DNA of 64,000 nucleotides from Pseudomonas lalkuanensis (lineage in GTDB: Bacteria > Pseudomonadota > Gammaproteobacteria > Pseudomonadales > Pseudomonadaceae). Each line of letters begins with the position of its first letter. The first letter of the stretch is position 1. The stretch covers positions 1,716,001 to 1,780,000 of the forward strand of contig NZ_CP043311.1 of the NCBI RefSeq assembly GCF_008807375.1, written 5' to 3'. Below, piece after piece: positions 1-64,000 of the stretch. Both the position numbers and the translations under genes were made by a program. Under the pieces are notes generated by a model that was given only the letters and a program-made list of their open reading frames with translations, made no database searches and was not told where the DNA came from.

Positions 1-873
1 GTACTGCATCCGGGGCTCGGGCCGGAGCTGCTGATGCTGGTGGCCATGTGTTTTGCCCTGTGCCTGGTGCCGGTGGCACTGACTCGCAAGTTGCACCCGG
101 CGCCCTTGCATCCGGCACCGCTGGAGCCGCGCTTCTTCATCAAGCGGGTGCCGCAATCGATGACCACCGTGCTGGTGTCCGGCCTGGTGATCGGTTCCTT
201 CTATGGTCTGGCGCCGCTCTATGCCACCGCCCAGGGGCTGCCTATCGACCAGGTGGGCCTGTTCATGGGGAGCTGCATCCTCGCCGGCCTGCTGGTGCAA
301 TGGCCGCTGGGCTGGCTGTCGGATCGTCACGATCGCGCGGTGCTGATCCGCAGCACGGCCGCCTTGCTCGCGTTGTCGTCCCTGCCGCTGGCGATCATGC
401 CCTCGGCGCCTCTGGAGGTGCTGTTCCCGGTGGGCTTCGTGGTCTGCCTGCTGCAGTTCAGTCTCTATCCCCTGGCGGTGGCCTTCTCCAACGACCATAT
501 CGAGGCGGAGCGCCGCGTGTCGCTGACCGCCATGCTGCTGATCACCTTTGGCGTGGGCGCGAGCATCGGTCCGTTGCTGACCGGTGCCCTGATGAAGCAG
601 CTGGGGCCGAACATGCTCTATGCCTTCGTCTGTTTCTGCGCCGCGGTGCTGGTACTGCGGGTGCGGCCGGACGCGGTCACCGGCCTGCACAGGGTTGAGG
701 AGGCGCCGCTGCATCACGTGCCCACCCCGGACAACATGACCAGTTCGCCCCTGGTGGCTGCCCTGGACCCACGTGTCGACGAACGGGCGGTGCACGACCA
801 GATGCAGAACGGCGATACCCCGCCTGCGCCGCCGACGGACGATATGCCGGAGCAACCTCAGCCGAATAAGTAG
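1..873 (+). CDS. MFS transporter, C-terminal part (cut by left edge)
   Basis: The frame is open from base 1 and stops at 873, so only about 290 C-terminal residues are present. It is a polytopic inner-membrane protein with successive hydrophobic helices. The loop GWLSDRHDR matches the MFS motif-A signature (G-x-L-x-D-R), here in the position of the loop between TM8 and TM9. The last 60 residues are hydrophilic and proline-rich, probably a cytoplasmic tail. The substrate cannot be told. An MFS gene beside flgZ-flgN-flgM is usual in pseudomonads, so this end of the window looks like conserved chromosomal backbone. Confidence 0.85.
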   Translation, partial: VLHPGLGPELLMLVAMCFALCLVPVALTRKLHPAPLHPAPLEPRFFIKRVPQSMTTVLVSGLVIGSFYGLAPLYATAQGLPIDQVGLFMGSCILAGLLVQWPLGWLSDRHDRAVLIRSTAALLALSSLPLAIMPSAPLEVLFPVGFVVCLLQFSLYPLAVAFSNDHIEAERRVSLTAMLLITFGVGASIGPLLTGALMKQLGPNMLYAFVCFCAAVLVLRVRPDAVTGLHRVEEAPLHHVPTPDNMTSSPLVAALDPRVDERAVHDQMQNGDTPPAPPTDDMPEQPQPNK

Positions 874-972
874 TGGCCCAACGCCACAACGCTTTTGCCC
901 AATTATCGACCAGTGTGGCTACCCGAGCTTCAAGCCCAAGGCCTGCCTTGGGACTTCAAGGAGGATCTGGTC

Positions 973-1593
973 ATGACGTTGAGCATCTCCCTGCATCTGC
1001 TGGCCAGCGCCCCGCAGGCCGGCAACTTCCACCCCAGGCTGGTTCCTGAACTGGGGGAGGAGGGGGTGGACCGGTTGCATCGGCAACTGGTGGCACGCGT
1101 ACTCAACCTCCCACCGCTGGGCTTCAGTGAGCGAATCTTCTGGATCGAGGATGGACCGGACGAGGCCCTCGAAGCCCTGGCCGAGGATAACGACTGGATG
1201 GTGGTGGGCCAGCCGGTCGGCGACCTGGGGGAGCGAATGCGACGAATCGCTGCCCTGGGCCTTTCCGAGAACGATGCCGTGGTACTCATCGGCCAGTATT
1301 GTCCAACGCTGGATGCCGATTACCTGTCAGCCGCCTGCGAGGCGCTCGATCACCATCACGCAGTACTGGGGCCGACCGAAGACGGGCGCTACATGTTGCT
1401 CGGGCTGCGCCTCGTCGATCCACGCCTGTTCGAAGCCATACCCTGGGGCAGTGATCAAGTACTGGCCATGACCTGCGAACGCTTGCAGGAGCTGGAGTGG
1501 CGGCACGGACTGCTGCCGTCGCTCTGGGTGCTGGACAGCCCCGAACACCTGCCTCGCCTGGGGCGAATGGGTATCAAGCTGGGGGTTGCCTGA
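973..1593 (+). CDS. DUF2064 / TIGR04282-type glycosyltransferase-like protein
   Basis: A 206-residue soluble protein. The ATG at 973 was chosen because AAGGAGG lies at 958-964, eight bases upstream; the frame extends further 5' without such a site. The segment LIGQYCPTLDADYLSAA followed by VLGPTEDGRYMLLGL fits the family signature (D-x-P-x-L ... GP-x-DGGY-x-L-x-G) of GT-A-fold proteins in DUF2064. The first Asp is replaced by Tyr-Cys and the second Gly of DGGY by Arg, so nucleotide-sugar binding may be altered. Some family members act in arsenosugar biosynthesis, but nothing nearby supports that role. It follows the MFS gene by 99 bp and converges on flgZ. The biological function is unknown. 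Confidence 0.7.
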   Translation: MTLSISLHLLASAPQAGNFHPRLVPELGEEGVDRLHRQLVARVLNLPPLGFSERIFWIEDGPDEALEALAEDNDWMVVGQPVGDLGERMRRIAALGLSENDAVVLIGQYCPTLDADYLSAACEALDHHHAVLGPTEDGRYMLLGLRLVDPRLFEAIPWGSDQVLAMTCERLQELEWRHGLLPSLWVLDSPEHLPRLGRMGIKLGVA

Positions 1594-1615
1594 AGGCGGA
1601 TGGACGAAACGACCG

Positions 1616-1644
1616 GGCCAGGCTCTTTAGGCAGCAGCCTGGCC
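1616..1644. terminator. Bidirectional terminator-like hairpin between convergent genes
   Basis: GGCCAGGCT at 1616-1624 pairs perfectly with AGCCTGGCC at 1636-1644 across an 11-base loop. It sits between the stop of the DUF2064 gene (1593) and the stop of flgZ (1655, minus strand). There is no long T-run on either side, so termination strength is uncertain. Confidence 0.5.
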
Positions 1645-1654
1645 ATCGTTCGAA

Positions 1655-2404
1655 TCAGAAGAGTTCGTCTTTCTCGAAGCGTCGTGCTTCGCGTTGCAAC
1701 TGGTAGACGAAGCGTTCGACGTTGCGCTGCACCAGTCCGCTCATCTTGTGGAAGCGAATGCCGGCGAAGCTCATGCCGAGCTTTTCGTCGAAGCTCAGAT
1801 GGCGCAGTTCCACGGGGGTGGTGATGGGGCCGATGGGCATCCTGGCGGTGAAGCGCTCATAGACCTGCCCCGTTTGCAGGCGGCCGCTCAGGTCGCCTTC
1901 GAAGCGCAGTTTGCAACCGGTGGCGGAAATATCCAGCATCACGCCCTTGACCGGTGCCGACAGCCTGTCGCCGTCCAGTTCGATGGGCACCAGCTGGGTT
2001 TGCTTGAGGGGCGCGCGGAAGGCGTTGCGGCGCTGGTGGTAGGTCACTTCGGCGGGCAGGGGGCACCAGTAGCAGCGATCTCCTTCGAACTCGCCGACCG
2101 TAGCCGGCTGCTGGGTTTCCCAGGCGATGCGCACGCCTTCGTGGAAGCCTTCGACACGAAAGGTCTCGCCATTCTTCAGGAAGCGTTCGCCGTCGTTCGG
2201 GATCAATTCATCCAGGGCGATCAGGCCGCGGTCGCGGTCCACCTCCACCAGGTAGCTCTGGAATCGCTGGTTGCGGTCGTGGAAGGTGATGATCAGGGGA
2301 TCGTGGTGCTGCTGCAGTAGACGAAGATTGGCCAGGATTTCGACCGGTGCCTTGAGCACTTTTGGGGGCTGTGGGCCGTTATCTTCGTGGAATGGGTTGG
2401 ACAC
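1655..2404 (-). CDS. flgZ: Flagellar brake protein, PilZ domain c-di-GMP receptor (FlgZ/YcgR)
   Basis: A 249-residue cytoplasmic protein with an N-terminal YcgR domain (about residues 15-110) and a C-terminal PilZ domain (about 120-240). The PilZ c-di-GMP site is visible as RRNAFR (the RxxxR element) followed by DISATG (the D/NxSxxG element). On binding c-di-GMP, proteins of this family act at the motor to slow swimming. The start is GTG at 2402-2404. It lies downstream of flgN with a 90-bp gap and is on the same strand as flgM-flgN-flgA, the usual Pseudomonas arrangement. Confidence 0.93.
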
Positions 2405-2494
2405 GGTCCAGGTCTCTCCGAACGCAAAAGCGGATTACACGAAGAGTGGCGGCATCGTGCCTGCGTGTCTCCGTGCCTTTCTTGTAATGTCTCG

Positions 2495-2962
2495 TCAGGC
2501 CTGGCTGAGCGGGCGCTGCTGGCCGATTCTAGCTGTCGCACCCCGGCTGTCATAGAGGCTGGGCGTATCGCCACCACGCAGGATGCCGAGCATGCTGCCG
2601 ACCGATGCCCGATTGGCGCGGATCAGGCGGCCATTGCGTTCGTTGGACTCCTTGCAACGCTCGAGCAGCTCGCCCAGTTCGTCGCTGCGCTTGAGTACTT
2701 CCTGGCCCAGGGCGAAGCGTTCGGCGAACTGCTGCAGTCCGGCGCGGTCGGCGCTCAGCTGGAGACTGGCCAGCAGCTGGCTGCGCTGGCGGCCATGCTG
2801 GTCGAGTTGGGCGAGCAGGGGCTGCTTGTCGGCAAGCAGCTTCTCCAGGCGGGCGAGATCGCGTTCGCCCAGGGCCTGGAATTCTTCGTCCATCAGCTCA
2901 AGCAAACGCTGGGCGTGGCCGATATCGTCGGTGAACAGCTGAAGCAGGTTGGTATCGTGCAT
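2495..2962 (-). CDS. flgN: Flagellar export chaperone FlgN
   Basis: A 155-residue, mostly alpha-helical, charged protein typical of FlgN, the chaperone that binds and protects the hook-associated proteins FlgK and FlgL before export. Long heptad-like stretches (for example ERDLARLEKLLADKQPLL) fit the helical-bundle fold. It follows flgM by 49 bp and is probably cotranscribed from the FliA promoter at 3389-3415. Confidence 0.92.
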   Translation of the reverse strand: MHDTNLLQLFTDDIGHAQRLLELMDEEFQALGERDLARLEKLLADKQPLLAQLDQHGRQRSQLLASLQLSADRAGLQQFAERFALGQEVLKRSDELGELLERCKESNERNGRLIRANRASVGSMLGILRGGDTPSLYDSRGATARIGQQRPLSQA

Positions 2963-3011
2963 ACGAGCTCTGGGGGATCGGGCGTCCAGGTTCCCCAGCG
3001 CCGCCCGTGGA

Positions 3012-3350
3012 CTAGCGCTGGGATTCGAAGTTCAGCAGCTTGCCGGCCACGCGTTTGCTGTCGACCTGATAGGTGCCGTCGGCAATGGCCTGCTTGAGCT
3101 TTTCAACGCGCTCCTTGTCCACCACGGGAAGGTCGCGCAGTTGTTCGCCGGCTTTCTGCAGCACCTGAGCTTCGCTGCTCAGTTGCACGGACTCGCCGCT
3201 CTTGGCAGCCGGAGCCTGCTCGCCGGTATTCTGGGCCGGAGCAGCCTGGCCGCTGGTGACGGTTTCGCTCTTGCCGGCCTGGGTGCTGCCGGTACGCCCC
3301 GAGTTGACGGGGGTGGGGCCGTTATTGAGCCGGTTGAAGTCGATAACCAT
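3012..3350 (-). CDS. flgM: Anti-sigma-28 factor FlgM
   Basis: A 112-residue small hydrophilic protein starting MVIDFNRL. The N-terminal half (about residues 1-55) is low-complexity and rich in Gly, Thr, Ala and Gln, as expected for the disordered export region. The C-terminal half carries [17 protein letters not shown] and [13 protein letters not shown], matching the sigma-28-binding helices. FlgM holds FliA inactive until the hook is complete, then is exported. A consensus FliA promoter 39-65 bp upstream of its start implies feedback by its own target sigma factor. Confidence 0.95.
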
Positions 3351-3388
3351 GATGCAGAACCTCGGACGCTGATTGGACGCTTACCGTT

Positions 3389-3415
3389 TTATCGGCCCTG
3401 TCCGGGATAACTTTA
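3389..3415 (-). promoter_or_regulatory. FliA (sigma-28) promoter of flgMN
   Basis: Read on the minus strand: TAAAGTTA, 11 bases, GCCGATAA. This is essentially the full sigma-28 consensus (TAAAGTTT-N11-GCCGATAA), placed in the gap between flgA and flgM. It would start transcription about 30 bases before flgM. Confidence 0.9.
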
Positions 3416-3479
3416 GAAAATTCTTTGGTGCCGGCTGAGTTTAAGAAATCAGCCCGCTTCGGCGCCAGCGGATTCATGC

Positions 3480-4208
3480 CTACATGTCCACCTGCACCTG
3501 GCCGGGCGCCTTGACGCGGGCCTTGATCACGCGGCCGGAGCTCAGGTTGCGAACCCGGATCTGCTCGCCGGGCGCACCATTGGCCAGAGCCTCTCCCGGC
3601 ATGCGGACATTGATCGAGGCGCTCGCCGCGCTGATCACTACCTGGTCGCCCTTGCTCACCACTTCGGCCTGCTGCAGATGCAATGGCGCCAGTACCTGAT
3701 CGGGGAGCAGGGCACGTGTGGTCTTCTGGCCGATGATCTGCCCCGGGTCGGTGAGAAATCCCTGGTTCAGGGTGCCCACGTCGCGCTCGGCGACAGCCAC
3801 GTCCTGGGCTGCGATCGGCGCTCCACGGCGCAGCGGCCGGGTCACTACCACCACCTCACGGTAAAGCCTGACCTGGGCCGGGACGAACACCGTCCACGGG
3901 GCGCTGCCATCGCAACGAATCCTCACCGTGACGCGCCCCAGCGGCTGGGCCGGGCTTTCCAGCCTGGTCGTCAAATCCTTGTCGCACTCCATCAGGCGCA
4001 GGCGTGGATCGAGGCGATTGACCCGGATTTCGCTGCGGCCCTGGATATTGCTCCGCTGCAGATAATCTTCGACGGCGAACTCAAGAAAGCCTTCGGCTGT
4101 GCCGATAAGCACCTCAGGTGACGTCAGATTCGCACTCGACGCGGGGCTGTAGCCGAGACAGCACAAAGCGGGTAAAACAGCCGCAAGCGATTTGCGGCGT
4201 TTTGCCAT
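3480..4208 (-). CDS. flgA: Flagellar P-ring assembly chaperone FlgA
   Basis: A 242-residue periplasmic protein needed to assemble the FlgI P-ring around the rod. From the ATG at 4208 it begins MAKRRKSLAAVLPALCCLG, a classic Sec signal peptide with cleavage probably after ...ASSA. The SAF domain is at about residues 115-175 and the ChapFlgA region follows to the C-terminus. Two further in-frame ATGs lie at 4232 and 4241. An RpoN promoter at 4254-4268 would place the transcript start near 4242, leaving almost no leader for those two. The start is therefore chosen by signal-peptide form and promoter position; no start has a clear Shine-Dalgarno site. Confidence 0.93.
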   Translation of the reverse strand: MAKRRKSLAAVLPALCCLGYSPASSANLTSPEVLIGTAEGFLEFAVEDYLQRSNIQGRSEIRVNRLDPRLRLMECDKDLTTRLESPAQPLGRVTVRIRCDGSAPWTVFVPAQVRLYREVVVVTRPLRRGAPIAAQDVAVAERDVGTLNQGFLTDPGQIIGQKTTRALLPDQVLAPLHLQQAEVVSKGDQVVISAASASINVRMPGEALANGAPGEQIRVRNLSSGRVIKARVKAPGQVQVDM

Positions 4209-4253
4209 CAAGTGTCGGAAAAGCGTCGTCATGGTGTTCATGCAAACATAGAA

Positions 4254-4268
4254 GCAAGGCTCGTGCCG
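4254..4268 (-). promoter_or_regulatory. RpoN (sigma-54) promoter of flgA
   Basis: Minus strand CGGCAC-N5-TTGC matches the -24/-12 consensus (TGGCAC-N5-TTGC) except for the first base. flgA belongs to the FleQ/RpoN class in P. aeruginosa, which agrees with this site. It lies in the 109-bp gap between the divergent flgA and cheV genes. Confidence 0.75.
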
Positions 4269-4289
4269 CCTGCTAGGCTGATGCAGGCG
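4267..4289. promoter_or_regulatory. Inverted repeat in the flgA-cheV divergent region
   Basis: CGCCTGC (4267-4273) and GCAGGCG (4283-4289) form a perfect 7-bp dyad with a 9-base spacer. It touches the -24 element of the flgA promoter and lies 29 bases before cheV. It could be a protein-binding site, but it does not match any operator I can name. Confidence 0.35.
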
Positions 4290-4317
4290 TTCAATGGCTT
4301 GTAATAGGAGTCTGGTC

Positions 4318-5250
4318 ATGGCCGGAGTTTTGGATTCGGTTAACCAGCGTACCCAACTGGTCGGGCAGAACCGCCTGGAGCTGCTGCTGTTCCGTCTCGA
4401 TGGATCGCAGCTCTACGGCATCAACGTATTCAAGGTGAAGGAGGTGCTGCAGTGCCCCCGCCTCACCCTGATGCCCAAGTCCAGCCCGGTGGTGCGCGGG
4501 GTCGCCAATATCCGTGGGGGTACCATTCCGATTCTCGACCTGTCCATGGCGACCGGGCGCAGAGGCCTGGATGACCTGAAGAACAGTTTCGTCATCATCA
4601 CGGAATACAACACCAAGGTGCAGGGGTTCCTGGTGCGCTCGGTGGAGCGCATCGTCAACATGAACTGGGAGGAGATCCATCCGCCACCCAAGGGAACCGG
4701 CCGCGAGCATTACCTGACGGCGGTGACCCGGGTCGACAAGCAGTTAGTGGAGATCATCGACGTCGAGAAAATCCTCGCCGAAGTGGCACCTACCTCCGAG
4801 GTGGTGTCCGAAGGTGTGATCGATATCGAGACCCAGACCAAGGCCGTCAGCAAGCGGGTCCTGATCGTCGATGACTCGTCGGTTGCGCGAAAGCAGGTGA
4901 TCCGCTGCCTGGAAACCGTCGGTGTCGAGGTCAAGGCCCTCAACGACGGGCGCCAGGCCTACAACTACCTGCGCGAGATGGTGGAGGAGGGCAAGGCGCC
5001 GGAGCAGGAATTGCTGATGATCGTTTCCGACATCGAGATGCCGGAGATGGACGGCTACACCCTGACAGCGGAAATCCGCAACGATCCGCGCATGCAGAAA
5101 CTGCATATCCTCCTGCATACTTCGCTTTCCGGCGTGTTCAACCAGGCCATGGTGAAGAAGGTGGGGGCGGATGACTTCCTCGCCAAGTTCAAGCCGGATG
5201 ACCTGGCGGCGCGAGTCGTGGAACGCATCAAGGTAACGGACGGGGGCTGA
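4318..5250 (+). CDS. cheV: Chemotaxis protein CheV (CheW-like domain plus receiver)
   Basis: A 310-residue cytoplasmic protein. Residues about 15-160 form a CheW-like coupling domain; residues about 180-310 form a CheY-like receiver with acidic pocket LIVDDSS and predicted phosphoacceptor Asp238 in VSDIEMP. CheV couples receptors to CheA and is itself phosphorylated to adjust sensitivity. The ATG at 4318 has AGGAG at 4306-4310; an upstream in-frame ATG at 4294 lacks this. It is followed by cheR after 42 bp and is divergent from flgA, as in other Pseudomonas genomes. Confidence 0.95.
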   Translation: MAGVLDSVNQRTQLVGQNRLELLLFRLDGSQLYGINVFKVKEVLQCPRLTLMPKSSPVVRGVANIRGGTIPILDLSMATGRRGLDDLKNSFVIITEYNTKVQGFLVRSVERIVNMNWEEIHPPPKGTGREHYLTAVTRVDKQLVEIIDVEKILAEVAPTSEVVSEGVIDIETQTKAVSKRVLIVDDSSVARKQVIRCLETVGVEVKALNDGRQAYNYLREMVEEGKAPEQELLMIVSDIEMPEMDGYTLTAEIRNDPRMQKLHILLHTSLSGVFNQAMVKKVGADDFLAKFKPDDLAARVVERIKVTDGG

Positions 5251-5292
5251 TTCGGTCCCCTGACATGGAAACAGATCGGTGAGGCGCCCTTA

Positions 5293-6120
5293 GTGTCTTC
5301 AGGCAATGTGGAGTTCGAGCAGTTCCGGGTATTCCTGGAGAAGACCTGCGGCATCCTGCTGGGCAGCAACAAGCAGTATCTGGTCTCCAGCCGGCTGAAC
5401 AAGCTTATGGAACAGAACGGCATCAAGACCCTGGGTGAGCTCACGCAGCGTATCCAGGGGTTTTCCAGGGGTGGTCTGCGGGAGCAGGTCATCGATGCCA
5501 TGACCACCAACGAAACCCTGTGGTTTCGCGATACCTATCCCTTCGAGGTGCTGAAGAGCCGGGTTCTCCCCGAGTTGATCAAGGCCAGTCCGAACCAGCC
5601 CCTGCGCATCTGGTCGGCGGCCAGCTCGTCGGGACAGGAGCCTTTCTCCATTTCGATGGCGATCGACGAATACGAGAAGATCAATCTCGGCCAGCTCAAG
5701 GCGGGGGCGCGCATCGTCGCGACCGACCTGTCCAGTTCCATGTTGGCTGCCTGCCGTTCCGGCGAGTACGACAGCCTGGCCATGGGCCGGGGCCTGTCCC
5801 AGGAACGCCTGGCGCGCTACTTCGATCCGAAGGGGCCGGGGCGCTGGGCGGTGAAACCGGCTATTCGCAGCCGGGTGGAGTTCCGTCCGCTGAACCTGCT
5901 GGACAGCTACGCGGCGTTGGGCAAGTTCGACATCGTCTTCTGCCGCAATGTGCTGATCTACTTCTCCGCGGACGTGAAGAAGGACATCCTCACCCGCATC
6001 CACGCCACCCTGAAGCCGGGTGGCTACCTGTTCCTCGGCGCGTCCGAGGCCCTCAACGGCCTGCCCGACCTCTACCAGATGGTCCAGTGCAGTCCAGGGA
6101 TCATCTACAAGGTGAAATGA
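5293..6120 (+). CDS. cheR: Chemotaxis protein methyltransferase CheR
   Basis: A 275-residue S-adenosylmethionine-dependent enzyme that methylates glutamates on chemoreceptors. The N-terminal helical CheR_N domain covers about residues 1-75. The catalytic Rossmann domain follows with motif RIWSAASSSGQEPFS and the later signature FDIVFCRNVLIYF, both standard for CheR. The start is GTG at 5293, with a weak upstream GTGAGG. It forms an operon with cheV and is closed by a strong hairpin overlapping its stop codon. Confidence 0.95.
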   Translation: MSSGNVEFEQFRVFLEKTCGILLGSNKQYLVSSRLNKLMEQNGIKTLGELTQRIQGFSRGGLREQVIDAMTTNETLWFRDTYPFEVLKSRVLPELIKASPNQPLRIWSAASSSGQEPFSISMAIDEYEKINLGQLKAGARIVATDLSSSMLAACRSGEYDSLAMGRGLSQERLARYFDPKGPGRWAVKPAIRSRVEFRPLNLLDSYAALGKFDIVFCRNVLIYFSADVKKDILTRIHATLKPGGYLFLGASEALNGLPDLYQMVQCSPGIIYKVK

Positions 6121-6149
6121 ACAAGGGAGGCCAGTGGCCTCCCTTGTTC
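6119..6149 (+). terminator. Rho-independent-type hairpin after cheR
   Basis: A 14-bp perfect stem: GAACAAGGGAGGCC (6119-6132), three-base loop AGT, then GGCCTCCCTTGTTC (6136-6149). The stem begins inside the TGA stop of cheR. No strong T-run follows, but the symmetry and position mark it as the operon terminator. Confidence 0.8.
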
Positions 6150-6167
6150 ATAGATTGCGCCGCGTCT

Positions 6168-6245
6168 GCAGGAGCCAGCTTGCTGGCGAACAGCCCTTGT
6201 ATACGTCATTCGCGAGCAAGAACTGGGCGTCCCCCTCGCTCCTAC
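6168..6245. repeat. REP-like intergenic repeat (copy 1)
   Basis: Begins GCAGGAGCCAGCTTGCTGGC and ends CTCGCTCCTACA, with TTCGCGAGCAAG internally. It shares the ends and core with the copies at 20999-21064 and 60782-60847. It is a short imperfect-palindrome repeat of the kind scattered between Pseudomonas genes. Its right end overlaps the ohr stop codon. Confidence 0.75.
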
Positions 6246-6667
6246 ACCAGGGTAAGGGTCACGTTGATGTTGCCCCGCGTGGCATTGGAGTACGGGCAGA
6301 CGATATGCGCCTTGTCCACCAGCGCCTTTGCGGCCTGCCTGTCCAGGCCGGGCAGGGAAATCTTCAGTTCGACCTCGATGCCGAAACCGGTTGGCAAGGT
6401 GCCGATGCCCACCGCGCCTTCTATATAGGTGTCTTCGCTCAGGGTGATCTTTTCCTTGCCGGCGACGAACTTGATTGCACCGAGGAAGCAGGCCGAGTAA
6501 CCCGCGGCGAACAACTGCTCGGGGTTGGTGCCGTCGCCTCCCGGTCCGCCGAGTTCCTTCGGTGTGGTCAGCTTCACATCCAGCACGCCGTCCGATGACA
6601 CGGCGCGGCCTTCACGGCCGCCGTAGGCTTCGGCATGGGCGGTATACAGGGCTTTCTCGATGGGCAT
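6242..6667 (-). CDS. ohr: Organic hydroperoxide resistance protein Ohr (OsmC family)
   Basis: A 141-residue cytoplasmic thiol peroxidase that reduces organic hydroperoxides. The two redox cysteines are visible in [10 protein letters not shown] and [13 protein letters not shown], and the length is exactly that of the family. The start [14 protein letters not shown] at 6667 has GGAGAC upstream; ten codons of open frame further 5' are not Ohr-like. No OhrR/OspR-type MarR repressor gene is adjacent, unlike in many pseudomonads, so regulation is not evident here. Confidence 0.93.
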
Positions 6668-6752
6668 GGCGGGTCTCCGGATTGGGGGCAGAGACAAGCA
6701 AGCCTAGCCAAAGGATCGGATCTGCCCAGCGCCGTCTGACTGAAAACGCCCT

Positions 6753-7601
6753 TCAGGCCGTCAGCCAGTCGATGAACAGGGCGAAAAGCTCCGCCTGGGA
6801 GCTGATCTCCAGCTTCGTGTAGAGGTTCTTGCGGTGCATGCGCACGGTTTCCGGGGATATCTCCAGCACCTTGGCGCTGGACTTGGCCGAGTGTCCGCGC
6901 AGCAGGAGGTGGGCGATTTCCCTTTCGCGTTCGGTGAGCCGGTCGCTGCCGAAGTTCATGAATGCTTCGCGGATCTGCTGGTTGAGGCCGGCGGGGGCAC
7001 CGGCGCGCATGGGCGCCGAGCCGTGGCCATCCAGGCAACGGATCAGCCCCCCACGCTCGTCGAACTGACGAACCAGTTCGCGCACCAGCGGGTGCGCCGT
7101 CCGCAGCAATGCAAGTTCGTCCTGGCTGAAGCGTGCGCCACTGCGTCCCTGGTACACGCAGAGGGATACCTTGCGCTGGCCGCCTAAGTTGACGATGAAA
7201 TGCGCGTCTTCCACCGAGCCGCACTTGAGGTAGTTGGTGCGGTAGTACTCGCTGCTGAAGAAATCGTCCGGGGCGATTTCCGAGAGGTGGTAGAAGCCTT
7301 CGGCCAAGCCATTCTCCATCGCCAGGCAGAAGGGGTCCAGCAGGTAACCGCGAGCGTAATAGCGCTCGATCAGCGCCTCGCGATATTCGGTGGGGATGCC
7401 GCACTGGTAGAGCGGTCGTGGCGCCAACCCCTTGCATTCCAGGCCCAGCAGCACCGACTCGATGGGTACCAGGCTTCGCAGTGCATCGATCAGGCGCTCG
7501 CAGAACGAGGGTTCCGCGACGCTGGCCATGGCGCGAGCCAGCCCTGCATGCCAGGCATGCAGGGCGGCGAGGGTGGTGCTGGAGGGTTGGGATTCGGTCA
7601 T
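6753..7601 (-). CDS. LuxR-family transcriptional regulator
   Basis: A 282-residue regulator. The C-terminal LuxR-type helix-turn-helix is clear (residues about 215-275: LTEREREIAHLLLRG, then SPETVRMHRKNLYTKL). The N-terminal two thirds are a GAF/autoinducer-like sensory domain; ERYYARGYLLDPF weakly recalls the Y-x3-Y-x3-DP segment of autoinducer-binding domains. The start at 7601 is chosen to avoid overlap with the upstream aminotransferase; the frame remains open to 7667 and no good ribosome site decides it. It is on the same strand as the aminotransferase and polyamine-type binding protein genes, so it may regulate them. The ligand is unknown. Confidence 0.8.
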   Translation of the reverse strand: MTESQPSSTTLAALHAWHAGLARAMASVAEPSFCERLIDALRSLVPIESVLLGLECKGLAPRPLYQCGIPTEYREALIERYYARGYLLDPFCLAMENGLAEGFYHLSEIAPDDFFSSEYYRTNYLKCGSVEDAHFIVNLGGQRKVSLCVYQGRSGARFSQDELALLRTAHPLVRELVRQFDERGGLIRCLDGHGSAPMRAGAPAGLNQQIREAFMNFGSDRLTEREREIAHLLLRGHSAKSSAKVLEISPETVRMHRKNLYTKLEISSQAELFALFIDWLTA

Positions 7602-7644
7602 GTCCGGCAGTCTACTGGCGTCGCCGGGCAGCGACCAGACGCTG

Positions 7645-9063
7645 TCAGTTGCCTGCATAGTCGCCACTTTGCTTGAGGGCCTCGGCGGTTTCGAGGATGG
7701 CTTCGCGCAGCGTCTCGACGATCTCGTCCACCTGGGCGCGGGTGATGGTCAGCGGCGGCGACATCACGTTCAGGTGCACGATGGGGCGTACCAGCAGACC
7801 GCGTTTCTGCGCCCGCAGGTGGATCTGTTCGCCGATGTTCAGCTCATCGGGGAACAGCGCCTTGCTCGCCTTGTCGGCGACGAACTCGACGCAGGCCATG
7901 AGTTTCTTGCAGCGCACGCTGCCCACCAGCGGCAGGTCGGCGAGGCCCTGCAGGCGTTCCTCCAGATAGGTGCCTACCTCCTCCACATGGGGCAGCAGGT
8001 TCTCCCGCTGGATGATCTCGATATTCTTCAGCGCGCTGACGCAGCTCACCGGGTGGCCGCTGTAGGTGAAACCGTGGCTGAAGCAGCGGCCCTTGCCCGG
8101 CTCACCGATCACATTCCAGATGCGGTCGGAGAAGATGCAGGCACCCAGCGGCAGATAGCCGGAAGTCAGGCCCTTGGCGGTGGTGATGATGTCCGGTACC
8201 ACGCCGAACACCTCTTCCGAGGCGAAGAAAGCGCCCAGACGGCCGAAGGAGGTCACCACTTCGTCGGAGATGTACAGCACATCGTGGCGCTGGCAGACCT
8301 CCCACATGCGCTTGTGATAGCCGGCCGGCGGGATGATCACACCACCCGAGCCCATGATCGGCTCGGCGAAGAAGGCTCCTACCCGGTCCGCACCCAGGGT
8401 GAGGATCTTGTCCTCGAACTCGTTGACCAGGAACTCCAGGAACTGCGCCTCGTCCATGCCCGCCGGCGCCCGGTAGGGGTTGGGGCAGGAAATGTGGTGG
8501 ATGCGGTCCTTGAGGAAGTCGAACTCCGCCGGACGATCCGCCGCCTTGCCGCCCAGGGACATGGTGAGGAAGGTGGAGCCGTGGTAGGCGTTGATGCGGG
8601 TGATGACGTGCTTCTTCTCAGGCTTCCCACGGCAGTTCTGGTAGTACTGCACCAGGCGGTAGGCGGTGTCCACTGCCGTGGAGCCGCCGGTGGTGAGGAA
8701 CACATGGTTGAGGTCGCCGGGCGCCAGTTCCGCCAGCTTCTCGCAGAGTTCGATGGCCTTGACGTTGGCCATGTCGCAGAACGGATTGGAGTAGGCCAGC
8801 TGGCGGACCTGGTCGGCGATGGCCTCCGCCATTTCCTCGCGGCCGAGGCCAATGTTGGTGCACCACATGCCGCCCACGGCGTCCAGGTAGCGGTTGCCGG
8901 CGGTGTCGTAGATATAGGCGCCACTGCCTGCGGCAATGTTCAGCGCGCCGTTCTCCCGGTGGTCGTCGAAGATGTGGTAGCCGTGCATGTAATGCGCCTT
9001 GTCGGCGGCCACGAGGCTCTCATTGTCGAACTGGGCGAAGAAGTCGGCGTTTGGGGTCTTCAT
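7645..9063 (-). CDS. Class-III pyridoxal-phosphate aminotransferase (omega-aminotransferase family)
   Basis: A 472-residue fold-type I enzyme. The PLP Asp lies in [12 protein letters not shown] and the Schiff-base Lys in [25 protein letters not shown] is the phosphate-binding loop. The length and motifs fit omega-amino acid/polyamine:pyruvate aminotransferases. The ATG at 9063 was chosen; an open extension to 9117 would overlap the upstream gene. The adjacent putrescine-type binding protein gene suggests a diamine, polyamine or omega-amino acid substrate, but this is inference. The LuxR-type gene follows on the same strand. Confidence 0.88.
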
Positions 9064-9094
9064 GGTCGTGCTCTCGGATGCTGGGCAGTTCAAT

Positions 9095-10189
9095 TCATTT
9101 GCCGGTCTTGACCGCATTCCAGGTGCGGGTGATCAGGCGCATGGCCTTCTGCGGCTGGGTTTTCTGGGTGAAGAGGCGGGCACGGGTGGCGTCGTCGGGG
9201 TAGATTGCCGGATCGTTGCGCACCTCGGCCGAAATCAGGGGCGTGGCGGCCTGGTTGCTGTTGGCGTAGCGGATGTAGTCGGTGACCTGGGCGATCACCT
9301 TGGGCTGCAGCATGAATTCGATGAACTTGTGGGCGTTCTCCACGTGCGGCGCGTCCTTGGGGATGTAGAAGTCATCGAACCAGATCAGCGAACCTTCCTT
9401 GGGAATGAAGTAATCCAGCTTCACCTTGGCGCCGGCCTCGGTGGCGCGGGCCTGGGCGGTGGCGTAGTCGCCGGACCAGGTCATGGCGATGCACTGGTCG
9501 CCGTTGGCCAGTCCATTGAGGTAGCTCATGGAGTCGAACTTGCGGATGTAGGGGCGCACCTTCATCAGCAGGTCCTGGGCGGCCTTGAGGTCTTCGGGGG
9601 CGGCGCTGTTCGGGTCGCGACCGAGATAGGCCAGCGCCAGCGGCAGCACATCGGTGGGCGAATCGATCAGGGTCACGCCGCAGTCGGCGAAACGTGAAAC
9701 CACCTCGGGGTCGAAGACCATCGCCAGGGAGCCGATAGGCGCGTCCGGCATGCGCGCCTTGATCATGTCGACGTTGTAGGTGATGCCGTTGCTGCCCCAG
9801 GTGTAAGGCGCCGAGTAGGTCACGCCCGGGTCGAAGTGCTCCAGGCTGGCCAGCACCTGCGGGTCCAGGTTGCCCCAGCTGGGCAGGCGGTTCTTGTCCA
9901 GCGGTTGGAAGACCCCGGCTTTCAGCAACGGCGGCACCAGGGCGGCATTGAGCACCACCAGGTCGTAGCCGGAACGGCCCGGCAGCAGCTTGCCCTGGAC
10001 CGTTTCGTAGGAGTCGAAGGTGTCGTAGACCACCTTGATTCCGGTGGCCTTCTCGAAATCGGCGAGGGTGTGTTCGCCGATGTAGTCCGACCAGTTGTAC
10101 AGGCGCAGGGTGTTGCCATCGTCCGCCGGACTGAGGGCCGGCATCAGGATCAGTGTTGCGCTGAAGGCTGCAGCCAGGGTCTTGCGCAT
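9095..10189 (-). CDS. Polyamine-type ABC transporter periplasmic binding protein (PotF/SpuD-like)
   Basis: A 364-residue secreted protein with a Sec signal peptide ([19 protein letters not shown]...) and a mature start near [19 protein letters not shown], the hallmark N-terminus of PotD/PotF/SpuD proteins. Other family segments are [13 protein letters not shown] and the late [13 protein letters not shown]. It should bind putrescine, spermidine or a related cation. No permease or ATPase genes accompany it here, so it either feeds transporter parts encoded elsewhere or has a sensory role. It precedes the aminotransferase gene by 31 bp and is divergent from the TetR gene. Confidence 0.9.
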
Positions 10190-10303
10190 GTCGGTTCACC
10201 TCTACTTGTTGTTATCGCGTCACCTTGCTGCCTACTGTGTTCCCCTCGCCGTCCCGCGGCCATAACCCGAACGGGTAGGTGGCGTGCCTCGGGATCCTGT
10301 ACA

Positions 10304-10327
10304 GTCGTTCAGAACTGCCTGAACGAC
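10304..10327. promoter_or_regulatory. Operator-like dyad upstream of the TetR gene
   Basis: GTCGTTCAG (10304-10312) and CTGAACGAC (10319-10327) are perfect 9-bp arms with a 6-base spacer, ending 16 bases before the TetR-family start codon. A -10-like TACAGT at 10299-10304 directly abuts it. Its size and place fit autorepression by the TetR-type protein; control of the divergent binding-protein gene is also possible. Confidence 0.7.
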
Positions 10328-10343
10328 CACAGGAGCTGTCGGC

Positions 10344-10994
10344 ATGACAACCCAGGATGTGCGCTACTCCCGGCTGGACCCCGAGCTGCGCAAGGCCCAC
10401 CTGATCGAAGCGACCCTCACCTGCCTCAAACGGCACGGCTTCCAGGGGGCGTCCATCCGCAAAATCTGCGCCGAAGCCGGTGTTTCCGTGGGGCTGATCA
10501 ACCATCACTACGCGAGCAAGGACGAACTGGTGGCAGAGGCTTACCTGGCCGTGACCGGGCGGGTGATGAAGCTCCTGAGCGATGCCATCGACGCGGCACC
10601 GCCGGGCCCGCGGGCGCGGCTGTCGGCGTTCTTCCAGGCGTCGTTCTGCGCCGAACTGCTGGACCCGCAGCTGCTGGATGCCTGGCTGGCCTTCTGGGGC
10701 GCGGTGAAGACCGCCCAGTCCATCAACCAGGCCCACGACCATTCCTATGGCGAGTACCGCGCCATCCTCGTCAAGGTGCTCACCGAACTGGCGGCGGAGG
10801 AAGGCTGGCAGGGTTTCGACGCGGAGCTCGCCGCCATCAGCCTGAGCGCGCTACTGGACGGCCTCTGGCTGGAGTCCGGGCTGAATCCGCAGACCTTCAC
10901 CCCGGAGCAGGGCGTGCAGATCTGCGAGGCCTGGGTGGATGGTCTCGAGGCGGGCGGGGTTCGGCGCTTCCTGCGTCCTGTCGGGGGCTGTTGA
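10344..10994 (+). CDS. TetR/AcrR-family transcriptional regulator (BetI-like)
   Basis: A 216-residue repressor. The N-terminal TetR helix-turn-helix is evident (IRKICAEAGVSVGLINHHYA, residues about 34-53), preceded by the characteristic helix LIEATLTCLKRHGF. The all-helical C-terminal ligand domain resembles the BetI/TetR_C_6 subgroup (ALLDGLWLESGL near the end). BetI itself senses choline; here the ligand is unknown. It is divergent from the polyamine-type binding protein gene and lies 83 bp before aruR, so it could govern either the aminotransferase unit or the aru genes. Confidence 0.88.
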   Translation: MTTQDVRYSRLDPELRKAHLIEATLTCLKRHGFQGASIRKICAEAGVSVGLINHHYASKDELVAEAYLAVTGRVMKLLSDAIDAAPPGPRARLSAFFQASFCAELLDPQLLDAWLAFWGAVKTAQSINQAHDHSYGEYRAILVKVLTELAAEEGWQGFDAELAAISLSALLDGLWLESGLNPQTFTPEQGVQICEAWVDGLEAGGVRRFLRPVGGC

Positions 10995-11077
10995 TCGGTC
11001 GTTCAACCGGCGATAACCTCCAGCCACTCCAACAATAAGAGCGCCCCGCCAATGTGCGGAGGCGGAGGGCAATTGCA

Positions 11078-11794
11078 ATGGCTCCCAGTGTGCTGATCGT
11101 CGACGACGATCCGCTGATCCGTGAACTGCTCCAGTCCTACCTGGCCCAGGAGGGCTACCAGGTGCGTTGCGCCAGTACGGCCGAACAGGCCGAAGCCTGC
11201 CTGGCGGAAAGCCCGGTGGACCTGGTGATGCTCGACATCCGCCTGCCCGGCAAGGACGGCCTGACCCTTACCCGCGAACTGCGGGTGCGCTCCGAGGTCG
11301 GCATCATCCTCATCACCGGCCGCAACGACGAAGTCGACCGCATCGTCGGCCTTGAATGCGGCGCCGACGATTACGTGGTCAAGCCGCTGAACCCCCGCGA
11401 ACTGGTCTCCCGCGCCAAGAACCTGGTGCGCCGGGTGCGCCATGCCCAGCAACCGGCCGTCGCAGCCCCCGCCACCCAGCTCAAGCGTTTCGCCGGCTGG
11501 ATGCTGGACAACGACCGCCGCCGCCTGATCGATCAGGATGGCAGCGAAACCCTGCTCACCCATGGCGAGTTCCAACTGCTCAGCGTCTTCCTGCGCAACG
11601 CCGGACATACCCTCAGCCGCGACCAGTTGATGGACCAGATCCGCAACCGCGAATGGCTGCCCAACGACCGCTCCATCGACGTGCTGGTCGGGCGCCTGCG
11701 CCGAAAGCTTCGCGACGATCCGGCCGAACCGCAGCTGATCATCACCATCCACGGCGCGGGCTACCTGTTCACCTCCACGGCCAGCGCCGCCTGA
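11078..11794 (+). CDS. aruR: OmpR/PhoB-family response regulator, AruR-like
   Basis: A 238-residue protein with an N-terminal receiver (acidic pair in LIVDDDP, phosphoacceptor Asp53 in VMLDIRLPG, conserved Lys in DYVVKPL) and a C-terminal winged helix (about residues 135-230, ending in RLRRKLRDDP and TIHGAGYLF). The ATG at 11078 has GGAGGG at 11064-11069. It is the first gene of a three-gene set with a periplasmic binding protein and a hybrid kinase, upstream of aruI and aruH. In P. aeruginosa the AruRS system controls the arginine transaminase pathway, and the gene order here matches that cluster. Confidence 0.85.
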   Translation: MAPSVLIVDDDPLIRELLQSYLAQEGYQVRCASTAEQAEACLAESPVDLVMLDIRLPGKDGLTLTRELRVRSEVGIILITGRNDEVDRIVGLECGADDYVVKPLNPRELVSRAKNLVRRVRHAQQPAVAAPATQLKRFAGWMLDNDRRRLIDQDGSETLLTHGEFQLLSVFLRNAGHTLSRDQLMDQIRNREWLPNDRSIDVLVGRLRRKLRDDPAEPQLIITIHGAGYLFTSTASAA

Positions 11795-11798
11795 ACCC

Positions 11799-12572
11799 AT
11801 GGCGCGCGCCTGGCTGCTGGCCGTCCTCCTGTCCTGCGGTGCCGCCCAGGCCGCGCCTGCGGTGCGCTACTGCGATTACCCGGTCTATCCGCCGATTTCC
11901 TGGAGTGACGGCAAGCAGGTACGCGGCCTGGCGCCGACCGTGGTCAAGGCGGTGTTCGCCAGCCTCGGCCTGGACGTGGAGGTGGTGGTGCTGGGCAACT
12001 GGAAGCGCTGCCTGATGGATGCCGCGCAGGGGCGGGTGGACGTGGTGCTGGCCTACCGCACGCCCGAACGCGAGGCCACGCTGGCCTTCGCCGAAATGCC
12101 GGTGCTGCGCGAGGAGGTGGCGGTGTTCTACAACCGCCAGCGCCCGCTCCAGGTGGACAAGTTGGAGGACCTCAAGCGTTATCGCGGCGGCCTGTTGTTC
12201 GGTGAAAGCTATGGCGACGCCTTCGACCAGATCGTCGCCCGCGCCGGCAATATCGAGTGGGTTTCCGACAGCAGGCAGAACTTCGGCAAGCTGATCCGCG
12301 GGCGCATCGATTTCATCCCCTACGAGCGGCGTACCGGCCTGCTGTACATCGAACACCTGCCCGGCGGCGGCGACCTCCGCGCGTTGCCCCTGACCCTGGC
12401 CGTCGACCACCTGCGCCTGGCGGTGTCCCGGCATTCGCCTCTTGCCGCACGCATGGCGGAGATCGACGCCGAGTTGCAGCGCCTGACAAACAGCGGCGAG
12501 ATCGAGCGCTGGCTGGCCGAGAGCGAAGCCACCTATCGCGACATGATCGTTCAGCCGGAGTCCAGGCCATGA
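11799..12572 (+). CDS. Family-3 periplasmic solute-binding protein in the aruRS operon
   Basis: A 257-residue exported protein with a signal peptide ([18 protein letters not shown], cleavage near residue 18). The mature part has a SBP_bac_3 pattern: [20 protein letters not shown] at the start, then [17 protein letters not shown]. It starts 4 bp after aruR and its TGA overlaps the ATG of the kinase (ATGA), which implies translational coupling. No transporter subunits are adjacent. The likely role is to bind an extracellular amino acid such as arginine and present it to the sensor kinase; this is inference from context. Confidence 0.82.
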
Positions 12573-14815
12573 CCGCATCGAAACCTGCCAGTGGCCTGTT
12601 GCGCCGGCTGTTGCTGTTCATCCTGCTGTTCAGCCTGTGCTTCACCTTCGTCGCCAGCGCGGTGCAGTTGCACCTGGAATACCGCCGCGAGATGCGCGAC
12701 ATCGAGGCGCGACTGGAACTGATCCGCGTCGGCTACCTGGCCAGCTTCGAACGCAGCCTCTGGGACCTCAACCAGGAGCAACTGAAGATGCAGCTGCGCG
12801 GCCTGGCGGACTTCCCCGACATTGCCCGAGTGCGCCTGACCAGTGCCGATTTCGACCTGCAGGAAGGTGTCGGCGACCCCGCAGGTCCGCTGCGACGCGC
12901 GAGCTTTCCACTCTCCTACCAACCGCCCGGCGGTGAACGGCGCCAGCTCGGCGAACTGGAAGTCGTCGTCGACCTCGGTGCTGTCCATCAGCGCCTCTAT
13001 GCCACCGGTCTTACCAGCCTCCTGTGGATGGGGATCTTCCTCTGCGGCCTCGCCGTGGCGCTTTCCGGGCTGTTCCACCGCCTGGTCACCCGTCACCTGC
13101 AGGTGATGGCCGACTTCGCCCGCCGGGTCGGCGCTGGCGACTGGTACGAGGCGTTGCGCCTCGATCGCCGGCCCGGCCGTGGCGCCGATGAGATCGACAC
13201 GGTGGCCCAGGCCCTGGATGACATGCGCCGGGCCATCCTCGACGACATCCAGCGTCGCGAGGAAGACCGCGCCGCCCTGCAAGGCATGGTGGAGCGACGT
13301 ACCGCCAGCTTGCAGCGGGCCAAGGAGGACGCTGAGGCCGCGAACCTGGCCAAGTCGCGTTTCCTCGCCACCATGAGCCATGAGATCCGCACGCCGCTCA
13401 ACGGCATCCTCGGCATGGCCGAACTGCTGCGGGGGGCATCGCTCGACGAGCGCGACGGCAAGCGCCTGGAGGCCTTGCACAAGGCCGCCGAGGGCTTGCT
13501 GACGATCCTCAACGAGGTGCTCTATTTCGCTCGCCTGGAAGAAGGGGAGGGCCGGCCCGAACGGATCGACTTCTCCCTGCCGGCGCTGTTGGATCAGGTA
13601 CTGACCCTGCTGGAACCGCGGGCCAGCGCCAACGGCACCGTCCTGCGTACGCGCATCGACTCCCGGGTGCAGGGCCGCTGCCACGGAGCCGAGCAATTCC
13701 TGCGTCAGGTGCTGAGCAACCTGCTGGCCAACGCGGTGAAATTCACTGAAGAAGGAGAAATCCTCGTCGAAGTGCAATTGCTGGAATCCCGGGAGGCGGG
13801 GCAGCGCCTGCGCATCAGCGTCACCGACGACGGGATCGGCATCGCCCCGGAAATGCAGGCGAAGATCTTCGAGCGCTTCACCCAGGCCAGCGAAGCCGTG
13901 GCTCAGCGCTACGGCGGAACCGGCCTGGGGCTGGCCATCAGCAAGCGTCTGGTGGAGCTGATGGGTGGGCGGATCGGCGTCGAAAGCGTGGAAGGCGAGG
14001 GCAGTTGCTTCTGGTTCGAGCTGGAGCTGGCTGCCGCGCGAAACCAGGCCGTCGCCCCGAACGTCGTATCGCAGCTAGAGCCACTGGATGTCCTGGTGGT
14101 GGAGGACGTTGCACTCAACCGCGAGGTGGTGTCCGGGCTGCTGGAGCGCGACGGCCATCGGGTCACCCTGGCCGAAGACGCCGAGCCGGCCCTGCACCTG
14201 TGCCGGCAGCGGCCCTTCGACCTGATCCTGCTCGACCTGCACCTTCCCGGCATGTCCGGCACCGACCTGTGCCGGCTGATCCGTGCCGATGAACAAGGCG
14301 CCAACCGCAGTAGCCGCATCCTTGCCTTCACCGCCAGCCTGCAGCCGGCGCTGGTGCGCAGTTGCCTGGATGCCGGCATGCAAGGTGCGCTGGCCAAACC
14401 GCTGAAGCTCGATGACCTGCGCCGGGCGCTGGCCGGGCGCGGGGTGACGCAGGATGGCGATGGCGCGGCCGAATTGCTGGACCGGCAACTGCTGGATACC
14501 CATCGTGGCCTGCTCGGCGAGCAGAAGGTCCAGGGGCTGCTGGTCATGTTGCGGCGCATGCTCGACGAGCAACGTGCGGGCCTGCTGGAGGCCCTGGCCG
14601 CCCAGGACTGCGCCGAAGTCGGGCACCTCTCCCACCGCCTCGCGGGCAGCAGCGAATCCCTTGGCCTGCGGGCCCTGGCCGCGTGTCTGCGGGAGCTTGA
14701 GACCCTGGCGCTGGCCGGGGATGCCAATGCCTTGCAGGCGCTGAAGCCGCGTCTGGAAGAGCTGCTGGTACGCTCGACGGCGCTGCTGGACGCACAGCTG
14801 CAAGGCGCTTCGTAA
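12569..14815 (+). CDS. aruS: Hybrid sensor histidine kinase, AruS-like
   Basis: A 748-residue inner-membrane kinase. A first TM helix lies at about residues 10-35, then a periplasmic domain of about 110 residues, a second TM (about 148-172) and HAMP. A coiled coil leads to HisKA with phosphoacceptor His271 ([11 protein letters not shown]). HATPase_c follows ([19 protein letters not shown]), then a receiver (Asp556 in [11 protein letters not shown]) and a C-terminal Hpt domain (His689 in [12 protein letters not shown]). This gives a complete His-Asp-His relay before AruR. The start is fixed by the ATGA overlap with the binding-protein gene. The frame opens further upstream but only as a shadow of that gene. 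Confidence 0.88.
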
Positions 14816-14831
14816 GAGTCGAACAAATTCC

Positions 14832-14880
14832 TTACGACTTTTTACAACTTCGATCCCCACGTACAACGGGGTCTTACAAG
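14832..14880. promoter_or_regulatory. Direct-repeat cluster upstream of the permease, candidate AruR site
   Basis: TTACGAC (14832) and TTACAAC (14842) are spaced exactly 10 bases, the pattern of OmpR-family binding sites. Related GTACAAC (14861) and TTACAAG (14874) follow. The CCCC/GGGG arms around 14854-14871 could also pair. The cluster lies just after aruS and before the permease leader. Confidence 0.4.
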
Positions 14881-14901
14881 TCCTTCCAATAATCGGTCCG
14901 A

Positions 14902-14918
14902 ACCGCGTCCAACGCGGT
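14902..14918. promoter_or_regulatory. Inverted repeat in the permease leader region
   Basis: ACCGCGT (14902-14908) and ACGCGGT (14912-14918) form a perfect 7-bp stem with a three-base loop, 27 bases before the short leader ORF. It could be an RNA hairpin in the leader or a small operator. Confidence 0.4.
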
Positions 14919-14945
14919 CCTCGTGGCCTATTGGAGACAAGAATA

Positions 14946-15002
14946 ATGACCCGCAAAGCCCACCTGTCCCGCCACCTCCTTTCGGAGGTGCGTCATGTCT
15001 GA
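14946..15002 (+). CDS. Putative 18-residue leader peptide before the amino acid permease
   Basis: ATG at 14946 opens an 18-codon frame, MTRKAHLSRHLLSEVRHV, ending at TGA 15000-15002, five codons' worth of bases past nothing and just inside the permease: the leader stop overlaps the permease start region (ATG at 14995) in a different frame. It is preceded by TTGGAGACAAGAATA, a good ribosome site. Seven of 18 residues are basic (three Arg, three His, one Lys), which is striking in front of a permease of the arginine cluster. The ORF spans the hairpin that contains the permease ribosome site, so its translation would open that hairpin. Too short for certainty. Confidence 0.5.
   Translation: MTRKAHLSRHLLSEVRHV
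14973..14990 (+). promoter_or_regulatory. Hairpin sequestering the permease Shine-Dalgarno site
   Basis: CACCTCC (14973-14979), loop TTTC, GGAGGTG (14984-14990). The 3' arm contains GGAGG, the only ribosome site for the ATG at 14995, so the folded form should block permease translation. The 18-codon leader ORF reads through the stem. Confidence 0.65.
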
Positions 15003-16392
15003 AGATCGCATACAACTCACCCGCGCGCTGAAAAGCCGTCACATCTTCATGCTCTCCCTCGGCGGCGTGATCGGCACCGGCCTGTTCATGGGCTCGGGCG
15101 TCACCATCAACCAGGGCGGCCCGGCCGGCGCCGTGCTGGCCTACCTGGTAGCCGGTGTGCTGATGTACCTGGTGATGGTCTGCCTGGGCGAACTCTCGGT
15201 GCAGATGCCGGTATCCGGCTCCTTCCAGGCCCACGCCACCCGTTACATCGGTCCGGGCACCGGCTTCATGATCGGCTGGGTGTACTGGATGAGCTGGGCC
15301 ACCACCGTCGGCCTGGAATTCACCGCCGCCGGCATGCTCATGACCCGCTGGTTCCCCGATGTGCCCATCTGGTACTGGTCGGCGCTGTTCGTGGTGGTGC
15401 TGTTCTCCCTCAACGGCCTGGCCACCCGCGCCTTCGGTGAAGCCGAGTACTGGTTCTCCGGCATCAAGGTCGCCGCCATCCTCGGCTTCATCATCGTCGG
15501 CCTGCTGGCGATCTTCGGCGTCCTGCCGCTGGCCAGTGGCGAACCGGCGCCCATGCTCTCCAACCTGATTGGCGACAGCCTGTTCCCCAACGGCCTTTCC
15601 GCCGTGTTCGCAGTCATGATGGCGGTGGTCTACGCCTTCCAGGGCTGCGAAATCATGGGCGTGGCCGCAGGTGAAACCGACCAGCCGGAAAAGAGCATCC
15701 CGCGCGCCGTGCGCAACGTCGTGTTCCGCGTGCTGATCTTCTATGTGCTCGCCATCGTCGTGCTGTCGGCCATCGTGCCCTGGCAGCAGGCCGGCCTGAT
15801 GGAAAGCCCCTTCGTCCAGGTGTTCGACATGGTGGGCATTCCCTTCGCCGCCGACCTGATGAACTTCGTCATCCTCACCGCCATCCTCTCGGTGGGTAAC
15901 TCCGGCCTCTATGCCTCCACCCGCATCCTCTGGGCCATGTCCAAGACCGGCATGGCGCCGCGCGGGCTGTCGACCCTGAGCAAGCGCGGCGTGCCCTTGC
16001 GTGCGCTTTGCATCACCCTGTGCTTCGCATTGCTGTCGCTGCTGACCAGCGTGGTGGCCGCCGACACGCTGTTCATGGTGCTGATGGCCATCAGCGGCAT
16101 GGCCGGCACCGTGACCTGGATCGTCATCGCCCTGGCCCAGTACCGCTTCCGCCGCGAGCACTACAAGGCCGGCGGCACCGTGAAGGACCTCAAGTATGCC
16201 GCGCCGCTGTACCCCTTCCTGCCGCTGGCCTGCATCCTGCTGTGCAGCTCGCTGTTCGTCTTCCTCGCCATGGATCCGACCCAGCGTCCCTCGCTCTACT
16301 GGGGCTTCGGTTTCGTCGGTGTCTGCTACGCCGCCTACTTCTTCCTGCAGTTCAAGCGCCAACGCGGTGTGATCGCCGCTCCAGCGGTGTGA
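14995..16392 (+). CDS. Amino acid permease, APC superfamily (AAT family), PA4981-like
   Basis: A 465-residue inner-membrane transporter with about 12 hydrophobic helices. The APC signature is at the N-terminus: SLGGVIGTGLFMGSG (unwound TM1) and GPAGAVLAYLVAG; the GELSVQMPVSGSF segment is typical of the AAT family (proton symporters such as AroP, LysP and GabP). Its place between aruS and the aruI/aruH genes suggests arginine or another basic amino acid as substrate; the sequence alone does not fix it. The ATG at 14995 follows GGAGG by six bases, but that site is inside a hairpin. A strong terminator follows. Confidence 0.9.
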   Translation: MSEDRIQLTRALKSRHIFMLSLGGVIGTGLFMGSGVTINQGGPAGAVLAYLVAGVLMYLVMVCLGELSVQMPVSGSFQAHATRYIGPGTGFMIGWVYWMSWATTVGLEFTAAGMLMTRWFPDVPIWYWSALFVVVLFSLNGLATRAFGEAEYWFSGIKVAAILGFIIVGLLAIFGVLPLASGEPAPMLSNLIGDSLFPNGLSAVFAVMMAVVYAFQGCEIMGVAAGETDQPEKSIPRAVRNVVFRVLIFYVLAIVVLSAIVPWQQAGLMESPFVQVFDMVGIPFAADLMNFVILTAILSVGNSGLYASTRILWAMSKTGMAPRGLSTLSKRGVPLRALCITLCFALLSLLTSVVAADTLFMVLMAISGMAGTVTWIVIALAQYRFRREHYKAGGTVKDLKYAAPLYPFLPLACILLCSSLFVFLAMDPTQRPSLYWGFGFVGVCYAAYFFLQFKRQRGVIAAPAV

Positions 16393-16778
16393 TTGCGTAG
16401 ACGGGGCACCGGCCTGCTTCGTTCTGCCAGGTCTCAGGTGCAACCAACGGCCTTCTCCCCCTTGGGAGAAGGCCGTTGGCGTTTCACGGGGCAGGACGCG
16501 AGCCTGATCGGCCAATCCATTCCTATCTGCGGGAGATAGGTGCCGGCTCTGCCTTGCAGGAATGGGGCGAGAAGGAGGCCCGTTCTGACTTGTTCGAAGA
16601 TGTAACAGCCCGTTCTTTCTACACCCCGCTTCAAAATAAAAATTCAATGAAAACAAATAGATATGTTCGTTATTGAGCGTTACATACCCCAAAAGGGCAG
16701 GATTGCCGCCTTCCTGAACACTCGTTTAGGATCTTTCCACGTTCTTCCTCACAGCAATACAACAAGACGAGGGTTCCC
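16393..16778. other. Intergenic region between permease and crotonase gene
   Basis: 386 bases without a gene. It holds the strong hairpin at 16444-16479, a smaller hairpin at 16522-16540 (CCTATCT, five-base loop, AGATAGG), and an AT-rich stretch at about 16615-16690 that contrasts with the GC-rich surroundings. A weak sigma-70-like pair (TTGCCG at 16703, TAGGAT at 16727, 18-base spacer) is the best promoter I can offer for the downstream genes. Confidence 0.5.
16444..16479 (+). terminator. Strong hairpin terminator after the permease
   Basis: A perfect 16-bp stem: CCAACGGCCTTCTCCC (16444-16459), loop CCTT, GGGAGAAGGCCGTTGG (16464-16479), followed by CGTTTC. It separates the aruRS-permease unit from the catabolic genes. 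Confidence 0.85.
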
Positions 16779-17561
16779 ATGACCACCTTGCTCAGCCGGG
16801 TCGATGGCGGCGTTGCCCGCATCACCCTGAACCGCCCCCAGCAGCGCAATGCACTGGACATCCCCACCCTGAACGGCCTGCTCGAACTGCTCGATGCCCA
16901 CGAGGCGGATCCTGCTGTGCGCGTGGTGATCCTGAGTGGTGAGGGGCGCAGCTTCTGTGCGGGCGCAGATCTCGCCGAGTGGGCCGAGGCCGAAGCCCGG
17001 GGTGAGCTGGAAACCTACGGCTGGACCGAAACCGCCCATGCCCTGATGAGCCGCCTGCACGGCCTGGCCAAGCCCACCATCGCCGCCGTCAACGGCACCG
17101 CGGTCGGCGCGGGGATGGACCTGGCGCTGTGCTGCGATTTCCGCATCGCGGCCGCCTCCGCGCGCTTCAAGGCCGGCTACACCGGCATGGCGTACTCCCC
17201 TGACGCCGGCGCCAGCTGGCACCTGCCGCGCCTGATCGGCGCCGAGCAGGCCAAGCGCCTGCTGTTCCTCGACGAACTCTGGGGCGCCGAGCGGGCGCTT
17301 TCCGTTGGCCTGGTGGGCGAGGTGTGCGCCGACGAGCAATTGCAGGCCGTTGCCGGTGAACTGGCTGCGCGCCTGGCTGCCGGCCCGACCTTCGCCTTCG
17401 CCCAGACCAAGGCCCTGATCCAGGGTGGCGCCAGCCGCAGTCTCGCCGAGCAACTGGCTGCGGAACAGGCTGCCGGACTGCTGTGCGGCCGCAGCGCGGA
17501 TGCCGCCGAGGCCCTGCGTGCCGTTGCCGAAAAGCGTGCCCCCCAATTCACCGGCCGCTGA
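16779..17561 (+). CDS. Enoyl-CoA hydratase/isomerase (crotonase family)
   Basis: A 260-residue crotonase-fold protein. The oxyanion-hole segments GRSFCAGADL and NGTAVGAGMDLAL are present. The two catalytic glutamates of classical enoyl-CoA hydratase (in GGCEL and QPE) are replaced: Asp in GAGMDL and Gly-Tyr in RFKAGYTG. The PDAGASWHLPRLIG segment resembles PaaG-type isomerases. So it is more likely an isomerase or other crotonase activity than a hydratase. It is the first gene of the run crotonase, acyl-CoA dehydrogenase, acyl-CoA synthetase, aruI, aruH; this order matches PA4980-PA4976 of P. aeruginosa. Confidence 0.88.
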   Translation: MTTLLSRVDGGVARITLNRPQQRNALDIPTLNGLLELLDAHEADPAVRVVILSGEGRSFCAGADLAEWAEAEARGELETYGWTETAHALMSRLHGLAKPTIAAVNGTAVGAGMDLALCCDFRIAAASARFKAGYTGMAYSPDAGASWHLPRLIGAEQAKRLLFLDELWGAERALSVGLVGEVCADEQLQAVAGELAARLAAGPTFAFAQTKALIQGGASRSLAEQLAAEQAAGLLCGRSADAAEALRAVAEKRAPQFTGR

Positions 17562-17589
17562 TGCGCCGAACTCGACAGAGGACAGAGCA

Positions 17590-18750
17590 ATGAACTTCCA
17601 ACTGACCCAGGAACAGGAAATGCTGGTCGACGCGGTGCGCGCATTCGTCGACAAGGAGCTGCTGCCCCACGAGGAAGCCGTGGACCGTGCCGACGCCGTG
17701 TCCCCCGAGTTGGCCGCCCAGATTCGCGGCAAGGCGCTCGCAGCCGGTTTCTATGCCTTCAACATGCCGGAGGAAGTAGGTGGCGGCGGCCTCGACTATC
17801 TGTCCCAGGCACTGGTGGAGCGCGAGCTGTCGAAGGTTTCCTGGGCGCTGCACGTGTTCGTTGCGCGGCCCTCGAAGATCCTCATGGCGTGCAAGGGCGA
17901 GCAGATCGAGCAGTACCTGCTGCCCTGCGTCCAGGGCGAAAAGATCGACTGCTTTGCCCTGACCGAACCGGGTGCCGGTTCCGACGCCAACTCCATCAAG
18001 ACCCGCGCGGTACGTGATGGCGACGACTTCGTGCTGAACGGCGCAAAGCATTTCATCAGCCATGCCGGCCATGCCGACTTCGCCATCGTTTTCGCCGTCA
18101 CCGACACCTACGAGCACAACGGCAAGAAGCGCAATGCCGTCACCGCCTTCCTGGTGGACAAGGGCACCGCCGGCATGACCGTGCGCCGCGGTCCCAGGTG
18201 CGTCAGCAACAAGGGCTACCACACCTACGAAATCTTCTTCGACGATTGCCGCGTGCCGGCCTCCAAGGTCCTCGGCGAGGTGGACAAAGGCTGGGAAGTG
18301 GCCAACGCGTGGCTCACCGCGGGCCGCGTAATGGTCGCCGCCAACTGCGTCGGCCAGGCCCAGCGTGCCCTCGACCTGTCGCTGCAATGGGCCGCCGACC
18401 GCAAGCAGTTCGGCCAGCCCATCGGCACCTACCAGGGCATCTCCTTCAAGCTCGCCGACATGGCCACGCAGATTCGCGCGGCGGAGCTGATGACCCTGCA
18501 CACCGCCTGGAAGATGGACCAGGGCACCATGACCGACGGCGAAGCCGGCATGGCCAAGCTTTTTGCCAGCGAAGTGCTGGGCAAGGTGGCCGACGAGACG
18601 GTGCAGATCTTCGGCGGCATGGGCTTGATGGACGAAGGCCCGGTGGAGCGCATCTGGCGCAACGCCCGGATCGAGCGGATCTGGGAAGGCACTTCGGAAA
18701 TCCAGCGCCACATCATTTCCCGCGAACTGCTGCGCCCGCTGCTGCGCTGA
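17590..18750 (+). CDS. Acyl-CoA dehydrogenase
   Basis: A 386-residue FAD flavoprotein of beta-oxidation type. The signatures CFALTEPGAGSDANSIKT (FAD/substrate loop) and QIFGGMGLMDEGPVERIWR are clear, and the catalytic Glu lies in RIWEGTSEIQRHII near the C-terminus. The ATG at 17590 gives the usual N-terminus MNFQLTQEQEMLVD; the longer open frame belongs to the overlap with the crotonase gene. It follows that gene by 28 bp. With the acyl-CoA synthetase and crotonase it could process a CoA ester derived from arginine catabolism, for example 4-guanidinobutyryl-CoA; this is inference. Confidence 0.93.
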   Translation: MNFQLTQEQEMLVDAVRAFVDKELLPHEEAVDRADAVSPELAAQIRGKALAAGFYAFNMPEEVGGGGLDYLSQALVERELSKVSWALHVFVARPSKILMACKGEQIEQYLLPCVQGEKIDCFALTEPGAGSDANSIKTRAVRDGDDFVLNGAKHFISHAGHADFAIVFAVTDTYEHNGKKRNAVTAFLVDKGTAGMTVRRGPRCVSNKGYHTYEIFFDDCRVPASKVLGEVDKGWEVANAWLTAGRVMVAANCVGQAQRALDLSLQWAADRKQFGQPIGTYQGISFKLADMATQIRAAELMTLHTAWKMDQGTMTDGEAGMAKLFASEVLGKVADETVQIFGGMGLMDEGPVERIWRNARIERIWEGTSEIQRHIISRELLRPLLR

Positions 18751-18907
18751 CGCCTTTGTTCCCCTCTCCCTTTGGGGCGAAGAGGCACGCTTTCGGGAGC
18801 ATCGCTTCCGGTGCCGATGAGCGACTGATCGCCAAGCGATCAGGCTGGGGCGCAGAGCGGGGGTAGGGGTGAGGGAAGTCCTGGCAAATCCTATTCCGAG
18901 ATCCGAC
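18751..18907. repeat. Intergenic repeat-like segment with hairpin
   Basis: Between the acyl-CoA dehydrogenase and synthetase genes. It opens with CCCCTCTCCCTTTGGGGCGA and ends with GGGGGTAGGGGTGAGGG, the two ends of a large imperfect palindrome of a kind common between Pseudomonas genes. Inside is a perfect hairpin CTGATCGC / GCGATCAG (18825-18832 and 18836-18843, loop CAA). Confidence 0.55.
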
Positions 18908-20992
18908 ATGAATCGAGACAACCTCAAGCGCCTGCTGGCGCCCCGGCACCTGGCCTTCATCGGCGGTCGCAGCATGGCCCGTGCCCTCAAGCGCTGCGCC
19001 GAAGGCGGCTTCGCCGGCCAGATGTGGCTGGTGAATCCGCAACACGCCGAACTGGAAGGCGTGCCCTGCGTGGCCAGTGTCGCGGACCTGCCGTGCGGGC
19101 CGGACGCGGTGTTCATCGCCACCAACCGTGAACAGACGCTGGACAGCGTCGCAGCCCTGGCCGCCAAGGGGGCAGGCGGGGCCATCTGCTACGCCTCCGG
19201 CTTCGCCGAAACCGGCGCCGAGGGCCAGGCCCTGCAGGCGCAATTGCTGGCAGCGACGGGTGACATGGCGCTGCTCGGACCCAACTGCTACGGCCTGCTG
19301 GACTACCTCCATGGCGCCGCCCTCTGGCCGGTGGCCCACGGTGGCCAACTGGTGGAGAAGGGCGTGGCTGTGCTCACCCAGAGCGGCAACTTCGCCTACA
19401 ACCTGTCCATGAGCGACCGCTCCCTGCCGATCGCCTACATGGCCTCGGTCGGCAACCAGGCCCAACTGGGCGTGGCTGAGTTGATGGACGTGCTGCTGGA
19501 TGAACCCCGCGTCACCGCCATCGGCTTGCACCTGGAAGGCCTGAAGAACGTACCGGGCTTCGCCCGCGCCGCGCACAAGGCCCTGGAGAAGGGCATCCCG
19601 ATCATTGCCTTGAAGACGGGCGTATCGCAGATAGGCGCCGAACTGGCCCTCAGCCACACCAGCTCCCTGGCCGGCTCCGATGCCCTGTACGACAGCCTCT
19701 TCGAGCGCCTCGGGGTGATCCGTGTCAGTGGCCCCGTGAGCTTCATGGAGACCCTCAAGGCCGCTGCCTGCGGCAAGCTGCCTGCCGGTCCCGGCCTGAT
19801 CGCCCTGGCCTGCTCCGGCGGCGATGCCGGCCTGATTGCCGACTACGCCGAGGTCAATGGCCTGCAACTGCCAAAGCTGGACGAAGGCCAACGCCACGAG
19901 CTGGCGCAGGTCCTGCCGGGTTACGCCAATATCGCCAACCCGCTGGACTTCACTACCGCTATCTGGGGCAACGGTGACGCCCTGGAACGCATGCTCGACA
20001 GCGCCCTGCGCAGCGCTGCCGATGCCGCGTTGCTGGTGCTGGACTATCCAGGGGAGGAAACCGGCGAGCGGCCCCAGTGCGATCTGCTGCTGGAGTTGTA
20101 TTGCGAAGCCCTGGCGCGTCATGGCAAGACCGGTTTCATTGCCTCGGCCTTCCCGGAACTGCTGCCGGAGTCCGCCCGCGAATACCTGCACGCCCGTGGC
20201 GTCGCTGCCTTGCAGGGCGTGGAGGACGGTCTGGCCGCCTGGGGCCGGATCGCCGCCTACAAGCAACGCCGTGAAGCTCTGCTGGCCCGGGGCGAGTCGG
20301 CCCTGGTGCCCCTGAGTCCATCGCCTCTGGCCGGTGGTGGGTTGCTGGATGAATGGCAATCCAAGCAGGCCCTGCGCACTTTCGGTCTTCCGGTTCCGCA
20401 AGCGCGGCTCAGTACGCCGGAACGGGCCGTGGAGGATGCCGGCCAGCTTGGCTACCCGCTGGTGCTGAAAGCCGTCAGCGCAGACCTGCCACACAAGACC
20501 GAGGCCGGCGCCGTGGCCCTCAACCTGCGGGATGCCGACGCCCTGCAACGGGCCCTGGGCGAAATGCGGCAACGCATTGCCGCCTACGCACCGGGCGTGG
20601 CCTTCGACCGGGTACTGCTGGAGCGCATGGCTACACCGCCACTCGCGGAGCTGATCGTGGGCGTCAAGCGCGAGGAAGGCTTCGGCCTGGCCCTGGTGAT
20701 AGGCGCTGGCGGCATTCTCGTCGAGTTGCTGAAGGACAGCCGCAGCCTGCTGCTGCCCACCAACGATGCCGCGATCCGCGATGCCTTGCTGAGCTTGCGC
20801 AGTGCGCCGCTGCTCACCGGCTTCCGTGGTCGCCCTGCAGCGGATCTGGACGCGCTGGTAGCCGCCGTTCGCGCGGTGGCCGACTACGCCAGCGAGAACG
20901 CTGGACGCCTGCTGGAGCTGGATGTGAATCCGCTGCTGGTCGGCGCCGACGGTGCCGTGGCGGTGGATGCGCTGATTCGGTTGGGTAAATGA
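18908..20992 (+). CDS. Acyl-CoA synthetase (NDP-forming), fused alpha-beta subunits
   Basis: A 694-residue enzyme of the acetate-CoA ligase (ADP-forming) superfamily. The N-terminal CoA-binding domain starts at KRLLAPRHLAFIGG; the succinyl-CoA-ligase-like domain has the phosphohistidine site ELALSHTSSLAGSD; the C-terminal ATP-grasp domain (about residues 470-694) contains GYPLVLKAVSADLPHKTEAG. The ATG at 18908 starts MNRDNLKRLLAPRH; no strong ribosome site is seen. It lies between the acyl-CoA dehydrogenase and aruI genes and would supply the CoA ester for the former. The acid substrate is unknown. Confidence 0.88.
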   Translation: MNRDNLKRLLAPRHLAFIGGRSMARALKRCAEGGFAGQMWLVNPQHAELEGVPCVASVADLPCGPDAVFIATNREQTLDSVAALAAKGAGGAICYASGFAETGAEGQALQAQLLAATGDMALLGPNCYGLLDYLHGAALWPVAHGGQLVEKGVAVLTQSGNFAYNLSMSDRSLPIAYMASVGNQAQLGVAELMDVLLDEPRVTAIGLHLEGLKNVPGFARAAHKALEKGIPIIALKTGVSQIGAELALSHTSSLAGSDALYDSLFERLGVIRVSGPVSFMETLKAAACGKLPAGPGLIALACSGGDAGLIADYAEVNGLQLPKLDEGQRHELAQVLPGYANIANPLDFTTAIWGNGDALERMLDSALRSAADAALLVLDYPGEETGERPQCDLLLELYCEALARHGKTGFIASAFPELLPESAREYLHARGVAALQGVEDGLAAWGRIAAYKQRREALLARGESALVPLSPSPLAGGGLLDEWQSKQALRTFGLPVPQARLSTPERAVEDAGQLGYPLVLKAVSADLPHKTEAGAVALNLRDADALQRALGEMRQRIAAYAPGVAFDRVLLERMATPPLAELIVGVKREEGFGLALVIGAGGILVELLKDSRSLLLPTNDAAIRDALLSLRSAPLLTGFRGRPAADLDALVAAVRAVADYASENAGRLLELDVNPLLVGADGAVAVDALIRLGK

Positions 20993-20998
20993 CGCTCT

Positions 20999-21064
20999 TG
21001 TAGGAGCCAGCTTGCTGGCGAAAGTCCGGCACACGGCCGTTCGCGAGCAGAGCTCGCTCCTACA
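20999..21064. repeat. REP-like intergenic repeat (copy 2)
   Basis: Starts TGTAGGAGCCAGCTTGCTGG and ends GAGCTCGCTCCTACA, with TTCGCGAGCAG inside; same family as 6168-6245 and 60782-60847. It fills the gap between the acyl-CoA synthetase gene and aruI. Confidence 0.8.
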
Positions 21065-21094
21065 GCTCTTGGCATCGATTCGAGGAGACACCTC

Positions 21095-22705
21095 ATGCAA
21101 CAGCAGAACACTCTCACTGGCGGCCAGGCCCTGGTCCGTCTGCTGGCCAACTACGGCGTGGACACCGTGTTCGGCATTCCCGGCGTGCACACCCTGGAGC
21201 TGTATCGCGGCCTGCCCGGCAGTGGCATCCGCCATGTGCTGACCCGCCACGAGCAGGGCGCCGGTTTCATGGCCGACGGCTACGCGCGGGTCAGCGGCAA
21301 GCCGGGCGTGGCGTTCATCATCACCGGCCCGGGCGTGACCAACGCCGCCACGCCCATCGGCCAGGCCTATGCCGATTCGATTCCGCTGCTGGTGATTTCC
21401 AGCGTCAACCACACCGCCAGCCTCGGCAAGGGATGGGGTTGCCTGCACGAGACCCAGGACCAGCGCGCCATCACCGCGCCCATCACGGCCTTCTCGGCTG
21501 TCGCCCTGACCCCGGAAGACCTGCCCGAGCTGGTGGCCCGTGCCTTCGCCGTATTCGATGGCGAGCGCCCGCGTCCGGTGCATATCTCGGTACCGCTGGA
21601 CGTGCTCGCCGCACCGGTGGCCCGTGACTGGACCTCCGAGGTGGTACGCCGTCCCGGCCGGGGCGTGGCCGATGGCGAATCCCTGGACGCCGCCGCCAGG
21701 CGGCTGGCGGCAGCCACGCGGCCGATGATCATTGCCGGTGGTGGCGCGCTGGACGCGGCCGGTGCCGTGCGGGCAATCAGCGAGCGCCTGGGCGCTCCGG
21801 TATTCACCAGCGTGGCCGGCAAGGGACTGTTGCCGCCGGATGCCCCGCTCAATGCCGGTGCCAGCCTTTGCGTGGCGCCGGGCTGGGAGATGATCGCCGA
21901 AGCCGACCTGGTCCTGGCCGTGGGCACCGAGATGGCCGATACCGATTTCTGGCGCGAGCGCCTGCCGCTGTCCGGCGAGCTGATCCGCGTCGATATCGAT
22001 CCACGCAAGTTCAACGACTTCTATCCCTGTGCCGTCGCGCTCAAGGGCGATGCCCGCCAGACCCTGGAGGCGCTGCTGCAACGTCTGCCGGAGACGGGCA
22101 GGGCAGGGCAGGCAGCCGCCGCCCGCGTCGCCCGGCTGCGAGAGGACATCCGCAACGGCCACGCGCCGCTACAGGGTATCCACCAGGCGATCCTCGACCG
22201 CATTGCCGCTGCCTTGCCGGCGGATGCCTTCATCAGCACCGACATGACCCAACTGGCCTACACCGGCAACTACGCCTTCGCCAGCCGGGCGCCGCGCAGC
22301 TGGCTGCACCCCACGGGCTACGGCACCCTCGGCTACGGCCTGCCGGCAGGTATCGGTGCCAAGTTCGGCGCACCGGAGCGGCCCGGCCTGGTGCTGGTCG
22401 GGGATGGCGGTTTCCTCTACACCGCGCAGGAGCTGGCGACCGCCACTGAGGAGCTCGACAGCCCACTGGTGGTGCTGCTGTGGAACAACGATGCCCTGGG
22501 CCAGATCCGCGACGACATGCTGGCCCTGGCTATCGAGCCGGTGGGCGTATTGCCGCGCAACCCGGACTTCGCCGGCCTGGCCCGTGCCTTCCATTGCGCC
22601 GTGAAGCAGCCCCGCAGCCTTGACGAACTGGAAGTCGACCTGCGCACAGGCTTCGGCCACCCCGGCGTCACCCTGATCGAACTGAAACATGCCTGTGCTC
22701 GCTGA
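21095..22705 (+). CDS. aruI: 2-ketoarginine (5-guanidino-2-oxopentanoate) decarboxylase AruI
   Basis: A 536-residue thiamine-diphosphate enzyme. The N-terminal Pyr domain has the catalytic Glu in RHEQGAGFMADGYARVSG; a central TPP_enzyme_M domain follows; the C-terminal PP domain has GDGGFLYTAQEL ... LLWNNDALG, the cofactor-binding GDG-x(24-27)-NN motif. AruI decarboxylates 2-ketoarginine to 4-guanidinobutyraldehyde in the arginine transaminase pathway. The assignment rests on family plus the adjacent aruH, 20 bp downstream. An acetolactate-synthase-like role is the alternative but does not fit the neighbours. Confidence 0.9.
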   Translation: MQQQNTLTGGQALVRLLANYGVDTVFGIPGVHTLELYRGLPGSGIRHVLTRHEQGAGFMADGYARVSGKPGVAFIITGPGVTNAATPIGQAYADSIPLLVISSVNHTASLGKGWGCLHETQDQRAITAPITAFSAVALTPEDLPELVARAFAVFDGERPRPVHISVPLDVLAAPVARDWTSEVVRRPGRGVADGESLDAAARRLAAATRPMIIAGGGALDAAGAVRAISERLGAPVFTSVAGKGLLPPDAPLNAGASLCVAPGWEMIAEADLVLAVGTEMADTDFWRERLPLSGELIRVDIDPRKFNDFYPCAVALKGDARQTLEALLQRLPETGRAGQAAAARVARLREDIRNGHAPLQGIHQAILDRIAAALPADAFISTDMTQLAYTGNYAFASRAPRSWLHPTGYGTLGYGLPAGIGAKFGAPERPGLVLVGDGGFLYTAQELATATEELDSPLVVLLWNNDALGQIRDDMLALAIEPVGVLPRNPDFAGLARAFHCAVKQPRSLDELEVDLRTGFGHPGVTLIELKHACAR

Positions 22706-22725
22706 GCACGGGCAAGGAGCTGAAC

Positions 22726-23916
22726 ATGCGCTTTTCCGACCTCACCCAACGCATTGCCGGCGACGGCGCGGCCGCCTGGAATATTCACTACCGCGCACTG
22801 GAGCGCCAGGCCCGGGGGGACGACATTCTCCTCCTGTCGGTAGGCGACCCTGATTTCGACACGCCGCAACCCATCATACAGGCCGCCATCGACAGCCTGC
22901 TCAACGGCAATACCCACTACTCCGATGTGCGTGGCAAGTTTCCCCTGCGGCAACGCATTGCCGCCTGGCACAACCAGCGCAGCGGGCAGAGCGTGGGTGC
23001 CGATCAGGTGGTGGTGCTGGCCGGCGCCCAGTGTGCGCTGTTCTGTGTGGTGCAGTGCCTGCTCAACCCGGGCGACGAGGTCATAGTCGCCGAACCCATG
23101 TATGTCACCTACGAGGCGGTGTTCGGTGCCTGTGGCGCCAAGGTGGTCCCGGTGCCGGTGCGTTCGGAGAATGGCTTCCGCATCCAGCCCGAGGATGTGG
23201 CTGCCGCCATCACCCCGCGCACTCGCGCGCTGGCCCTGAACAGCCCGCACAACCCCTCCGGCGCCAGCCTGCCGCGCTCCACCTGGAATGCCCTGGCCGA
23301 ACTCTGCATCGCCCATGACCTGTGGATGATTTCCGACGAGGTCTACAGCGAGCTGCTGTTCGAGGGCGAGCACATCAGCCCGGCCAGCCTGCCGGGCATG
23401 GCCGAGCGCACCGCGACCATCAACAGCCTGTCCAAGTCTCACGCCATGACCGGCTGGCGCGTGGGTTGGGTGGTCGGCTCGGAGGAACTGACCGGACACC
23501 TGGAAAACCTCGCCCTGTGCATGCTCTACGGCTCGCCTGACTTCGTCCAGGACGCCGCCTGCGTTGCCCTTGAAGCGCGACTTCCGGAGCTGGAAGCCAT
23601 GCGCGAGGCCTATCGCCAGCGGCGCGACCTGGTGTGCGCCACCCTCGAAGGTTGCCCCGGCCTGCGTGCGTTGAGGCCGGATGGCGGCATGTTCGTGATG
23701 GTGGACATCCGTGAAACCGGCCTGTCCGCCCAGGACTTCGCCGACCGCCTGCTGGACGACTACGGCGTCTCGGTGCTGGCGGGCGAGGCATTCGGGCCCA
23801 GCGCCGCGGGGCATATCCGCCTGGGGCTGGTGCTGGGCAGCGAGCCGCTGGAGGAAGCCTGCCGACGCATCGCCGGCTGCGCCGCCGCACTGATTGAGCT
23901 GCGAGCAATCGCATGA
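22726..23916 (+). CDS. aruH: Arginine:pyruvate transaminase AruH
   Basis: A 396-residue class-I aminotransferase. Family features: LSVGDPDFDTPQPI, the PLP-Asn/Asp segment NSPHNPSG, and the Schiff-base Lys in SLSKSHAMTGWRVGW. AruH transfers the alpha-amino group of L-arginine to pyruvate, giving 2-ketoarginine and alanine, the first step of the ATA pathway. The ATG at 22726 has AAGGAG upstream. It follows aruI closely, in the same order as P. aeruginosa PA4977-PA4976. Confidence 0.92.
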   Translation: MRFSDLTQRIAGDGAAAWNIHYRALERQARGDDILLLSVGDPDFDTPQPIIQAAIDSLLNGNTHYSDVRGKFPLRQRIAAWHNQRSGQSVGADQVVVLAGAQCALFCVVQCLLNPGDEVIVAEPMYVTYEAVFGACGAKVVPVPVRSENGFRIQPEDVAAAITPRTRALALNSPHNPSGASLPRSTWNALAELCIAHDLWMISDEVYSELLFEGEHISPASLPGMAERTATINSLSKSHAMTGWRVGWVVGSEELTGHLENLALCMLYGSPDFVQDAACVALEARLPELEAMREAYRQRRDLVCATLEGCPGLRALRPDGGMFVMVDIRETGLSAQDFADRLLDDYGVSVLAGEAFGPSAAGHIRLGLVLGSEPLEEACRRIAGCAAALIELRAIA

Positions 23917-24007
23917 ATGATGGTTGGCGCCGGGACCGGAAATCGCCATCGTCGGGTCCGGTAATGTCCAGCGCCAATCCGTGGCACATCCCGCACAAGG
24001 AATTCCC

Positions 24008-24709
24008 ATGAAAGTACTGATCGTCCATGCGCACCCGGAGCCGCAGTCGTTCTGCAGCGCCCTGCGCAACCTGGCGGTGGAAACCCTGCAGGGGCAGGGG
24101 CACGAAGTCCGCCAGTCCGACCTCCACGCGCTGGACTGGAACCCGGTGGCCAGCGCGGCTGATTTCGGCCAGCGGCAGAATCCGGATTACCTGGTCTATG
24201 CCCTGGAACAACGTGAAGGGGTCAAGGCCGGCGATATCGCGCCGGATATCCAGCGCGAGCTGGAGAAGCTGCTCTGGGCCGACCTGCTGATTCTCAACTT
24301 CCCGCTCTACTGGTTCTCGGTGCCGGCCATTCTCAAGGGCTGGATCGACCGGGTGCTGGTGTCCGGCGTCTGCTATGGCGGCAAGCGCTTCTATGACCAG
24401 GGCGGCCTGGCCGGCAAGAAGGCGCTGGTCACCCTGACCCTGGGCGGCCGCGAGCACATGTTCGGTGAAGGCGCCATTCATGGCCCGCTGGAAGACATGC
24501 TGCGTCCGCTGTTGCGCGGCACCCTGGCCTATGTCGGCCTGGATGTGTTGCCGCCTTTCGTGGCCTGGCACGTGCCCTATATCAGCAATGACGCGCGCCA
24601 GGATTTCCTGCGTGACTACCAGGCACGACTGCTGGGGCTGGACCAGGATGTGCCGCTCGCGTTTCCCCGGCTGGACCAGTTCGACGACAGGTTGTACCCA
24701 CTGGCGTGA
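24008..24709 (+). CDS. NAD(P)H dehydrogenase (quinone), flavodoxin-fold
   Basis: A 233-residue FMN/FAD flavoprotein of the NQO/MdaB type. The flavodoxin-like N-terminus KVLIVHAHPEPQSFCSAL, the NFPLYWFSVPAILKGWIDRV loop and LTLGGREHMF are family hallmarks. It reduces quinones by two electrons. The ATG at 24008 has AAGGA upstream. It is the last gene of the aru block, corresponding to PA4975 in gene order; its link to arginine catabolism is unclear. A clear terminator follows. Confidence 0.9.
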   Translation: MKVLIVHAHPEPQSFCSALRNLAVETLQGQGHEVRQSDLHALDWNPVASAADFGQRQNPDYLVYALEQREGVKAGDIAPDIQRELEKLLWADLLILNFPLYWFSVPAILKGWIDRVLVSGVCYGGKRFYDQGGLAGKKALVTLTLGGREHMFGEGAIHGPLEDMLRPLLRGTLAYVGLDVLPPFVAWHVPYISNDARQDFLRDYQARLLGLDQDVPLAFPRLDQFDDRLYPLA

Positions 24710-24720
24710 TGAGTGCAGCG

Positions 24721-24752
24721 AGGCCGCCCAAGGGCGGCCTTCTTCTTTTTCC
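24721..24752 (+). terminator. Rho-independent terminator after the aru block
   Basis: AGGCCGCC (24721-24728), loop CAAG, GGCGGCCT (24733-24740), then a T-rich tract TCTTCTTTTT. It closes the metabolic block before the flagellar promoter region. Confidence 0.9.
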
Positions 24753-24753
24753 G

Positions 24754-24791
24754 GTGGGAGCGAAATCATTCGCGAATGAATTCGCTCCCAC
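24754..24791. repeat. REP-like palindrome (GTGGGAGCGAA type)
   Basis: GTGGGAGCGAA (24754-24764) and TTCGCTCCCAC (24781-24791) are perfect 11-bp arms around ATCATTCGCGAATGAA. The same ends recur, less perfectly, at 27953-28049. Confidence 0.8.
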
Positions 24792-24803
24792 AACTCGTAC
24801 CCC

Positions 24804-24880
24804 CGGCAAAGCGGCAACCAGCGGCAAACCGCCCTTGCCGCTTTGCCGCCCTGCCAGCGCCTCTTGCCGCTTTTTGCCGC
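24804..24880. promoter_or_regulatory. Clustered GCGGCAA/TTGCCGC motifs upstream of flgB, candidate FleR enhancer
   Basis: GCGGCAA at 24811 and 24821 (10-base period) and its complement TTGCCGC at 24835, 24843, 24864 and 24874 (the last two also 10 bases apart), plus a partial CGGCAAA at 24804. The cluster lies 44-120 bases upstream of the RpoN promoter at 24924, where an activator of RpoN would bind. The same motif occurs as a dyad upstream of flgF. Confidence 0.6.
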
Positions 24881-24923
24881 TTGTTTTTCATTCAAAGCGT
24901 TGAAAATAAAGGAAAAACTAAAG

Positions 24924-24939
24924 TGGCACGGCCTTTGCT
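24924..24939 (+). promoter_or_regulatory. RpoN (sigma-54) promoter of flgBCDE
   Basis: TGGCAC (24924-24929), five bases, TTGCT (24935-24939): a perfect -24/-12 element, about 50 bases before the flgB start. Confidence 0.93.
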
Positions 24940-24987
24940 GAATGTCATGCAAGCAAAACCACATTGCCACTGGCAAAGGTTCCGGAC

Positions 24988-25395
24988 ATGAGCATCAGTT
25001 TCGAAAAGGCCCTCGGCATCCATCAGCAAGCCCTCAGCTTCCGCGCCCAGCGCGGCGAGGTGCTGGCCAACAACATCGCCAACGCCGATACCCCGAACTA
25101 CAAGGCTCGCGACCTGGACTTCGCCAGCGTGCTGGCCCAGCAGTCGGAGAAGGCCGCCCACGGCAGCTTCCAGGCCACCCGGACCAACGAGCATCACATT
25201 GCCGCCGAAGGTTTCGAGATCGCCGACGCCTCGCTGAAGTACCGCGTACCGTTCCAGGCCGCCATCGACCAGAACACCGTCGACGCCCAGCTGGAACAGT
25301 CGAACTACACCGAGAACGCCATGCAGTTCCAGGCCAGCTTCACCTTCCTCAACAGCAAGTTCAAAGGGCTGATGAACGCCCTGCGCGGCGAATAA
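24988..25395 (+). CDS. flgB: Flagellar proximal rod protein FlgB
   Basis: A 135-residue rod subunit. The rod/hook family signature is present near the N-terminus (LANNIANADTPNYKARD, residues about 26-42). No signal peptide, as expected for type III export. The ATG at 24988 (MSISFEKALGIHQ) is chosen; upstream in-frame ATG 24964 is closer to the promoter and less FlgB-like. First gene of the flgBCDE operon. Confidence 0.96.
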   Translation: MSISFEKALGIHQQALSFRAQRGEVLANNIANADTPNYKARDLDFASVLAQQSEKAAHGSFQATRTNEHHIAAEGFEIADASLKYRVPFQAAIDQNTVDAQLEQSNYTENAMQFQASFTFLNSKFKGLMNALRGE

Positions 25396-25409
25396 CGGAG
25401 AGCCCAGCC

Positions 25410-25856
25410 ATGTCCCTGTCCAGCATCTTCAACATCGCCGGCACCGGCATGAGTGCCCAGAACACTCGGCTGAACACCATCTCCAGCAACATCGCCAACG
25501 CCGAATCGGTGTCCTCCAGCCTCGACCAGACCTACCGCGCCCGCCATCCGGTGTTCGCCACCGTGATGCAGGACAGCCTGGGCAACGGCGACCGTGGTTC
25601 GCTGTTCGCCGACCAGGACCAGTCCGGCGCCGGCGTGCAGGTTCTCGGTGTGATCGAGGACCAGAGCACCCTGACCCCGCGCTACGAGCCGAACCACCCG
25701 GCGGCCAACGCGGACGGCTACGTCTACTACCCGAACGTGAACGTGGTTGAAGAGATGGCCGACATGATTTCCGCCAGCCGGTCCTTCCAGACCAACGTGG
25801 AAATGATGAACACCGCCAAACAGATGATGCAGAAAGTGCTGACCCTGGGTCAGTGA
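25410..25856 (+). CDS. flgC: Flagellar proximal rod protein FlgC
   Basis: A 148-residue rod subunit. It begins MSLSSIFNIAGTGMSAQ, with the rod-family segment NTISSNIANAESV and the C-terminal helix VEEMADMISASRSFQTNVEM shared by rod and hook proteins. It starts 14 bp after flgB with CGGAGAG upstream. Exported by the flagellar type III system and assembled on FlgB. Confidence 0.96.
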   Translation: MSLSSIFNIAGTGMSAQNTRLNTISSNIANAESVSSSLDQTYRARHPVFATVMQDSLGNGDRGSLFADQDQSGAGVQVLGVIEDQSTLTPRYEPNHPAANADGYVYYPNVNVVEEMADMISASRSFQTNVEMMNTAKQMMQKVLTLGQ

Positions 25857-25875
25857 TAGCGCGCGAGGGAACAGC

Positions 25876-26556
25876 ATGAGTGTCAGTAACGTAGCGTCCA
25901 CCGATGGCCAGTCGTTCCTCGACCAGTACGCCATCAAGAACGAACCCAAGAGCAAGGACCTCGGCAAGAACGAGTTCCTCGAGCTGCTGGTCGCCCAGTT
26001 GAACAACCAGGACCCGCTGGCGCCCCAGGAGAACGGCGAGTTCATCGCCCAGCTGGCGCAGTTCAGCCAGGTGGAAGGCATCGAGAAGCTGAACAGCAGC
26101 ATGGGTTCGCTGCTGTCCGGCTACCAGTCCTCCCAGGCACTTCAGGCCTCGTCCCTGGTGGGGCGCAAGGTCATCGTGCCCAGCGAGAAGGCCGTGGTGG
26201 ATACCGCGGAAACTTTCAAGGCCAGCGCCAATCTGCCCATTTCCAGCAGCAACGTCTGGGTCAACGTCTACGACAACGCCGGCACCTTGGTGAACCGCAT
26301 CAACCTCGGCGAGCAGCCGGCCGGCAGCGTCAGCTTCATGTGGGACGGCAAGGACTCCAGCGGCAAGGTCATGCCGCCGGGCACCTACAAGTTCGAAGCC
26401 CAGGCCCAGTACAGCGGCGAAACCAAAGCCCTCTACACCATGCTTCCGGCCAACGTCGACAGCGTCACCCTGGGCCAGAACGGCGGCGAGCTGATGCTCA
26501 ACCTCGCCGGCATCGGCAGTGTCGGTCTGTCCAAGGTCCAGGTCATCGGTCAGTAA
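25876..26556 (+). CDS. flgD: Flagellar hook-capping protein FlgD
   Basis: A 226-residue hook cap scaffold. The N-terminal export/capping region contains FLELLVAQLNNQDPLAP, the most conserved FlgD stretch; the rest forms the Ig-like/tudor core including VSFMWDGKDSSG. FlgD caps the growing hook and is replaced by FlgK. It lies 19 bp after flgC. Confidence 0.96.
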   Translation: MSVSNVASTDGQSFLDQYAIKNEPKSKDLGKNEFLELLVAQLNNQDPLAPQENGEFIAQLAQFSQVEGIEKLNSSMGSLLSGYQSSQALQASSLVGRKVIVPSEKAVVDTAETFKASANLPISSSNVWVNVYDNAGTLVNRINLGEQPAGSVSFMWDGKDSSGKVMPPGTYKFEAQAQYSGETKALYTMLPANVDSVTLGQNGGELMLNLAGIGSVGLSKVQVIGQ

Positions 26557-26601
26557 CCTCCCGGTCAAGAGCGCCGGGAAGCACCGGCAAAGGAGAAAGT
26601 A

Positions 26602-27939
26602 ATGGCGTTCAACATCGGTCTCAGTGGTCTGCGCGCAGCGACCAGCGACCTCAACGTCACCGGCAACAACATTGCCAACGCCGGCACTGCGGGCTTCAAG
26701 CAGTCCCGTGCCGAGTTCGCCGACGTCTATGCCGCCTCGGTGCTTGGCACCGGCAAGAACGCCCAGGGTAGCGGCGTGGCTTTGGGGGACGTGTCCCAGC
26801 TGTTCAACCAGGGCAACATCAACTACACCCAGAATGCCCTGGACCTGGCCATCAACGGCAACGGCTTCTTCCAGACCAGCAACAACGGCGAGATCAGCTA
26901 CACCCGCGCCGGTTACTTCGGTACCGACCGCAACGGCTACATCGTCAACAACTTCGGCTATCGCCTGCAGGGCTACGGCATCGACGGCAATGGCAACGTC
27001 CAGAACGGCGTAGTCAGTGATCTGCAGATCCAGACCTCCAACCAGGCGCCCAAGGCCACCACCGAAGTCGCGCAGAAGTTCAACCTGAACTCCACCACCA
27101 AGGCGCCGACCAATACGCCGTTCGATCCGAGCGACCCGACGACCTACACCTCGTCCACCTCGGTCAACATCTATGACTCCCAGGGCAACGCCCACGTCAT
27201 GACCCAGTACTTCATCAACAACTCGGACCCGGCCGCTACCCCGCCGGTGACCAACAACTGGACCATGGCCGTGCTGGTGGATGGACGCAATCCGTCCAAC
27301 CCGGCCAGCACCGACCCGCACACCACCAACCTGCTGTTCAACGCCGACGGCAGCCTGAACACCGCCGGCATGGCGGCGGGTGGCGAGCTGAACTACGACC
27401 CCGCCACCGGCCTGATGAACCTCGACGACTGGGTGCCCGCGGTTTCCGACGGCGGTACTCCGGCCAACTGGTCGTCCAACGGCGCCACCGCCAACGCCGG
27501 CGGCATCAGCGTCGATATTCGTGGCTCCACCCAGTACTCCAGCGCGTTCGCCGTCAACAGCATCAGCCAGGACGGCTACACCACCGGTCAACTGGCAGGC
27601 CTGGAAATCGACGACACCGGTGTGATCTTCGCCCGCTACACCAACGGCCAGTCCAAGGTGCAGGGCCAGGTGATCCTCGCCAACTTCGCCAACGTCCAGG
27701 GCCTGACGCCGGTAGGCAAGACCGGCTGGGTGCAATCGTTCGAGTCCGGTGAGCCGGTGGTCGGCACCCCGCGTTCCGGCACCCTGGGTGCCTTGCAGGC
27801 CGGCGCGCTGGAAGATTCCAACGTCGAACTGTCGGACCAACTGGTGAACCTGATCGTCGCCCAGCGCAACTACCAGGCGAACGCCAAGACTATCCAGACC
27901 GAAGACGCCGTCACCCAAACCATCATCAACCTCCGCTGA
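26602..27939 (+). CDS. flgE: Flagellar hook protein FlgE
   Basis: A 445-residue hook subunit. The N-terminal family motif NVTGNNIANAGTAGFKQSR and the C-terminal helix LSDQLVNLIVAQRNYQANAK form the D0 coiled coil; the Asn/Thr-rich middle forms the exposed D1-D2 domains. AAGGAG precedes the ATG. It ends the flgBCDE operon, before a 328-bp gap. Confidence 0.96.
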   Translation: MAFNIGLSGLRAATSDLNVTGNNIANAGTAGFKQSRAEFADVYAASVLGTGKNAQGSGVALGDVSQLFNQGNINYTQNALDLAINGNGFFQTSNNGEISYTRAGYFGTDRNGYIVNNFGYRLQGYGIDGNGNVQNGVVSDLQIQTSNQAPKATTEVAQKFNLNSTTKAPTNTPFDPSDPTTYTSSTSVNIYDSQGNAHVMTQYFINNSDPAATPPVTNNWTMAVLVDGRNPSNPASTDPHTTNLLFNADGSLNTAGMAAGGELNYDPATGLMNLDDWVPAVSDGGTPANWSSNGATANAGGISVDIRGSTQYSSAFAVNSISQDGYTTGQLAGLEIDDTGVIFARYTNGQSKVQGQVILANFANVQGLTPVGKTGWVQSFESGEPVVGTPRSGTLGALQAGALEDSNVELSDQLVNLIVAQRNYQANAKTIQTEDAVTQTIINLR

Positions 27940-27952
27940 TAAATAGACTGCC

Positions 27953-28049
27953 TGTGGGAGCGATTTCAATCGCGAAGCAGGTCGAAGACCTGCCCGTCTG
28001 AGGCCTGGGCCGGCTGCGCCGGCCGATCGCGAATGAATTCGCTCTTACG
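27953..28049. repeat. REP-like element after flgE
   Basis: Starts TGTGGGAGCGATTTCAATCG and ends CGCGAATGAATTCGCTCTTAC, sharing ends with 24754-24791. The interior holds a second hairpin, GGCCGGCTGCGCCGGCC at about 28008-28024. Longer and less symmetric than the other copies. Confidence 0.7.
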
Positions 28050-28077
28050 AGAAGCAAGCCGGGAAAGCGTTTCCCAA

Positions 28078-28122
28078 GCGGCAAATCCCCTTGCCGCTGG
28101 CGGCATCCCCTCGCCGCCAGCG
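28078..28122. promoter_or_regulatory. GCGGCAA-N6-TTGCCGC dyad upstream of flgF, candidate FleR enhancer
   Basis: GCGGCAA (28078-28084) and TTGCCGC (28091-28097) form a perfect 7-bp dyad, followed by a degenerate second copy (GCGGCAT at 28100, TCGCCGC at 28111). The arms CGCTGGCGG (28095) and CCGCCAGCG (28114) also pair. It lies about 80-125 bases before the flgF RpoN promoter and matches the cluster before flgB. Confidence 0.6.
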
Positions 28123-28129
28123 CTTTGAC

Positions 28130-28157
28130 AAGGCCCTTCAGTGGGCCTTTTTCTTTT
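28130..28157 (+). terminator. Rho-independent terminator of flgBCDE
   Basis: AAGGCCC (28130-28136), loop TTCAGT, GGGCCTT (28143-28149) followed by TTTCTTTTC. Placed between the flgE-side repeat and the flgF promoter. Confidence 0.85.
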
Positions 28158-28202
28158 CTAAAGAATCCTTTAATTCAATGTCTTGCGATTGAACTTCGGC
28201 GT

Positions 28203-28218
28203 TGGCATGGCGCTTGCT
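28203..28218 (+). promoter_or_regulatory. RpoN (sigma-54) promoter of flgFGHIJKL
   Basis: TGGCAT (28203-28208), five bases, TTGCT (28214-28218). One mismatch to consensus. It lies 50 bases before flgF, the same spacing as the flgB promoter to its gene. Confidence 0.9.
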
Positions 28219-28267
28219 GCATAGCAGGCAAAGAGCCAAGGGCGGCAACGCCCACTCGGAGAGATTC

Positions 28268-29011
28268 ATGGACAAGATGCTTTATGTCGCGATGAGCGGG
28301 GCCAGCCAGAACAGCCTGGCCCAGCGTGCTCATGCCAACAACCTGGCGAACATCTCGACCTCCGGTTTCCGTCGCGACTTCGAACAGGCGCGCTCCATGC
28401 CGGTGTTCGGCGACAGCTTTCCGTCGCGGGTCTATGCCATGACCGAGCGGCCCGGCACTGACTTCACTCCCGGCGCCCTGCAGGAAACCGGTCGTGACCT
28501 GGACGTGGCCATCGAAGGGGAGGGCTGGATTGCCGTTCAGGCCCCCGACGGCGGCGAAGCCTATGTGCGCACCGCCAGCCTGCAGATTGATGCCCTTGGC
28601 CAGCTCCGCACCGGCAATGGTTTGCCGGTCATGGGCAATGCCGGTCCCATCGCCATTCCGCCGGAGCAGAAAGTCGAGATCGGCCAGGACGGCACCATCA
28701 GCATTCGTGCTCTCGGCGAAGCCCCAAACGTGGTGGCCGAGGTCGACCGCATCAAGCTGGTCAATCCCGATCCCAAGCAGCTGGAGAAGGGCGCCGACGG
28801 CCTGATCCGGATCAAGGACCCGCAGCAGGCGGTGCAGGCCGACGCCAATGTCCGCGTGACTTCCGGCTTCATCGAAGCCAGCAACGTCAACGCCGTGGAA
28901 GAGATGACCGCGATCCTCTCGCTGTCCCGCCAGTTCGAGCTTTCCGTGAAGATGATGCGTACCGCCGAAGACAATTCTTCGGCAATGGCGCGGGTCTTGC
29001 AGTTCAGCTAA
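28268..29011 (+). CDS. flgF: Flagellar proximal/distal rod protein FlgF
   Basis: A 247-residue rod subunit starting MDKMLYVAMSGASQN. The N-terminal rod motif is ANNLANISTSGFRRDF; the C-terminal helix contains NAVEEMTAILSLSRQFELSV. CGGAGAG lies upstream of the ATG at 28268; an earlier in-frame start at 28202 would fall inside the promoter and is rejected. First gene of the second rod-hook operon. Confidence 0.96.
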   Translation: MDKMLYVAMSGASQNSLAQRAHANNLANISTSGFRRDFEQARSMPVFGDSFPSRVYAMTERPGTDFTPGALQETGRDLDVAIEGEGWIAVQAPDGGEAYVRTASLQIDALGQLRTGNGLPVMGNAGPIAIPPEQKVEIGQDGTISIRALGEAPNVVAEVDRIKLVNPDPKQLEKGADGLIRIKDPQQAVQADANVRVTSGFIEASNVNAVEEMTAILSLSRQFELSVKMMRTAEDNSSAMARVLQFS

Positions 29012-29056
29012 TCACCAGTAGGCGGCGCCACGTTTCCGGCGCCCGAGGAGAAATAG

Positions 29057-29842
29057 ATGCTTCCGGCACTCTGGGTCAGCAAGACCGGCCTGTCCGCCCA
29101 GGACATGAACCTGACCACCATTTCCAACAACCTGGCGAACGTCTCGACCACGGGGTTCAAGCGCGACCGCGCCGAGTTCGAGGACCTGCTGTACCAGATC
29201 CGCCGCCAGCCCGGTGGCCAGACCAGCCAGGACAGCGAGCTGCCCACCGGCCTGCAACTGGGTACCGGTGTGCGCATCGCGGGGACCCAGAAGATCTTCA
29301 CCCAGGGCAGCCTGCAGACCACCGAACAGCCGCTGGACATGGCCATCAACGGCCGTGGCTTCTTCCAGGTGCTGCTGCCCGATGGCACTGTCTCCTACAC
29401 TCGCGACGGCAGTTTCCACCTGAACTCCGACGGCCAGATCGTCACCTCCCAGGGTTTCGCCCTGGAACCGGCCATCGTCCTGCCCGCCGAAGTGCAGACC
29501 TTCACCGTGGGTGAAGACGGCACTGTCTCCGTGACCACCACCGGCAACCCCGCCGCCCAGGTGATCGGCAACATCCAGACCGCCGACTTCGTCAACTACG
29601 GCGGTCTGCAGGCCATCGGCAACAACCTGTTCCTGGAGACCGCTTCCAGCGGTGCGCCGCAGGTCGGTACTCCCGGCCTCACCGGCCTTGGCACCGTGCA
29701 GCAGAACACCCTGGAAAACTCCAACGTCAGCGTGGTCGAGGAGTTGGTGAACATGATCACCACCCAGCGCGCCTACGAGATGAACTCCAAGGTCATCTCC
29801 ACCGCCGACCAGATGCTCTCCTTCGTCACGCAGAACCTGTAA
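29057..29842 (+). CDS. flgG: Flagellar distal rod protein FlgG
   Basis: A 261-residue distal rod subunit. It begins MLPALWVSKTGLSAQDMNLT with the motif SNNLANVSTTGFKRDRAEFE; the C-terminal segment VVEELVNMITTQRAYEMNSK is near-invariant in FlgG. GAGGAG precedes the start. 45 bp after flgF. Confidence 0.97.
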   Translation: MLPALWVSKTGLSAQDMNLTTISNNLANVSTTGFKRDRAEFEDLLYQIRRQPGGQTSQDSELPTGLQLGTGVRIAGTQKIFTQGSLQTTEQPLDMAINGRGFFQVLLPDGTVSYTRDGSFHLNSDGQIVTSQGFALEPAIVLPAEVQTFTVGEDGTVSVTTTGNPAAQVIGNIQTADFVNYGGLQAIGNNLFLETASSGAPQVGTPGLTGLGTVQQNTLENSNVSVVEELVNMITTQRAYEMNSKVISTADQMLSFVTQNL

Positions 29843-29860
29843 CGCCCTGAGGTAGTCGCC

Positions 29861-30574
29861 ATGAACCGGCTGATCATTCTTCTCCCGCTGCTCGGTATCA
29901 CCCTTGTCCAGGGCTGCGTGCAGCCGGCTCCGCGGCCGAACGATCCGTATTACGCGCCGGTCCTGCCGCGCACCCCGCTGCCGGTGGCGCAGAACAATGG
30001 CGCTATCTACCAGGCCGGTTTCGAAACCAACCTCTACGACGACCGCAAGGCCTATCGCGTGGGTGACATCATCACCATCACCCTCAACGAGCGCACCCAG
30101 GCCAGCAAGAATGCCAACTCGCAGATCCAGAAGGACAGCAACGCCAACATCGGCCTGACCTCGCTGTTTGGCGGCGGCGTGTCGGTGAACAACCCCAACG
30201 GCGGCCTGAACCCGCTGGATGCCGCGCGCCTTTCCCTGGATGCCGAGTACAACGCCACCCGCGACACCAAGGGCGATTCCAAGGCGGGGCAGAGCAACAG
30301 CCTGTCCGGTTCCATTACCGTCACCGTGTCCGAAGTGCTGCCCAACGGCATCCTCGCGGTCCGTGGCGAGAAGTGGCTGACCCTGAACACCGGCGACGAG
30401 CTGGTGCGCATCGCCGGCATGGTCCGCGCCGACGACATCGGCACCGACAACACCGTGTCTTCCACCCGTGTGGCCGATGCGCGTATCACCTATTCCGGCA
30501 CCGGCGCCTTCGCCGATGCCAGCCAGCCCGGCTGGTTCGACCGGTTCTTCATGAGCCCGCTGTTCCCGTTCTGA
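29861..30574 (+). CDS. flgH: Flagellar L-ring protein FlgH (lipoprotein)
   Basis: A 237-residue outer-membrane lipoprotein. The N-terminus has a lipoprotein signal with lipobox LVQGC, so Cys19 is lipidated. The conserved region [19 protein letters not shown] follows. FlgH forms the L-ring bushing in the outer membrane. Its TGA overlaps the first in-frame ATG of flgI. Confidence 0.96.
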
Positions 30575-30585
30575 TGAGACCGACC

Positions 30586-31686
30586 ATGAAGCGACTGATC
30601 ACCGCCCTCTGCCTGCTGCTCGCCGCAGGCGTTGCCCAGGCCGAGCGCCTGAAGGACCTGGCGAGCATCCAGGGCGTGCGGAGCAACCAGCTTATCGGCT
30701 ACGGCCTGGTGGTGGGCCTGAACGGCACGGGTGACCAGACCACCCAGACGCCGTTCACCCTGCAGACCTTCAACAACATGCTGGCGCAGTTCGGCATCAA
30801 GGTGCCGGCCAACGTCGGCAACGTGCAGCTGAAGAACGTGGCGGCGGTGTCCATCCACGCCGACCTGCCGCCCTTCGCCAAGCCGGGCCAGACCATCGAC
30901 GTCACCATTTCCTCCATCGGCAACGCCAAGAGCCTGCGCGGCGGCAGCCTGTTGATGAGCCCGTTGAAAGGTATCGACGGTAACGTGTATGCCATCGCCC
31001 AGGGCAACCTGGTGGTGGGTGGTTTCGACGCCGAGGGCAGCGATGGCTCGAAGATCACCGTCAACGTCCCGTCCTCCGGGCGCATTCCTTCCGGCGCCAC
31101 CGTTGAGCGTCCGGTGCCGAGCGGTTTCGAGCAGGGCAATTTCCTCACCCTGAACCTCAACCGCCCGGACTTCACCACCGCAAAGAACATCGTCGACAAG
31201 CTCAACGAACTGCTCGGTCCGGGCGTCGCCCAGGCCGTGGATGGCGGCTCGGTTCGGGTCAGCGCGCCGCTGGATCCGGGCCAGCGCGTGGATTACCTCT
31301 CGGTGATCGAGAACCTGGAAGTGGAGGCTGGCCAGGGCGTGGCCAAGGTCATCATCAACTCGCGCACCGGCACCATCGTCATTGGCCAGAACGTGAAGGT
31401 GCAGCCGGCCGCCGTGACCCACGGCAGCCTGACCGTCACCATCACCGAGGACCCCATCGTCAGCCAGCCGGAAGCCTTCTCCGGTGGCCAGACCGCCGTG
31501 GTGCCGCGCTCGAAGGTCAATGCCGAGGAAGAAGCCAAGCCGATGTTCAAGTTCGGCCCTGGCACCACGCTTGATGAAATAGTTCGCGCGGTCAACCAGG
31601 TGGGCGCTGCACCGTCCGACCTGATGGCCATCCTCGAAGCGCTGAAGCAGGCCGGCGCCCTGCAAGCCGACCTGATCGTGATTTAA
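30586..31686 (+). CDS. flgI: Flagellar P-ring protein FlgI
   Basis: A 366-residue periplasmic protein with signal peptide [19 protein letters not shown] and mature start [20 protein letters not shown], conserved in FlgI. It forms the P-ring in the peptidoglycan layer with help from FlgA. The ATG at 30586 gives a standard signal peptide; an alternative ATG at 30574, overlapping the flgH stop, adds MRPT. Confidence 0.96.
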
Positions 31687-31695
31687 GGGAAAGCG

Positions 31696-32853
31696 ATGAA
31701 CGCGAAATTCTCCGCAGGTCTGGCCGGCAGTTCCAAGGTGGACAGCGGCGCCTACACCGACCTGAACCGGCTCAGCCAGTTCAAGGCCGGCAAGGACCGC
31801 GACAGCGAGGCCAATATCCGCAAAGTGGCCCAGGAATTCGAGTCGCTGTTCCTCAACGAGATGATGAAGTCCATGCGCCAGGCGGGCGAAGCCTTCGCCG
31901 AAGGCAACTACCTGAACAGCAACGAGACCAAGACCTACCAGGACATGCACGACCAGCAGCTGGCCGTGACCCTGTCCAAGCAGGGCGGCGTCGGCCTGGC
32001 CGATGTGCTGACCCGTCAGTTGTCCAAGACCAACAAGTCGACCGGCCCCAATCCCTTCGCCCAGGTACAGTCCGGCGCCCAGGCCAACTGGCCGGCGCAG
32101 GGCAGCAGGCAGGTGGCGAAAGCCGAAGCCTCGGGCTTCGCGGAGCGCGACGACTCCAAACTGCTCAACCAGCGTCGTCTGGCCCTGCCGGGCAAGCTCA
32201 GCGACCGCCAGGCCGCCGGCATCGTGCCGTCGCCCGAGCAGGTTGCCGCTACCTCACTGGCCGGCGAGGACTGGACCCCGGCCAAGACCTACGCCGCGCC
32301 GGAGCGCGAGTCCGTGGGTGTCGAGGCCACCAAGGGCACCAGCAAGCGCGCGTTCGCGTCACGCAACGAATTCATCGAGACGCTGCTGCCGATGGCCGAG
32401 AAGGCCGCCGAACGCATCGGCGTCGATCCGCGCTATCTGGTGGCCCAGGCCGCACTGGAAACCGGGTGGGGCAAGTCGATCATCCGCGAGGGTGATGGCA
32501 GCAGCAGCCACAACCTGTTCGGCATCAAGGCCCAGAAGAGCTGGGACGGCGATTCCGCGCGGGTGATGACCACCGAATACAAGGGCGGCAAGGCGGTGAA
32601 GGAGGCGGCATCGTTCCGCTCCTACAACTCCTTCGAGCAGAGCTTCCACGACTACGTGAGCTTCCTGCAGAACAACGACCGCTACGACAAGGCGCTGAAT
32701 TCCGCCGACAACTCCGAGCAATTCGTTCGCGAGCTGCAAAAAGCCGGCTACGCCACCGACCCCCAATACGCCCGCAAGATTTCCCAGATCGCCCGCGGCA
32801 TGCAGGTTTACCAGGCCGTTGCTGCAGTCGACAGCACGACCACCAGGATATGA
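31696..32853 (+). CDS. flgJ: Rod-capping peptidoglycan hydrolase FlgJ
   Basis: A 385-residue two-domain protein. The N-terminal rod-scaffold domain (about residues 25-115) includes KVAQEFESLFLNEMMKSMRQ. A variable linker rich in Ala and Pro follows. The C-terminal beta-N-acetylglucosaminidase domain (about 220-370) carries the predicted catalytic Glu255 in AALETGWGKS. It locally cleaves peptidoglycan for rod passage. Longer than the enteric form because of the linker. Confidence 0.95.
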   Translation: MNAKFSAGLAGSSKVDSGAYTDLNRLSQFKAGKDRDSEANIRKVAQEFESLFLNEMMKSMRQAGEAFAEGNYLNSNETKTYQDMHDQQLAVTLSKQGGVGLADVLTRQLSKTNKSTGPNPFAQVQSGAQANWPAQGSRQVAKAEASGFAERDDSKLLNQRRLALPGKLSDRQAAGIVPSPEQVAATSLAGEDWTPAKTYAAPERESVGVEATKGTSKRAFASRNEFIETLLPMAEKAAERIGVDPRYLVAQAALETGWGKSIIREGDGSSSHNLFGIKAQKSWDGDSARVMTTEYKGGKAVKEAASFRSYNSFEQSFHDYVSFLQNNDRYDKALNSADNSEQFVRELQKAGYATDPQYARKISQIARGMQVYQAVAAVDSTTTRI

Positions 32854-32863
32854 GGCTTGAGTC

Positions 32864-34915
32864 ATGGCTGACTTACTGAACATTGGCCTGTCGGGACTGC
32901 GCGTGAGCCAGACGCAGCTCACCGTTACCGGCCACAACATCTCCAACGTCAATACGCCCGGATTCACGCGGCAGAGCGCGACGCAGTCCACGACCCTGCC
33001 GCAGTTCTCCGGTTCGGGTTACATCGGCAGCGGCGTCACCCTGACGGATATCCGTCGCAGCTACAGCGAGTTCCTGACGGCGCAACTGCGCAACACCACG
33101 TCGCTGAGCAGCGATGTGGATGCGTACAAGAGCCAGATCGACCAGCTCGACTCGCTGTTGTCCGGCACCACCACCGGCATCACGCCGTCGCTGAAGAGCT
33201 TCTTCGCGGCCATGCAGACCGCCGCCGAAGACCCCGCCAATATGCCGGCGCGGCAACTGGTGCTGTCCGAGGCCGAGGGACTGGCGCGACGCTTCAACAC
33301 CGTCTACGACCGCCTGAACGCGCAGAACGATTCGCTGAACAAGCAGATGTCGTCGGTGGCGGACCAGGTGAACCGCCTGGCCGGCTCCATCGCCAGCCTC
33401 AACGACGCCATCGCCGTCGCGTCCTCCAACGGCCAGGTGCCCAACGACCTGCTGGACTCCCGCGACGAAGCGATCCGTCAGCTTTCCACCTATGTGGGCG
33501 TCAGCGTGGTGCCGCAGAGCGATGGCACCCAGAGCATCTTCGTCGGCACCGGCCAACCGCTGGTGGTGGGCAATACCGCCAACCGCCTGGAAGCGGTGCC
33601 TGGCAAGGGCGACCCCAGCCGATTCGAGCTGGAATTCGTCAGCGGCGATTCCCGCCAGGGCGTCACCTCGCTGCTCAGCGGCGGCGAGTTGGGTGGCCTG
33701 ATCCGCTACCGCAGCGAAACCCTGGACTCCAGCCTGAACACCCTGGGGCGCCTGGCCATGTCCATCAGCGACCAGGTCAACACCCAGCTCGGCCAGGGCC
33801 TGGATCTGAAGGGAAAAGTCGGCGCGGCGCTGTTCGGCAACTACAACGACCCGGCCCTGACGGCGTTGCGGGTCAAGGCCTTTGCCGGCAACAGCAATGC
33901 CCAGCCGGCGCTGAACATCACCAACACCAGCCTGCTCAATACCAGCGACTACCAGATGGAGTACGACGCCACGGCGACGCCGCCCTACAGGGTGCGCCGC
34001 CTGAGCGATAACCAGGAAATGGTGGTCAGCGACAGCACCCCGTCCGGCACCCTGACCATCACCGACAGCTCGGGTCGCGATCAGGGCTTCCAGATCGCCC
34101 TCGGCGTGCCGCCGCCCACCACCGGTGACAAATACATCCTGCAGCCCACACGTACCGGGGCCAAGGACATGGCCGCCGTGCTGGACCAGGCGGACCAGCT
34201 GGCCTTCGCCGCGCCCCTGCATTCGGAAGCGAACCTGCAAAACAAGGGTACCGGCGCGATTGGCCAGCCCAGCATCACCAATACGCTGACTCCCATGAGC
34301 CAGGCGCACCTGGCGGCGATCTCGTCCATCACCATGAACTACACGGCAGGCACGCCGGGCAGCCTGAGCTTTTCCGGCCTGCCGCCTGGCGTGACCATCA
34401 CCCAGCCACCGTCGGGAACCCTGAGCGTGACCCCGGGGCAGACCAACCAGCTGAGCTACACCGTGTCGGTCACCACCGGTACTCCTGCCACCACGCAGGA
34501 GTACCAGATCACCCAGAGCTTCAGCGGGCGGGCGGAAACCGGCGATACCTTCAGCCTCGCCATGAGCAGCAACGGCGTGTCCGATAACCGTAACGCTCTC
34601 AAGCTGGTGGACTTGCAGACCAAGGCCGCCGTCGGTGTCGATGCCCTGGTGGGCGGCACCGGCTCCAGCTTCTCCGACAGCTACGGCGATCTCGTGGAGC
34701 GGGTGGGCACCCTGACCGCCCAGGCGCGGGTGGACAGTGAAGCGAGCACGGCGATTCTCAAGCAGGCCACGGACAACCGCGACTCGCTCTCGGCCGTGAG
34801 CCTGGACGAGGAAGCGGCCAACCTGATCAAGTTCGAGCAGTACTACAACGCCTCGTCGCAAGTGATTCAAGTTGCCCGGAGCCTGTTCGATACCTTGATG
34901 AGCACCTTCCGCTAA
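32864..34915 (+). CDS. flgK: Hook-associated protein 1, FlgK
   Basis: A 683-residue hook-filament junction protein. The N-terminus has GHNISNVNTPGFTRQSATQS; the C-terminal helix ends LIKFEQYYNASSQVIQVARS and TLMSTF. It is well over 100 residues longer than enteric FlgK. The extra length lies in the central exposed domain (about residues 340-590), where a proline/threonine-rich Ig-like stretch (FSGLPPGVTITQPPSGTLSV) is visible. Confidence 0.95.
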   Translation: MADLLNIGLSGLRVSQTQLTVTGHNISNVNTPGFTRQSATQSTTLPQFSGSGYIGSGVTLTDIRRSYSEFLTAQLRNTTSLSSDVDAYKSQIDQLDSLLSGTTTGITPSLKSFFAAMQTAAEDPANMPARQLVLSEAEGLARRFNTVYDRLNAQNDSLNKQMSSVADQVNRLAGSIASLNDAIAVASSNGQVPNDLLDSRDEAIRQLSTYVGVSVVPQSDGTQSIFVGTGQPLVVGNTANRLEAVPGKGDPSRFELEFVSGDSRQGVTSLLSGGELGGLIRYRSETLDSSLNTLGRLAMSISDQVNTQLGQGLDLKGKVGAALFGNYNDPALTALRVKAFAGNSNAQPALNITNTSLLNTSDYQMEYDATATPPYRVRRLSDNQEMVVSDSTPSGTLTITDSSGRDQGFQIALGVPPPTTGDKYILQPTRTGAKDMAAVLDQADQLAFAAPLHSEANLQNKGTGAIGQPSITNTLTPMSQAHLAAISSITMNYTAGTPGSLSFSGLPPGVTITQPPSGTLSVTPGQTNQLSYTVSVTTGTPATTQEYQITQSFSGRAETGDTFSLAMSSNGVSDNRNALKLVDLQTKAAVGVDALVGGTGSSFSDSYGDLVERVGTLTAQARVDSEASTAILKQATDNRDSLSAVSLDEEAANLIKFEQYYNASSQVIQVARSLFDTLMSTFR

Positions 34916-34926
34916 CGGAGCCCGCC

Positions 34927-36177
34927 ATGCGCATTTCCACCATCCAGCAATACAACAATGGCGTGACGGGCCTGCAGCGGAACTACGCGAACGTCACCCG
35001 TACCCAGGAACAGATCAGCACCGGCAACCGTATCCTCACCCCCGCTGACGATCCGGTGGCCTCGGTACGCCTCCTGCAACTCGATCAGCAGCAGGGCGTG
35101 CTGGATCAGTACGCCTCCAACCTGACAGCGGCCAAGAACAGCCTGACCCAGGAAGAAGTGACGCTGAATTCGGTCAACACCGTGCTCCAGCGCGTGCGCG
35201 AGCTGGCGGGGGAGGCCGGCAACGGCGCCCTCAGCGCGGAGGACCGCAAGGCCATCTCCGCCGAACTCAAGGAACGCGAGGACGAGCTGCTGAGCCTGAT
35301 GAATACGCGCAACGCGCGCGGCGAGTACATCTTCTCCGGCTTCCAGGGCAAGACCCAGCCCTTCGTGCGCAATGCTGACGGCAGCTACAGCTACCAGGGC
35401 GACGAAGGCCAGCGCAAATTGCAGGTGGCGAGTTCCCTGCAGGTCGCCATCAGCGACAACGGCAAGCGTGTCTTCGAAAACGTGATCAATGCCGGGCGGC
35501 TGGATAGCGCCCTGACCAACAGCCCCGCGGGCTCCACCCTGAGCCCTTCGGCGCCGCTGGTGCAGGACGAGGTTTCCTTCACCGGCAACCCGCCATTCCC
35601 CGATGCCGGCGTACAGGTCGTCTTCGGCAACCCCGACCCCAACAGCTACGAAATCTTCGCGCTGGGCACCACCACGCCGGTGCTCGGCAGCGGCGCCATC
35701 GACACGGATGACTCGACCGCCGACCAGGTCGTGTTCCGCGGCGTCAGCATCAAGTTCGACGGCGTGCCCGTAGGCGGCGAGACCATCGAGATCACGCCCC
35801 AGCCCACCCAGCAGAAGCAGGGCATCCTCGACACCATCGCCAACCTGCGCATGGCCCTTGAGAACTCACCCGATACACCGGCGGGAAGCAACGTCGTCCG
35901 CGACGCCATCGCCGAGGCCCTGACCAACCTGGACAACGGCATGACCGTGGTCGACTCGGTGCGCGGCGACATCGGCGCGCGCCTGAACGTGGTCGAATCC
36001 ACCCTCACCGACAACGAAGACGTGACCCTGGTGAACCAGTCCATCCAGGCCGACCTGCGGGAACTGGACTACGCCGAGGCGCTGTCGCGGCTGTCGTTCC
36101 AGTCGATCATCCTGGAAGCGTCGCAGCAGAGTTACGTGAAGATTGCGGGGCTCAGCCTGTTCAACAAGCTGGGTTGA
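34927..36177 (+). CDS. flgL: Hook-associated protein 3, FlgL
   Basis: A 416-residue junction protein, flagellin-like at both ends: RISTIQQYNNGVTGLQRNYA and PADDPVASVRLLQLDQQQG at the N-terminus, and SRLSFQSIILEASQQSYVKI at the C-terminus. It is larger than enteric FlgL, with a central insert at about residues 170-300. It is the last flagellar gene before the glycosylation island, which begins 32 bp downstream. Confidence 0.95.
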   Translation: MRISTIQQYNNGVTGLQRNYANVTRTQEQISTGNRILTPADDPVASVRLLQLDQQQGVLDQYASNLTAAKNSLTQEEVTLNSVNTVLQRVRELAGEAGNGALSAEDRKAISAELKEREDELLSLMNTRNARGEYIFSGFQGKTQPFVRNADGSYSYQGDEGQRKLQVASSLQVAISDNGKRVFENVINAGRLDSALTNSPAGSTLSPSAPLVQDEVSFTGNPPFPDAGVQVVFGNPDPNSYEIFALGTTTPVLGSGAIDTDDSTADQVVFRGVSIKFDGVPVGGETIEITPQPTQQKQGILDTIANLRMALENSPDTPAGSNVVRDAIAEALTNLDNGMTVVDSVRGDIGARLNVVESTLTDNEDVTLVNQSIQADLRELDYAEALSRLSFQSIILEASQQSYVKIAGLSLFNKLG

Positions 36178-36209
36178 TCGACGCGGGTTCGGAGTCATAG
36201 GGAGCAGGC

Positions 36210-37541
36210 ATGAATATCGGTGTATTTGGGGCTGGCTACGTTGGCCTGGTTCAGGCGGCGGTGCTGGCAAACGTCGGTCACAATGTGCTGTGCATCGAAA
36301 ACGACGCGACCAAGCGAGCCATGCTCGAGCGTGGTGAGGTGCCGATATTCGAGCCCGGCCTGACGGGCATGGTGCAGTCCAATATGCAGGAGGGCCGTCT
36401 GCGCTTCTCCGGCTCGCTGGAGGACGCCATTCAGCACGCCCGGGTGCAGTTCATCGCTGTCGGCACGCCGTCCGATGCCGAGGGGCATGCCGATCTCAGC
36501 CAGGTCTTCGAGGTGGCAAGGGGCATCGCCAATCTCAGCGGATCCGATCAGGTGGTCATCAACAAGTCCACCGTGCCAGTGGGAACGGCCGACGAACTTC
36601 AGGCGCTGATGGACCGGCTGCTCGCCGAGCGCGGCCGATCCGAACTGCGCGTCGACGTGGTGTCCAACCCCGAATTCCTCAAGCAGGGCGCGGCGGTAAG
36701 TGACTGCCAGCGCCCGGATCGGATCATCATCGGCTCCAGCGAGCCCGCCAGCATCGAGTTGCTTCAGGAGATCTACAACCCGTTCAACCGCAATCGCGAG
36801 AAGATCATGGTCATGGACCGGCGCAGCGCCGAGCTGACCAAGTACGCCGCCAACTGCTTCCTGGCCACCAAGATCTCCTTCATGAACGAGATGGCGGGGC
36901 TGTCCGAGCTTTTCGGCGCCGACATCGAAGCCGTGCGCCGTGGCATAGGCGCCGATCCACGAATCGGTTATGACTTCATCTATCCGGGGTGTGGCTATGG
37001 CGGTGCCTGTTTCCCGAAGGATGTGAGCGCATTGAAGGCGTCCGCGAGGCAGGCCGGTCATGAACCGGCAATCCTGCAGGCGGTTGCGACGGTCAACGAT
37101 CGGCAGAAGCGCAAGGTTGGCGAGAGCATTCACCAGCACTACGGCGAGGACTTGCGCGGACGGGTCATCGCCTTGTGGGGACTCGCGTTCAAGGCCAACA
37201 CCGGCGACATGCGCGAAGCGCCCAGCCGGACCCTGCTGGAGCAGTTGTGGCGGGCTGGCGCAAGGGTGCGAGCCTACGACCCCGAAGCGATGCTGGAATG
37301 CCGTCGCCTCTACGGTGAGCGGTCGGATCTCGAACTGGTGGACAGCAAGGAAGCCGCGCTGGAAGGAGCTGATGCGCTGGCCATCATGACCGACTGGCAG
37401 AGCTTCAAGGCACCGGATTTCGACTTGATCAGAAACTCCCTCAAGGACGCCCTGATCTTCGATGGGCGCAACCTCTACGAGCCCCGCGCCGTGCAGCGCT
37501 ACGGCCTGCGCTACCACTCCATCGGCCGTCTCCCGGCCTGA
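36210..37541 (+). CDS. UDP-glucose/GDP-mannose dehydrogenase family, probable UDP-glucose 6-dehydrogenase
   Basis: A 443-residue NAD-dependent four-electron dehydrogenase. The Rossmann start is IGVFGAGYVGLVQA; NPEFLKQGAA and the catalytic Cys in GCGYGGACFPKDV are diagnostic of the family. UDP-glucose is the most likely substrate, giving UDP-glucuronate, but GDP-mannose or a UDP-HexNAc cannot be excluded by eye. AGGGAG precedes the ATG. It lies 32 bp after flgL and opens the glycan island, 129 bp before rfbF. Confidence 0.88.
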   Translation: MNIGVFGAGYVGLVQAAVLANVGHNVLCIENDATKRAMLERGEVPIFEPGLTGMVQSNMQEGRLRFSGSLEDAIQHARVQFIAVGTPSDAEGHADLSQVFEVARGIANLSGSDQVVINKSTVPVGTADELQALMDRLLAERGRSELRVDVVSNPEFLKQGAAVSDCQRPDRIIIGSSEPASIELLQEIYNPFNRNREKIMVMDRRSAELTKYAANCFLATKISFMNEMAGLSELFGADIEAVRRGIGADPRIGYDFIYPGCGYGGACFPKDVSALKASARQAGHEPAILQAVATVNDRQKRKVGESIHQHYGEDLRGRVIALWGLAFKANTGDMREAPSRTLLEQLWRAGARVRAYDPEAMLECRRLYGERSDLELVDSKEAALEGADALAIMTDWQSFKAPDFDLIRNSLKDALIFDGRNLYEPRAVQRYGLRYHSIGRLPA

Positions 37542-37563
37542 TTGCTTCCCCGCTGGATACCCT

Positions 37564-37587
37564 CCCGGTCGACTGCTGTTGACCGGG
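37564..37587. terminator. Hairpin between the dehydrogenase gene and rfbF
   Basis: CCCGGTC (37564-37570) pairs with GACCGGG (37581-37587) over a 10-base loop. No T-run follows, so it may be a weak terminator or a leader structure for the rfbF operon. Confidence 0.35.
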
Positions 37588-37670
37588 TATGGCCTGCTTA
37601 TTGCAGCGCCAGGGCATCAAACAACAGCCTGCCGACTAATTGACGGGTCGGTGTAGCAGGGGAAGCAGCG

Positions 37671-38444
37671 ATGAAAGCGGTCATTCTTGCCGGTGGCCTG
37701 GGCACTCGCATCAGCGAGGAATCCCATCTGAAACCCAAGCCGATGATCGAGATCGGCGGCAAGCCAATCCTCTGGCACATCATGAAGATGTATTCCCATC
37801 ACGGCATCCAGGATTTCGTCATCTGCCTGGGCTACAAGGGCTACGCCATCAAGGATTTCTTCGCCAACTATTTCCTGCACACCTCCGACGTGACGTTCGA
37901 CATGCGCAACAACCAGATGGAGGTCCACCAGAACTACAGCGAACCGTGGCGCGTGACGCTGGTGGATACCGGTGATGACAGCATGACCGGTGGTCGTCTG
38001 CGCCGGGTGGGGCGTTTCGTCGAAGGCGAAGAGGCCTTCTGCTTCACCTACGGTGACGGGGTCGCCGACGTGGATATCCGTGCCCTGGTGGCGTTCCACA
38101 GGCAGCACGGCAGGCGTGCGACGGTCACTGCCGTGCAGCCGCCGGGACGCTACGGCGCGCTTGATCTGAATGGGAACCGTGTCAACGGATTCGCCGAAAA
38201 GCCGCGTGGAGACGGCGGTTGGATCAATGGCGGCTTCTTCGTGCTGTCACCCGAGGTGCTGCGCTACATTGCCGATGATTCGACCGCTTGGGAGGCCGAA
38301 CCGCTCGAACGACTGGCTGCCGAAGGGCAGTTGCAGGCCTATCAGCATCAGGGGTTCTGGCACGCGATGGACACTCTGCGTGACAAGAACCACCTGGAGC
38401 AGTTGTGGCAGACCGGGGAGGCGCCGTGGAAGCTGTGGCGCTGA
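37671..38444 (+). CDS. rfbF: Glucose-1-phosphate cytidylyltransferase RfbF
   Basis: A 257-residue nucleotidyltransferase making CDP-glucose from CTP and glucose-1-phosphate. The nucleotidyltransferase signature KAVILAGGLGTRISEESHLK with KPKPMIEIGGKPILWHIMK is the RfbF version. Other conserved parts are CFTYGDGVADVDI and GFAEKPRGDGGWINGGFF. Its last 19 bases overlap rfbG. It commits the pathway to CDP-linked rather than dTDP-linked sugars, which is unusual for flagellin glycans. Confidence 0.94.
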   Translation: MKAVILAGGLGTRISEESHLKPKPMIEIGGKPILWHIMKMYSHHGIQDFVICLGYKGYAIKDFFANYFLHTSDVTFDMRNNQMEVHQNYSEPWRVTLVDTGDDSMTGGRLRRVGRFVEGEEAFCFTYGDGVADVDIRALVAFHRQHGRRATVTAVQPPGRYGALDLNGNRVNGFAEKPRGDGGWINGGFFVLSPEVLRYIADDSTAWEAEPLERLAAEGQLQAYQHQGFWHAMDTLRDKNHLEQLWQTGEAPWKLWR

Positions 38445-39508
38445 ATCCCGCCTTCTGGCAAGGCAAGCGGGTCCTGCTGACAGGCCATACCGGATTCAAG
38501 GGCGGTTGGTTGGCACTCTGGCTACAGCAATGGGGCGCACGGGTAACCGGTTTCGCGCTGCCGGCCGTGGCCGGTCCCAGCCTGTTCGAGTTGGCGCGGG
38601 TTGCCGAGGGGATCGATAGCCGGATCGGCGACCTGCGTGATCTGCCGGCGTTGCTGCAAGTGGTGGAAGATTGCAAGCCGGAAGTCGTGTTGCATCTCGC
38701 TGCGCAGCCCTTGGTGAGTGAGGGCTATCGCGACCCTGTCGGCACTTATGCCAGCAACGTCATGGGCACCCTGCACTTGCTGGAGGCCATTCGCCGCGTC
38801 GGCAGTGTGCGTGCCTGCGTCGTAGTGACCACCGACAAGGTTTATGCCAACAACGAATGGCCATGGCCGTACCGCGAGAATGAGCCGCTGGGTGGCCATG
38901 ATCCCTACAGCAGCAGCAAGGCCTGCTGTGAGCTGCTGGTGCAGTCTTTCGCCGCCTCGTACTTTCCGGCATCGCGGCATGCTGCCCATGGGGTGGCGGT
39001 GGCCACGGCGCGGGCCGGTAATGTACTGGGGGGTGGTGATTTCGCTCCCGATCGCCTGGTGCCGGATATCCTGAAGGCCTGGAGCGGCGGAGAGCCGGTC
39101 ACCCTGCGCTACCCCGAGGCAGTACGACCCTGGCAGCACGTGCTCGATCCGCTTGCCGGCTACCTGCAGCTGGCGCAGGGGCTTCATGAACAGGGCATGC
39201 CACTGGCCGGTGCCTGGAATTTCGGGCCCTCGGAAAGCGACTGCAGCACCGTGGGCGAACTGGTCGGGCGGCTGGCTTCACTCTGGCCGGAAGCCCCTGG
39301 ACTGGTCGTCGAAGCGGCACAAATGCACGAGGCCGGCCTCCTTCGACTGGACAGCAATCGCGCCCGTCAACTGCTCGGCTGGCGGTCCCGGTGGCCGCTG
39401 CAGCAATGCCTGCAACAGACACTTGCCTGGCATCGCCACTGGCGCGAGGGCGCTGATATGCGCGCGACCTGCCTCGCACAGCTGGCCGACTACTGGAGGT
39501 GTGTGTGA
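38426..39508 (+). CDS. rfbG: CDP-glucose 4,6-dehydratase RfbG
   Basis: A 360-residue extended SDR enzyme giving CDP-4-keto-6-deoxyglucose. The NAD site GHTGFKGGWLALWLQQWG and the catalytic YSSSK (in DPYSSSKACCELL) are seen, with TTDKVYANNEW typical of RfbG. GTG at 38426 is chosen because GGGGAGG lies just upstream and the length then matches the family; it overlaps rfbF. In-frame GTGs at 38405 and 38435 are alternatives. Its stop overlaps the next start (GTGA). Confidence 0.93.
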   Translation: MEAVALNPAFWQGKRVLLTGHTGFKGGWLALWLQQWGARVTGFALPAVAGPSLFELARVAEGIDSRIGDLRDLPALLQVVEDCKPEVVLHLAAQPLVSEGYRDPVGTYASNVMGTLHLLEAIRRVGSVRACVVVTTDKVYANNEWPWPYRENEPLGGHDPYSSSKACCELLVQSFAASYFPASRHAAHGVAVATARAGNVLGGGDFAPDRLVPDILKAWSGGEPVTLRYPEAVRPWQHVLDPLAGYLQLAQGLHEQGMPLAGAWNFGPSESDCSTVGELVGRLASLWPEAPGLVVEAAQMHEAGLLRLDSNRARQLLGWRSRWPLQQCLQQTLAWHRHWREGADMRATCLAQLADYWRCV

Positions 39509-40065
39509 GCGAGCTTCAGTTGTGTGCCTTGCCCCTGGAAGGGCTGCAATTGCTCAGACACCGCAGCCACCAGGATGCGCGTGGCCGGTTTTCCCGACTG
39601 TTCTGCGAAGGAAGCCTCGAACTGGCGAATTGCCCGTTCCACGTGCGCCAGATCAACCTGTCGATTACTCGAGAGCGCGGAACGGTGCGCGGCCTGCATT
39701 TCCAGTATCCGCCGCATGGGGAAAGCAAGCTGATCACCTGTCTTCGTGGCCGCATCTGGGATGTAGCGGTGGACTTGCGTCGCGGCTCGCCCACCTTCCT
39801 CCACTGGCATGCCGAGTGGCTGGAAGAGGGGGATGGTCAGAGCCTGCTGATTCCCCCGGGCTTCGCCCATGGTTTCCAGGCTGCCAGCGATTGCGTCGAG
39901 CTTCTGTATCTGCACAGCGTTGACTACAGCCCCACCCATGAAGGGGGGCTTTCGGTCAACGATCCGAGGCTGGCCATCGATTGGCCCATGCCTGTGGGCA
40001 ACCTTTCCCCCCGTGACGCAGGTCACCCCTGGCTTCAGGACAGCTTCCAAGGAGTCGAGATATGA
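39505..40065 (+). CDS. RmlC/RfbC-like nucleotide-sugar 3,5-epimerase (cupin)
   Basis: A 186-residue cupin of the dTDP-4-keto-6-deoxyhexose 3,5-epimerase family. The catalytic His is in VRGLHFQYPPHGESKL; IWDVAVDLRRGSPTF, LLIPPGFAHGFQ and DYSPTHEGGL are family blocks. The GTG at 39505 overlaps the rfbG stop and has GGAGG at 39495-39499. In this cluster it should act on a CDP-4-keto-6-deoxy sugar, as a 3- or 5-epimerase or both. It overlaps the next gene by 4 bp. Confidence 0.88.
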   Translation: MSELQLCALPLEGLQLLRHRSHQDARGRFSRLFCEGSLELANCPFHVRQINLSITRERGTVRGLHFQYPPHGESKLITCLRGRIWDVAVDLRRGSPTFLHWHAEWLEEGDGQSLLIPPGFAHGFQAASDCVELLYLHSVDYSPTHEGGLSVNDPRLAIDWPMPVGNLSPRDAGHPWLQDSFQGVEI

Positions 40066-41285
40066 AGTGTCGTGGCTGTGGCGAGCCGGTGCGCCTGCCG
40101 CTGATCGACCTGGGCACTGCGCCGCCATCGAACGCTTATCTACGCGCCGACCAGCTCGACCAGACCGAACAGTGGGTGCCGCTGAGGGTATTGGTCTGTG
40201 AGTCGTGCTGGCTGGTCCAGACGGAAGACTATCGCGCTGCCGACAGCCTCTTCGATGCCGATTACGCCTATTTCAGCTCCTTCAGCAGCAGCTGGCTCGA
40301 GCATGCCCGCCACTATGTGGGGGAAATGGCCGAGCGCTTTTCCCTGGGCCAGGACAGCCGGGTAGTGGAAGTGGCCGCCAATGACGGATACCTGCTGCAG
40401 TTCGTCGCCGCTGCCGGTATTCCCTGCCTGGGTATCGAGCCCACCGCCAGTACGGCGCGCGCTGCCCGCGAGAAGGGCCTTGATATCCGCGAGACCTTCT
40501 TCGGCGAAGCGCAGGCCCATGCCCTTGCCGCGGAAGGATGGAATGCTGACCTGATGGTGGCCAACAACGTCCTCGCGCATGTGCCGGATATCAACGACTT
40601 CCTCCGGGGCTTCGCCGTGTTGCTCAAGTCCGACGGCGTGGCTACTTTCGAATTTCCGCATCTGCTGAGCCTGATGGCGGGGTACCAGTTCGATACGCTC
40701 TATCACGAGCACTATTCGTACCTTTCGCTGACGGCGGTCGCGGCTTTGTGCGAGCGCAATGGCTTGCACGTGTTCGATGTACAGCAACTGCCGACCCATG
40801 GAGGCTCTCTGCGGCTCTTCGTCCAGCGCGCAATGGGGCGTCGAGTCCGTACTGAGGCCGTCGACGACCTGCTTGCCCGGGAAGGCGAGGTGGGCGTGAA
40901 GACCAGGGCCTACTATGCCGGCCTGGCGCCAGCGGCGCTGCGCATCAAGCACGAGTTGTTGCGCTTCCTGCTCGAGGCCCGGGCACAGGGCAAGCGGGTC
41001 GCCGCCTACGGTGCCGCAGCCAAGGGCAATACCTTGCTGAATTACGCGGGAGTGCGCGAGGACCTGCTGGCCTGGGTCGCCGACCTGAGCCCGCACAAGC
41101 AAGGCAAGTTCCTGCCGGGCAGCCGCATTCCCATCGTCTCGCCTGCCCGGATAGACGAGGATCGCCCGGACTATCTGCTGGTATTGCCCTGGAACTTGCT
41201 GGCGGAAGTGCAGCAGCAATATGCCCGGATCGAGGAGTGGGGCGGGCGATTCGTCGTGGCCATACCGGAGTTGCAAGTGCTATGA
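40062..41285 (+). CDS. Zinc-type sugar C-methyltransferase (NovU/TylCIII-like)
   Basis: A 407-residue SAM-dependent enzyme of the C-methyltransferase family acting on nucleotide sugars. An N-terminal zinc-binding domain has CRGCG and CESC. The central Rossmann domain has VVEVAANDGYLLQ; the C-terminal putative C-methyltransferase domain has AAYGAAAKGNTLLNY. TylCIII/NovU-type enzymes add a methyl group to C-3 (or C-5) of 4-keto-6-deoxy sugars, so a branched-chain sugar is predicted. It is translationally coupled to both neighbours by 4-bp overlaps. Confidence 0.88.
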   Translation: MKCRGCGEPVRLPLIDLGTAPPSNAYLRADQLDQTEQWVPLRVLVCESCWLVQTEDYRAADSLFDADYAYFSSFSSSWLEHARHYVGEMAERFSLGQDSRVVEVAANDGYLLQFVAAAGIPCLGIEPTASTARAAREKGLDIRETFFGEAQAHALAAEGWNADLMVANNVLAHVPDINDFLRGFAVLLKSDGVATFEFPHLLSLMAGYQFDTLYHEHYSYLSLTAVAALCERNGLHVFDVQQLPTHGGSLRLFVQRAMGRRVRTEAVDDLLAREGEVGVKTRAYYAGLAPAALRIKHELLRFLLEARAQGKRVAAYGAAAKGNTLLNYAGVREDLLAWVADLSPHKQGKFLPGSRIPIVSPARIDEDRPDYLLVLPWNLLAEVQQQYARIEEWGGRFVVAIPELQVL

Positions 41286-42427
41286 GCAGGATCCATTACA
41301 CCAAGCCCAGTATTGGCGAGTTGGAGCTCGAGTACGTCACCGATGCCGTACGCAACGGCTGGGGTGAGCGTTGCTACGACTATATCCATCGCTTCCAGAA
41401 CGATTTTGCGCGCTACCTCGGCGTCTCCCATGCCGTTGCCGCGTCCAGCTGCACCGGTGCCCTTCACCTGGGACTGAGGGCGTTGGACATCGGCGCGGGG
41501 GACGAAGTCATCCTGGCGGACATCAACTGGATCGCCTCTGCTGCGCCAGTGTTCTACGTTGGCGCTGTGCCGGTGCTGGTGGATGTGCTGGAAGACAGCT
41601 GGTGCCTGGACCCTGAACAGGTTCGTCGCGCCATTACCCCGCGGACCCGCGCGATCATCGCGGTCCATCTGTACGGCAACCTGGCCGCGATGCGTGAGCT
41701 GAAGGAGATTGCCGACCAGCATGGAATAGCGCTGATCGAGGACGCCGCCGAGGCTCTGGGCTCGGCTATCGACGGCCACAAGGCCGGCAGTCTGTCGACC
41801 TTCTCGGTGTTTTCCTTCCATGGCACCAAGGTGATGACCACTGGCGAGGGTGGCATGCTGGCCAGCCGCGATGCCGAACTGGTCCGCCGCGTCGAGCAGC
41901 TCAACAACCACGGGCGGGCTGCCGGCGACATGCGCCAGTTCTGGCCTTCAGAACTTGGGCACAAGTACAAGATGTCCAACCTGCAGGCCGCGCTCGGCTG
42001 CGCCCAGCTCGAGCGGATCGACGAGCTGGTGTGCCGCAAGCGTGAGATCTTCGCGTACTACGCCGAACGCCTGCTTCCGGCCCTGCCCGGCTGCCGCATG
42101 AATCCGGAACCCGAGGGTTGCCTGAATAGCTACTGGATGCCGACCCTGGTGTTGCCCACCGAGTTTGCCGGTCGACGAGCCGAAGTGCTCGAGTCGCTGC
42201 GCCTGGCGGGCATAGACGCGCGGATTTTCTTCCAGCCCTTGGGCGACACGCCGGTATTCGCCGGGATTGCCCGCCGGCCGACCCCCGTTTCCCATGACCT
42301 GGCACAGCGCGCCTTCAACCTGCCGAGCTACCACGACATGAGTCGGATAGACCAGGACAGGGTGGTGAGCGCGATTCTCGCCGGGATCGATGGCCGGGCT
42401 ACCGGCATGATGGGAGCTGCTCCGTGA
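41282..42427 (+). CDS. DegT/DnrJ/EryC1 nucleotide-sugar aminotransferase
   Basis: A 381-residue PLP enzyme. The Schiff-base Lys is present in FSFHGTKVMTTGEGGML, and IEDAAEALGS provides the PLP Asp. This excludes the RfbH/E1 dehydratase subtype, which has His in that place, and points to amination of a 4-keto sugar as in perosamine/viosamine synthases. The ATG at 41282 overlaps the methyltransferase stop (ATGA). It probably makes a CDP-4-amino-4,6-dideoxy sugar. Confidence 0.9.
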   Translation: MSRIHYTKPSIGELELEYVTDAVRNGWGERCYDYIHRFQNDFARYLGVSHAVAASSCTGALHLGLRALDIGAGDEVILADINWIASAAPVFYVGAVPVLVDVLEDSWCLDPEQVRRAITPRTRAIIAVHLYGNLAAMRELKEIADQHGIALIEDAAEALGSAIDGHKAGSLSTFSVFSFHGTKVMTTGEGGMLASRDAELVRRVEQLNNHGRAAGDMRQFWPSELGHKYKMSNLQAALGCAQLERIDELVCRKREIFAYYAERLLPALPGCRMNPEPEGCLNSYWMPTLVLPTEFAGRRAEVLESLRLAGIDARIFFQPLGDTPVFAGIARRPTPVSHDLAQRAFNLPSYHDMSRIDQDRVVSAILAGIDGRATGMMGAAP

Positions 42428-43278
42428 CTGGCGCGCTGCTGACTCCTGCGCAGCGCGAGACTTTCCAAGAGGAAGGCCTGCTGATCATTCCCGGCTTCTA
42501 TGACCTGGAAAGTGACATCCTGCCGATCCAGCGTGCCATCTACGACATCATCGGCCTGGTGATCGACAAGTACAGACTGCCGATTTCGCGTCAGCCCTTC
42601 AGTGCCGAAACCTTCGATAGCGGCTATCAGGCGTTGATCGCGACCAATCGTGCCCATGGCGCTGAAGTCTATGACGCGGTCAAGCAGATCCCGGCGTTCG
42701 TACGCCTGGTCGCCCATCCCTTGCATGATCGCTTGTTCCGCGAGCTGCGCGGCGAAGACGCACTGCCGGGCGTCGCTGCCGGTGGCTATGGCATCCGCAT
42801 TGACAATCCCGGGGAAGAACGCTTTCGCGCCAACTGGCATCAGGAGTATCCGGCTCAGTTGCGCAGCCTGGATGGCCTGGTCTACTGGAGCCCTCTGCTC
42901 AAGGTGAGCGAGGAGCTGGGACCTGTTCAGTTCTGCTTGGGCTCGCACCACGACGGACTCGTACCTGTACATTCCGTGGGCGCAGGCGGAAAAACGCGGG
43001 CTTATGCGCTGGTCCTGCAGGATGAGCAGGAACGAATCGCGCGATATCCGCAGGCGGCGCCCCTTACCGCGCCGGGTGACCTGGTGGTGGTGGACTTTCT
43101 GGTGCTGCATGCTTCGGGCTTCAACCGGGCGCAACGTTCGCGCTGGTCGATGCAGCTCCGCTACTTCAATTTCAACGAACCCACCGGCCGCGCCCATGGC
43201 TGGAAGGGATCCTTTGCGGCCGGCGTGGACTTTCGCAGTGTTCACCCCGAGCTGTGTGCCGATGGGGAGGCTGAATGA
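42424..43278 (+). CDS. PhyH-family Fe(II)/2-oxoglutarate-dependent dioxygenase
   Basis: A 284-residue phytanoyl-CoA dioxygenase-like protein. It carries the iron-binding pair in NWHQEYPAQL (His-x-Glu) and a distal His in FLVLHASGFNRAQ, followed by Arg residues (RSRWSMQLRYF) fit for 2-oxoglutarate. It would hydroxylate a substrate using oxygen. Within this operon the target may be the sugar or an acyl group on it. GTG start overlapping the aminotransferase stop; it overlaps the next gene by 4 bp. Confidence 0.8.
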   Translation: MTGALLTPAQRETFQEEGLLIIPGFYDLESDILPIQRAIYDIIGLVIDKYRLPISRQPFSAETFDSGYQALIATNRAHGAEVYDAVKQIPAFVRLVAHPLHDRLFRELRGEDALPGVAAGGYGIRIDNPGEERFRANWHQEYPAQLRSLDGLVYWSPLLKVSEELGPVQFCLGSHHDGLVPVHSVGAGGKTRAYALVLQDEQERIARYPQAAPLTAPGDLVVVDFLVLHASGFNRAQRSRWSMQLRYFNFNEPTGRAHGWKGSFAAGVDFRSVHPELCADGEAE

Positions 43279-44438
43279 CTCGGACACTGTGCCAGGTATG
43301 CGCTGGCGCCGATCTGAAGATGCTCTATGAGATGGACTCCGGACTGGCGCTGACCTCGTTGGGTAAGACCTATCCGGCCTCGACCCGGGTATGGGCCTGC
43401 CAGGCCTGCGCGCATCTGCAGACCGATGAGATGGAGCAGGTCGACCGCTATTACGCCGAGCAGTACAACATCCTTGCTGACAGCGAGGAAGAAGATCAGA
43501 TCTACGAAGTGCGCGGGGGGCGTCCGCTGTATCGCACCGAGCACCAGCTTGCGGTATTGCTGGAGAAGGTCCCACTGGAATCGGGTGCACGAGTGCTCGA
43601 CTACGGCTGCGCCAAGAGTTCGACCATGCAGGCACTGCTAAAGCACAGGGCCGACCTGCAGGTGCATCTGTTCGATGTCAGTGATGCCTACCGGCGATTC
43701 TGGTCCGCTTTCCTTCCGGAACAGCGTTGGTCGACCTTCGAGCCGAAGTCGGAATGGGCTGGAAGCTTCGACCTGGTGACATCGTTCTTCGCTCTCGAGC
43801 ACATCGTCCAGCCGATCCAGGCGTTGCAACGCATTCGCGCGCTGGTACGGCCCGGTGGCCACTTCTATTGTGTGGTCCCTAACGTGGCGACGAACATCGC
43901 CGATTTCATCGTGGTCGATCATGTCAACCATTTCACCGAAAGCTCGCTGGGCTACCTGTTGCAGCAGGCCGGCTTCGAAATCGAGTGCATCGATGCCGAC
44001 TCGCATCGTGGCGCGTTCGTGATCCTGGCCCGTCGCCCGCAGAGTGGGCTGGCCGAACCGTCGTTGGATGGGGGCGTAGTGGCGCGAAACCTGGTGGAGC
44101 TGGAGCGCATTGCGTCCTTTTGGCAGGGGGCGGCGGACAAGATCATGTCCTACGTCGATGGATTGCCAGAAGATGCCTGTTGCGCCGTATATGGCGCCGG
44201 CTTCTATGGCTCCTTCATTGCGGCCTGCCTTGGCGGTGCCGAGCGCATCTCCTGCTTCGTCGACCAGAACCCGTTCCTCCGGGGACGGCAATTGTTCGGC
44301 AGGCCGATCGTGGCTCCGGCCGAGCTGGACGAAAACGTCGACACGATCCTGGTGGGCCTCAATCCGGCCCACGCGCGGCAGATCATCGCCGACATCCCTG
44401 CGTTGCAGGGGCGCTCATTGCGTCAGTTCTACCTCTGA
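43275..44438 (+). CDS. Second zinc-type SAM-dependent methyltransferase
   Basis: A 387-residue protein with the same architecture as the gene at 40062: N-terminal cysteine pairs (CQVC, CQAC), a central SAM-binding domain (VLDYGCAKSSTMQ; FDLVTSFFALEHI) and a C-terminal Rossmann-like domain (VYGAGFYGSFIAACL; CFVDQNPFLRGRQLFG). The two are clearly diverged paralogues or distinct family members. It may place a second C-methyl, or act at O or N; this cannot be decided. ATG overlaps the dioxygenase gene. Confidence 0.82.
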   Translation: MTRTLCQVCAGADLKMLYEMDSGLALTSLGKTYPASTRVWACQACAHLQTDEMEQVDRYYAEQYNILADSEEEDQIYEVRGGRPLYRTEHQLAVLLEKVPLESGARVLDYGCAKSSTMQALLKHRADLQVHLFDVSDAYRRFWSAFLPEQRWSTFEPKSEWAGSFDLVTSFFALEHIVQPIQALQRIRALVRPGGHFYCVVPNVATNIADFIVVDHVNHFTESSLGYLLQQAGFEIECIDADSHRGAFVILARRPQSGLAEPSLDGGVVARNLVELERIASFWQGAADKIMSYVDGLPEDACCAVYGAGFYGSFIAACLGGAERISCFVDQNPFLRGRQLFGRPIVAPAELDENVDTILVGLNPAHARQIIADIPALQGRSLRQFYL

Positions 44439-44448
44439 GGAGCGGTCC

Positions 44449-44961
44449 ATGCTGGAAGGACAGACAATCGAATTGAGAGCCTGGCGGGACGAAGACGTGC
44501 CCACCCTCGTTGCACTGCGCAATGATCTGGAGCTGCAGAACCTGCTGATGGCCCAGGCACGTCCGAACTCGGTCGAGAAGGTGCGTCGCTGGCTCATCGA
44601 CAAGAGTGGCAGCGAAGATGTGCTGTTTTTCATCATTGGTGCCCGTGACGGCGGACACTGCCTTGGCTACTTGCAGCTGTACAACCAGCGCCCTTTCCAC
44701 GGGACGGCTGAGCTCGGCATCTGCCTGGCGCCGGACGCACAGGGCAGGGGAGCAGGGCGGGAAGCCCTGATTCTGGTCGAAGACTACGCCCGCCGGATTT
44801 TCTCCATCCGCAAGATTGTCCTCCACGTGCTGGCGGACAATCCGGCCACCGGTTTCTACCGGCGTGTCGGCTACCGCGAGGTGGGTTGCCTGCAAGCGCA
44901 TGCCCGCATCGATGGGGCCTACCGCGATGTATTGATCATGGAGAGGCTGTTGCTGCCATGA
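44449..44961 (+). CDS. GNAT-family N-acetyltransferase
   Basis: A 170-residue acetyltransferase (RimJ-like/Acetyltransf_3). The acetyl-CoA loop is APDAQGRGAGREALILV, followed by the usual LHVLADNPATGFYRRVGY. With a 4-aminosugar pathway beside it, the likely substrate is the amino group made by the DegT enzyme. GAGGAG precedes the ATG at 44449. It overlaps the WbqC-type gene by 4 bp. Confidence 0.87.
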   Translation: MLEGQTIELRAWRDEDVPTLVALRNDLELQNLLMAQARPNSVEKVRRWLIDKSGSEDVLFFIIGARDGGHCLGYLQLYNQRPFHGTAELGICLAPDAQGRGAGREALILVEDYARRIFSIRKIVLHVLADNPATGFYRRVGYREVGCLQAHARIDGAYRDVLIMERLLLP

Positions 44962-45677
44962 GGGTGGTCATATCCCAGCCCATGTTCTTTCCGTGGCCCG
45001 GCTTTCTCGAGCAAGTGTGCCTGGCGGATGTGTTCGTGCACTACAACGACGTGCAGTTCTCCAAGGGCAGCTTTACCAACCGGGTACAGGTCAAGACGGC
45101 CAAGGGCAGCCACTGGTTGAGCGTGCCGCTGACCGGACTGTCGCTTGGCCAACTGATCGCCGAGGTGCGGCCTGACCATCGCACCGACTGGCGCACCAGG
45201 CATCGGGCCCTGTTAGAGCAGGCGTACGCCGCTGCACCGTACCGCACCGAGATGCTGGCGCTGCTCGATCAGGTGTACGCATCAGACTGCGACAGCATTG
45301 CGAAGATTGGCGACCTGTCGCTCAAGGTGCTCTGCGAGTATTTCGGCCTGGCGCGCAATACGCGCTTTGTCGGCATTGAAGAACTGGGTATCGGCGGAGC
45401 CGGCAGTGAGCGGGTTCTGGCGATTGTCAGGGCCCTGGGTGGCAGCCATTACGTGACCGGGCTCGGTGCACGGAATTACCTTGACCACCAGGCCTTCGAG
45501 CGGGCCGGTATCCAGGTGGAATACATGAATTACAGCAAGTCGTCCTATCCGCAGTTGCATGGCGACTTCACCCCTTTCGTATCCAGCCTCGACCTCGTTG
45601 CCAACTGTGGGCGACAGGGAGCGGAGCTGATCCAACCCAGTACCTTGCCCTGGCGGGAGTTCGTGAAAGATGAATGA
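44958..45677 (+). CDS. WbqC-family protein
   Basis: A 239-residue protein recognised by its N-terminus (VVISQPMFFPWPGFLEQVCL) and VHYNDVQFSKGSFTNRVQVK, the core of the WbqC-like family. Members occur in O-antigen and flagellar glycan loci; the biochemical role is not established to my knowledge. ATGA overlap with the acetyltransferase gene, 8-bp overlap with the next. Confidence 0.85.
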   Translation: MRVVISQPMFFPWPGFLEQVCLADVFVHYNDVQFSKGSFTNRVQVKTAKGSHWLSVPLTGLSLGQLIAEVRPDHRTDWRTRHRALLEQAYAAAPYRTEMLALLDQVYASDCDSIAKIGDLSLKVLCEYFGLARNTRFVGIEELGIGGAGSERVLAIVRALGGSHYVTGLGARNYLDHQAFERAGIQVEYMNYSKSSYPQLHGDFTPFVSSLDLVANCGRQGAELIQPSTLPWREFVKDE

Positions 45678-46407
45678 AATAGAGCGGTTCGCGGCCGAGG
45701 TGGAGGCAAATATCGACGGCCTGCACGAAGATCGGGATGTGCAGGCGCTGTCGCGTATCTGGCTGCGGGAGATCACCCGCCACAAGTACGCCTACAACTT
45801 CCGTTGGATGGGACGACCGATCATCCAGTTCCCGCAGGACATGATCGCCATGCAGGAGCTCATCTGGAACATCCAGCCGGACCTGATCATCGAGACCGGC
45901 GTGGCCCACGGCGGCTCCGCGCTCTACTACGCCTCGCTGCTCGAATTGCTGGGCGGTGACGGTTACGTGCTGGGGGTGGATATCGACATCCGCGCCCACA
46001 ACCGAACTGAGATCGAACGCCATCCGATGAGCAAGCGCTTGCGCCTGATCCAGGGCTCGTCCATTGCCCCGGAAACGGTCCAGCAGGTTGCCGAGCATGT
46101 TCGTGGAAAGCAGCGGGTGCTGGTTGTGCTGGATTCGAACCATACCCATGAACACGTCCTGGCCGAGTTGCAGGCTTACTCGCCGTTCGTGACCCGGGAC
46201 AGCTATCTCGTGGTGTACGACACCCTGCTGGAAGACATGCCTGACGACCTTCAGGCCAGCGATCGTCCGTGGGGGCGCGGCAACAACCCGAAAACGGCGG
46301 TGCACCAATTCCTTGGCGAGAACGATCGCTTCGAGATCGACAAGCGGATCGTCAGCAAATTGCTCATCACAGTCGCGCCCGATGGCTACCTGCGCTGCGT
46401 CCGCTGA
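45670..46407 (+). CDS. CmcI/cephalosporin hydroxylase-like SAM methyltransferase family protein
   Basis: A 245-residue protein of the CmcI-like family (class-I methyltransferase fold). Conserved stretches: DLIIETGVAHGGSALYYASL (SAM motif I), GVDIDIRAHN, and VLVVLDSNHTHEHVL. Despite the hydroxylase name, most members look like O-methyltransferases; the substrate is unknown. It is the last of the short, overlapping genes in the island and is followed after about 60 bp by the giant glycosyltransferase gene. Confidence 0.85.
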   Translation: MNEIERFAAEVEANIDGLHEDRDVQALSRIWLREITRHKYAYNFRWMGRPIIQFPQDMIAMQELIWNIQPDLIIETGVAHGGSALYYASLLELLGGDGYVLGVDIDIRAHNRTEIERHPMSKRLRLIQGSSIAPETVQQVAEHVRGKQRVLVVLDSNHTHEHVLAELQAYSPFVTRDSYLVVYDTLLEDMPDDLQASDRPWGRGNNPKTAVHQFLGENDRFEIDKRIVSKLLITVAPDGYLRCVR

Positions 46408-46467
46408 CGCGCGCATGCCTGTACGCGGGTGGAAAAGCCTTTGAAATTCCTGGTTACGGGGAGCCCC

Positions 46468-49400
46468 ATGCCAAAGCTCGAACATAAAGTCGTTGTCACG
46501 GTTCCCGTCTACAACGAAGGACCCTACGTGCTGGAGACACTGAAGTCTCTGGCCGCCCAGACCTACCCGGACTTCAGGGCGCTGGTCGCAGACAACGCGT
46601 CCACCGATGAAACCGAGCGCGTCTGCCGAGAGTTCTGCGAGAAGGACCCGCGCTTCACCTACGTTCGGCACGATAGCAATCTGGGGGCTACCGCCAACTT
46701 CCAGTATTGCTTCGAGAACACGTCGTCCGAGTTGTTCATGTGGCTCGGTGGACACGACATGCTGCATCCCGAGTTCCTCCAGGAAGCCTGTGCGCGGATG
46801 GATGCTGATCGCAGCCTCAGTCTCGTGTACAGCCATACCCAGTGGATCGATGAGAATGACCGCGTACTGGCGCACACCAATGGCGGCAACTATGTCTTCG
46901 ATGAGCCGCTGACGCCCCATGAGCGCCATCAGCGGTTGCTGAACTCACTCGACCGCTGCGAGGCGATCAACCAACTGCTGCGGCGAGAGTTCGTCGATCT
47001 CCCGTTCAGACCCATCGTCAGCGCCGACCTGGTGTTTCTCTGCCACCTGGCCGCCCATGGACCTTTTGCCCGCATAGAGCGGCCGCTCTACATCCGTCGT
47101 GAGATCAGCAAGCGCACCTCGACCATGATGGAGCGCATCACTGGCAAGCGCGTGGCGCCAAAGTACCAGGAACTGGCGGCGTTCTTCACCGAGAGCATTT
47201 GCCTGCACCGGAACGTCGCGGAAGCCGCCAAGTCGCAACTGATCGCCGACACCCTGGCCTGGCTGAACAAGCGTTTCTCGATTTTCACGGCGCCTGAAGT
47301 TACCGAGTCGGTCCTCGCACCTGCACCGGCGGAACAAGGTGCGCCACCTTTCTTCAGCGTCGTCATGCCGGTCTACAACCGCGAACGCTACGTGCGCGAG
47401 GCCATCGAGTCGGTGCTGGCGCAGGACGACACCGACTTCGAACTGGTAGTGGTGGATGACGGTTCCACCGACCGTTCGGTGGCGATCGTCCGTTCCATCC
47501 AGGACCCGCGCATCCGCCTGCTCCACAACGACCACGGCGGCGGCGCTTCGGCGCGTAACAAGGGGCTTGCCGCTGCACGCGGCGAGTTCGTGGTGTGGAT
47601 CGACAGCGACGACCGCCAGGCCAAGGGCGCGCTTTCGGCGCTGCGCCGGAGCATCGCCGGGAATCCCGGATCGGATGTGTTCTATGGCGACCTGGAGATC
47701 TTCGACGATCGCTTCCCCGGCCAGGTGCACCGCACCCGCTATGCCGACTACCAGGGCAAGTCGCTGCTGCCGATGCTGGTCCAGGGCAACTGCCTGCCCA
47801 ACCCCGGCACCGCCGTGCGCCGTGCCTTGTACACGCGCCATGGCGACTACGACACGACCTTCACCCGTTGCCACGACTACCAGATCTGGACTCGCCTGGC
47901 CGACACGGCCGACTTCAAGAAAGTCGACGCGATCCTCTGCCACTGGCGCCAGCATGGCGAAAGTCTTTCCAGCGCGAAGACCCGGGCCTTCGAAGGCAAG
48001 GTGGTGCTGGATGCCTTCGCCCGTTATCCCGTCAGCCGACTGTTTCCCGACCTTGCCGACGACCGGGCGGGAAAGGCTGCCGCCTGCTGGCGCGTGTCGA
48101 GCATCCTGCGTCAGATCGACGAGCATGGCCCGGCACTGCGCATGGCCCACAAGGCGCGAGCCCTCGGCCAGGAAAACGCCGAGGCACTGGCCGAACTGGA
48201 CAAGCTGGCCGGTGCGCGATACGAGCCGCTGTTCTCCATCATCCTGACGACCTACAACCGCCCTGGCCTGTTGAGGGATGCCCTGGTCAGCCTGGGTGAT
48301 CAGACCCTGCGCGACTTCGAGGTGATCCTGGTGAACGACCATGGCGATCCGGTGGAGTCGCTGCTGGCGGAGTTCGACTTTCCCATCACCTACCTCTATC
48401 AGGGGCGCAATCAGGGGCTGTCCGCCGCCCGGAACGCGGGACTTAAGCTGGCGAAGGGACGCTACGTCAGCTACCTGGACGACGACGACATCTATCTCCC
48501 GGAACACCTGGCGGTACTGGCGAACACCTTCGAGCAGCACCCACTGGCCGTGGTCTACACCGGTGTGGAATACATCAACGAACAGGTGGAAGGCGGCGAG
48601 CGCATCGAGCTGAGCCGCAGTGCGCCGTTCGCCCATGCGGCCTATGACAAGGAGCGCCTGTTCGTCCAGAACTACATCCCTGTGAATACCTGGGCGCATC
48701 CCCGCAGCATGCTGGCGGAGGTCGGTGAATTCGATACCGGCCTGACGGCCTTCGAAGACTGGGACATGCTGCTGCGGCTCGCCGCCCGGCATCCCCTGGT
48801 CCATGTGCCGCAGGTGACCGCCGAGGTTCACCTGCGGGACGCTCCGAATACCGGCTCCGACCATATGCTCGGTCGCGAGCAGAAGAATTTCGGCGGCCTC
48901 TACCAGGAGATGTATCGCCGCCATTCCGATCTGGGCAGCGATGCCGTGCGCCAGGCTCGCCAGGAAATGCTCAAGCGCTTCGGCATCCAGGATTCGGCCG
49001 GTGGGCGAGTGCGTAATGCCAGCCTGCAGGAGTGGTTGCACAAGCGTGTGCTCACGCCGACCCAGCAGCGTCTGGTGGAGGAGCGCCTGCAGCAGGGCGG
49101 GCCGAGCATCGGCGTCGTGGTTCGGGATATGAAGGGGGATGCTGCCGCCGTAGCGCTCACTCTGGAATCGCTGAACCCCTCCCGTAATGCCTACCACAAT
49201 GTGCAGCCGCTGTTGCTGACTGTTGCGCAATCGGCTGCGGAGGGCTTCCCGGGGCGGGTTGTCGGGGTTTCTGCGGATGCGTGGGTAATGCCGCTCAACC
49301 AGGCGTTGCAGGCCGCCGATTTCGACTGGCTCGTCCTGGTCAATGCCGGTGATGAGCTCACCTCCAACGGCCTGCTGATGGCTTGCCTGGAATTGCTCAC

Positions 49401-51648
49401 GGCGCCCGACTGCAGGGCCGTGTATTGCGACCAGATGTACCGTCAATCGAACGGCGATCTGGGGGCCGCCTTCCGGCCGGCCTTCAACCTCGACTATCTG
49501 CTCAGCTTCCCGGCGGGCATGGCCCATCACTGGCTGTTCCGTCGGGACGTGCTGCTGGAGGCGGGCGGTTTCGACGCGGGCCTCCCTCGTGCGGTCGAAC
49601 TGGAGATGCTCCTGCGGCTGATCGGCTCCGGCGGTCTTGCCGGGCTCGGGCACATCGCCGAGCCGCTGCTGATCACCGATGCGCCGACGGTTTGCGATAT
49701 CGAAGACGAACGACAGGCAATCCTGCGTCATCTGCAGGAGCGGGGTTACGAGCAACCCAGGATCGAGTCCGATCAGCCGGGGCAATACCGCATCCACTAC
49801 GGGCACCCGCAGCAGCCGATGGTTTCGCTGCTGGTCCTGGCGGGCAGCCAGCTTGCGAGGCTGCAACGCTGTGTGGAGAGTTTGCTCGAGACGACTCGTT
49901 ATTCGCGCTACGAACTGCTTCTGATCGAGAGCGATCCCGCTGCGGGCGAGGTCCGGGACTGGCTCAAGGCGCTCGAAGGAATGGGCGAAGCGCGCCTGAG
50001 AACCGTCTGGCCCGCCGCGGCGCAGCTCAGTGCGGCGGCAGCGCTGAATCTTGCTGCCAGCCAGGCGAAGGGCGACTACCTGTTGCTGCTCTCGCCGGAT
50101 ACCGCGGTGATCGACCCGCAATGGCTGGACGAACTGGTCAATCATGCCCAGCGTCCGGAAGTCGGAGTAGTCGGGGCCAAGTTGCTTGCCGCCGATGGAT
50201 CGGTCCGGCATGCGGGCCTGATCCTCGGGCTGGAGGGGCCGGTCGGTCGCCCATTCGTGGGCGAGCCCCTGGACGCGCCCGGCTACCTGCAGCGCCTGCA
50301 GGTCGACCAGAACTACAGCGCCGTCAGCCGCGAGTGCCTGATGATTGGCCGGGAGCTTTTCGGCTCGCTGGGCGGAATCGCTGAGGACCTGCCGGAAAAC
50401 TACATCGACGCGGACATCTGCCTGCGCGCCAGGCAGGCAGGTTACCTGACGGTCTGGGCGGCCAACGCGAAACTGATGCTCGATGCTGACGAGGCGCCCG
50501 CCGTTTCCGTGGAGGGACAGGACGCGTTCTACGCCAAGTGGCTGCCGGTGTTGGCACGCGACCCGGCATACAACCCCTGCTTCTCGCTGGCCATGCCCGG
50601 CGGCTTCAAGTTGGCCGACACCGCGCTGTCCTGGCGGCCGCTGTCGTCCTGGAAGCCGCTGCCGACCGTGCTGGCCCATCCGGCGGACCAGTTCGGCTGT
50701 GGCCATTACCGTGTCATGCAGCCCTTCGCCGCCCTGCAACAGGCAGGGATGGCCGACGGTGCGCTGTCGATGGGGTTGATGCACGTGACCGATCTGGAGC
50801 GCTACGCGCCGGACACCATCGTCCTGCAACGGCAGATTGGCGACGAGCGCCTGGAAGCCATGCGGCGGATGAAGGCTTTCTCCGGAGCCTTCAAGGTGTA
50901 CGAGCTGGACGACTACCTGCTGAACCTGCCGATGAAGAGCGCACATCGCCAGCACATGCCCAAGGACATTCTCAAGTCCCTGCGGCGTGGCCTGGGGTTC
51001 GTCGACCGTTTCGTGGTCTCCACGCATCCGCTCGCCGAAGCCTTTGCCGGCATGCATGAGGACATTGTGGTGGTCGAGAACCGCTTGCCGGTCGGCTGGT
51101 GGCAGGGGCTGCAGGGTCAGCGCCGCGTTTCCGCCAAACCGCGAGTGGGCTGGGCGGGCGGTTCGAGCCATACCGGCGACCTGGAGCTGATCGAGGACGT
51201 CGTCAAGGAATTGGCCAACGAGGTGGAGTGGGTCTTCTTCGGCATGTGCCCGGAGTCGATGCGCCCCTACGTCCACGAGTTCCACCCTGGCGTGGCCATC
51301 GAGCAGTATCCGGCAGCGCTCGCCCGGTTGAACCTGGATCTGGCCCTGGCACCGGTGGAGGAGAACCTGTTCAACGAGTGCAAGAGCAACCTGCGCCTGC
51401 TGGAGTACGGTGCCTGTGGCTTCCCGGTGATCTGCAGCGATATCCGTTGCTATCAGGGCGACCTGCCGGTGACCCGCGTGAAGAACCGCTTCAAGGACTG
51501 GGTGGAGGCGATCCGCATGCACCTGGCCGACCTGGAGGCCACCGCCCGCATGGGTGACGAGCTCCAGGCCGTGGTTCGCCGGGACTGGATGCTGGAGGGT
51601 CGTAACCTCGAGCTCTGGCTCAAGGGCTGGACACCCGGTTCGCACTGA
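46468..51648 (+). CDS. Giant multi-module glycosyltransferase (tandem GT2 plus GT-B domain)
   Basis: A 1726-residue cytoplasmic protein. I read six modules. (1) GT2, about 5-230 (VPVYNEGPYVLETLKSL). (2) GT2, about 290-520 (MPVYNRERYV; VWIDSDDR). (3) GT2, about 585-830 (LTTYNRPGLL; SYLDDDDIY). (4) Degenerate GT-A-like, about 885-1090, with no DxD. (5) GT2-like, about 1110-1350 (LLLLSPDTAVIDPQWLD). (6) GT-B/GT4-like, about 1395-1720, with ECKSNLRLLEYGACGFPVI. The ATG at 46468 has GGGGAG just upstream; GTG at 46429 is the alternative. Its place before fliC suggests it assembles the flagellin glycan, like FgtA-type proteins but much larger. Confidence 0.88.
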   Translation: MPKLEHKVVVTVPVYNEGPYVLETLKSLAAQTYPDFRALVADNASTDETERVCREFCEKDPRFTYVRHDSNLGATANFQYCFENTSSELFMWLGGHDMLHPEFLQEACARMDADRSLSLVYSHTQWIDENDRVLAHTNGGNYVFDEPLTPHERHQRLLNSLDRCEAINQLLRREFVDLPFRPIVSADLVFLCHLAAHGPFARIERPLYIRREISKRTSTMMERITGKRVAPKYQELAAFFTESICLHRNVAEAAKSQLIADTLAWLNKRFSIFTAPEVTESVLAPAPAEQGAPPFFSVVMPVYNRERYVREAIESVLAQDDTDFELVVVDDGSTDRSVAIVRSIQDPRIRLLHNDHGGGASARNKGLAAARGEFVVWIDSDDRQAKGALSALRRSIAGNPGSDVFYGDLEIFDDRFPGQVHRTRYADYQGKSLLPMLVQGNCLPNPGTAVRRALYTRHGDYDTTFTRCHDYQIWTRLADTADFKKVDAILCHWRQHGESLSSAKTRAFEGKVVLDAFARYPVSRLFPDLADDRAGKAAACWRVSSILRQIDEHGPALRMAHKARALGQENAEALAELDKLAGARYEPLFSIILTTYNRPGLLRDALVSLGDQTLRDFEVILVNDHGDPVESLLAEFDFPITYLYQGRNQGLSAARNAGLKLAKGRYVSYLDDDDIYLPEHLAVLANTFEQHPLAVVYTGVEYINEQVEGGERIELSRSAPFAHAAYDKERLFVQNYIPVNTWAHPRSMLAEVGEFDTGLTAFEDWDMLLRLAARHPLVHVPQVTAEVHLRDAPNTGSDHMLGREQKNFGGLYQEMYRRHSDLGSDAVRQARQEMLKRFGIQDSAGGRVRNASLQEWLHKRVLTPTQQRLVEERLQQGGPSIGVVVRDMKGDAAAVALTLESLNPSRNAYHNVQPLLLTVAQSAAEGFPGRVVGVSADAWVMPLNQALQAADFDWLVLVNAGDELTSNGLLMACLELLTAPDCRAVYCDQMYRQSNGDLGAAFRPAFNLDYLLSFPAGMAHHWLFRRDVLLEAGGFDAGLPRAVELEMLLRLIGSGGLAGLGHIAEPLLITDAPTVCDIEDERQAILRHLQERGYEQPRIESDQPGQYRIHYGHPQQPMVSLLVLAGSQLARLQRCVESLLETTRYSRYELLLIESDPAAGEVRDWLKALEGMGEARLRTVWPAAAQLSAAAALNLAASQAKGDYLLLLSPDTAVIDPQWLDELVNHAQRPEVGVVGAKLLAADGSVRHAGLILGLEGPVGRPFVGEPLDAPGYLQRLQVDQNYSAVSRECLMIGRELFGSLGGIAEDLPENYIDADICLRARQAGYLTVWAANAKLMLDADEAPAVSVEGQDAFYAKWLPVLARDPAYNPCFSLAMPGGFKLADTALSWRPLSSWKPLPTVLAHPADQFGCGHYRVMQPFAALQQAGMADGALSMGLMHVTDLERYAPDTIVLQRQIGDERLEAMRRMKAFSGAFKVYELDDYLLNLPMKSAHRQHMPKDILKSLRRGLGFVDRFVVSTHPLAEAFAGMHEDIVVVENRLPVGWWQGLQGQRRVSAKPRVGWAGGSSHTGDLELIEDVVKELANEVEWVFFGMCPESMRPYVHEFHPGVAIEQYPAALARLNLDLALAPVEENLFNECKSNLRLLEYGACGFPVICSDIRCYQGDLPVTRVKNRFKDWVEAIRMHLADLEATARMGDELQAVVRRDWMLEGRNLELWLKGWTPGSH

Positions 51649-51666
51649 CGCTCCTGACGTCGAAAT

Positions 51667-51705
51667 CGACAAGGCCCCGCACATGCGGGGCCTTGTCGTT
51701 TCTTG
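51667..51705 (+). terminator. Strong terminator of the glycosylation island
   Basis: A perfect 14-bp stem: CGACAAGGCCCCGC (51667-51680), loop ACAT, GCGGGGCCTTGTCG (51685-51698), then TTTCTT. It isolates fliC from the glycosyltransferase gene. Confidence 0.9.
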
Positions 51706-51747
51706 ACCGGGGCGGGGCCCCTTGCCGGATCGGTCAGAATCCGGCCC

Positions 51748-51774
51748 TCAAGTTTTCGGGATGCGGGTCGAAAA
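51748..51774 (+). promoter_or_regulatory. FliA-like promoter, distal copy upstream of fliC
   Basis: TCAAGTTT, 11 bases, GTCGAAAA: two mismatches in the -35 half/-10 half to the sigma-28 consensus but exact spacing. It would make a leader of about 170 bases before fliC. Weaker than the copy at 51838. Confidence 0.5.
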
Positions 51775-51837
51775 GCTGGCTGGATGGCGGACGTTGGCTT
51801 GGCAAGCCCCGGGTAAGAAATTTTTTTTGAATGCCCC

Positions 51838-51864
51838 TAAAGCTTCCTCCGACACCGCCGATAC
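51838..51864 (+). promoter_or_regulatory. FliA (sigma-28) promoter of fliC
   Basis: TAAAGCTT (51838-51845), 11 bases, GCCGATAC (51857-51864): near-perfect sigma-28 promoter, about 90 bases before the flagellin start. The same TAAAGCT...GCCGATAC form precedes the second fliS. Confidence 0.93.
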
Positions 51865-51955
51865 GAAGTACGAATGCGAACTTTATGGGTGCCTGGGCGA
51901 TGCCCGCCCAAGGTCGCAAGCTCAGGCAAACACGCAGTCCTCGGAGGACACCACC

Positions 51956-53149
51956 ATGGCTTTGACCGTCAACACGAACATTGCTTCTCTCAATACCCAG
52001 CGCAACCTGAACACCTCCTCCCGTGCGCTGGACACTTCCCTGCAGCGTCTGTCCACCGGTTCCCGCATCAACAGCGCCAAGGACGACGCCGCCGGCCTGC
52101 AGATCGCCAACCGCCTGAGCAGCCAGATCAACGGCCTCGGCGTTGCGGTGAAGAACTCCAACGACGGTATCTCCATGGCGCAGACCGCTGAAGGCGCTCT
52201 GCAGCAGTCCACCAGCATCCTGCAGCGTATGCGTGACCTGGCCCTGCAGTCGTCCAACGGCTCCAACAGCACCGAAGAACGCAAGGCCCTGAACGACGAA
52301 GTGACCGAGCTGAAGAAAGAGCTGGATCGTATCTCCAATACCACCACCTTCGGTGGTCGCAAGCTCCTCGACGGCACCTTCGGCACCACCACCTTCCAGG
52401 TGGGCAGCGCCGCCAACGAAACCATCAGCGTCAAGATCGACGAGATGAGCACCGAGTCCCTGGAAGCTACCTTCAGCTCCGGCACCGTTGCTTCCGGTTC
52501 CGTTGCCACCGCCCCGGCCAGCGCTTCCGGCGCCATCGCCATCTCCGTGACCATGGCTGGCGGCCAGGCGCGTACCTTCAGCGCCACCTACGCCAGCGGT
52601 GCCACCGCTGCCGAGCAGGTGCAGGCCCTGGCTACCGTGATCAACGACGCCAACATCGGCGTGGGTGCCTTCGTCAATGACACCGGTGGCATCGATCTGG
52701 TGTCCTCGCTGACCTCTGGCTCCGCCGACGGCAACATCCAGAACCTGACCTTCGCTTCGGGTGCAAGCGTCACCGCTGCCGAATCCGCAGCCGGCACCGG
52801 CACCAACCTGGCCATCTCCACCGTGACCGATGACAACCAGGTGAAGGACATCGACCTGACCGAGGTGAAGTCTTCCCAGGAAGCCGTGATCATCATCGAC
52901 CAGGCCATCCAGTCCATCGACGCCCAGCGCGCCAGCCTCGGTGCCGTGCAGAACCGCTTCGAGAACACCATCTCGAACCTGCAGAACATCGGCGAGAACG
53001 TGTCGGCCGCCCGCGGTCGAATCCAGGACACCGACTTCGCAGCAGAAACGGCTAACCTGACCAAGAACCAGATCCTGCAACAGGCAGGTACCTCGATCCT
53101 GGCCCAGGCCAACCAGCTGCCGCAGGCGGTCCTCAGCCTCCTGGGCTAA
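51956..53149 (+). CDS. fliC: Flagellin FliC
   Basis: A 397-residue filament subunit. The conserved N-terminal D0-D1 ([20 protein letters not shown], then [19 protein letters not shown]) and C-terminal D1-D0 ([20 protein letters not shown] ... [13 protein letters not shown]) flank a central exposed region (about residues 175-300) very rich in Ser, Thr and Ala, fit for O-glycosylation. GGAGGA at 51943-51948 fixes the ATG at 51956. The length is in the a-type flagellin range of P. aeruginosa. Exported by the flagellar type III system; chaperoned by FliS. Confidence 0.97.
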
Positions 53150-53177
53150 GGCCCGGACGAGGCAAGGCGGTAAACGC

Positions 53178-53209
53178 GGGGGGAAGTGCTTGGCGCTTCC
53201 CCCCTTCTT
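53178..53209 (+). terminator. Hairpin terminator between fliC and flaG
   Basis: GGGGGGAAGTGC (53178-53189) pairs with GCGCTTCCCCCC (53193-53204, one G-T pair) over a three-base loop, followed by TTCTT. It ends about 55 bases after the fliC stop and should lower read-through from the very strong fliC transcript. Confidence 0.8.
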
Positions 53210-53230
53210 GCCATTTGTGAGGTGAGCACA

Positions 53231-53593
53231 ATGGATATCGGAATCATCAACCTGACGGGGAAGGGCGTGAATGCCACTCCGGCCGGCAATGCCCAGGTTC
53301 GCGGCCCGGCGGAGAAGGAAAGCCCCGAGAAGGTGTCCGAGCAGGCACGGCAAAAGTCCGAGGCCCAGGAGCGCGAGCCGGTCGAAGCCGCCGCCTCCAG
53401 CATCCAGGAGTTCGTCCAGAGCATTCGCCGCAACCTGAATTTCGACGTTGACGACAGCAGTGGCCGGGTCGTGGTGCAGGTGACCGATACGGAGTCCGGA
53501 GAAGTGATCCGTCAGATTCCGTCGGAGGATGCGCTGAAATTGGCGGAAAGCCTCTCGGAAATGCGCAGCCTGCTGTTCAAGGCCGAAGCCTGA
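53231..53593 (+). CDS. flaG: Flagellar protein FlaG
   Basis: A 120-residue small protein; the C-terminal part (about residues 60-118) has the FlaG domain: RRNLNFDVDDSSGRVVVQVT and GEVIRQIPSEDALKLAESL. The N-terminal half is low-complexity. FlaG influences filament length in several bacteria. The ATG at 53231 has GAGGTGAG upstream. It lies between fliC and fliD, the usual position. Confidence 0.93.
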   Translation: MDIGIINLTGKGVNATPAGNAQVRGPAEKESPEKVSEQARQKSEAQEREPVEAAASSIQEFVQSIRRNLNFDVDDSSGRVVVQVTDTESGEVIRQIPSEDALKLAESLSEMRSLLFKAEA

Positions 53594-53621
53594 CACGCAG
53601 GGGCGGTACCTCCGTGCTACG

Positions 53622-53638
53622 TGGCACGTTTCTTGACT
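53622..53638 (+). promoter_or_regulatory. RpoN-like promoter of fliD
   Basis: TGGCAC (53622-53627), five bases, TTGACT: the -24 element is perfect, but the -12 reads TTGA instead of TTGC. It lies 53 bases before fliD, the same spacing seen for flgB and flgF. fliD belongs to the FleQ/RpoN class in P. aeruginosa. Confidence 0.6.
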
Positions 53639-53690
53639 GCTTTATCGAATATTGGAGCAGGCGTCAGACGATTGGCGAGGTAACGGAAAA

Positions 53691-55133
53691 ATGGCTGGCA
53701 TAACCGGACTCGGTTCGAACATCAACATCGACGACATCGTGAAGGCTTTGACGGACGCTGAAAGGGCGCCCAAGGAGAACCAGCTGTCGCGGGTGGAGAA
53801 GGCCGCCACTTCGAAGTTCTCTGCTGTCGGCCAGCTCAAGAGCGCCATCAGCGAGTTTCAGACCGCGCTGAAGGACCTCAACTCCAGCGACCTTTTTTCC
53901 AAGCGTGCGGCGAAGTCCAGCAATACCGATCTGGCGACCGTCTCCGCCACCAAAAAGGCGAGTTCCGGAACCTACCAGGTCACTGTCGAGAAGCTCGCAA
54001 CCGCCAGCAAGGTCGGCACCGCCACCTTCGCCAAGGACGCCACCGCAGCCGCAGCCGGTACGCTCACCGTCAAGCTGGGGCCCGATGACCGCGGCGTCGA
54101 TGTGCAGGTTGCCGCCGGTGCCTCCCTCTCCGAAATCCGCGACAGCCTGAACAAGGCGCTAAAGGACAAGGGCATCAGTGCCAACATCGTCAGCAACCCG
54201 GCGGATGGATCGTCACGCCTGGTGCTCAGCTCCGACAAGACCGGCGCCGGCAAGGACATCTATGTCCAGGCCTCGGCTGGCCTCGAAGCGTTCCGCATCG
54301 GCAACTTCGCCGACAACGATCCGACTTCCAGCCCCACCGGCGCCCTGACCGCGCTGGATGGCAACAATGCCGCCAGCAGTGGCTACATCTCCCAGGCCCA
54401 GGATGCGGAATTCACCATCGACGGCCTGAGCCTGCGCAGCGCCAGCAACACCGTGTCCGACGCGATTTCCGAGGTCACCCTCAACCTGGTCAGCGCGGAG
54501 CCCGGCAAGAAGTTCAAGGTAACGGTCGAGCAGGACACCTCGACCGTGAAAGGCAACATCAAGAAGTTCGTCGATGCCTATAACAAACTGATGGGGGTGA
54601 CCAAGACGCTGACGTCGGTGACTTCGGTCGGTGATGACAAGGCTCCCGTGACCGGCGCCCTCGTGGGTGATGCCACGGTGCGCTCGCTGGTGTCCACCGT
54701 GCGCAACGAGCTGGTGAACCCTTCGGGTCAGAAGGATGGCATCTCCATCCTGTCCGACCTGGGTATCACCACCCAGAAGGATGGCACGCTGAAGGTCGAG
54801 GACTCGAAACTCGACAAGGTCCTCAGCACCCAGTACGAGGCCGTCGCCGGTTTCTTCACTGGCGAGAAGGGGCTGACCGCTCGCATGAATTCGAAGCTGG
54901 ACGTCTATACCGAGACCGGCGGCATCCTCGCCAAGCGCCAGGACGGCCTGCAGGACACGCTCAACTCGGTGACGGACCAGCGCACCAAGCTCAATCAGCG
55001 AATCGAACAGGTCCAGAAGCGCCTGTATGCCCAGTACAACGCCATGGACTCCCTGATCGCCAATCTGAAGCAGACCAGCGACCGGATGAGCCAGGCCCTT
55101 TCCAACCTTCCCGGTGTAGTCAAGCAGAGCTAA
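53691..55133 (+). CDS. fliD: Flagellar filament cap protein FliD (HAP2)
   Basis: A 480-residue cap protein. The N-terminal FliD_N domain begins ITGLGSNINIDDIVKALTDA; FliD_C includes VSSVTSVGD-like beta segments and ends in a coiled coil (QRIEQVQKRLYAQYNAMDSL, then MSQALSNLPG). It folds exported flagellin at the tip; in P. aeruginosa it also mediates mucin adhesion. The ATG at 53691 is chosen for the conserved N-terminus MAGITGLGSNI. fliS follows after 3 bp. Confidence 0.95.
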   Translation: MAGITGLGSNINIDDIVKALTDAERAPKENQLSRVEKAATSKFSAVGQLKSAISEFQTALKDLNSSDLFSKRAAKSSNTDLATVSATKKASSGTYQVTVEKLATASKVGTATFAKDATAAAAGTLTVKLGPDDRGVDVQVAAGASLSEIRDSLNKALKDKGISANIVSNPADGSSRLVLSSDKTGAGKDIYVQASAGLEAFRIGNFADNDPTSSPTGALTALDGNNAASSGYISQAQDAEFTIDGLSLRSASNTVSDAISEVTLNLVSAEPGKKFKVTVEQDTSTVKGNIKKFVDAYNKLMGVTKTLTSVTSVGDDKAPVTGALVGDATVRSLVSTVRNELVNPSGQKDGISILSDLGITTQKDGTLKVEDSKLDKVLSTQYEAVAGFFTGEKGLTARMNSKLDVYTETGGILAKRQDGLQDTLNSVTDQRTKLNQRIEQVQKRLYAQYNAMDSLIANLKQTSDRMSQALSNLPGVVKQS

Positions 55134-55136
55134 GCA

Positions 55137-55535
55137 ATGGCCAATCCGATCGATACCTACAAGCAGGTCAAGACCAGCCAGGAAGTCAGCCCCTATCGCG
55201 CGGTGCAATTGCTGCTCGATGGTGCCCTGGAGCGTCTGTCGCTCGCCCGTCATGGCCTGGCAACTGGCAACCCGGAAGTGCGCGGCCTGGCGGTGGGCTC
55301 CACCCTCAGCATCATCGGCGTGCTCCAGGCCAGCCTGGACAAGCAGCTCGGCGGCGAGATCGCCGAGAATCTCGATGCCCTCTACGACTACATGACACGC
55401 CGGCTGTCCCGTGTGGCCCTGGACAACTCGCCGCGTCCCATCGATGAGGTCGAGGCCCTGCTGCTGGACATCAAGCAGGCCTGGGACAGCATCGGCCCCG
55501 AAGTGGATGCGCCGGCCGCCGCGGAAATTTCCTGA
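55137..55535 (+). CDS. fliS: Flagellin export chaperone FliS (copy 1)
   Basis: A 132-residue helical protein. FliS hallmarks: [30 protein letters not shown] and [13 protein letters not shown]. It binds the C-terminus of flagellin in the cytoplasm to prevent premature polymerisation. It lies 3 bp after fliD and is surely cotranscribed with it. Confidence 0.94.
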
Positions 55536-55554
55536 TTTCCGCAAAGGTGCGGGC

Positions 55555-55581
55555 TAAAGCTCTCGCTGTCGCTGCCGATAC
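55555..55581 (+). promoter_or_regulatory. FliA (sigma-28) promoter of the second fliS gene
   Basis: TAAAGCTC (55555-55562), 11 bases, GCCGATAC (55574-55581): near-consensus sigma-28 promoter in the 84-bp gap between the two fliS genes, 39 bases before the second start codon. Confidence 0.88.
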
Positions 55582-55619
55582 CTTGGGTATCACAGCCCGA
55601 CACACGAGCGAGAGCGAAC

Positions 55620-56000
55620 ATGAACGCGATGGCGGCCCTCAAGCAGTATCAGTCCGTTAACACCCAGGCCCAGGCGGTGGACGCCAGCCCGCATCGACTG
55701 ATCCAGATGCTCATGGAAGGTGGCCTGACCCGCCTGGCCCAGGCCCGTGGCGCCATCGAACGTGGCCAGCTGGCACAAAAAGGCGAGCTGATCGGCAAGG
55801 CAATCGCTATCATTGGCGGCCTGCGTGACGGCCTGAACTTCGAGCAGGGTGGCGAAATCGCCTCCAACCTCGATGCACTCTACGAGTACATGGTGTCCCG
55901 CCTGCTGGAAGCGAACCTGAAAAGCGACGCTGCGCTGGTGGACGAAGTGGCAGGATTGCTGCGCAACGTGAAAACCGGATGGGATGGCATCGCCCAGTGA
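55620..56000 (+). CDS. FliS paralogue (copy 2)
   Basis: A 126-residue FliS-family protein with the same core features as copy 1 (ALKQYQSVNTQAQAVDASPH; IQMLMEGGLTRL; NLDALYEYMVSRL) but clearly diverged. P. aeruginosa also carries a 126-residue FliS-like gene at this place. Its own FliA promoter suggests it is expressed with flagellin rather than with the cap operon. The specific client is unknown. Confidence 0.92.
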   Translation: MNAMAALKQYQSVNTQAQAVDASPHRLIQMLMEGGLTRLAQARGAIERGQLAQKGELIGKAIAIIGGLRDGLNFEQGGEIASNLDALYEYMVSRLLEANLKSDAALVDEVAGLLRNVKTGWDGIAQ

Positions 56001-56028
56001 TGCCGTCCGGGTTGGCAGGAGATTTCCA

Positions 56029-56325
56029 ATGAATGCATCAGTCCAGCGTCTTGAAGCAACCGGCAGCGCACTGCGCGACGCGCTGGCTCGCCAGGACTGG
56101 GCGGCCATCGGCGAGCTCGACCAGCTTTGCCGCCAGGCGGTGGATGACGCGATGGTCGAGGCCGTGGATGATGTCGAAGCGCTCGGCAGCCGCATGCAGG
56201 AACTGCTGTCGCTGTATCGCGAGCTGGTGACCATTTGCCAGGCGGAGCAGCAGCGCATCGCCGGCGAACTGATCCAGCTCAACCAGGCCCAGCAGGGAGC
56301 CAAGGTCTACAAATTGTTCGGCTGA
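56029..56325 (+). CDS. FliT/FleP-like flagellar protein
   Basis: A 98-residue charged helical protein (MNASVQRLEATGSALRDALA). Position after fliS and before fleQ corresponds to fleP of P. aeruginosa, and the form fits FliT-type chaperones. AGGAG at 56017-56021 supports the ATG at 56029. Family assignment is by context and helical pattern; sequence motifs are weak. Confidence 0.75.
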   Translation: MNASVQRLEATGSALRDALARQDWAAIGELDQLCRQAVDDAMVEAVDDVEALGSRMQELLSLYRELVTICQAEQQRIAGELIQLNQAQQGAKVYKLFG

Positions 56326-56419
56326 TGGCCGGGCGATTCCCAACTGCCATTACTTCGATACTGCGCCGACAACCGCTTAGCCATTCCGTCGGTTCGAACA
56401 AAAAAAGCACGCCATAAAA

Positions 56420-56448
56420 TTGACTCGGCAAGGGTTTTTCACTTTACT
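56420..56448 (+). promoter_or_regulatory. Candidate sigma-70 promoter of fleQ
   Basis: TTGACT (56420-56425), 17-base spacer, TTTACT (56443-56448), 96 bases before fleQ. It matches five and four of six consensus positions. fleQ is at the top of the cascade and needs a housekeeping promoter. No clear Vfr dyad was recognised over it. Confidence 0.55.
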
Positions 56449-56543
56449 AGTGGCCAATTGCCGGTCGATCCCTCCCTCGGGGTGCACCGTCTGCCCATGC
56501 GCCGTGAAACGCGGCGTTCAGCCCTAAAAGCAAGAACCAGACA

Positions 56544-58016
<1,473 letters not shown>

Positions 58017-58058
58017 TTCCGCTTTTTCCAAGTCTTTGTTTTTAAAGGAATAAATTTT

Positions 58059-58074
58059 AGGCACGGGTATTGCT
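58059..58074 (+). promoter_or_regulatory. RpoN (sigma-54) promoter of fleSR
   Basis: AGGCAC (58059-58064), five bases, TTGCT (58070-58074). One mismatch to consensus; 53 bases before fleS. Confidence 0.88.
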
Positions 58075-58088
58075 ATATCTCCCTCGAC

Positions 58089-58108
58089 CGACCGTCTGCT
58101 GACGGTCG
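58089..58108 (+). promoter_or_regulatory. Hairpin in the fleS leader
   Basis: CGACCGTC (58089-58096), loop TGCT, GACGGTCG (58101-58108): perfect 8-bp stem in the 5' leader of the fleSR transcript, ending just before the ribosome site. It could modulate translation or bind a regulator. Confidence 0.4.
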
Positions 58109-58126
58109 ATGGAGCGAGAGAAGAGC

Positions 58127-59332
58127 ATGAGCCACGCCGTAATCCCCGCACAGAATCCGGAATCCGCCCAAGCCGAGCAGGCCAGCCGCGCTGGTCTTGA
58201 ACAGGCCTTCGCACTGTTCAACCAGATGTCGACCCAGCTCAGCGAGTCCTACAGCATGCTGGAGGCGCGGGTCACCGAGTTGAAGGGCCAACTGGCCCTG
58301 GTCAGTGCCCAGCGCATGCAGGAGCTGGCGGAGAAGGAACGCCTCGCCAACCGCCTGCAGAGCCTGCTGGACCTGCTGCCTGGCGGTGTCATCGTGATCG
58401 ATGGGCAGGGCGTGGTGCGCGAAGCCAACCCCGTGGCGCGCAGCCTGCTTGGCCAGCCCCTGGTGGGCATGCTCTGGCGCGAAGTGATCGCCCGCAATTT
58501 CGCCCCGCGCGAAGACGACGGTCATGAAATCTCCCTCAGGGATGGCCGCCGGGTTTCCATCGCCACCCGCTCCCTCCATGGCGAGCCCGGCCAACTGATA
58601 CTGCTCAATGACCTGACGGAAACCCGTCGCCTGCAGGATCAACTGGCCCGCCACGAACGGCTTTCCTCCCTCGGGCGCATGGTTGCGTCCCTGGCCCACC
58701 AGATCCGCACGCCGCTATCCGCCGCCTTGCTCTATGCCAGCCACCTGGCAGAGCAGGTGCTGCCCACCGAGCAGCAGCAACGCTTCGCCAGCCGGCTCAA
58801 GGAACGCCTGCACGAGCTGGAGCACCAGGTGCGTGACATGCTGGTATTCGCCCGTGGCGAGCTGCCGCTGCCGGATCGCCTGGCGCCGTCCGCACTGTTC
58901 ACTGCACTGCGCGCCTCGGCGGAATCCCACCTCGAAGGCAGGCAGGTGCGCTGGCAGTGCGACCTCTCCGCGGGCGAGCTGCTGTGCAATCGCGACACGC
59001 TGGTCGGCGCGATGCTCAACCTGATCGAGAACGCCAACCAGGCCGCCGGCCGCGACCTGCTCCTGAAGGTTCATCTCTACAAGCGCGGGGGAGACCTGCG
59101 CTTGACCATCAGCGACAACGGCCCGGGCATCGACGCCGCCACCCTGGCGCGCCTGGGCGAACCCTTCTTCACCACCAGGACCACCGGTACCGGACTGGGA
59201 CTGGCGGTGGTCAAGGCGGTGGCGCGTGCCCACCGGGGCGAGCTGCAGCTGCGCTCGCGTCCGGGCCGTGGCACGTGCGCCACCCTGGTCCTGCCGCTGA
59301 TTCCCGCGGCGCAGTCGGTTACACAGGAGTAA
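58127..59332 (+). CDS. fleS: Flagellar sensor histidine kinase FleS
   Basis: A 401-residue cytoplasmic kinase with no transmembrane segment. An N-terminal coiled coil and PAS-like domain (about 75-170, LLPGGVIVIDGQGVVREANP) lead to HisKA with phosphoacceptor His in SLAHQIRTPLSAAL, and HATPase_c (TTGTGLGLAVVKAVARAHRG). It phosphorylates FleR to turn on rod and hook operons. The ATG at 58127 is chosen by the ribosome site GAGAGAAG; the frame is open 18 bases further. Confidence 0.96.
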   Translation: MSHAVIPAQNPESAQAEQASRAGLEQAFALFNQMSTQLSESYSMLEARVTELKGQLALVSAQRMQELAEKERLANRLQSLLDLLPGGVIVIDGQGVVREANPVARSLLGQPLVGMLWREVIARNFAPREDDGHEISLRDGRRVSIATRSLHGEPGQLILLNDLTETRRLQDQLARHERLSSLGRMVASLAHQIRTPLSAALLYASHLAEQVLPTEQQQRFASRLKERLHELEHQVRDMLVFARGELPLPDRLAPSALFTALRASAESHLEGRQVRWQCDLSAGELLCNRDTLVGAMLNLIENANQAAGRDLLLKVHLYKRGGDLRLTISDNGPGIDAATLARLGEPFFTTRTTGTGLGLAVVKAVARAHRGELQLRSRPGRGTCATLVLPLIPAAQSVTQE

Positions 59333-59338
59333 AGGACG

Positions 59339-60754
59339 ATGACTGCCAAAATTCTGCTGGTCGAAGATGACCGCGCCCTGCGTGAAGCCCTGGCGGACAC
59401 CCTGATGATCGGCGGCTATGACTACCGCGCAGTGGATTGCGCCGAGGCCGCCCTGGTGGCGCTGGGTGAGGAGTCCTTCGGACTGATGGTGAGCGACGTC
59501 AACATGCCGGGCCTGGACGGTCACCAGCTGCTGGCCATCGTCCGCCAGCGCTACCCGCAGCTCCCGGTGCTGCTGATGACTGCCTTCGGGGCTGTCGAGC
59601 GCGCGGTGGATGCCATTCGCCAGGGCGCCGCCGATTACCTGGTCAAACCCTTCGAGCCCAATACCCTGCTGGAGCTGGTGGCGCGTCATGCACTGGGTCG
59701 CGTGAGCCGGGCCGTCGGTGACGGTCCGGTGGCCCTGGAGCCGGCCAGCCGGCAGCTGCTGGAGCTGGCCGCACGGGTCGCGCGTAGCGACTCCACCGTG
59801 TTGATCTCGGGCGAGTCCGGTACCGGCAAGGAAGTGCTGGCGCAGTACATCCACCAGCAATCGACTCGCGCCAATGGCCCCTTCATCGCCATCAACTGCG
59901 CGGCCATTCCGGACAACATGCTCGAGGCGACCCTGTTCGGCCACGAGAAGGGCGCTTTCACCGGCGCCATCGCCAGCGCGCCGGGCAAGTTCGAGCTGGC
60001 CGACGGCGGCACCATCCTGCTCGATGAAATCTCCGAAATGCCCCTGGGCCTGCAAGCCAAGCTGCTGCGCGTGCTGCAAGAGCGTGAAGTGGAGCGAGTG
60101 GGCGCGCGTCGTCCCATCAGCCTGGATATCCGCGTGCTCGCCACCACCAACCGCGACCTTGCCGGTGAAGTGGCGGCGGGGCGTTTCCGTGAAGACCTCT
60201 ATTACCGCCTCTCGGTCTTCCCCCTGGCCTGGCGCCCGCTCCGGGAGCGTCCGGCAGACATCCAGCCCCTGGCCGAGCGCCTGCTCGCCAAGCACGTCAA
60301 AAAAATGAATCACGCCGCCGTGCGCTTCTCCGCCGAAGCCCAGGCCGCGCTGCTGGCCCATGCCTGGCCGGGCAACGTGCGTGAACTGGACAACGCCGTG
60401 CAGCGCGCGCTGATCCTGCAGCAGGGCGGGGTGATCCAGCCCCACGATCTGTGCCTGACCGCGCCGATCGGCATGGCCATCGCGCCCGCCGCGCCAGCGT
60501 TCGCTGCCATGCCGGTGTCCGCGCCGGTGGTGCCGCTGCCGACGGCCGCTGCGCCCGCCGAAGCACCCGGTGCCCTGGGCGATGATCTGCGCCGCCACGA
60601 GTTCCAGATGATCATCGACACCCTGCGCTCGGAGCGTGGCCGCCGCAAGGAAGCCGCCGAGCGCCTGGGGATCAGCCCGCGCACCCTGCGCTACAAGCTG
60701 GCCCAGATGCGTGACGCCGGCATGGACGTGGAGGCTTACCTCTACGCCAGCTGA
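59339..60754 (+). CDS. fleR: RpoN-dependent response regulator FleR
   Basis: A 471-residue NtrC-type regulator: receiver with Asp53 in VSDVNMPGLDG, AAA+ domain with GESGTGKE and GAFTGA, and Fis-type DNA-binding helix-turn-helix (EAAERLGISPRTLRYKLAQM). A flexible Ala/Pro linker (about residues 370-405) precedes the DNA-binding domain. It follows fleS by 6 bp. In P. aeruginosa FleR activates flgBCDE and flgFGHIJKL. Confidence 0.96.
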   Translation: MTAKILLVEDDRALREALADTLMIGGYDYRAVDCAEAALVALGEESFGLMVSDVNMPGLDGHQLLAIVRQRYPQLPVLLMTAFGAVERAVDAIRQGAADYLVKPFEPNTLLELVARHALGRVSRAVGDGPVALEPASRQLLELAARVARSDSTVLISGESGTGKEVLAQYIHQQSTRANGPFIAINCAAIPDNMLEATLFGHEKGAFTGAIASAPGKFELADGGTILLDEISEMPLGLQAKLLRVLQEREVERVGARRPISLDIRVLATTNRDLAGEVAAGRFREDLYYRLSVFPLAWRPLRERPADIQPLAERLLAKHVKKMNHAAVRFSAEAQAALLAHAWPGNVRELDNAVQRALILQQGGVIQPHDLCLTAPIGMAIAPAAPAFAAMPVSAPVVPLPTAAAPAEAPGALGDDLRRHEFQMIIDTLRSERGRRKEAAERLGISPRTLRYKLAQMRDAGMDVEAYLYAS

Positions 60755-60781
60755 GCGTAGGGGGCTCGGGCTCCCCTTCCC

Positions 60782-60847
60782 GTAGGAGCGAGCTTTGCTC
60801 GCGAGCAGCCCGCGCGCGAACTTTCGCAAGCAGAGCTCGCTCCTGCA
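60782..60847. repeat. REP-like intergenic repeat (copy 3)
   Basis: Starts GTAGGAGCGAGCTTTGCTCG and ends CAGAGCTCGCTCCTGCAG; same family as 6168-6245 and 20999-21064. It fills the gap between fleR and the fliE promoter. Confidence 0.8.
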
Positions 60848-60886
60848 GATTCGAATTTCTCCCTGTAATACCCGTCCCTGAGCTTT

Positions 60887-60901
60887 TGGCACCCTTGTTG
60901 C
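60887..60901 (+). promoter_or_regulatory. RpoN (sigma-54) promoter of fliEFG
   Basis: TGGCAC (60887-60892), five bases, TTGC (60898-60901): perfect -24/-12 element, 58 bases before the fliE ATG. Confidence 0.93.
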
Positions 60902-60959
60902 AGATACCCCTTCATCGGACCGCGTAGCGTCAAAAAATCGCGGCAGTTGGAGGAATGTG

Positions 60960-61292
60960 ATGAGCCAGGGTGTTGAGTTCAATCGCCTGATGTTGGAAAT
61001 GCGGGCCATGCAGATGGATGCGATGGCCCGTGCCAAACCCGCCCCCGTAGCGGCGCCTGAAGCCAGTGTGCCGAGCTTCGCCGACATGCTCGGCAAGGCG
61101 GTGAACAAGGTGGCTGAAACCCAGAAGATTTCCACAGACATGGCCACCGCATTCGAGGTCGGGCAGAAGGGCGTGGACCTCACCGACGTGATGATCGCGT
61201 CGCAGAAAGCCAGCGTTTCCTTCGAGGCCATGACCCAGGTGCGGAACAAGCTGGTCCAGGCCTACCAAGACATCATGCAGATGCCGGTTTGA
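60960..61292 (+). CDS. fliE: Flagellar MS-ring/rod adapter FliE
   Basis: A 110-residue protein joining the MS-ring to the rod. The C-terminal FliE block is clear ([20 protein letters not shown], then [19 protein letters not shown]). GGAGGAA at 60949-60955 supports the ATG at 60960; an in-frame GTG immediately before it is the alternative. First gene of the fliEFG operon; fliF follows after 14 bp. Confidence 0.96.
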
Positions 61293-61306
61293 GGACGGGT
61301 TGAGAA

Positions 61307-63103
61307 ATGGCTGAAGCCGCTGTTGCAAAGGTCCCCGCCAAGGCGGATGCATCCGGGGCGTCGGAAGAGAAGAAGCCGCTGTTCGGCTTGTCCTTCCTGG
61401 AAAACCTCTCGCAGATGACCATGCTGCGCCAGGTCGGCCTGCTGGTCGGCCTGGCGGCCAGCGTCGCCATCGGCTTCGCCGTGGTGCTCTGGTCGCAACA
61501 GCCGGACTATCGCCCGCTGTACGGCAGCCTTTCCGGAATGGACGCCAACCAGGTGGTGGAAGCCCTTGGCGCCGCCGACATCCCCTACAAGATCGAGCCC
61601 AATTCCGGCGCCCTGCTGGTGAAGTCCGACGACCTCGCCCGTGCCCGCATGAAACTGGCCGCCGCCGGCGTGGCCCCCAGCGACAATACCGTCGGCTTCG
61701 AGATCCTCGACAAGGAACAGGGCCTCGGCACCAGCCAGTTCATGGAAGCCACCCGCTACCGCCGTGGCCTGGAAGGCGAACTGGCCCGCACCATTTCCAG
61801 CCTGAACAACGTCAAGGGTGCGCGCGTGCACCTGGCCATTCCGAAGAGCTCGGTGTTCGTCCGCGACGAGCGCAAGCCGACCGCTTCGGTGCTGGTCGAG
61901 CTCTATCCGGGTCGTTCCCTGGAGCCGAGCCAGGTGATGGCGATCGTCAACCTGGTGGCGACCAGCGTGCCGGAACTGGAAAAGTCCCAGGTCACCGTGG
62001 TCGACCAGAAAGGCAACCTGCTGTCCGACCAGCAGGAGCTGTCCGAGCTGACCATGGCCGGCAAGCAGTTCGACTACACCCGGCGCATGGAGACGCTCTA
62101 CACCCAGCGCGTGCACAGCATCCTGCAGCCGGTGCTGGGCAATGGCCGCTACAAGGCCGAAGTGTCTGCGGACGTGGATTTCAGCGCCGTCGAATCCACC
62201 TCTGAAATGTACAACCCGGACCAGCCGGCCCTGCGCAGCGAACAGAAACTCGCCGAGGAACGCCAGAACAACGGCGGCCCGCAGGGCGTGCCCGGTGCGT
62301 TGTCCAACCAGCCGCCGGCCCCTGGCGCCGCGCCGCAACAGGCCACGAGCACCACGACCGCAAGTGTGCAGCCGGGCCAGCCGATCCTGGACGACAACGG
62401 CCAGCAGATCATCGACCCGGCCACGGGCAAGCCCATGCTCGCGCCGTATCCCACCGACAAACGCGACCAGACCACCCGCAACTTCGAGCTGGACCGCTCC
62501 ATCAGCTACACCAAGCAGCAGCAGGGCCGCCTGCGCCGGCTTTCCGTCGCGGTGGTGCTGGACGATCAGGTGAAGGTCGACGCGACGACCGGTGAAACCA
62601 CGCGAGTGCCGTGGACCACCGACGAGATCGCCCGCTTCACCCGCCTGGTGCAGGACTCGGTGGGTTATGACGCCAGCCGTGGCGACAGCGTCAGCGTGAT
62701 CAATACCGCGTTTGTCGGTGACCAGGATGAGGTGATCCAGCTGCCGTGGTACGAGCAGGTCTGGTTCCAGATGCTCATCTCGGGCCTCAAACAAGTGTTC
62801 CCCGCCCTGCTGATTCTGATCCTGGTGTGGTTCGTGCTGCGCCCAGTGCTGAACAATATCTCTGGCGGCGGCAAGTCCAGGGACCTGGAAGGCGGCCGCG
62901 ATGGCGACGTCGACCTGGGCGAAATGGGCCTGTCCGGCGAGCTGTCGGATGACCGCGTCAGCCTCGGTGGACCGCAGAGCATCCTCCTGCCCAGCCCGAG
63001 TGACGGGTATGATGCGCAACTCAATGCCATCAAGAACCTGGTGGCTGAAGATCCCGGCCGCGTGGCCCTGGTAGTCAAAGAGTGGATCAACGCCGATGAG
63101 TGA
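61307..63103 (+). CDS. fliF: Flagellar MS-ring protein FliF
   Basis: A 598-residue inner-membrane ring protein. The first TM helix is at about residues 43-63; the periplasmic ring-building motifs include YRRGLEGELARTISSLNNVK. The second TM is at about 493-515 (FPALLILILVWFVLRPVL), followed by the cytoplasmic FliG-binding tail (NAIKNLVAEDPGRVALVVKE). It overlaps fliG by 8 bp. Confidence 0.97.
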   Translation: MAEAAVAKVPAKADASGASEEKKPLFGLSFLENLSQMTMLRQVGLLVGLAASVAIGFAVVLWSQQPDYRPLYGSLSGMDANQVVEALGAADIPYKIEPNSGALLVKSDDLARARMKLAAAGVAPSDNTVGFEILDKEQGLGTSQFMEATRYRRGLEGELARTISSLNNVKGARVHLAIPKSSVFVRDERKPTASVLVELYPGRSLEPSQVMAIVNLVATSVPELEKSQVTVVDQKGNLLSDQQELSELTMAGKQFDYTRRMETLYTQRVHSILQPVLGNGRYKAEVSADVDFSAVESTSEMYNPDQPALRSEQKLAEERQNNGGPQGVPGALSNQPPAPGAAPQQATSTTTASVQPGQPILDDNGQQIIDPATGKPMLAPYPTDKRDQTTRNFELDRSISYTKQQQGRLRRLSVAVVLDDQVKVDATTGETTRVPWTTDEIARFTRLVQDSVGYDASRGDSVSVINTAFVGDQDEVIQLPWYEQVWFQMLISGLKQVFPALLILILVWFVLRPVLNNISGGGKSRDLEGGRDGDVDLGEMGLSGELSDDRVSLGGPQSILLPSPSDGYDAQLNAIKNLVAEDPGRVALVVKEWINADE

Positions 63104-64000
63104 TAATCGCGCCCCCGCCAAACTGAACAAGGTCGACAAGGCAGCCATCCTGCTGCTGTCCCTGGGCGAGACCGATGCTGCCCAGGTGCTCCGGCACATG
63201 GGCCCGAAGGAAGTGCAGCGGGTCGGCGTTGCCATGGCGCAGATGCGCAACGTCCACCGCGAACAGGTGGAGCAGGTGATGAGCGAGTTCGTCGAGATCG
63301 TCGGCGACCAGACCAGCCTGGGCGTTGGCGCCGACGGCTACATCCGCAAGATGCTCACCCAGGCCCTGGGTGAGGACAAGGCCAACAACCTGATCGACCG
63401 CATCCTGCTGGGCGGCAGCACCAGCGGCCTGGACAGCCTGAAGTGGATGGAACCGCGCGCCGTGGCCGACGTGATCCGCTACGAGCACCCGCAGATCCAG
63501 GCCATCGTGGTCGCCTACCTGGACCCGGACCAGGCTGCCGAGGTGCTCAGCCACTTCGACCACAAGGTGCGCCTGGACATCGTCCTGCGCGTGTCCTCGC
63601 TCAACACCGTGCAGCCGTCCGCGCTCAAGGAACTCAACCTGATCCTCGAGAAGCAGTTCGCCGGCAACGCCAGCACCACCCGCACCACCATGGGCGGCGT
63701 GAAGCGCGCGGCGGACATCATGAACTTCCTCGACAGCTCGGTCGAAGGCCAGCTCATGGACTCCATCCGCGAGGTGGACGAAGACCTCTCCACCCAGATC
63801 GAAGACCTCATGTTCGTCTTCGACAACCTGGCCGATGTGGACGACCGCGGCATCCAGGCGCTGCTGCGCGAAGTGTCGTCTGACGTGCTGGTGCTGGCCC
63901 TCAAGGGCTCGGACGACGCCATCAAGGAAAAGGTCTTCAAGAACATGTCCAAGCGTGCCGCCGAACTGCTTCGCGACGACCTGGAGGCCAAGGGGCCGGT
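63096..64000 (+). CDS. fliG: Flagellar motor switch protein FliG (cut by right edge)
   Basis: 301 residues are present of about 338; the C-terminus is beyond the window. FliG_N starts KLNKVDKAAILLLSLGETDA; FliG_M contains RYEHPQIQAIVVAYLDPDQA; the beginning of FliG_C (VDDRGIQALLREVSSDVL) with its torque-helix region is present. The ATG at 63096 overlaps fliF. It links the MS-ring to the rotor and interacts with MotA. Confidence 0.97.
   Translation, partial: MSDNRAPAKLNKVDKAAILLLSLGETDAAQVLRHMGPKEVQRVGVAMAQMRNVHREQVEQVMSEFVEIVGDQTSLGVGADGYIRKMLTQALGEDKANNLIDRILLGGSTSGLDSLKWMEPRAVADVIRYEHPQIQAIVVAYLDPDQAAEVLSHFDHKVRLDIVLRVSSLNTVQPSALKELNLILEKQFAGNASTTRTTMGGVKRAADIMNFLDSSVEGQLMDSIREVDEDLSTQIEDLMFVFDNLADVDDRGIQALLREVSSDVLVLALKGSDDAIKEKVFKNMSKRAAELLRDDLEAKGP

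Follow-up and report, generated by a model that had tools for sequence, protein, structure and literature searches.

Putative FleR operators upstream of the flgB and flgF rod-hook operons in Pseudomonas lalkuanensis

The window, that is the whole 64,000-nucleotide stretch of DNA that we analysed, contains two rod-hook operons, starting with flgB and flgF, and the genes fleS and fleR. At both operons, copies of the half-site GCGGCAA (TTGCCGC on the opposite strand) lie upstream of a -24/-12 promoter:

24811..24880, no strand assigned: candidate flgB enhancer with six exact half-sites (GCGGCAA at 24811 and 24821; TTGCCGC at 24835, 24843, 24864 and 24874)
24890..24902, plus strand: IHF-like site between enhancer and flgB promoter, one mismatch to WATCAANNNNTTR, read from the sequence
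24924..24939, plus strand: flgB sigma-54 -24/-12 promoter (TGGCACGGCCTTTGCT), an RpoN-type site
24988..25395, plus strand: flgB, the gene that opens the first rod-hook operon (TIGR01396, E 1.5e-42)
28078..28097, no strand assigned: flgF distal dyad GCGGCAA-N6-TTGCCGC, whose spacing differs among species
28100..28117, no strand assigned: flgF proximal box GCGGCATCCCCTCGCCGC, of the CGGNR-N6-YGCCG type, from sequence and cross-species comparison
28130..28158, plus strand: terminator-like hairpin with a T-rich run, lying past flgE and separating the box from the flgF promoter, read from the sequence
28173..28185, plus strand: IHF-like site between enhancer and flgF promoter, one mismatch, read from the sequence
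28203..28218, plus strand: flgF sigma-54 -24/-12 promoter (TGGCATGGCGCTTGCT), an RpoN-type site
28268..29011, plus strand: flgF, the gene that opens the second rod-hook operon (NF009280, E 1.7e-115)
58109..59332, plus strand: fleS, a PAS histidine kinase by its domains, named from its position and the initial annotation
59339..60754, plus strand: fleR, presumed reader of the box, with a receiver, a sigma-54 activator domain and a Fis-type HTH (residues 418-456)

The copies and spacings that the initial annotation had read at flgB and flgF are all present. The flgB array spans -126 to -63 relative to the G of the -12 element, is flanked on its upstream side by a CCGGCAA near-copy (24803-24809) and contains no canonical 18-bp box CGGNR-N6-YGCCG. 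The motif is real and a chance origin very unlikely: positions 24710-24987 hold six copies, against a dinucleotide-shuffle mean of 0.26, and none of 2000 shuffles reached six, while 27940-28267 hold three (mean 0.21), a number reached in 2 of 2000 shuffles. These three include the GCGGCAA at 28242, which we rejected as an upstream site, as a hairpin predicted in the leader carries it in its loop; a script search turned up GNRA-type hairpins in just 2 of 28 flgF leaders.

Throughout the 6.06-Mb genome, GCGGCAA-N(4-8)-TTGCCGC occurs at six places, namely flgB, flgF, two window open reading frames (20566 and 22947) and two sites elsewhere. A scan of the entire window for at least two half-sites within 40 bp returned the first four only and found no cluster before fliD, fleS or fliE, in line with the earlier statement that the other RpoN promoters lack one. 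The direct repeat TTGCCGC-N(0-30)-TTGCCGC has 22 matches in the genome versus 7 in the control, and four of the matches listed lie at flgB. The dyads at 20566 and 22947, both perfect and 18 bp long, are each part of a stretch encoding RQRIAA, and the two genes concerned are apparently unrelated. All six relatives that keep the peptide at 20566 also keep the dyad, and two of the four that keep it at 22947 have lost the dyad; we set both aside as a presumed coding coincidence.

Conservation upstream of flgB and flgF in many genomes had been proposed as a check, and the motif passes it. In Pseudomonadaceae, 132 of 141 flgB loci and 68 of 80 flgF loci have the half-site ahead of the promoter, the latter count excluding leader sites (in 36 of the 80 flgF loci a copy lies past the -12 element). 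GCGGCAA is the 7-mer with the highest count upstream of flgB (132/141 loci, 7.7 expected), where it ranks second by excess behind the overlapping AGCGGCA, and is first upstream of flgF (73/80 loci, 5.2 expected). The motif is not confined to Pseudomonas, being found in other families of the class Gammaproteobacteria as well. In 148 genomes GCGGWAA-N4-TTGCCGC has 75 matches, 66 of them within 400 bp upstream of flgB.

The unit conserved most often is the 18-bp dyad CGGNR-N6-YGCCG, present at 111 of 141 flgB and 68 of 80 flgF loci. After redundancy reduction it occurs in 46 of 57 flgB and 24 of 28 flgF promoters, whereas any other spacer is found in at most 11 and 5, respectively, and shuffles give about 0.1. 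At flgF the initial annotation had singled out a perfect dyad and a degenerate second copy. Both exist, but it is the supposedly degenerate copy (28100-28117) that represents the conserved unit; GCGGCAA-N6-TTGCCGC was discarded as the core, its spacing ranging from N5 to N7 and its presence extending to fewer promoters. Half-sites recur at positions with a period of about 10.5 bp and share one common phase at flgB and flgF, which 0 of 5000 shift controls reached. The dyads are in helical phase upstream of a -24/-12 promoter, as in sigma-54 enhancers; a within-promoter distance test is weak at flgF, where some random placements exceed the observed value. IHF-like sites are enriched in the same promoters, with 40 of 57 at flgB versus about 7% of shuffles and 16 of 28 at flgF versus about 8.6%.

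Control promoters look different, contrary to the equal presence that would have spoken against the earlier reading. Half-sites occur in 10 of 80 control regions (fleQ 1/21, fleS 4/21, fliE 3/18, fliD 2/20), and 11 of 18 flhA regions have one, always single, seven of the eleven lying more than 300 bp from the start and four at -29. The box is missing at fleQ (0/21), fleS (0/21), fliE (0/18) and fliD (0/20) and appears once at flhA (1/18), giving 1 of 77 for the last four promoters together. Further, previously unused loci (15 FlgB loci kept out of earlier counts) have the half-site at 15 of 15 and the box at 13 of 15 flgB promoters; at flgF the half-site is found in 8 of 10 and the box in only 3 of 10, so that some lineages lack it there. 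Apart from this flgF result and the single flhA sites, the box marks FleR-dependent promoters and is all but absent from FleQ-only ones.

The motif also travels with FleR, albeit with exceptions in both directions. In Pseudomonadaceae, 51 of 52 genomes with FleR have the half-site, as opposed to 1 of 9 without, the one being from genus g11. At class level the half-site is found in 24 of 33 genomes with FleR versus 1 of 7 without, leaving nine FleR genomes with no exact copy; the box alone (12/33 versus 1/7, p = 0.39) does not separate the two groups. One FleR genome (G116) has a one-mismatch box and no exact half-site at flgB, and another genome (G171) has the site and no FleR match. The FleR DNA-binding domain has its best NCBIfam match in FlbD (36.1 bits; next 19.7), and a PDB search with it gave no match up to E 0.1.

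Our computation establishes the motif together with its conservation, its geometry and phase, its specificity for certain promoters and the fact that it occurs alongside FleR. Conservation, control promoters, co-occurrence and the FlbD-like domain together favor the initial annotation's idea of a FleR enhancer, and we consider it very probable that FleR, an NtrC-type response regulator, uses the flgB and flgF motifs as operators acting as enhancers from upstream, an assignment made from sequence. Literature passages describe the rod-hook genes of P. aeruginosa as FleR-dependent, and one of them, citing a preprint, has FleR binding the flgB and flgF promoters (PMC8335546). According to the same source, the fliC promoter is a further binding target of FleR, which also controls its own expression; the box does not cover all reported targets, being absent at fliC (0/18, from 18 flagellin starts located in 21 sequences) and fleS.

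It is improbable that FleQ rather than FleR binds the motif. For P. fluorescens F113 and P. putida KT2440, ChIP-seq is reported to give FleQ peaks at both flgB and flgF (PMC6120874), and the single flhA half-sites would suit FleQ, yet the box is nearly absent from fleS, fliE, fliD and flhA, and half-sites are uncommon at the first three. Moreover, the FleQ consensus sequences given in that source, GTCaNTAAAtTGAC and GTCAaAAAAtTGAC, do not resemble the motif, and FlbD is not among the listed matches of the FleQ DNA-binding domain, unlike that of FleR. We give equally little credence to another reader, such as CzcR or an unknown regulator gained and lost together with FleR. In a P. aeruginosa EMSA, CzcR bound the flgB, flgF and PA1442 promoters and not those of flhA, fliC, fliD or fliE (PMC9769499). 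Against this, the FlbD-type half-site fits the FlbD-type domain of FleR, the motif's distribution follows FleR, and nine stretches of 20 kb each that lie downstream of fleR, unannotated but expected to include the PA1442 (fliM-flhB operon) region, hold no half-site cluster. A repeat, terminator or composition artefact is most improbable: both regions are GC-rich, intergenic and adjacent to REP-like palindromes and terminators, and the dyads can fold, but the shuffle controls, the phase relative to -12, the preferred spacer, the contrast with control promoters and the presence in other families all speak against it.

With FleR as the reader, we infer that its dimers would contact the 18-bp boxes and the adjoining GCGGCAA half-sites, bound on one face of the helix at a distance of about 60-145 bp from -12 on its upstream side. 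IHF bending at about -45 would loop the DNA and help a FleR oligomer to contact the sigma-54 holoenzyme bound at -24/-12; by hydrolysing ATP, FleR would then open the promoters of the rod-hook operons starting with flgB and flgF. If confirmed, the box would be a concrete, testable switch sequence for the rod-hook gene sets. So defined, it would make the class III flagellar checkpoint mappable, mutable and predictable across Gammaproteobacteria, and would distinguish the targets of FleR from those of FleQ.

NtrC-type upstream activator sites with an IHF bend have the same arrangement of upstream dyads, IHF site and -24/-12 promoter, with a half-site that differs from the one here. The FlbD system is alphaproteobacterial, and a 2005 study by Correa and Klose is said to have dealt with Vibrio FlrC enhancers. 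Where rod-hook genes are concerned, FlrC is described as corresponding to FleR (PMC7064773). The Caulobacter ftr elements read by FlbD, CCCGGCA-N5-TGCCGGG, share the CGGCA half-site and dyad arrangement at sigma-54 flagellar promoters (PMC3333781), and among NCBIfam models FlbD is the activator that comes nearest to FleR in its DNA-binding domain. Because N6 is preferred here over N5, we call the element ftr-like and do not class it as ftr; FlbD is also apparently not kinase-controlled (PMC3930126), unlike the FleR system. The Desulfovibrio regulator DVU1063 has GGCA-N4-TGCC, a dyad that shares the GGCA core and likewise precedes flagellar genes, but with a shorter spacer, many targets and a distant lineage (PMC3333781). 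We see an even chance that a single ancient CGGCA rod-hook operator is what FlbD, DVU1063, FleR and probably also FlrC recognise, its dyad spacer having been retuned by lineage (N4, N5, N6), and that in the genus of the window the flgB enhancer was rewritten as a half-site array about one turn apart, so that the same activator would work on two enhancer geometries per genome.

A FleR motif exists from HT-SELEX in P. syringae, where the source names fliE and fliH as targets (PMC7532196), which weighs against our reading. None of the passages covered by our literature search spells out a FleR or FlrC site, though such a box may have been published before in one form or another. No further clusters occur in ten stretches of 20 kb from flagellar neighbourhoods (L230-L239, including the nine downstream of fleR). 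Six of 20 fleR-region loci (L175, L177, L180, L182, L183 and L185) contain one cluster each.

Upstream of both rod-hook operons, every half-site (GCGGCAA or TTGCCGC) and dyad that the initial annotation had proposed as a candidate FleR enhancer was located in the window. The flgB intergenic stretch holds six half-sites (shuffle mean 0.26; six reached in 0 of 2000 shuffles) and the flgF stretch three, a count reached in 2 of 2000 shuffles. A cluster scan of the whole window returned only these two regions and two dyads within open reading frames. Coordinates of sites in the window:

24811-24880, six exact half-sites upstream of flgB
28100-28117, 18-bp box (CGGNR-N6-YGCCG) upstream of flgF
20566-20583 and 22947-22964, identical perfect 18-bp dyads GCGGCAACGCATTGCCGC in two neighbouring, apparently unrelated coding genes

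The perfect dyad, GCGGCAA-N(4-8)-TTGCCGC, occurs at six places in the whole genome and at 49 across 18 genomes of the genus. Of the 49, 25 lie at flgB or flgF, from 15 of the 18 genomes (G003 has no place at all, G008 and G013 only places elsewhere), and 10 are of the coding type seen here, which encodes RQRIAA. We take the two coding dyads as coding coincidence, despite retention of the first (20566-20583) by all six relatives that retain the peptide. Immediately 5' of both enhancers lie REP-like palindromes of the GTGGGAGCG...CGCTCCCAC type (24754-24791 and about 27954-28049), and flgB is directly preceded by non-flagellar genes common to part of the genus (18869-24709: a PLP aminotransferase, an NAD(P)H oxidoreductase-like gene and a large ORF).

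The motif is conserved throughout Pseudomonadaceae. We assembled 141 regions upstream of flgB (80 contigs, the best 80 of 588, 60 further family genomes and the window; 137 distinct), a set weighted toward a few genera, and 80 usable flgF loci (intergenic stretch >100 bp; 78 distinct), the other 61 being left out mostly because flgF was not located 3' of flgE inside the locus. GCGGCAA occurs in 132/141 flgB regions against 7.7 expected from mononucleotide shuffles, the top count among all 7-mers and by excess second to the overlapping AGCGGCA, and in 73/80 flgF regions against 5.2, where it ranks first; among distinct sequences the counts are 128/137 and 71/78. Between -170 and -45 of the -12 G, at least one site is found at 132/141 flgB and 68/80 flgF promoters, and at least two at 122/141 and 51/80. 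The box is present at 111/141 and 68/80. In a separate test set of fifteen further FlgB loci (L215-L229), flgB carries the half-site in 15/15 and the box in 13/15; flgF, usable in ten, carries them in 8/10 and 3/10, and the box at flgF is therefore lineage-dependent. In many loci, such as L033, L036 and L044, flgF was not found within about 5 kb 3' of flgB, and the two operons may lie apart there.

Apart from single half-sites at flhA, the control promoters rarely share the motif. Across 21 genomes (20 and the window), at least one half-site occurs at flgB in 20/21 and at flgF, leader included, in 16/19, and at fleS in 4/21, fliE in 3/18 and fliD in 2/20; fleQ (1/21) is counted apart because the fleQ gene is not known to be a FleQ target itself. 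Within the window's genus, flhA has single half-sites within 400 bp in 11/18, seven of them beyond -300 and four at -29. The only box among these controls and fliC is at flhA (1/18; fleQ 0/21, fleS 0/21, fliE 0/18, fliD 0/20, fliC 0/18).

The arrangement of the sites was examined at 57 flgB and 28 flgF promoters remaining after removal of sequences >60% identical, with a weak sigma-54 score or with <150 bp upstream. Half-site centres peak near -61, -70, -79, -89, -100, -111, -122 and -132, with mean vectors at a 10.5-bp period of 0.50 (flgB) and 0.65 (flgF), matched at either promoter in 0/5000 per-promoter random shifts, and with almost equal phase (3.9 and 3.5 bp). Distances within promoters repeat the period clearly at flgB (0.29; null 0.03, sd 0.05, maximum 0.26) and more weakly at flgF (0.48; null 0.02, sd 0.14, maximum 0.57). 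When the spacer of CGGNR-Nk-YGCCG was varied, k = 6 occurred in 46/57 flgB and 24/28 flgF promoters, other spacers in at most 11 and 5, and shuffles gave about 0.1. In 37 flgB dyads selected by their right half, TTGCCGC, GCGG(A/T)AA predominates on the left. A search of 148 genomes for GCGGWAA-N4-TTGCCGC gave 75 matches, of which 66 (from 65 genomes) lie no more than 400 bp 5' of flgB and nine elsewhere, against 29 matches for the reversed control pattern; GCGGWAA-N4-TTGCCGC is present in only 1/18 genus genomes. The window is itself atypical in layout: its flgF carries the box, and at its flgB the half-sites form an array together with an N7 dyad. Allowing at most one mismatch to the IHF consensus between -75 and -15, IHF-like sites occur in 40/57 flgB promoters (6.9% of shuffles) and 16/28 flgF promoters (8.6%), starting most commonly at -44 and -43.

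Which protein reads the motif is indicated by its distribution. FleR was searched for in 148 family genomes, and a looser search of ten of those lacking a match recovered a partial FleR in two, one split at a contig end. Of the family genomes sampled for flgB, 51/52 bearing FleR have the half-site there, against 1/9 without it (genera g3, g7, g10, g11 and g17), absence in two of the nine being judged at E 1e-150 only. In g10 and g17 the sigma-54 promoter is also missing at flgB, and only four of the nine are therefore strict tests; these two genera (L145-L147, L163-L164), with flgE-flgF gaps of 13-17 bp and no FleR match, have a differently regulated flagellum. The FleR HTH is well conserved wherever FleR was found; the search rows for G005, G045, G091, G144 and G147 show one in-frame stop in fleR. 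For the last 57 residues of FleR the best NCBIfam model is FlbD (36.1 bits; next 19.7), which is absent among the NCBIfam matches of the corresponding region of FleQ, and the FlbD site is given, in the part of the source used, as CCCGGCAxxxxxTGCCGGG (PMC3333781). The motif belongs to the known class of sigma-54 enhancers and has a half-site like that of FlbD; we infer with high confidence that FleR is its reader.

The same half-site extends beyond the family. Across 40 genomes of other families, mainly the better-scoring of 118 class genomes with FlgB, GCGGCAA again ranks first among 7-mers upstream of flgB: of the 32 genomes that have a sigma-54-like site there, 23 carry it against 1.2 expected, with frequent positions around -83 and -104. 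FleR (E <=1e-95) was found in 33/40; a half-site lies within 300 bp of flgB in 24/33 genomes with it against 1/7 without (p = 0.007), and the box alone in 12/33 against 1/7, not significant (p = 0.39), both p values being a guide only, as related genomes count as independent.

In the sections of published work drawn on here, the rod-hook genes require FleR (PMC7064773, PMC3930126), which is reported, from a preprint, to bind the flgB, flgF and fliC promoters (PMC8335546); other reports place FleQ (PMC6120874) and CzcR (PMC9769499) at flgB and flgF as well. A FleR matrix exists from HT-SELEX in P. syringae, with fliE and fliH as named targets (PMC7532196), and in P. fluorescens FleR overexpression restores motility without FleQ (PMC10482368). 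As these excerpts describe them, the box leaves unexplained that FleQ-independent rescue, the binding at fliC and FleR's own control.

GCGGCAA copies also occur downstream of -12 in 36/80 flgF loci. In the window, a hairpin GGGCG-GCAA-CGCCC (fold z -2.2) is predicted in the flgF leader at 28240-28253, just 5' of the start.
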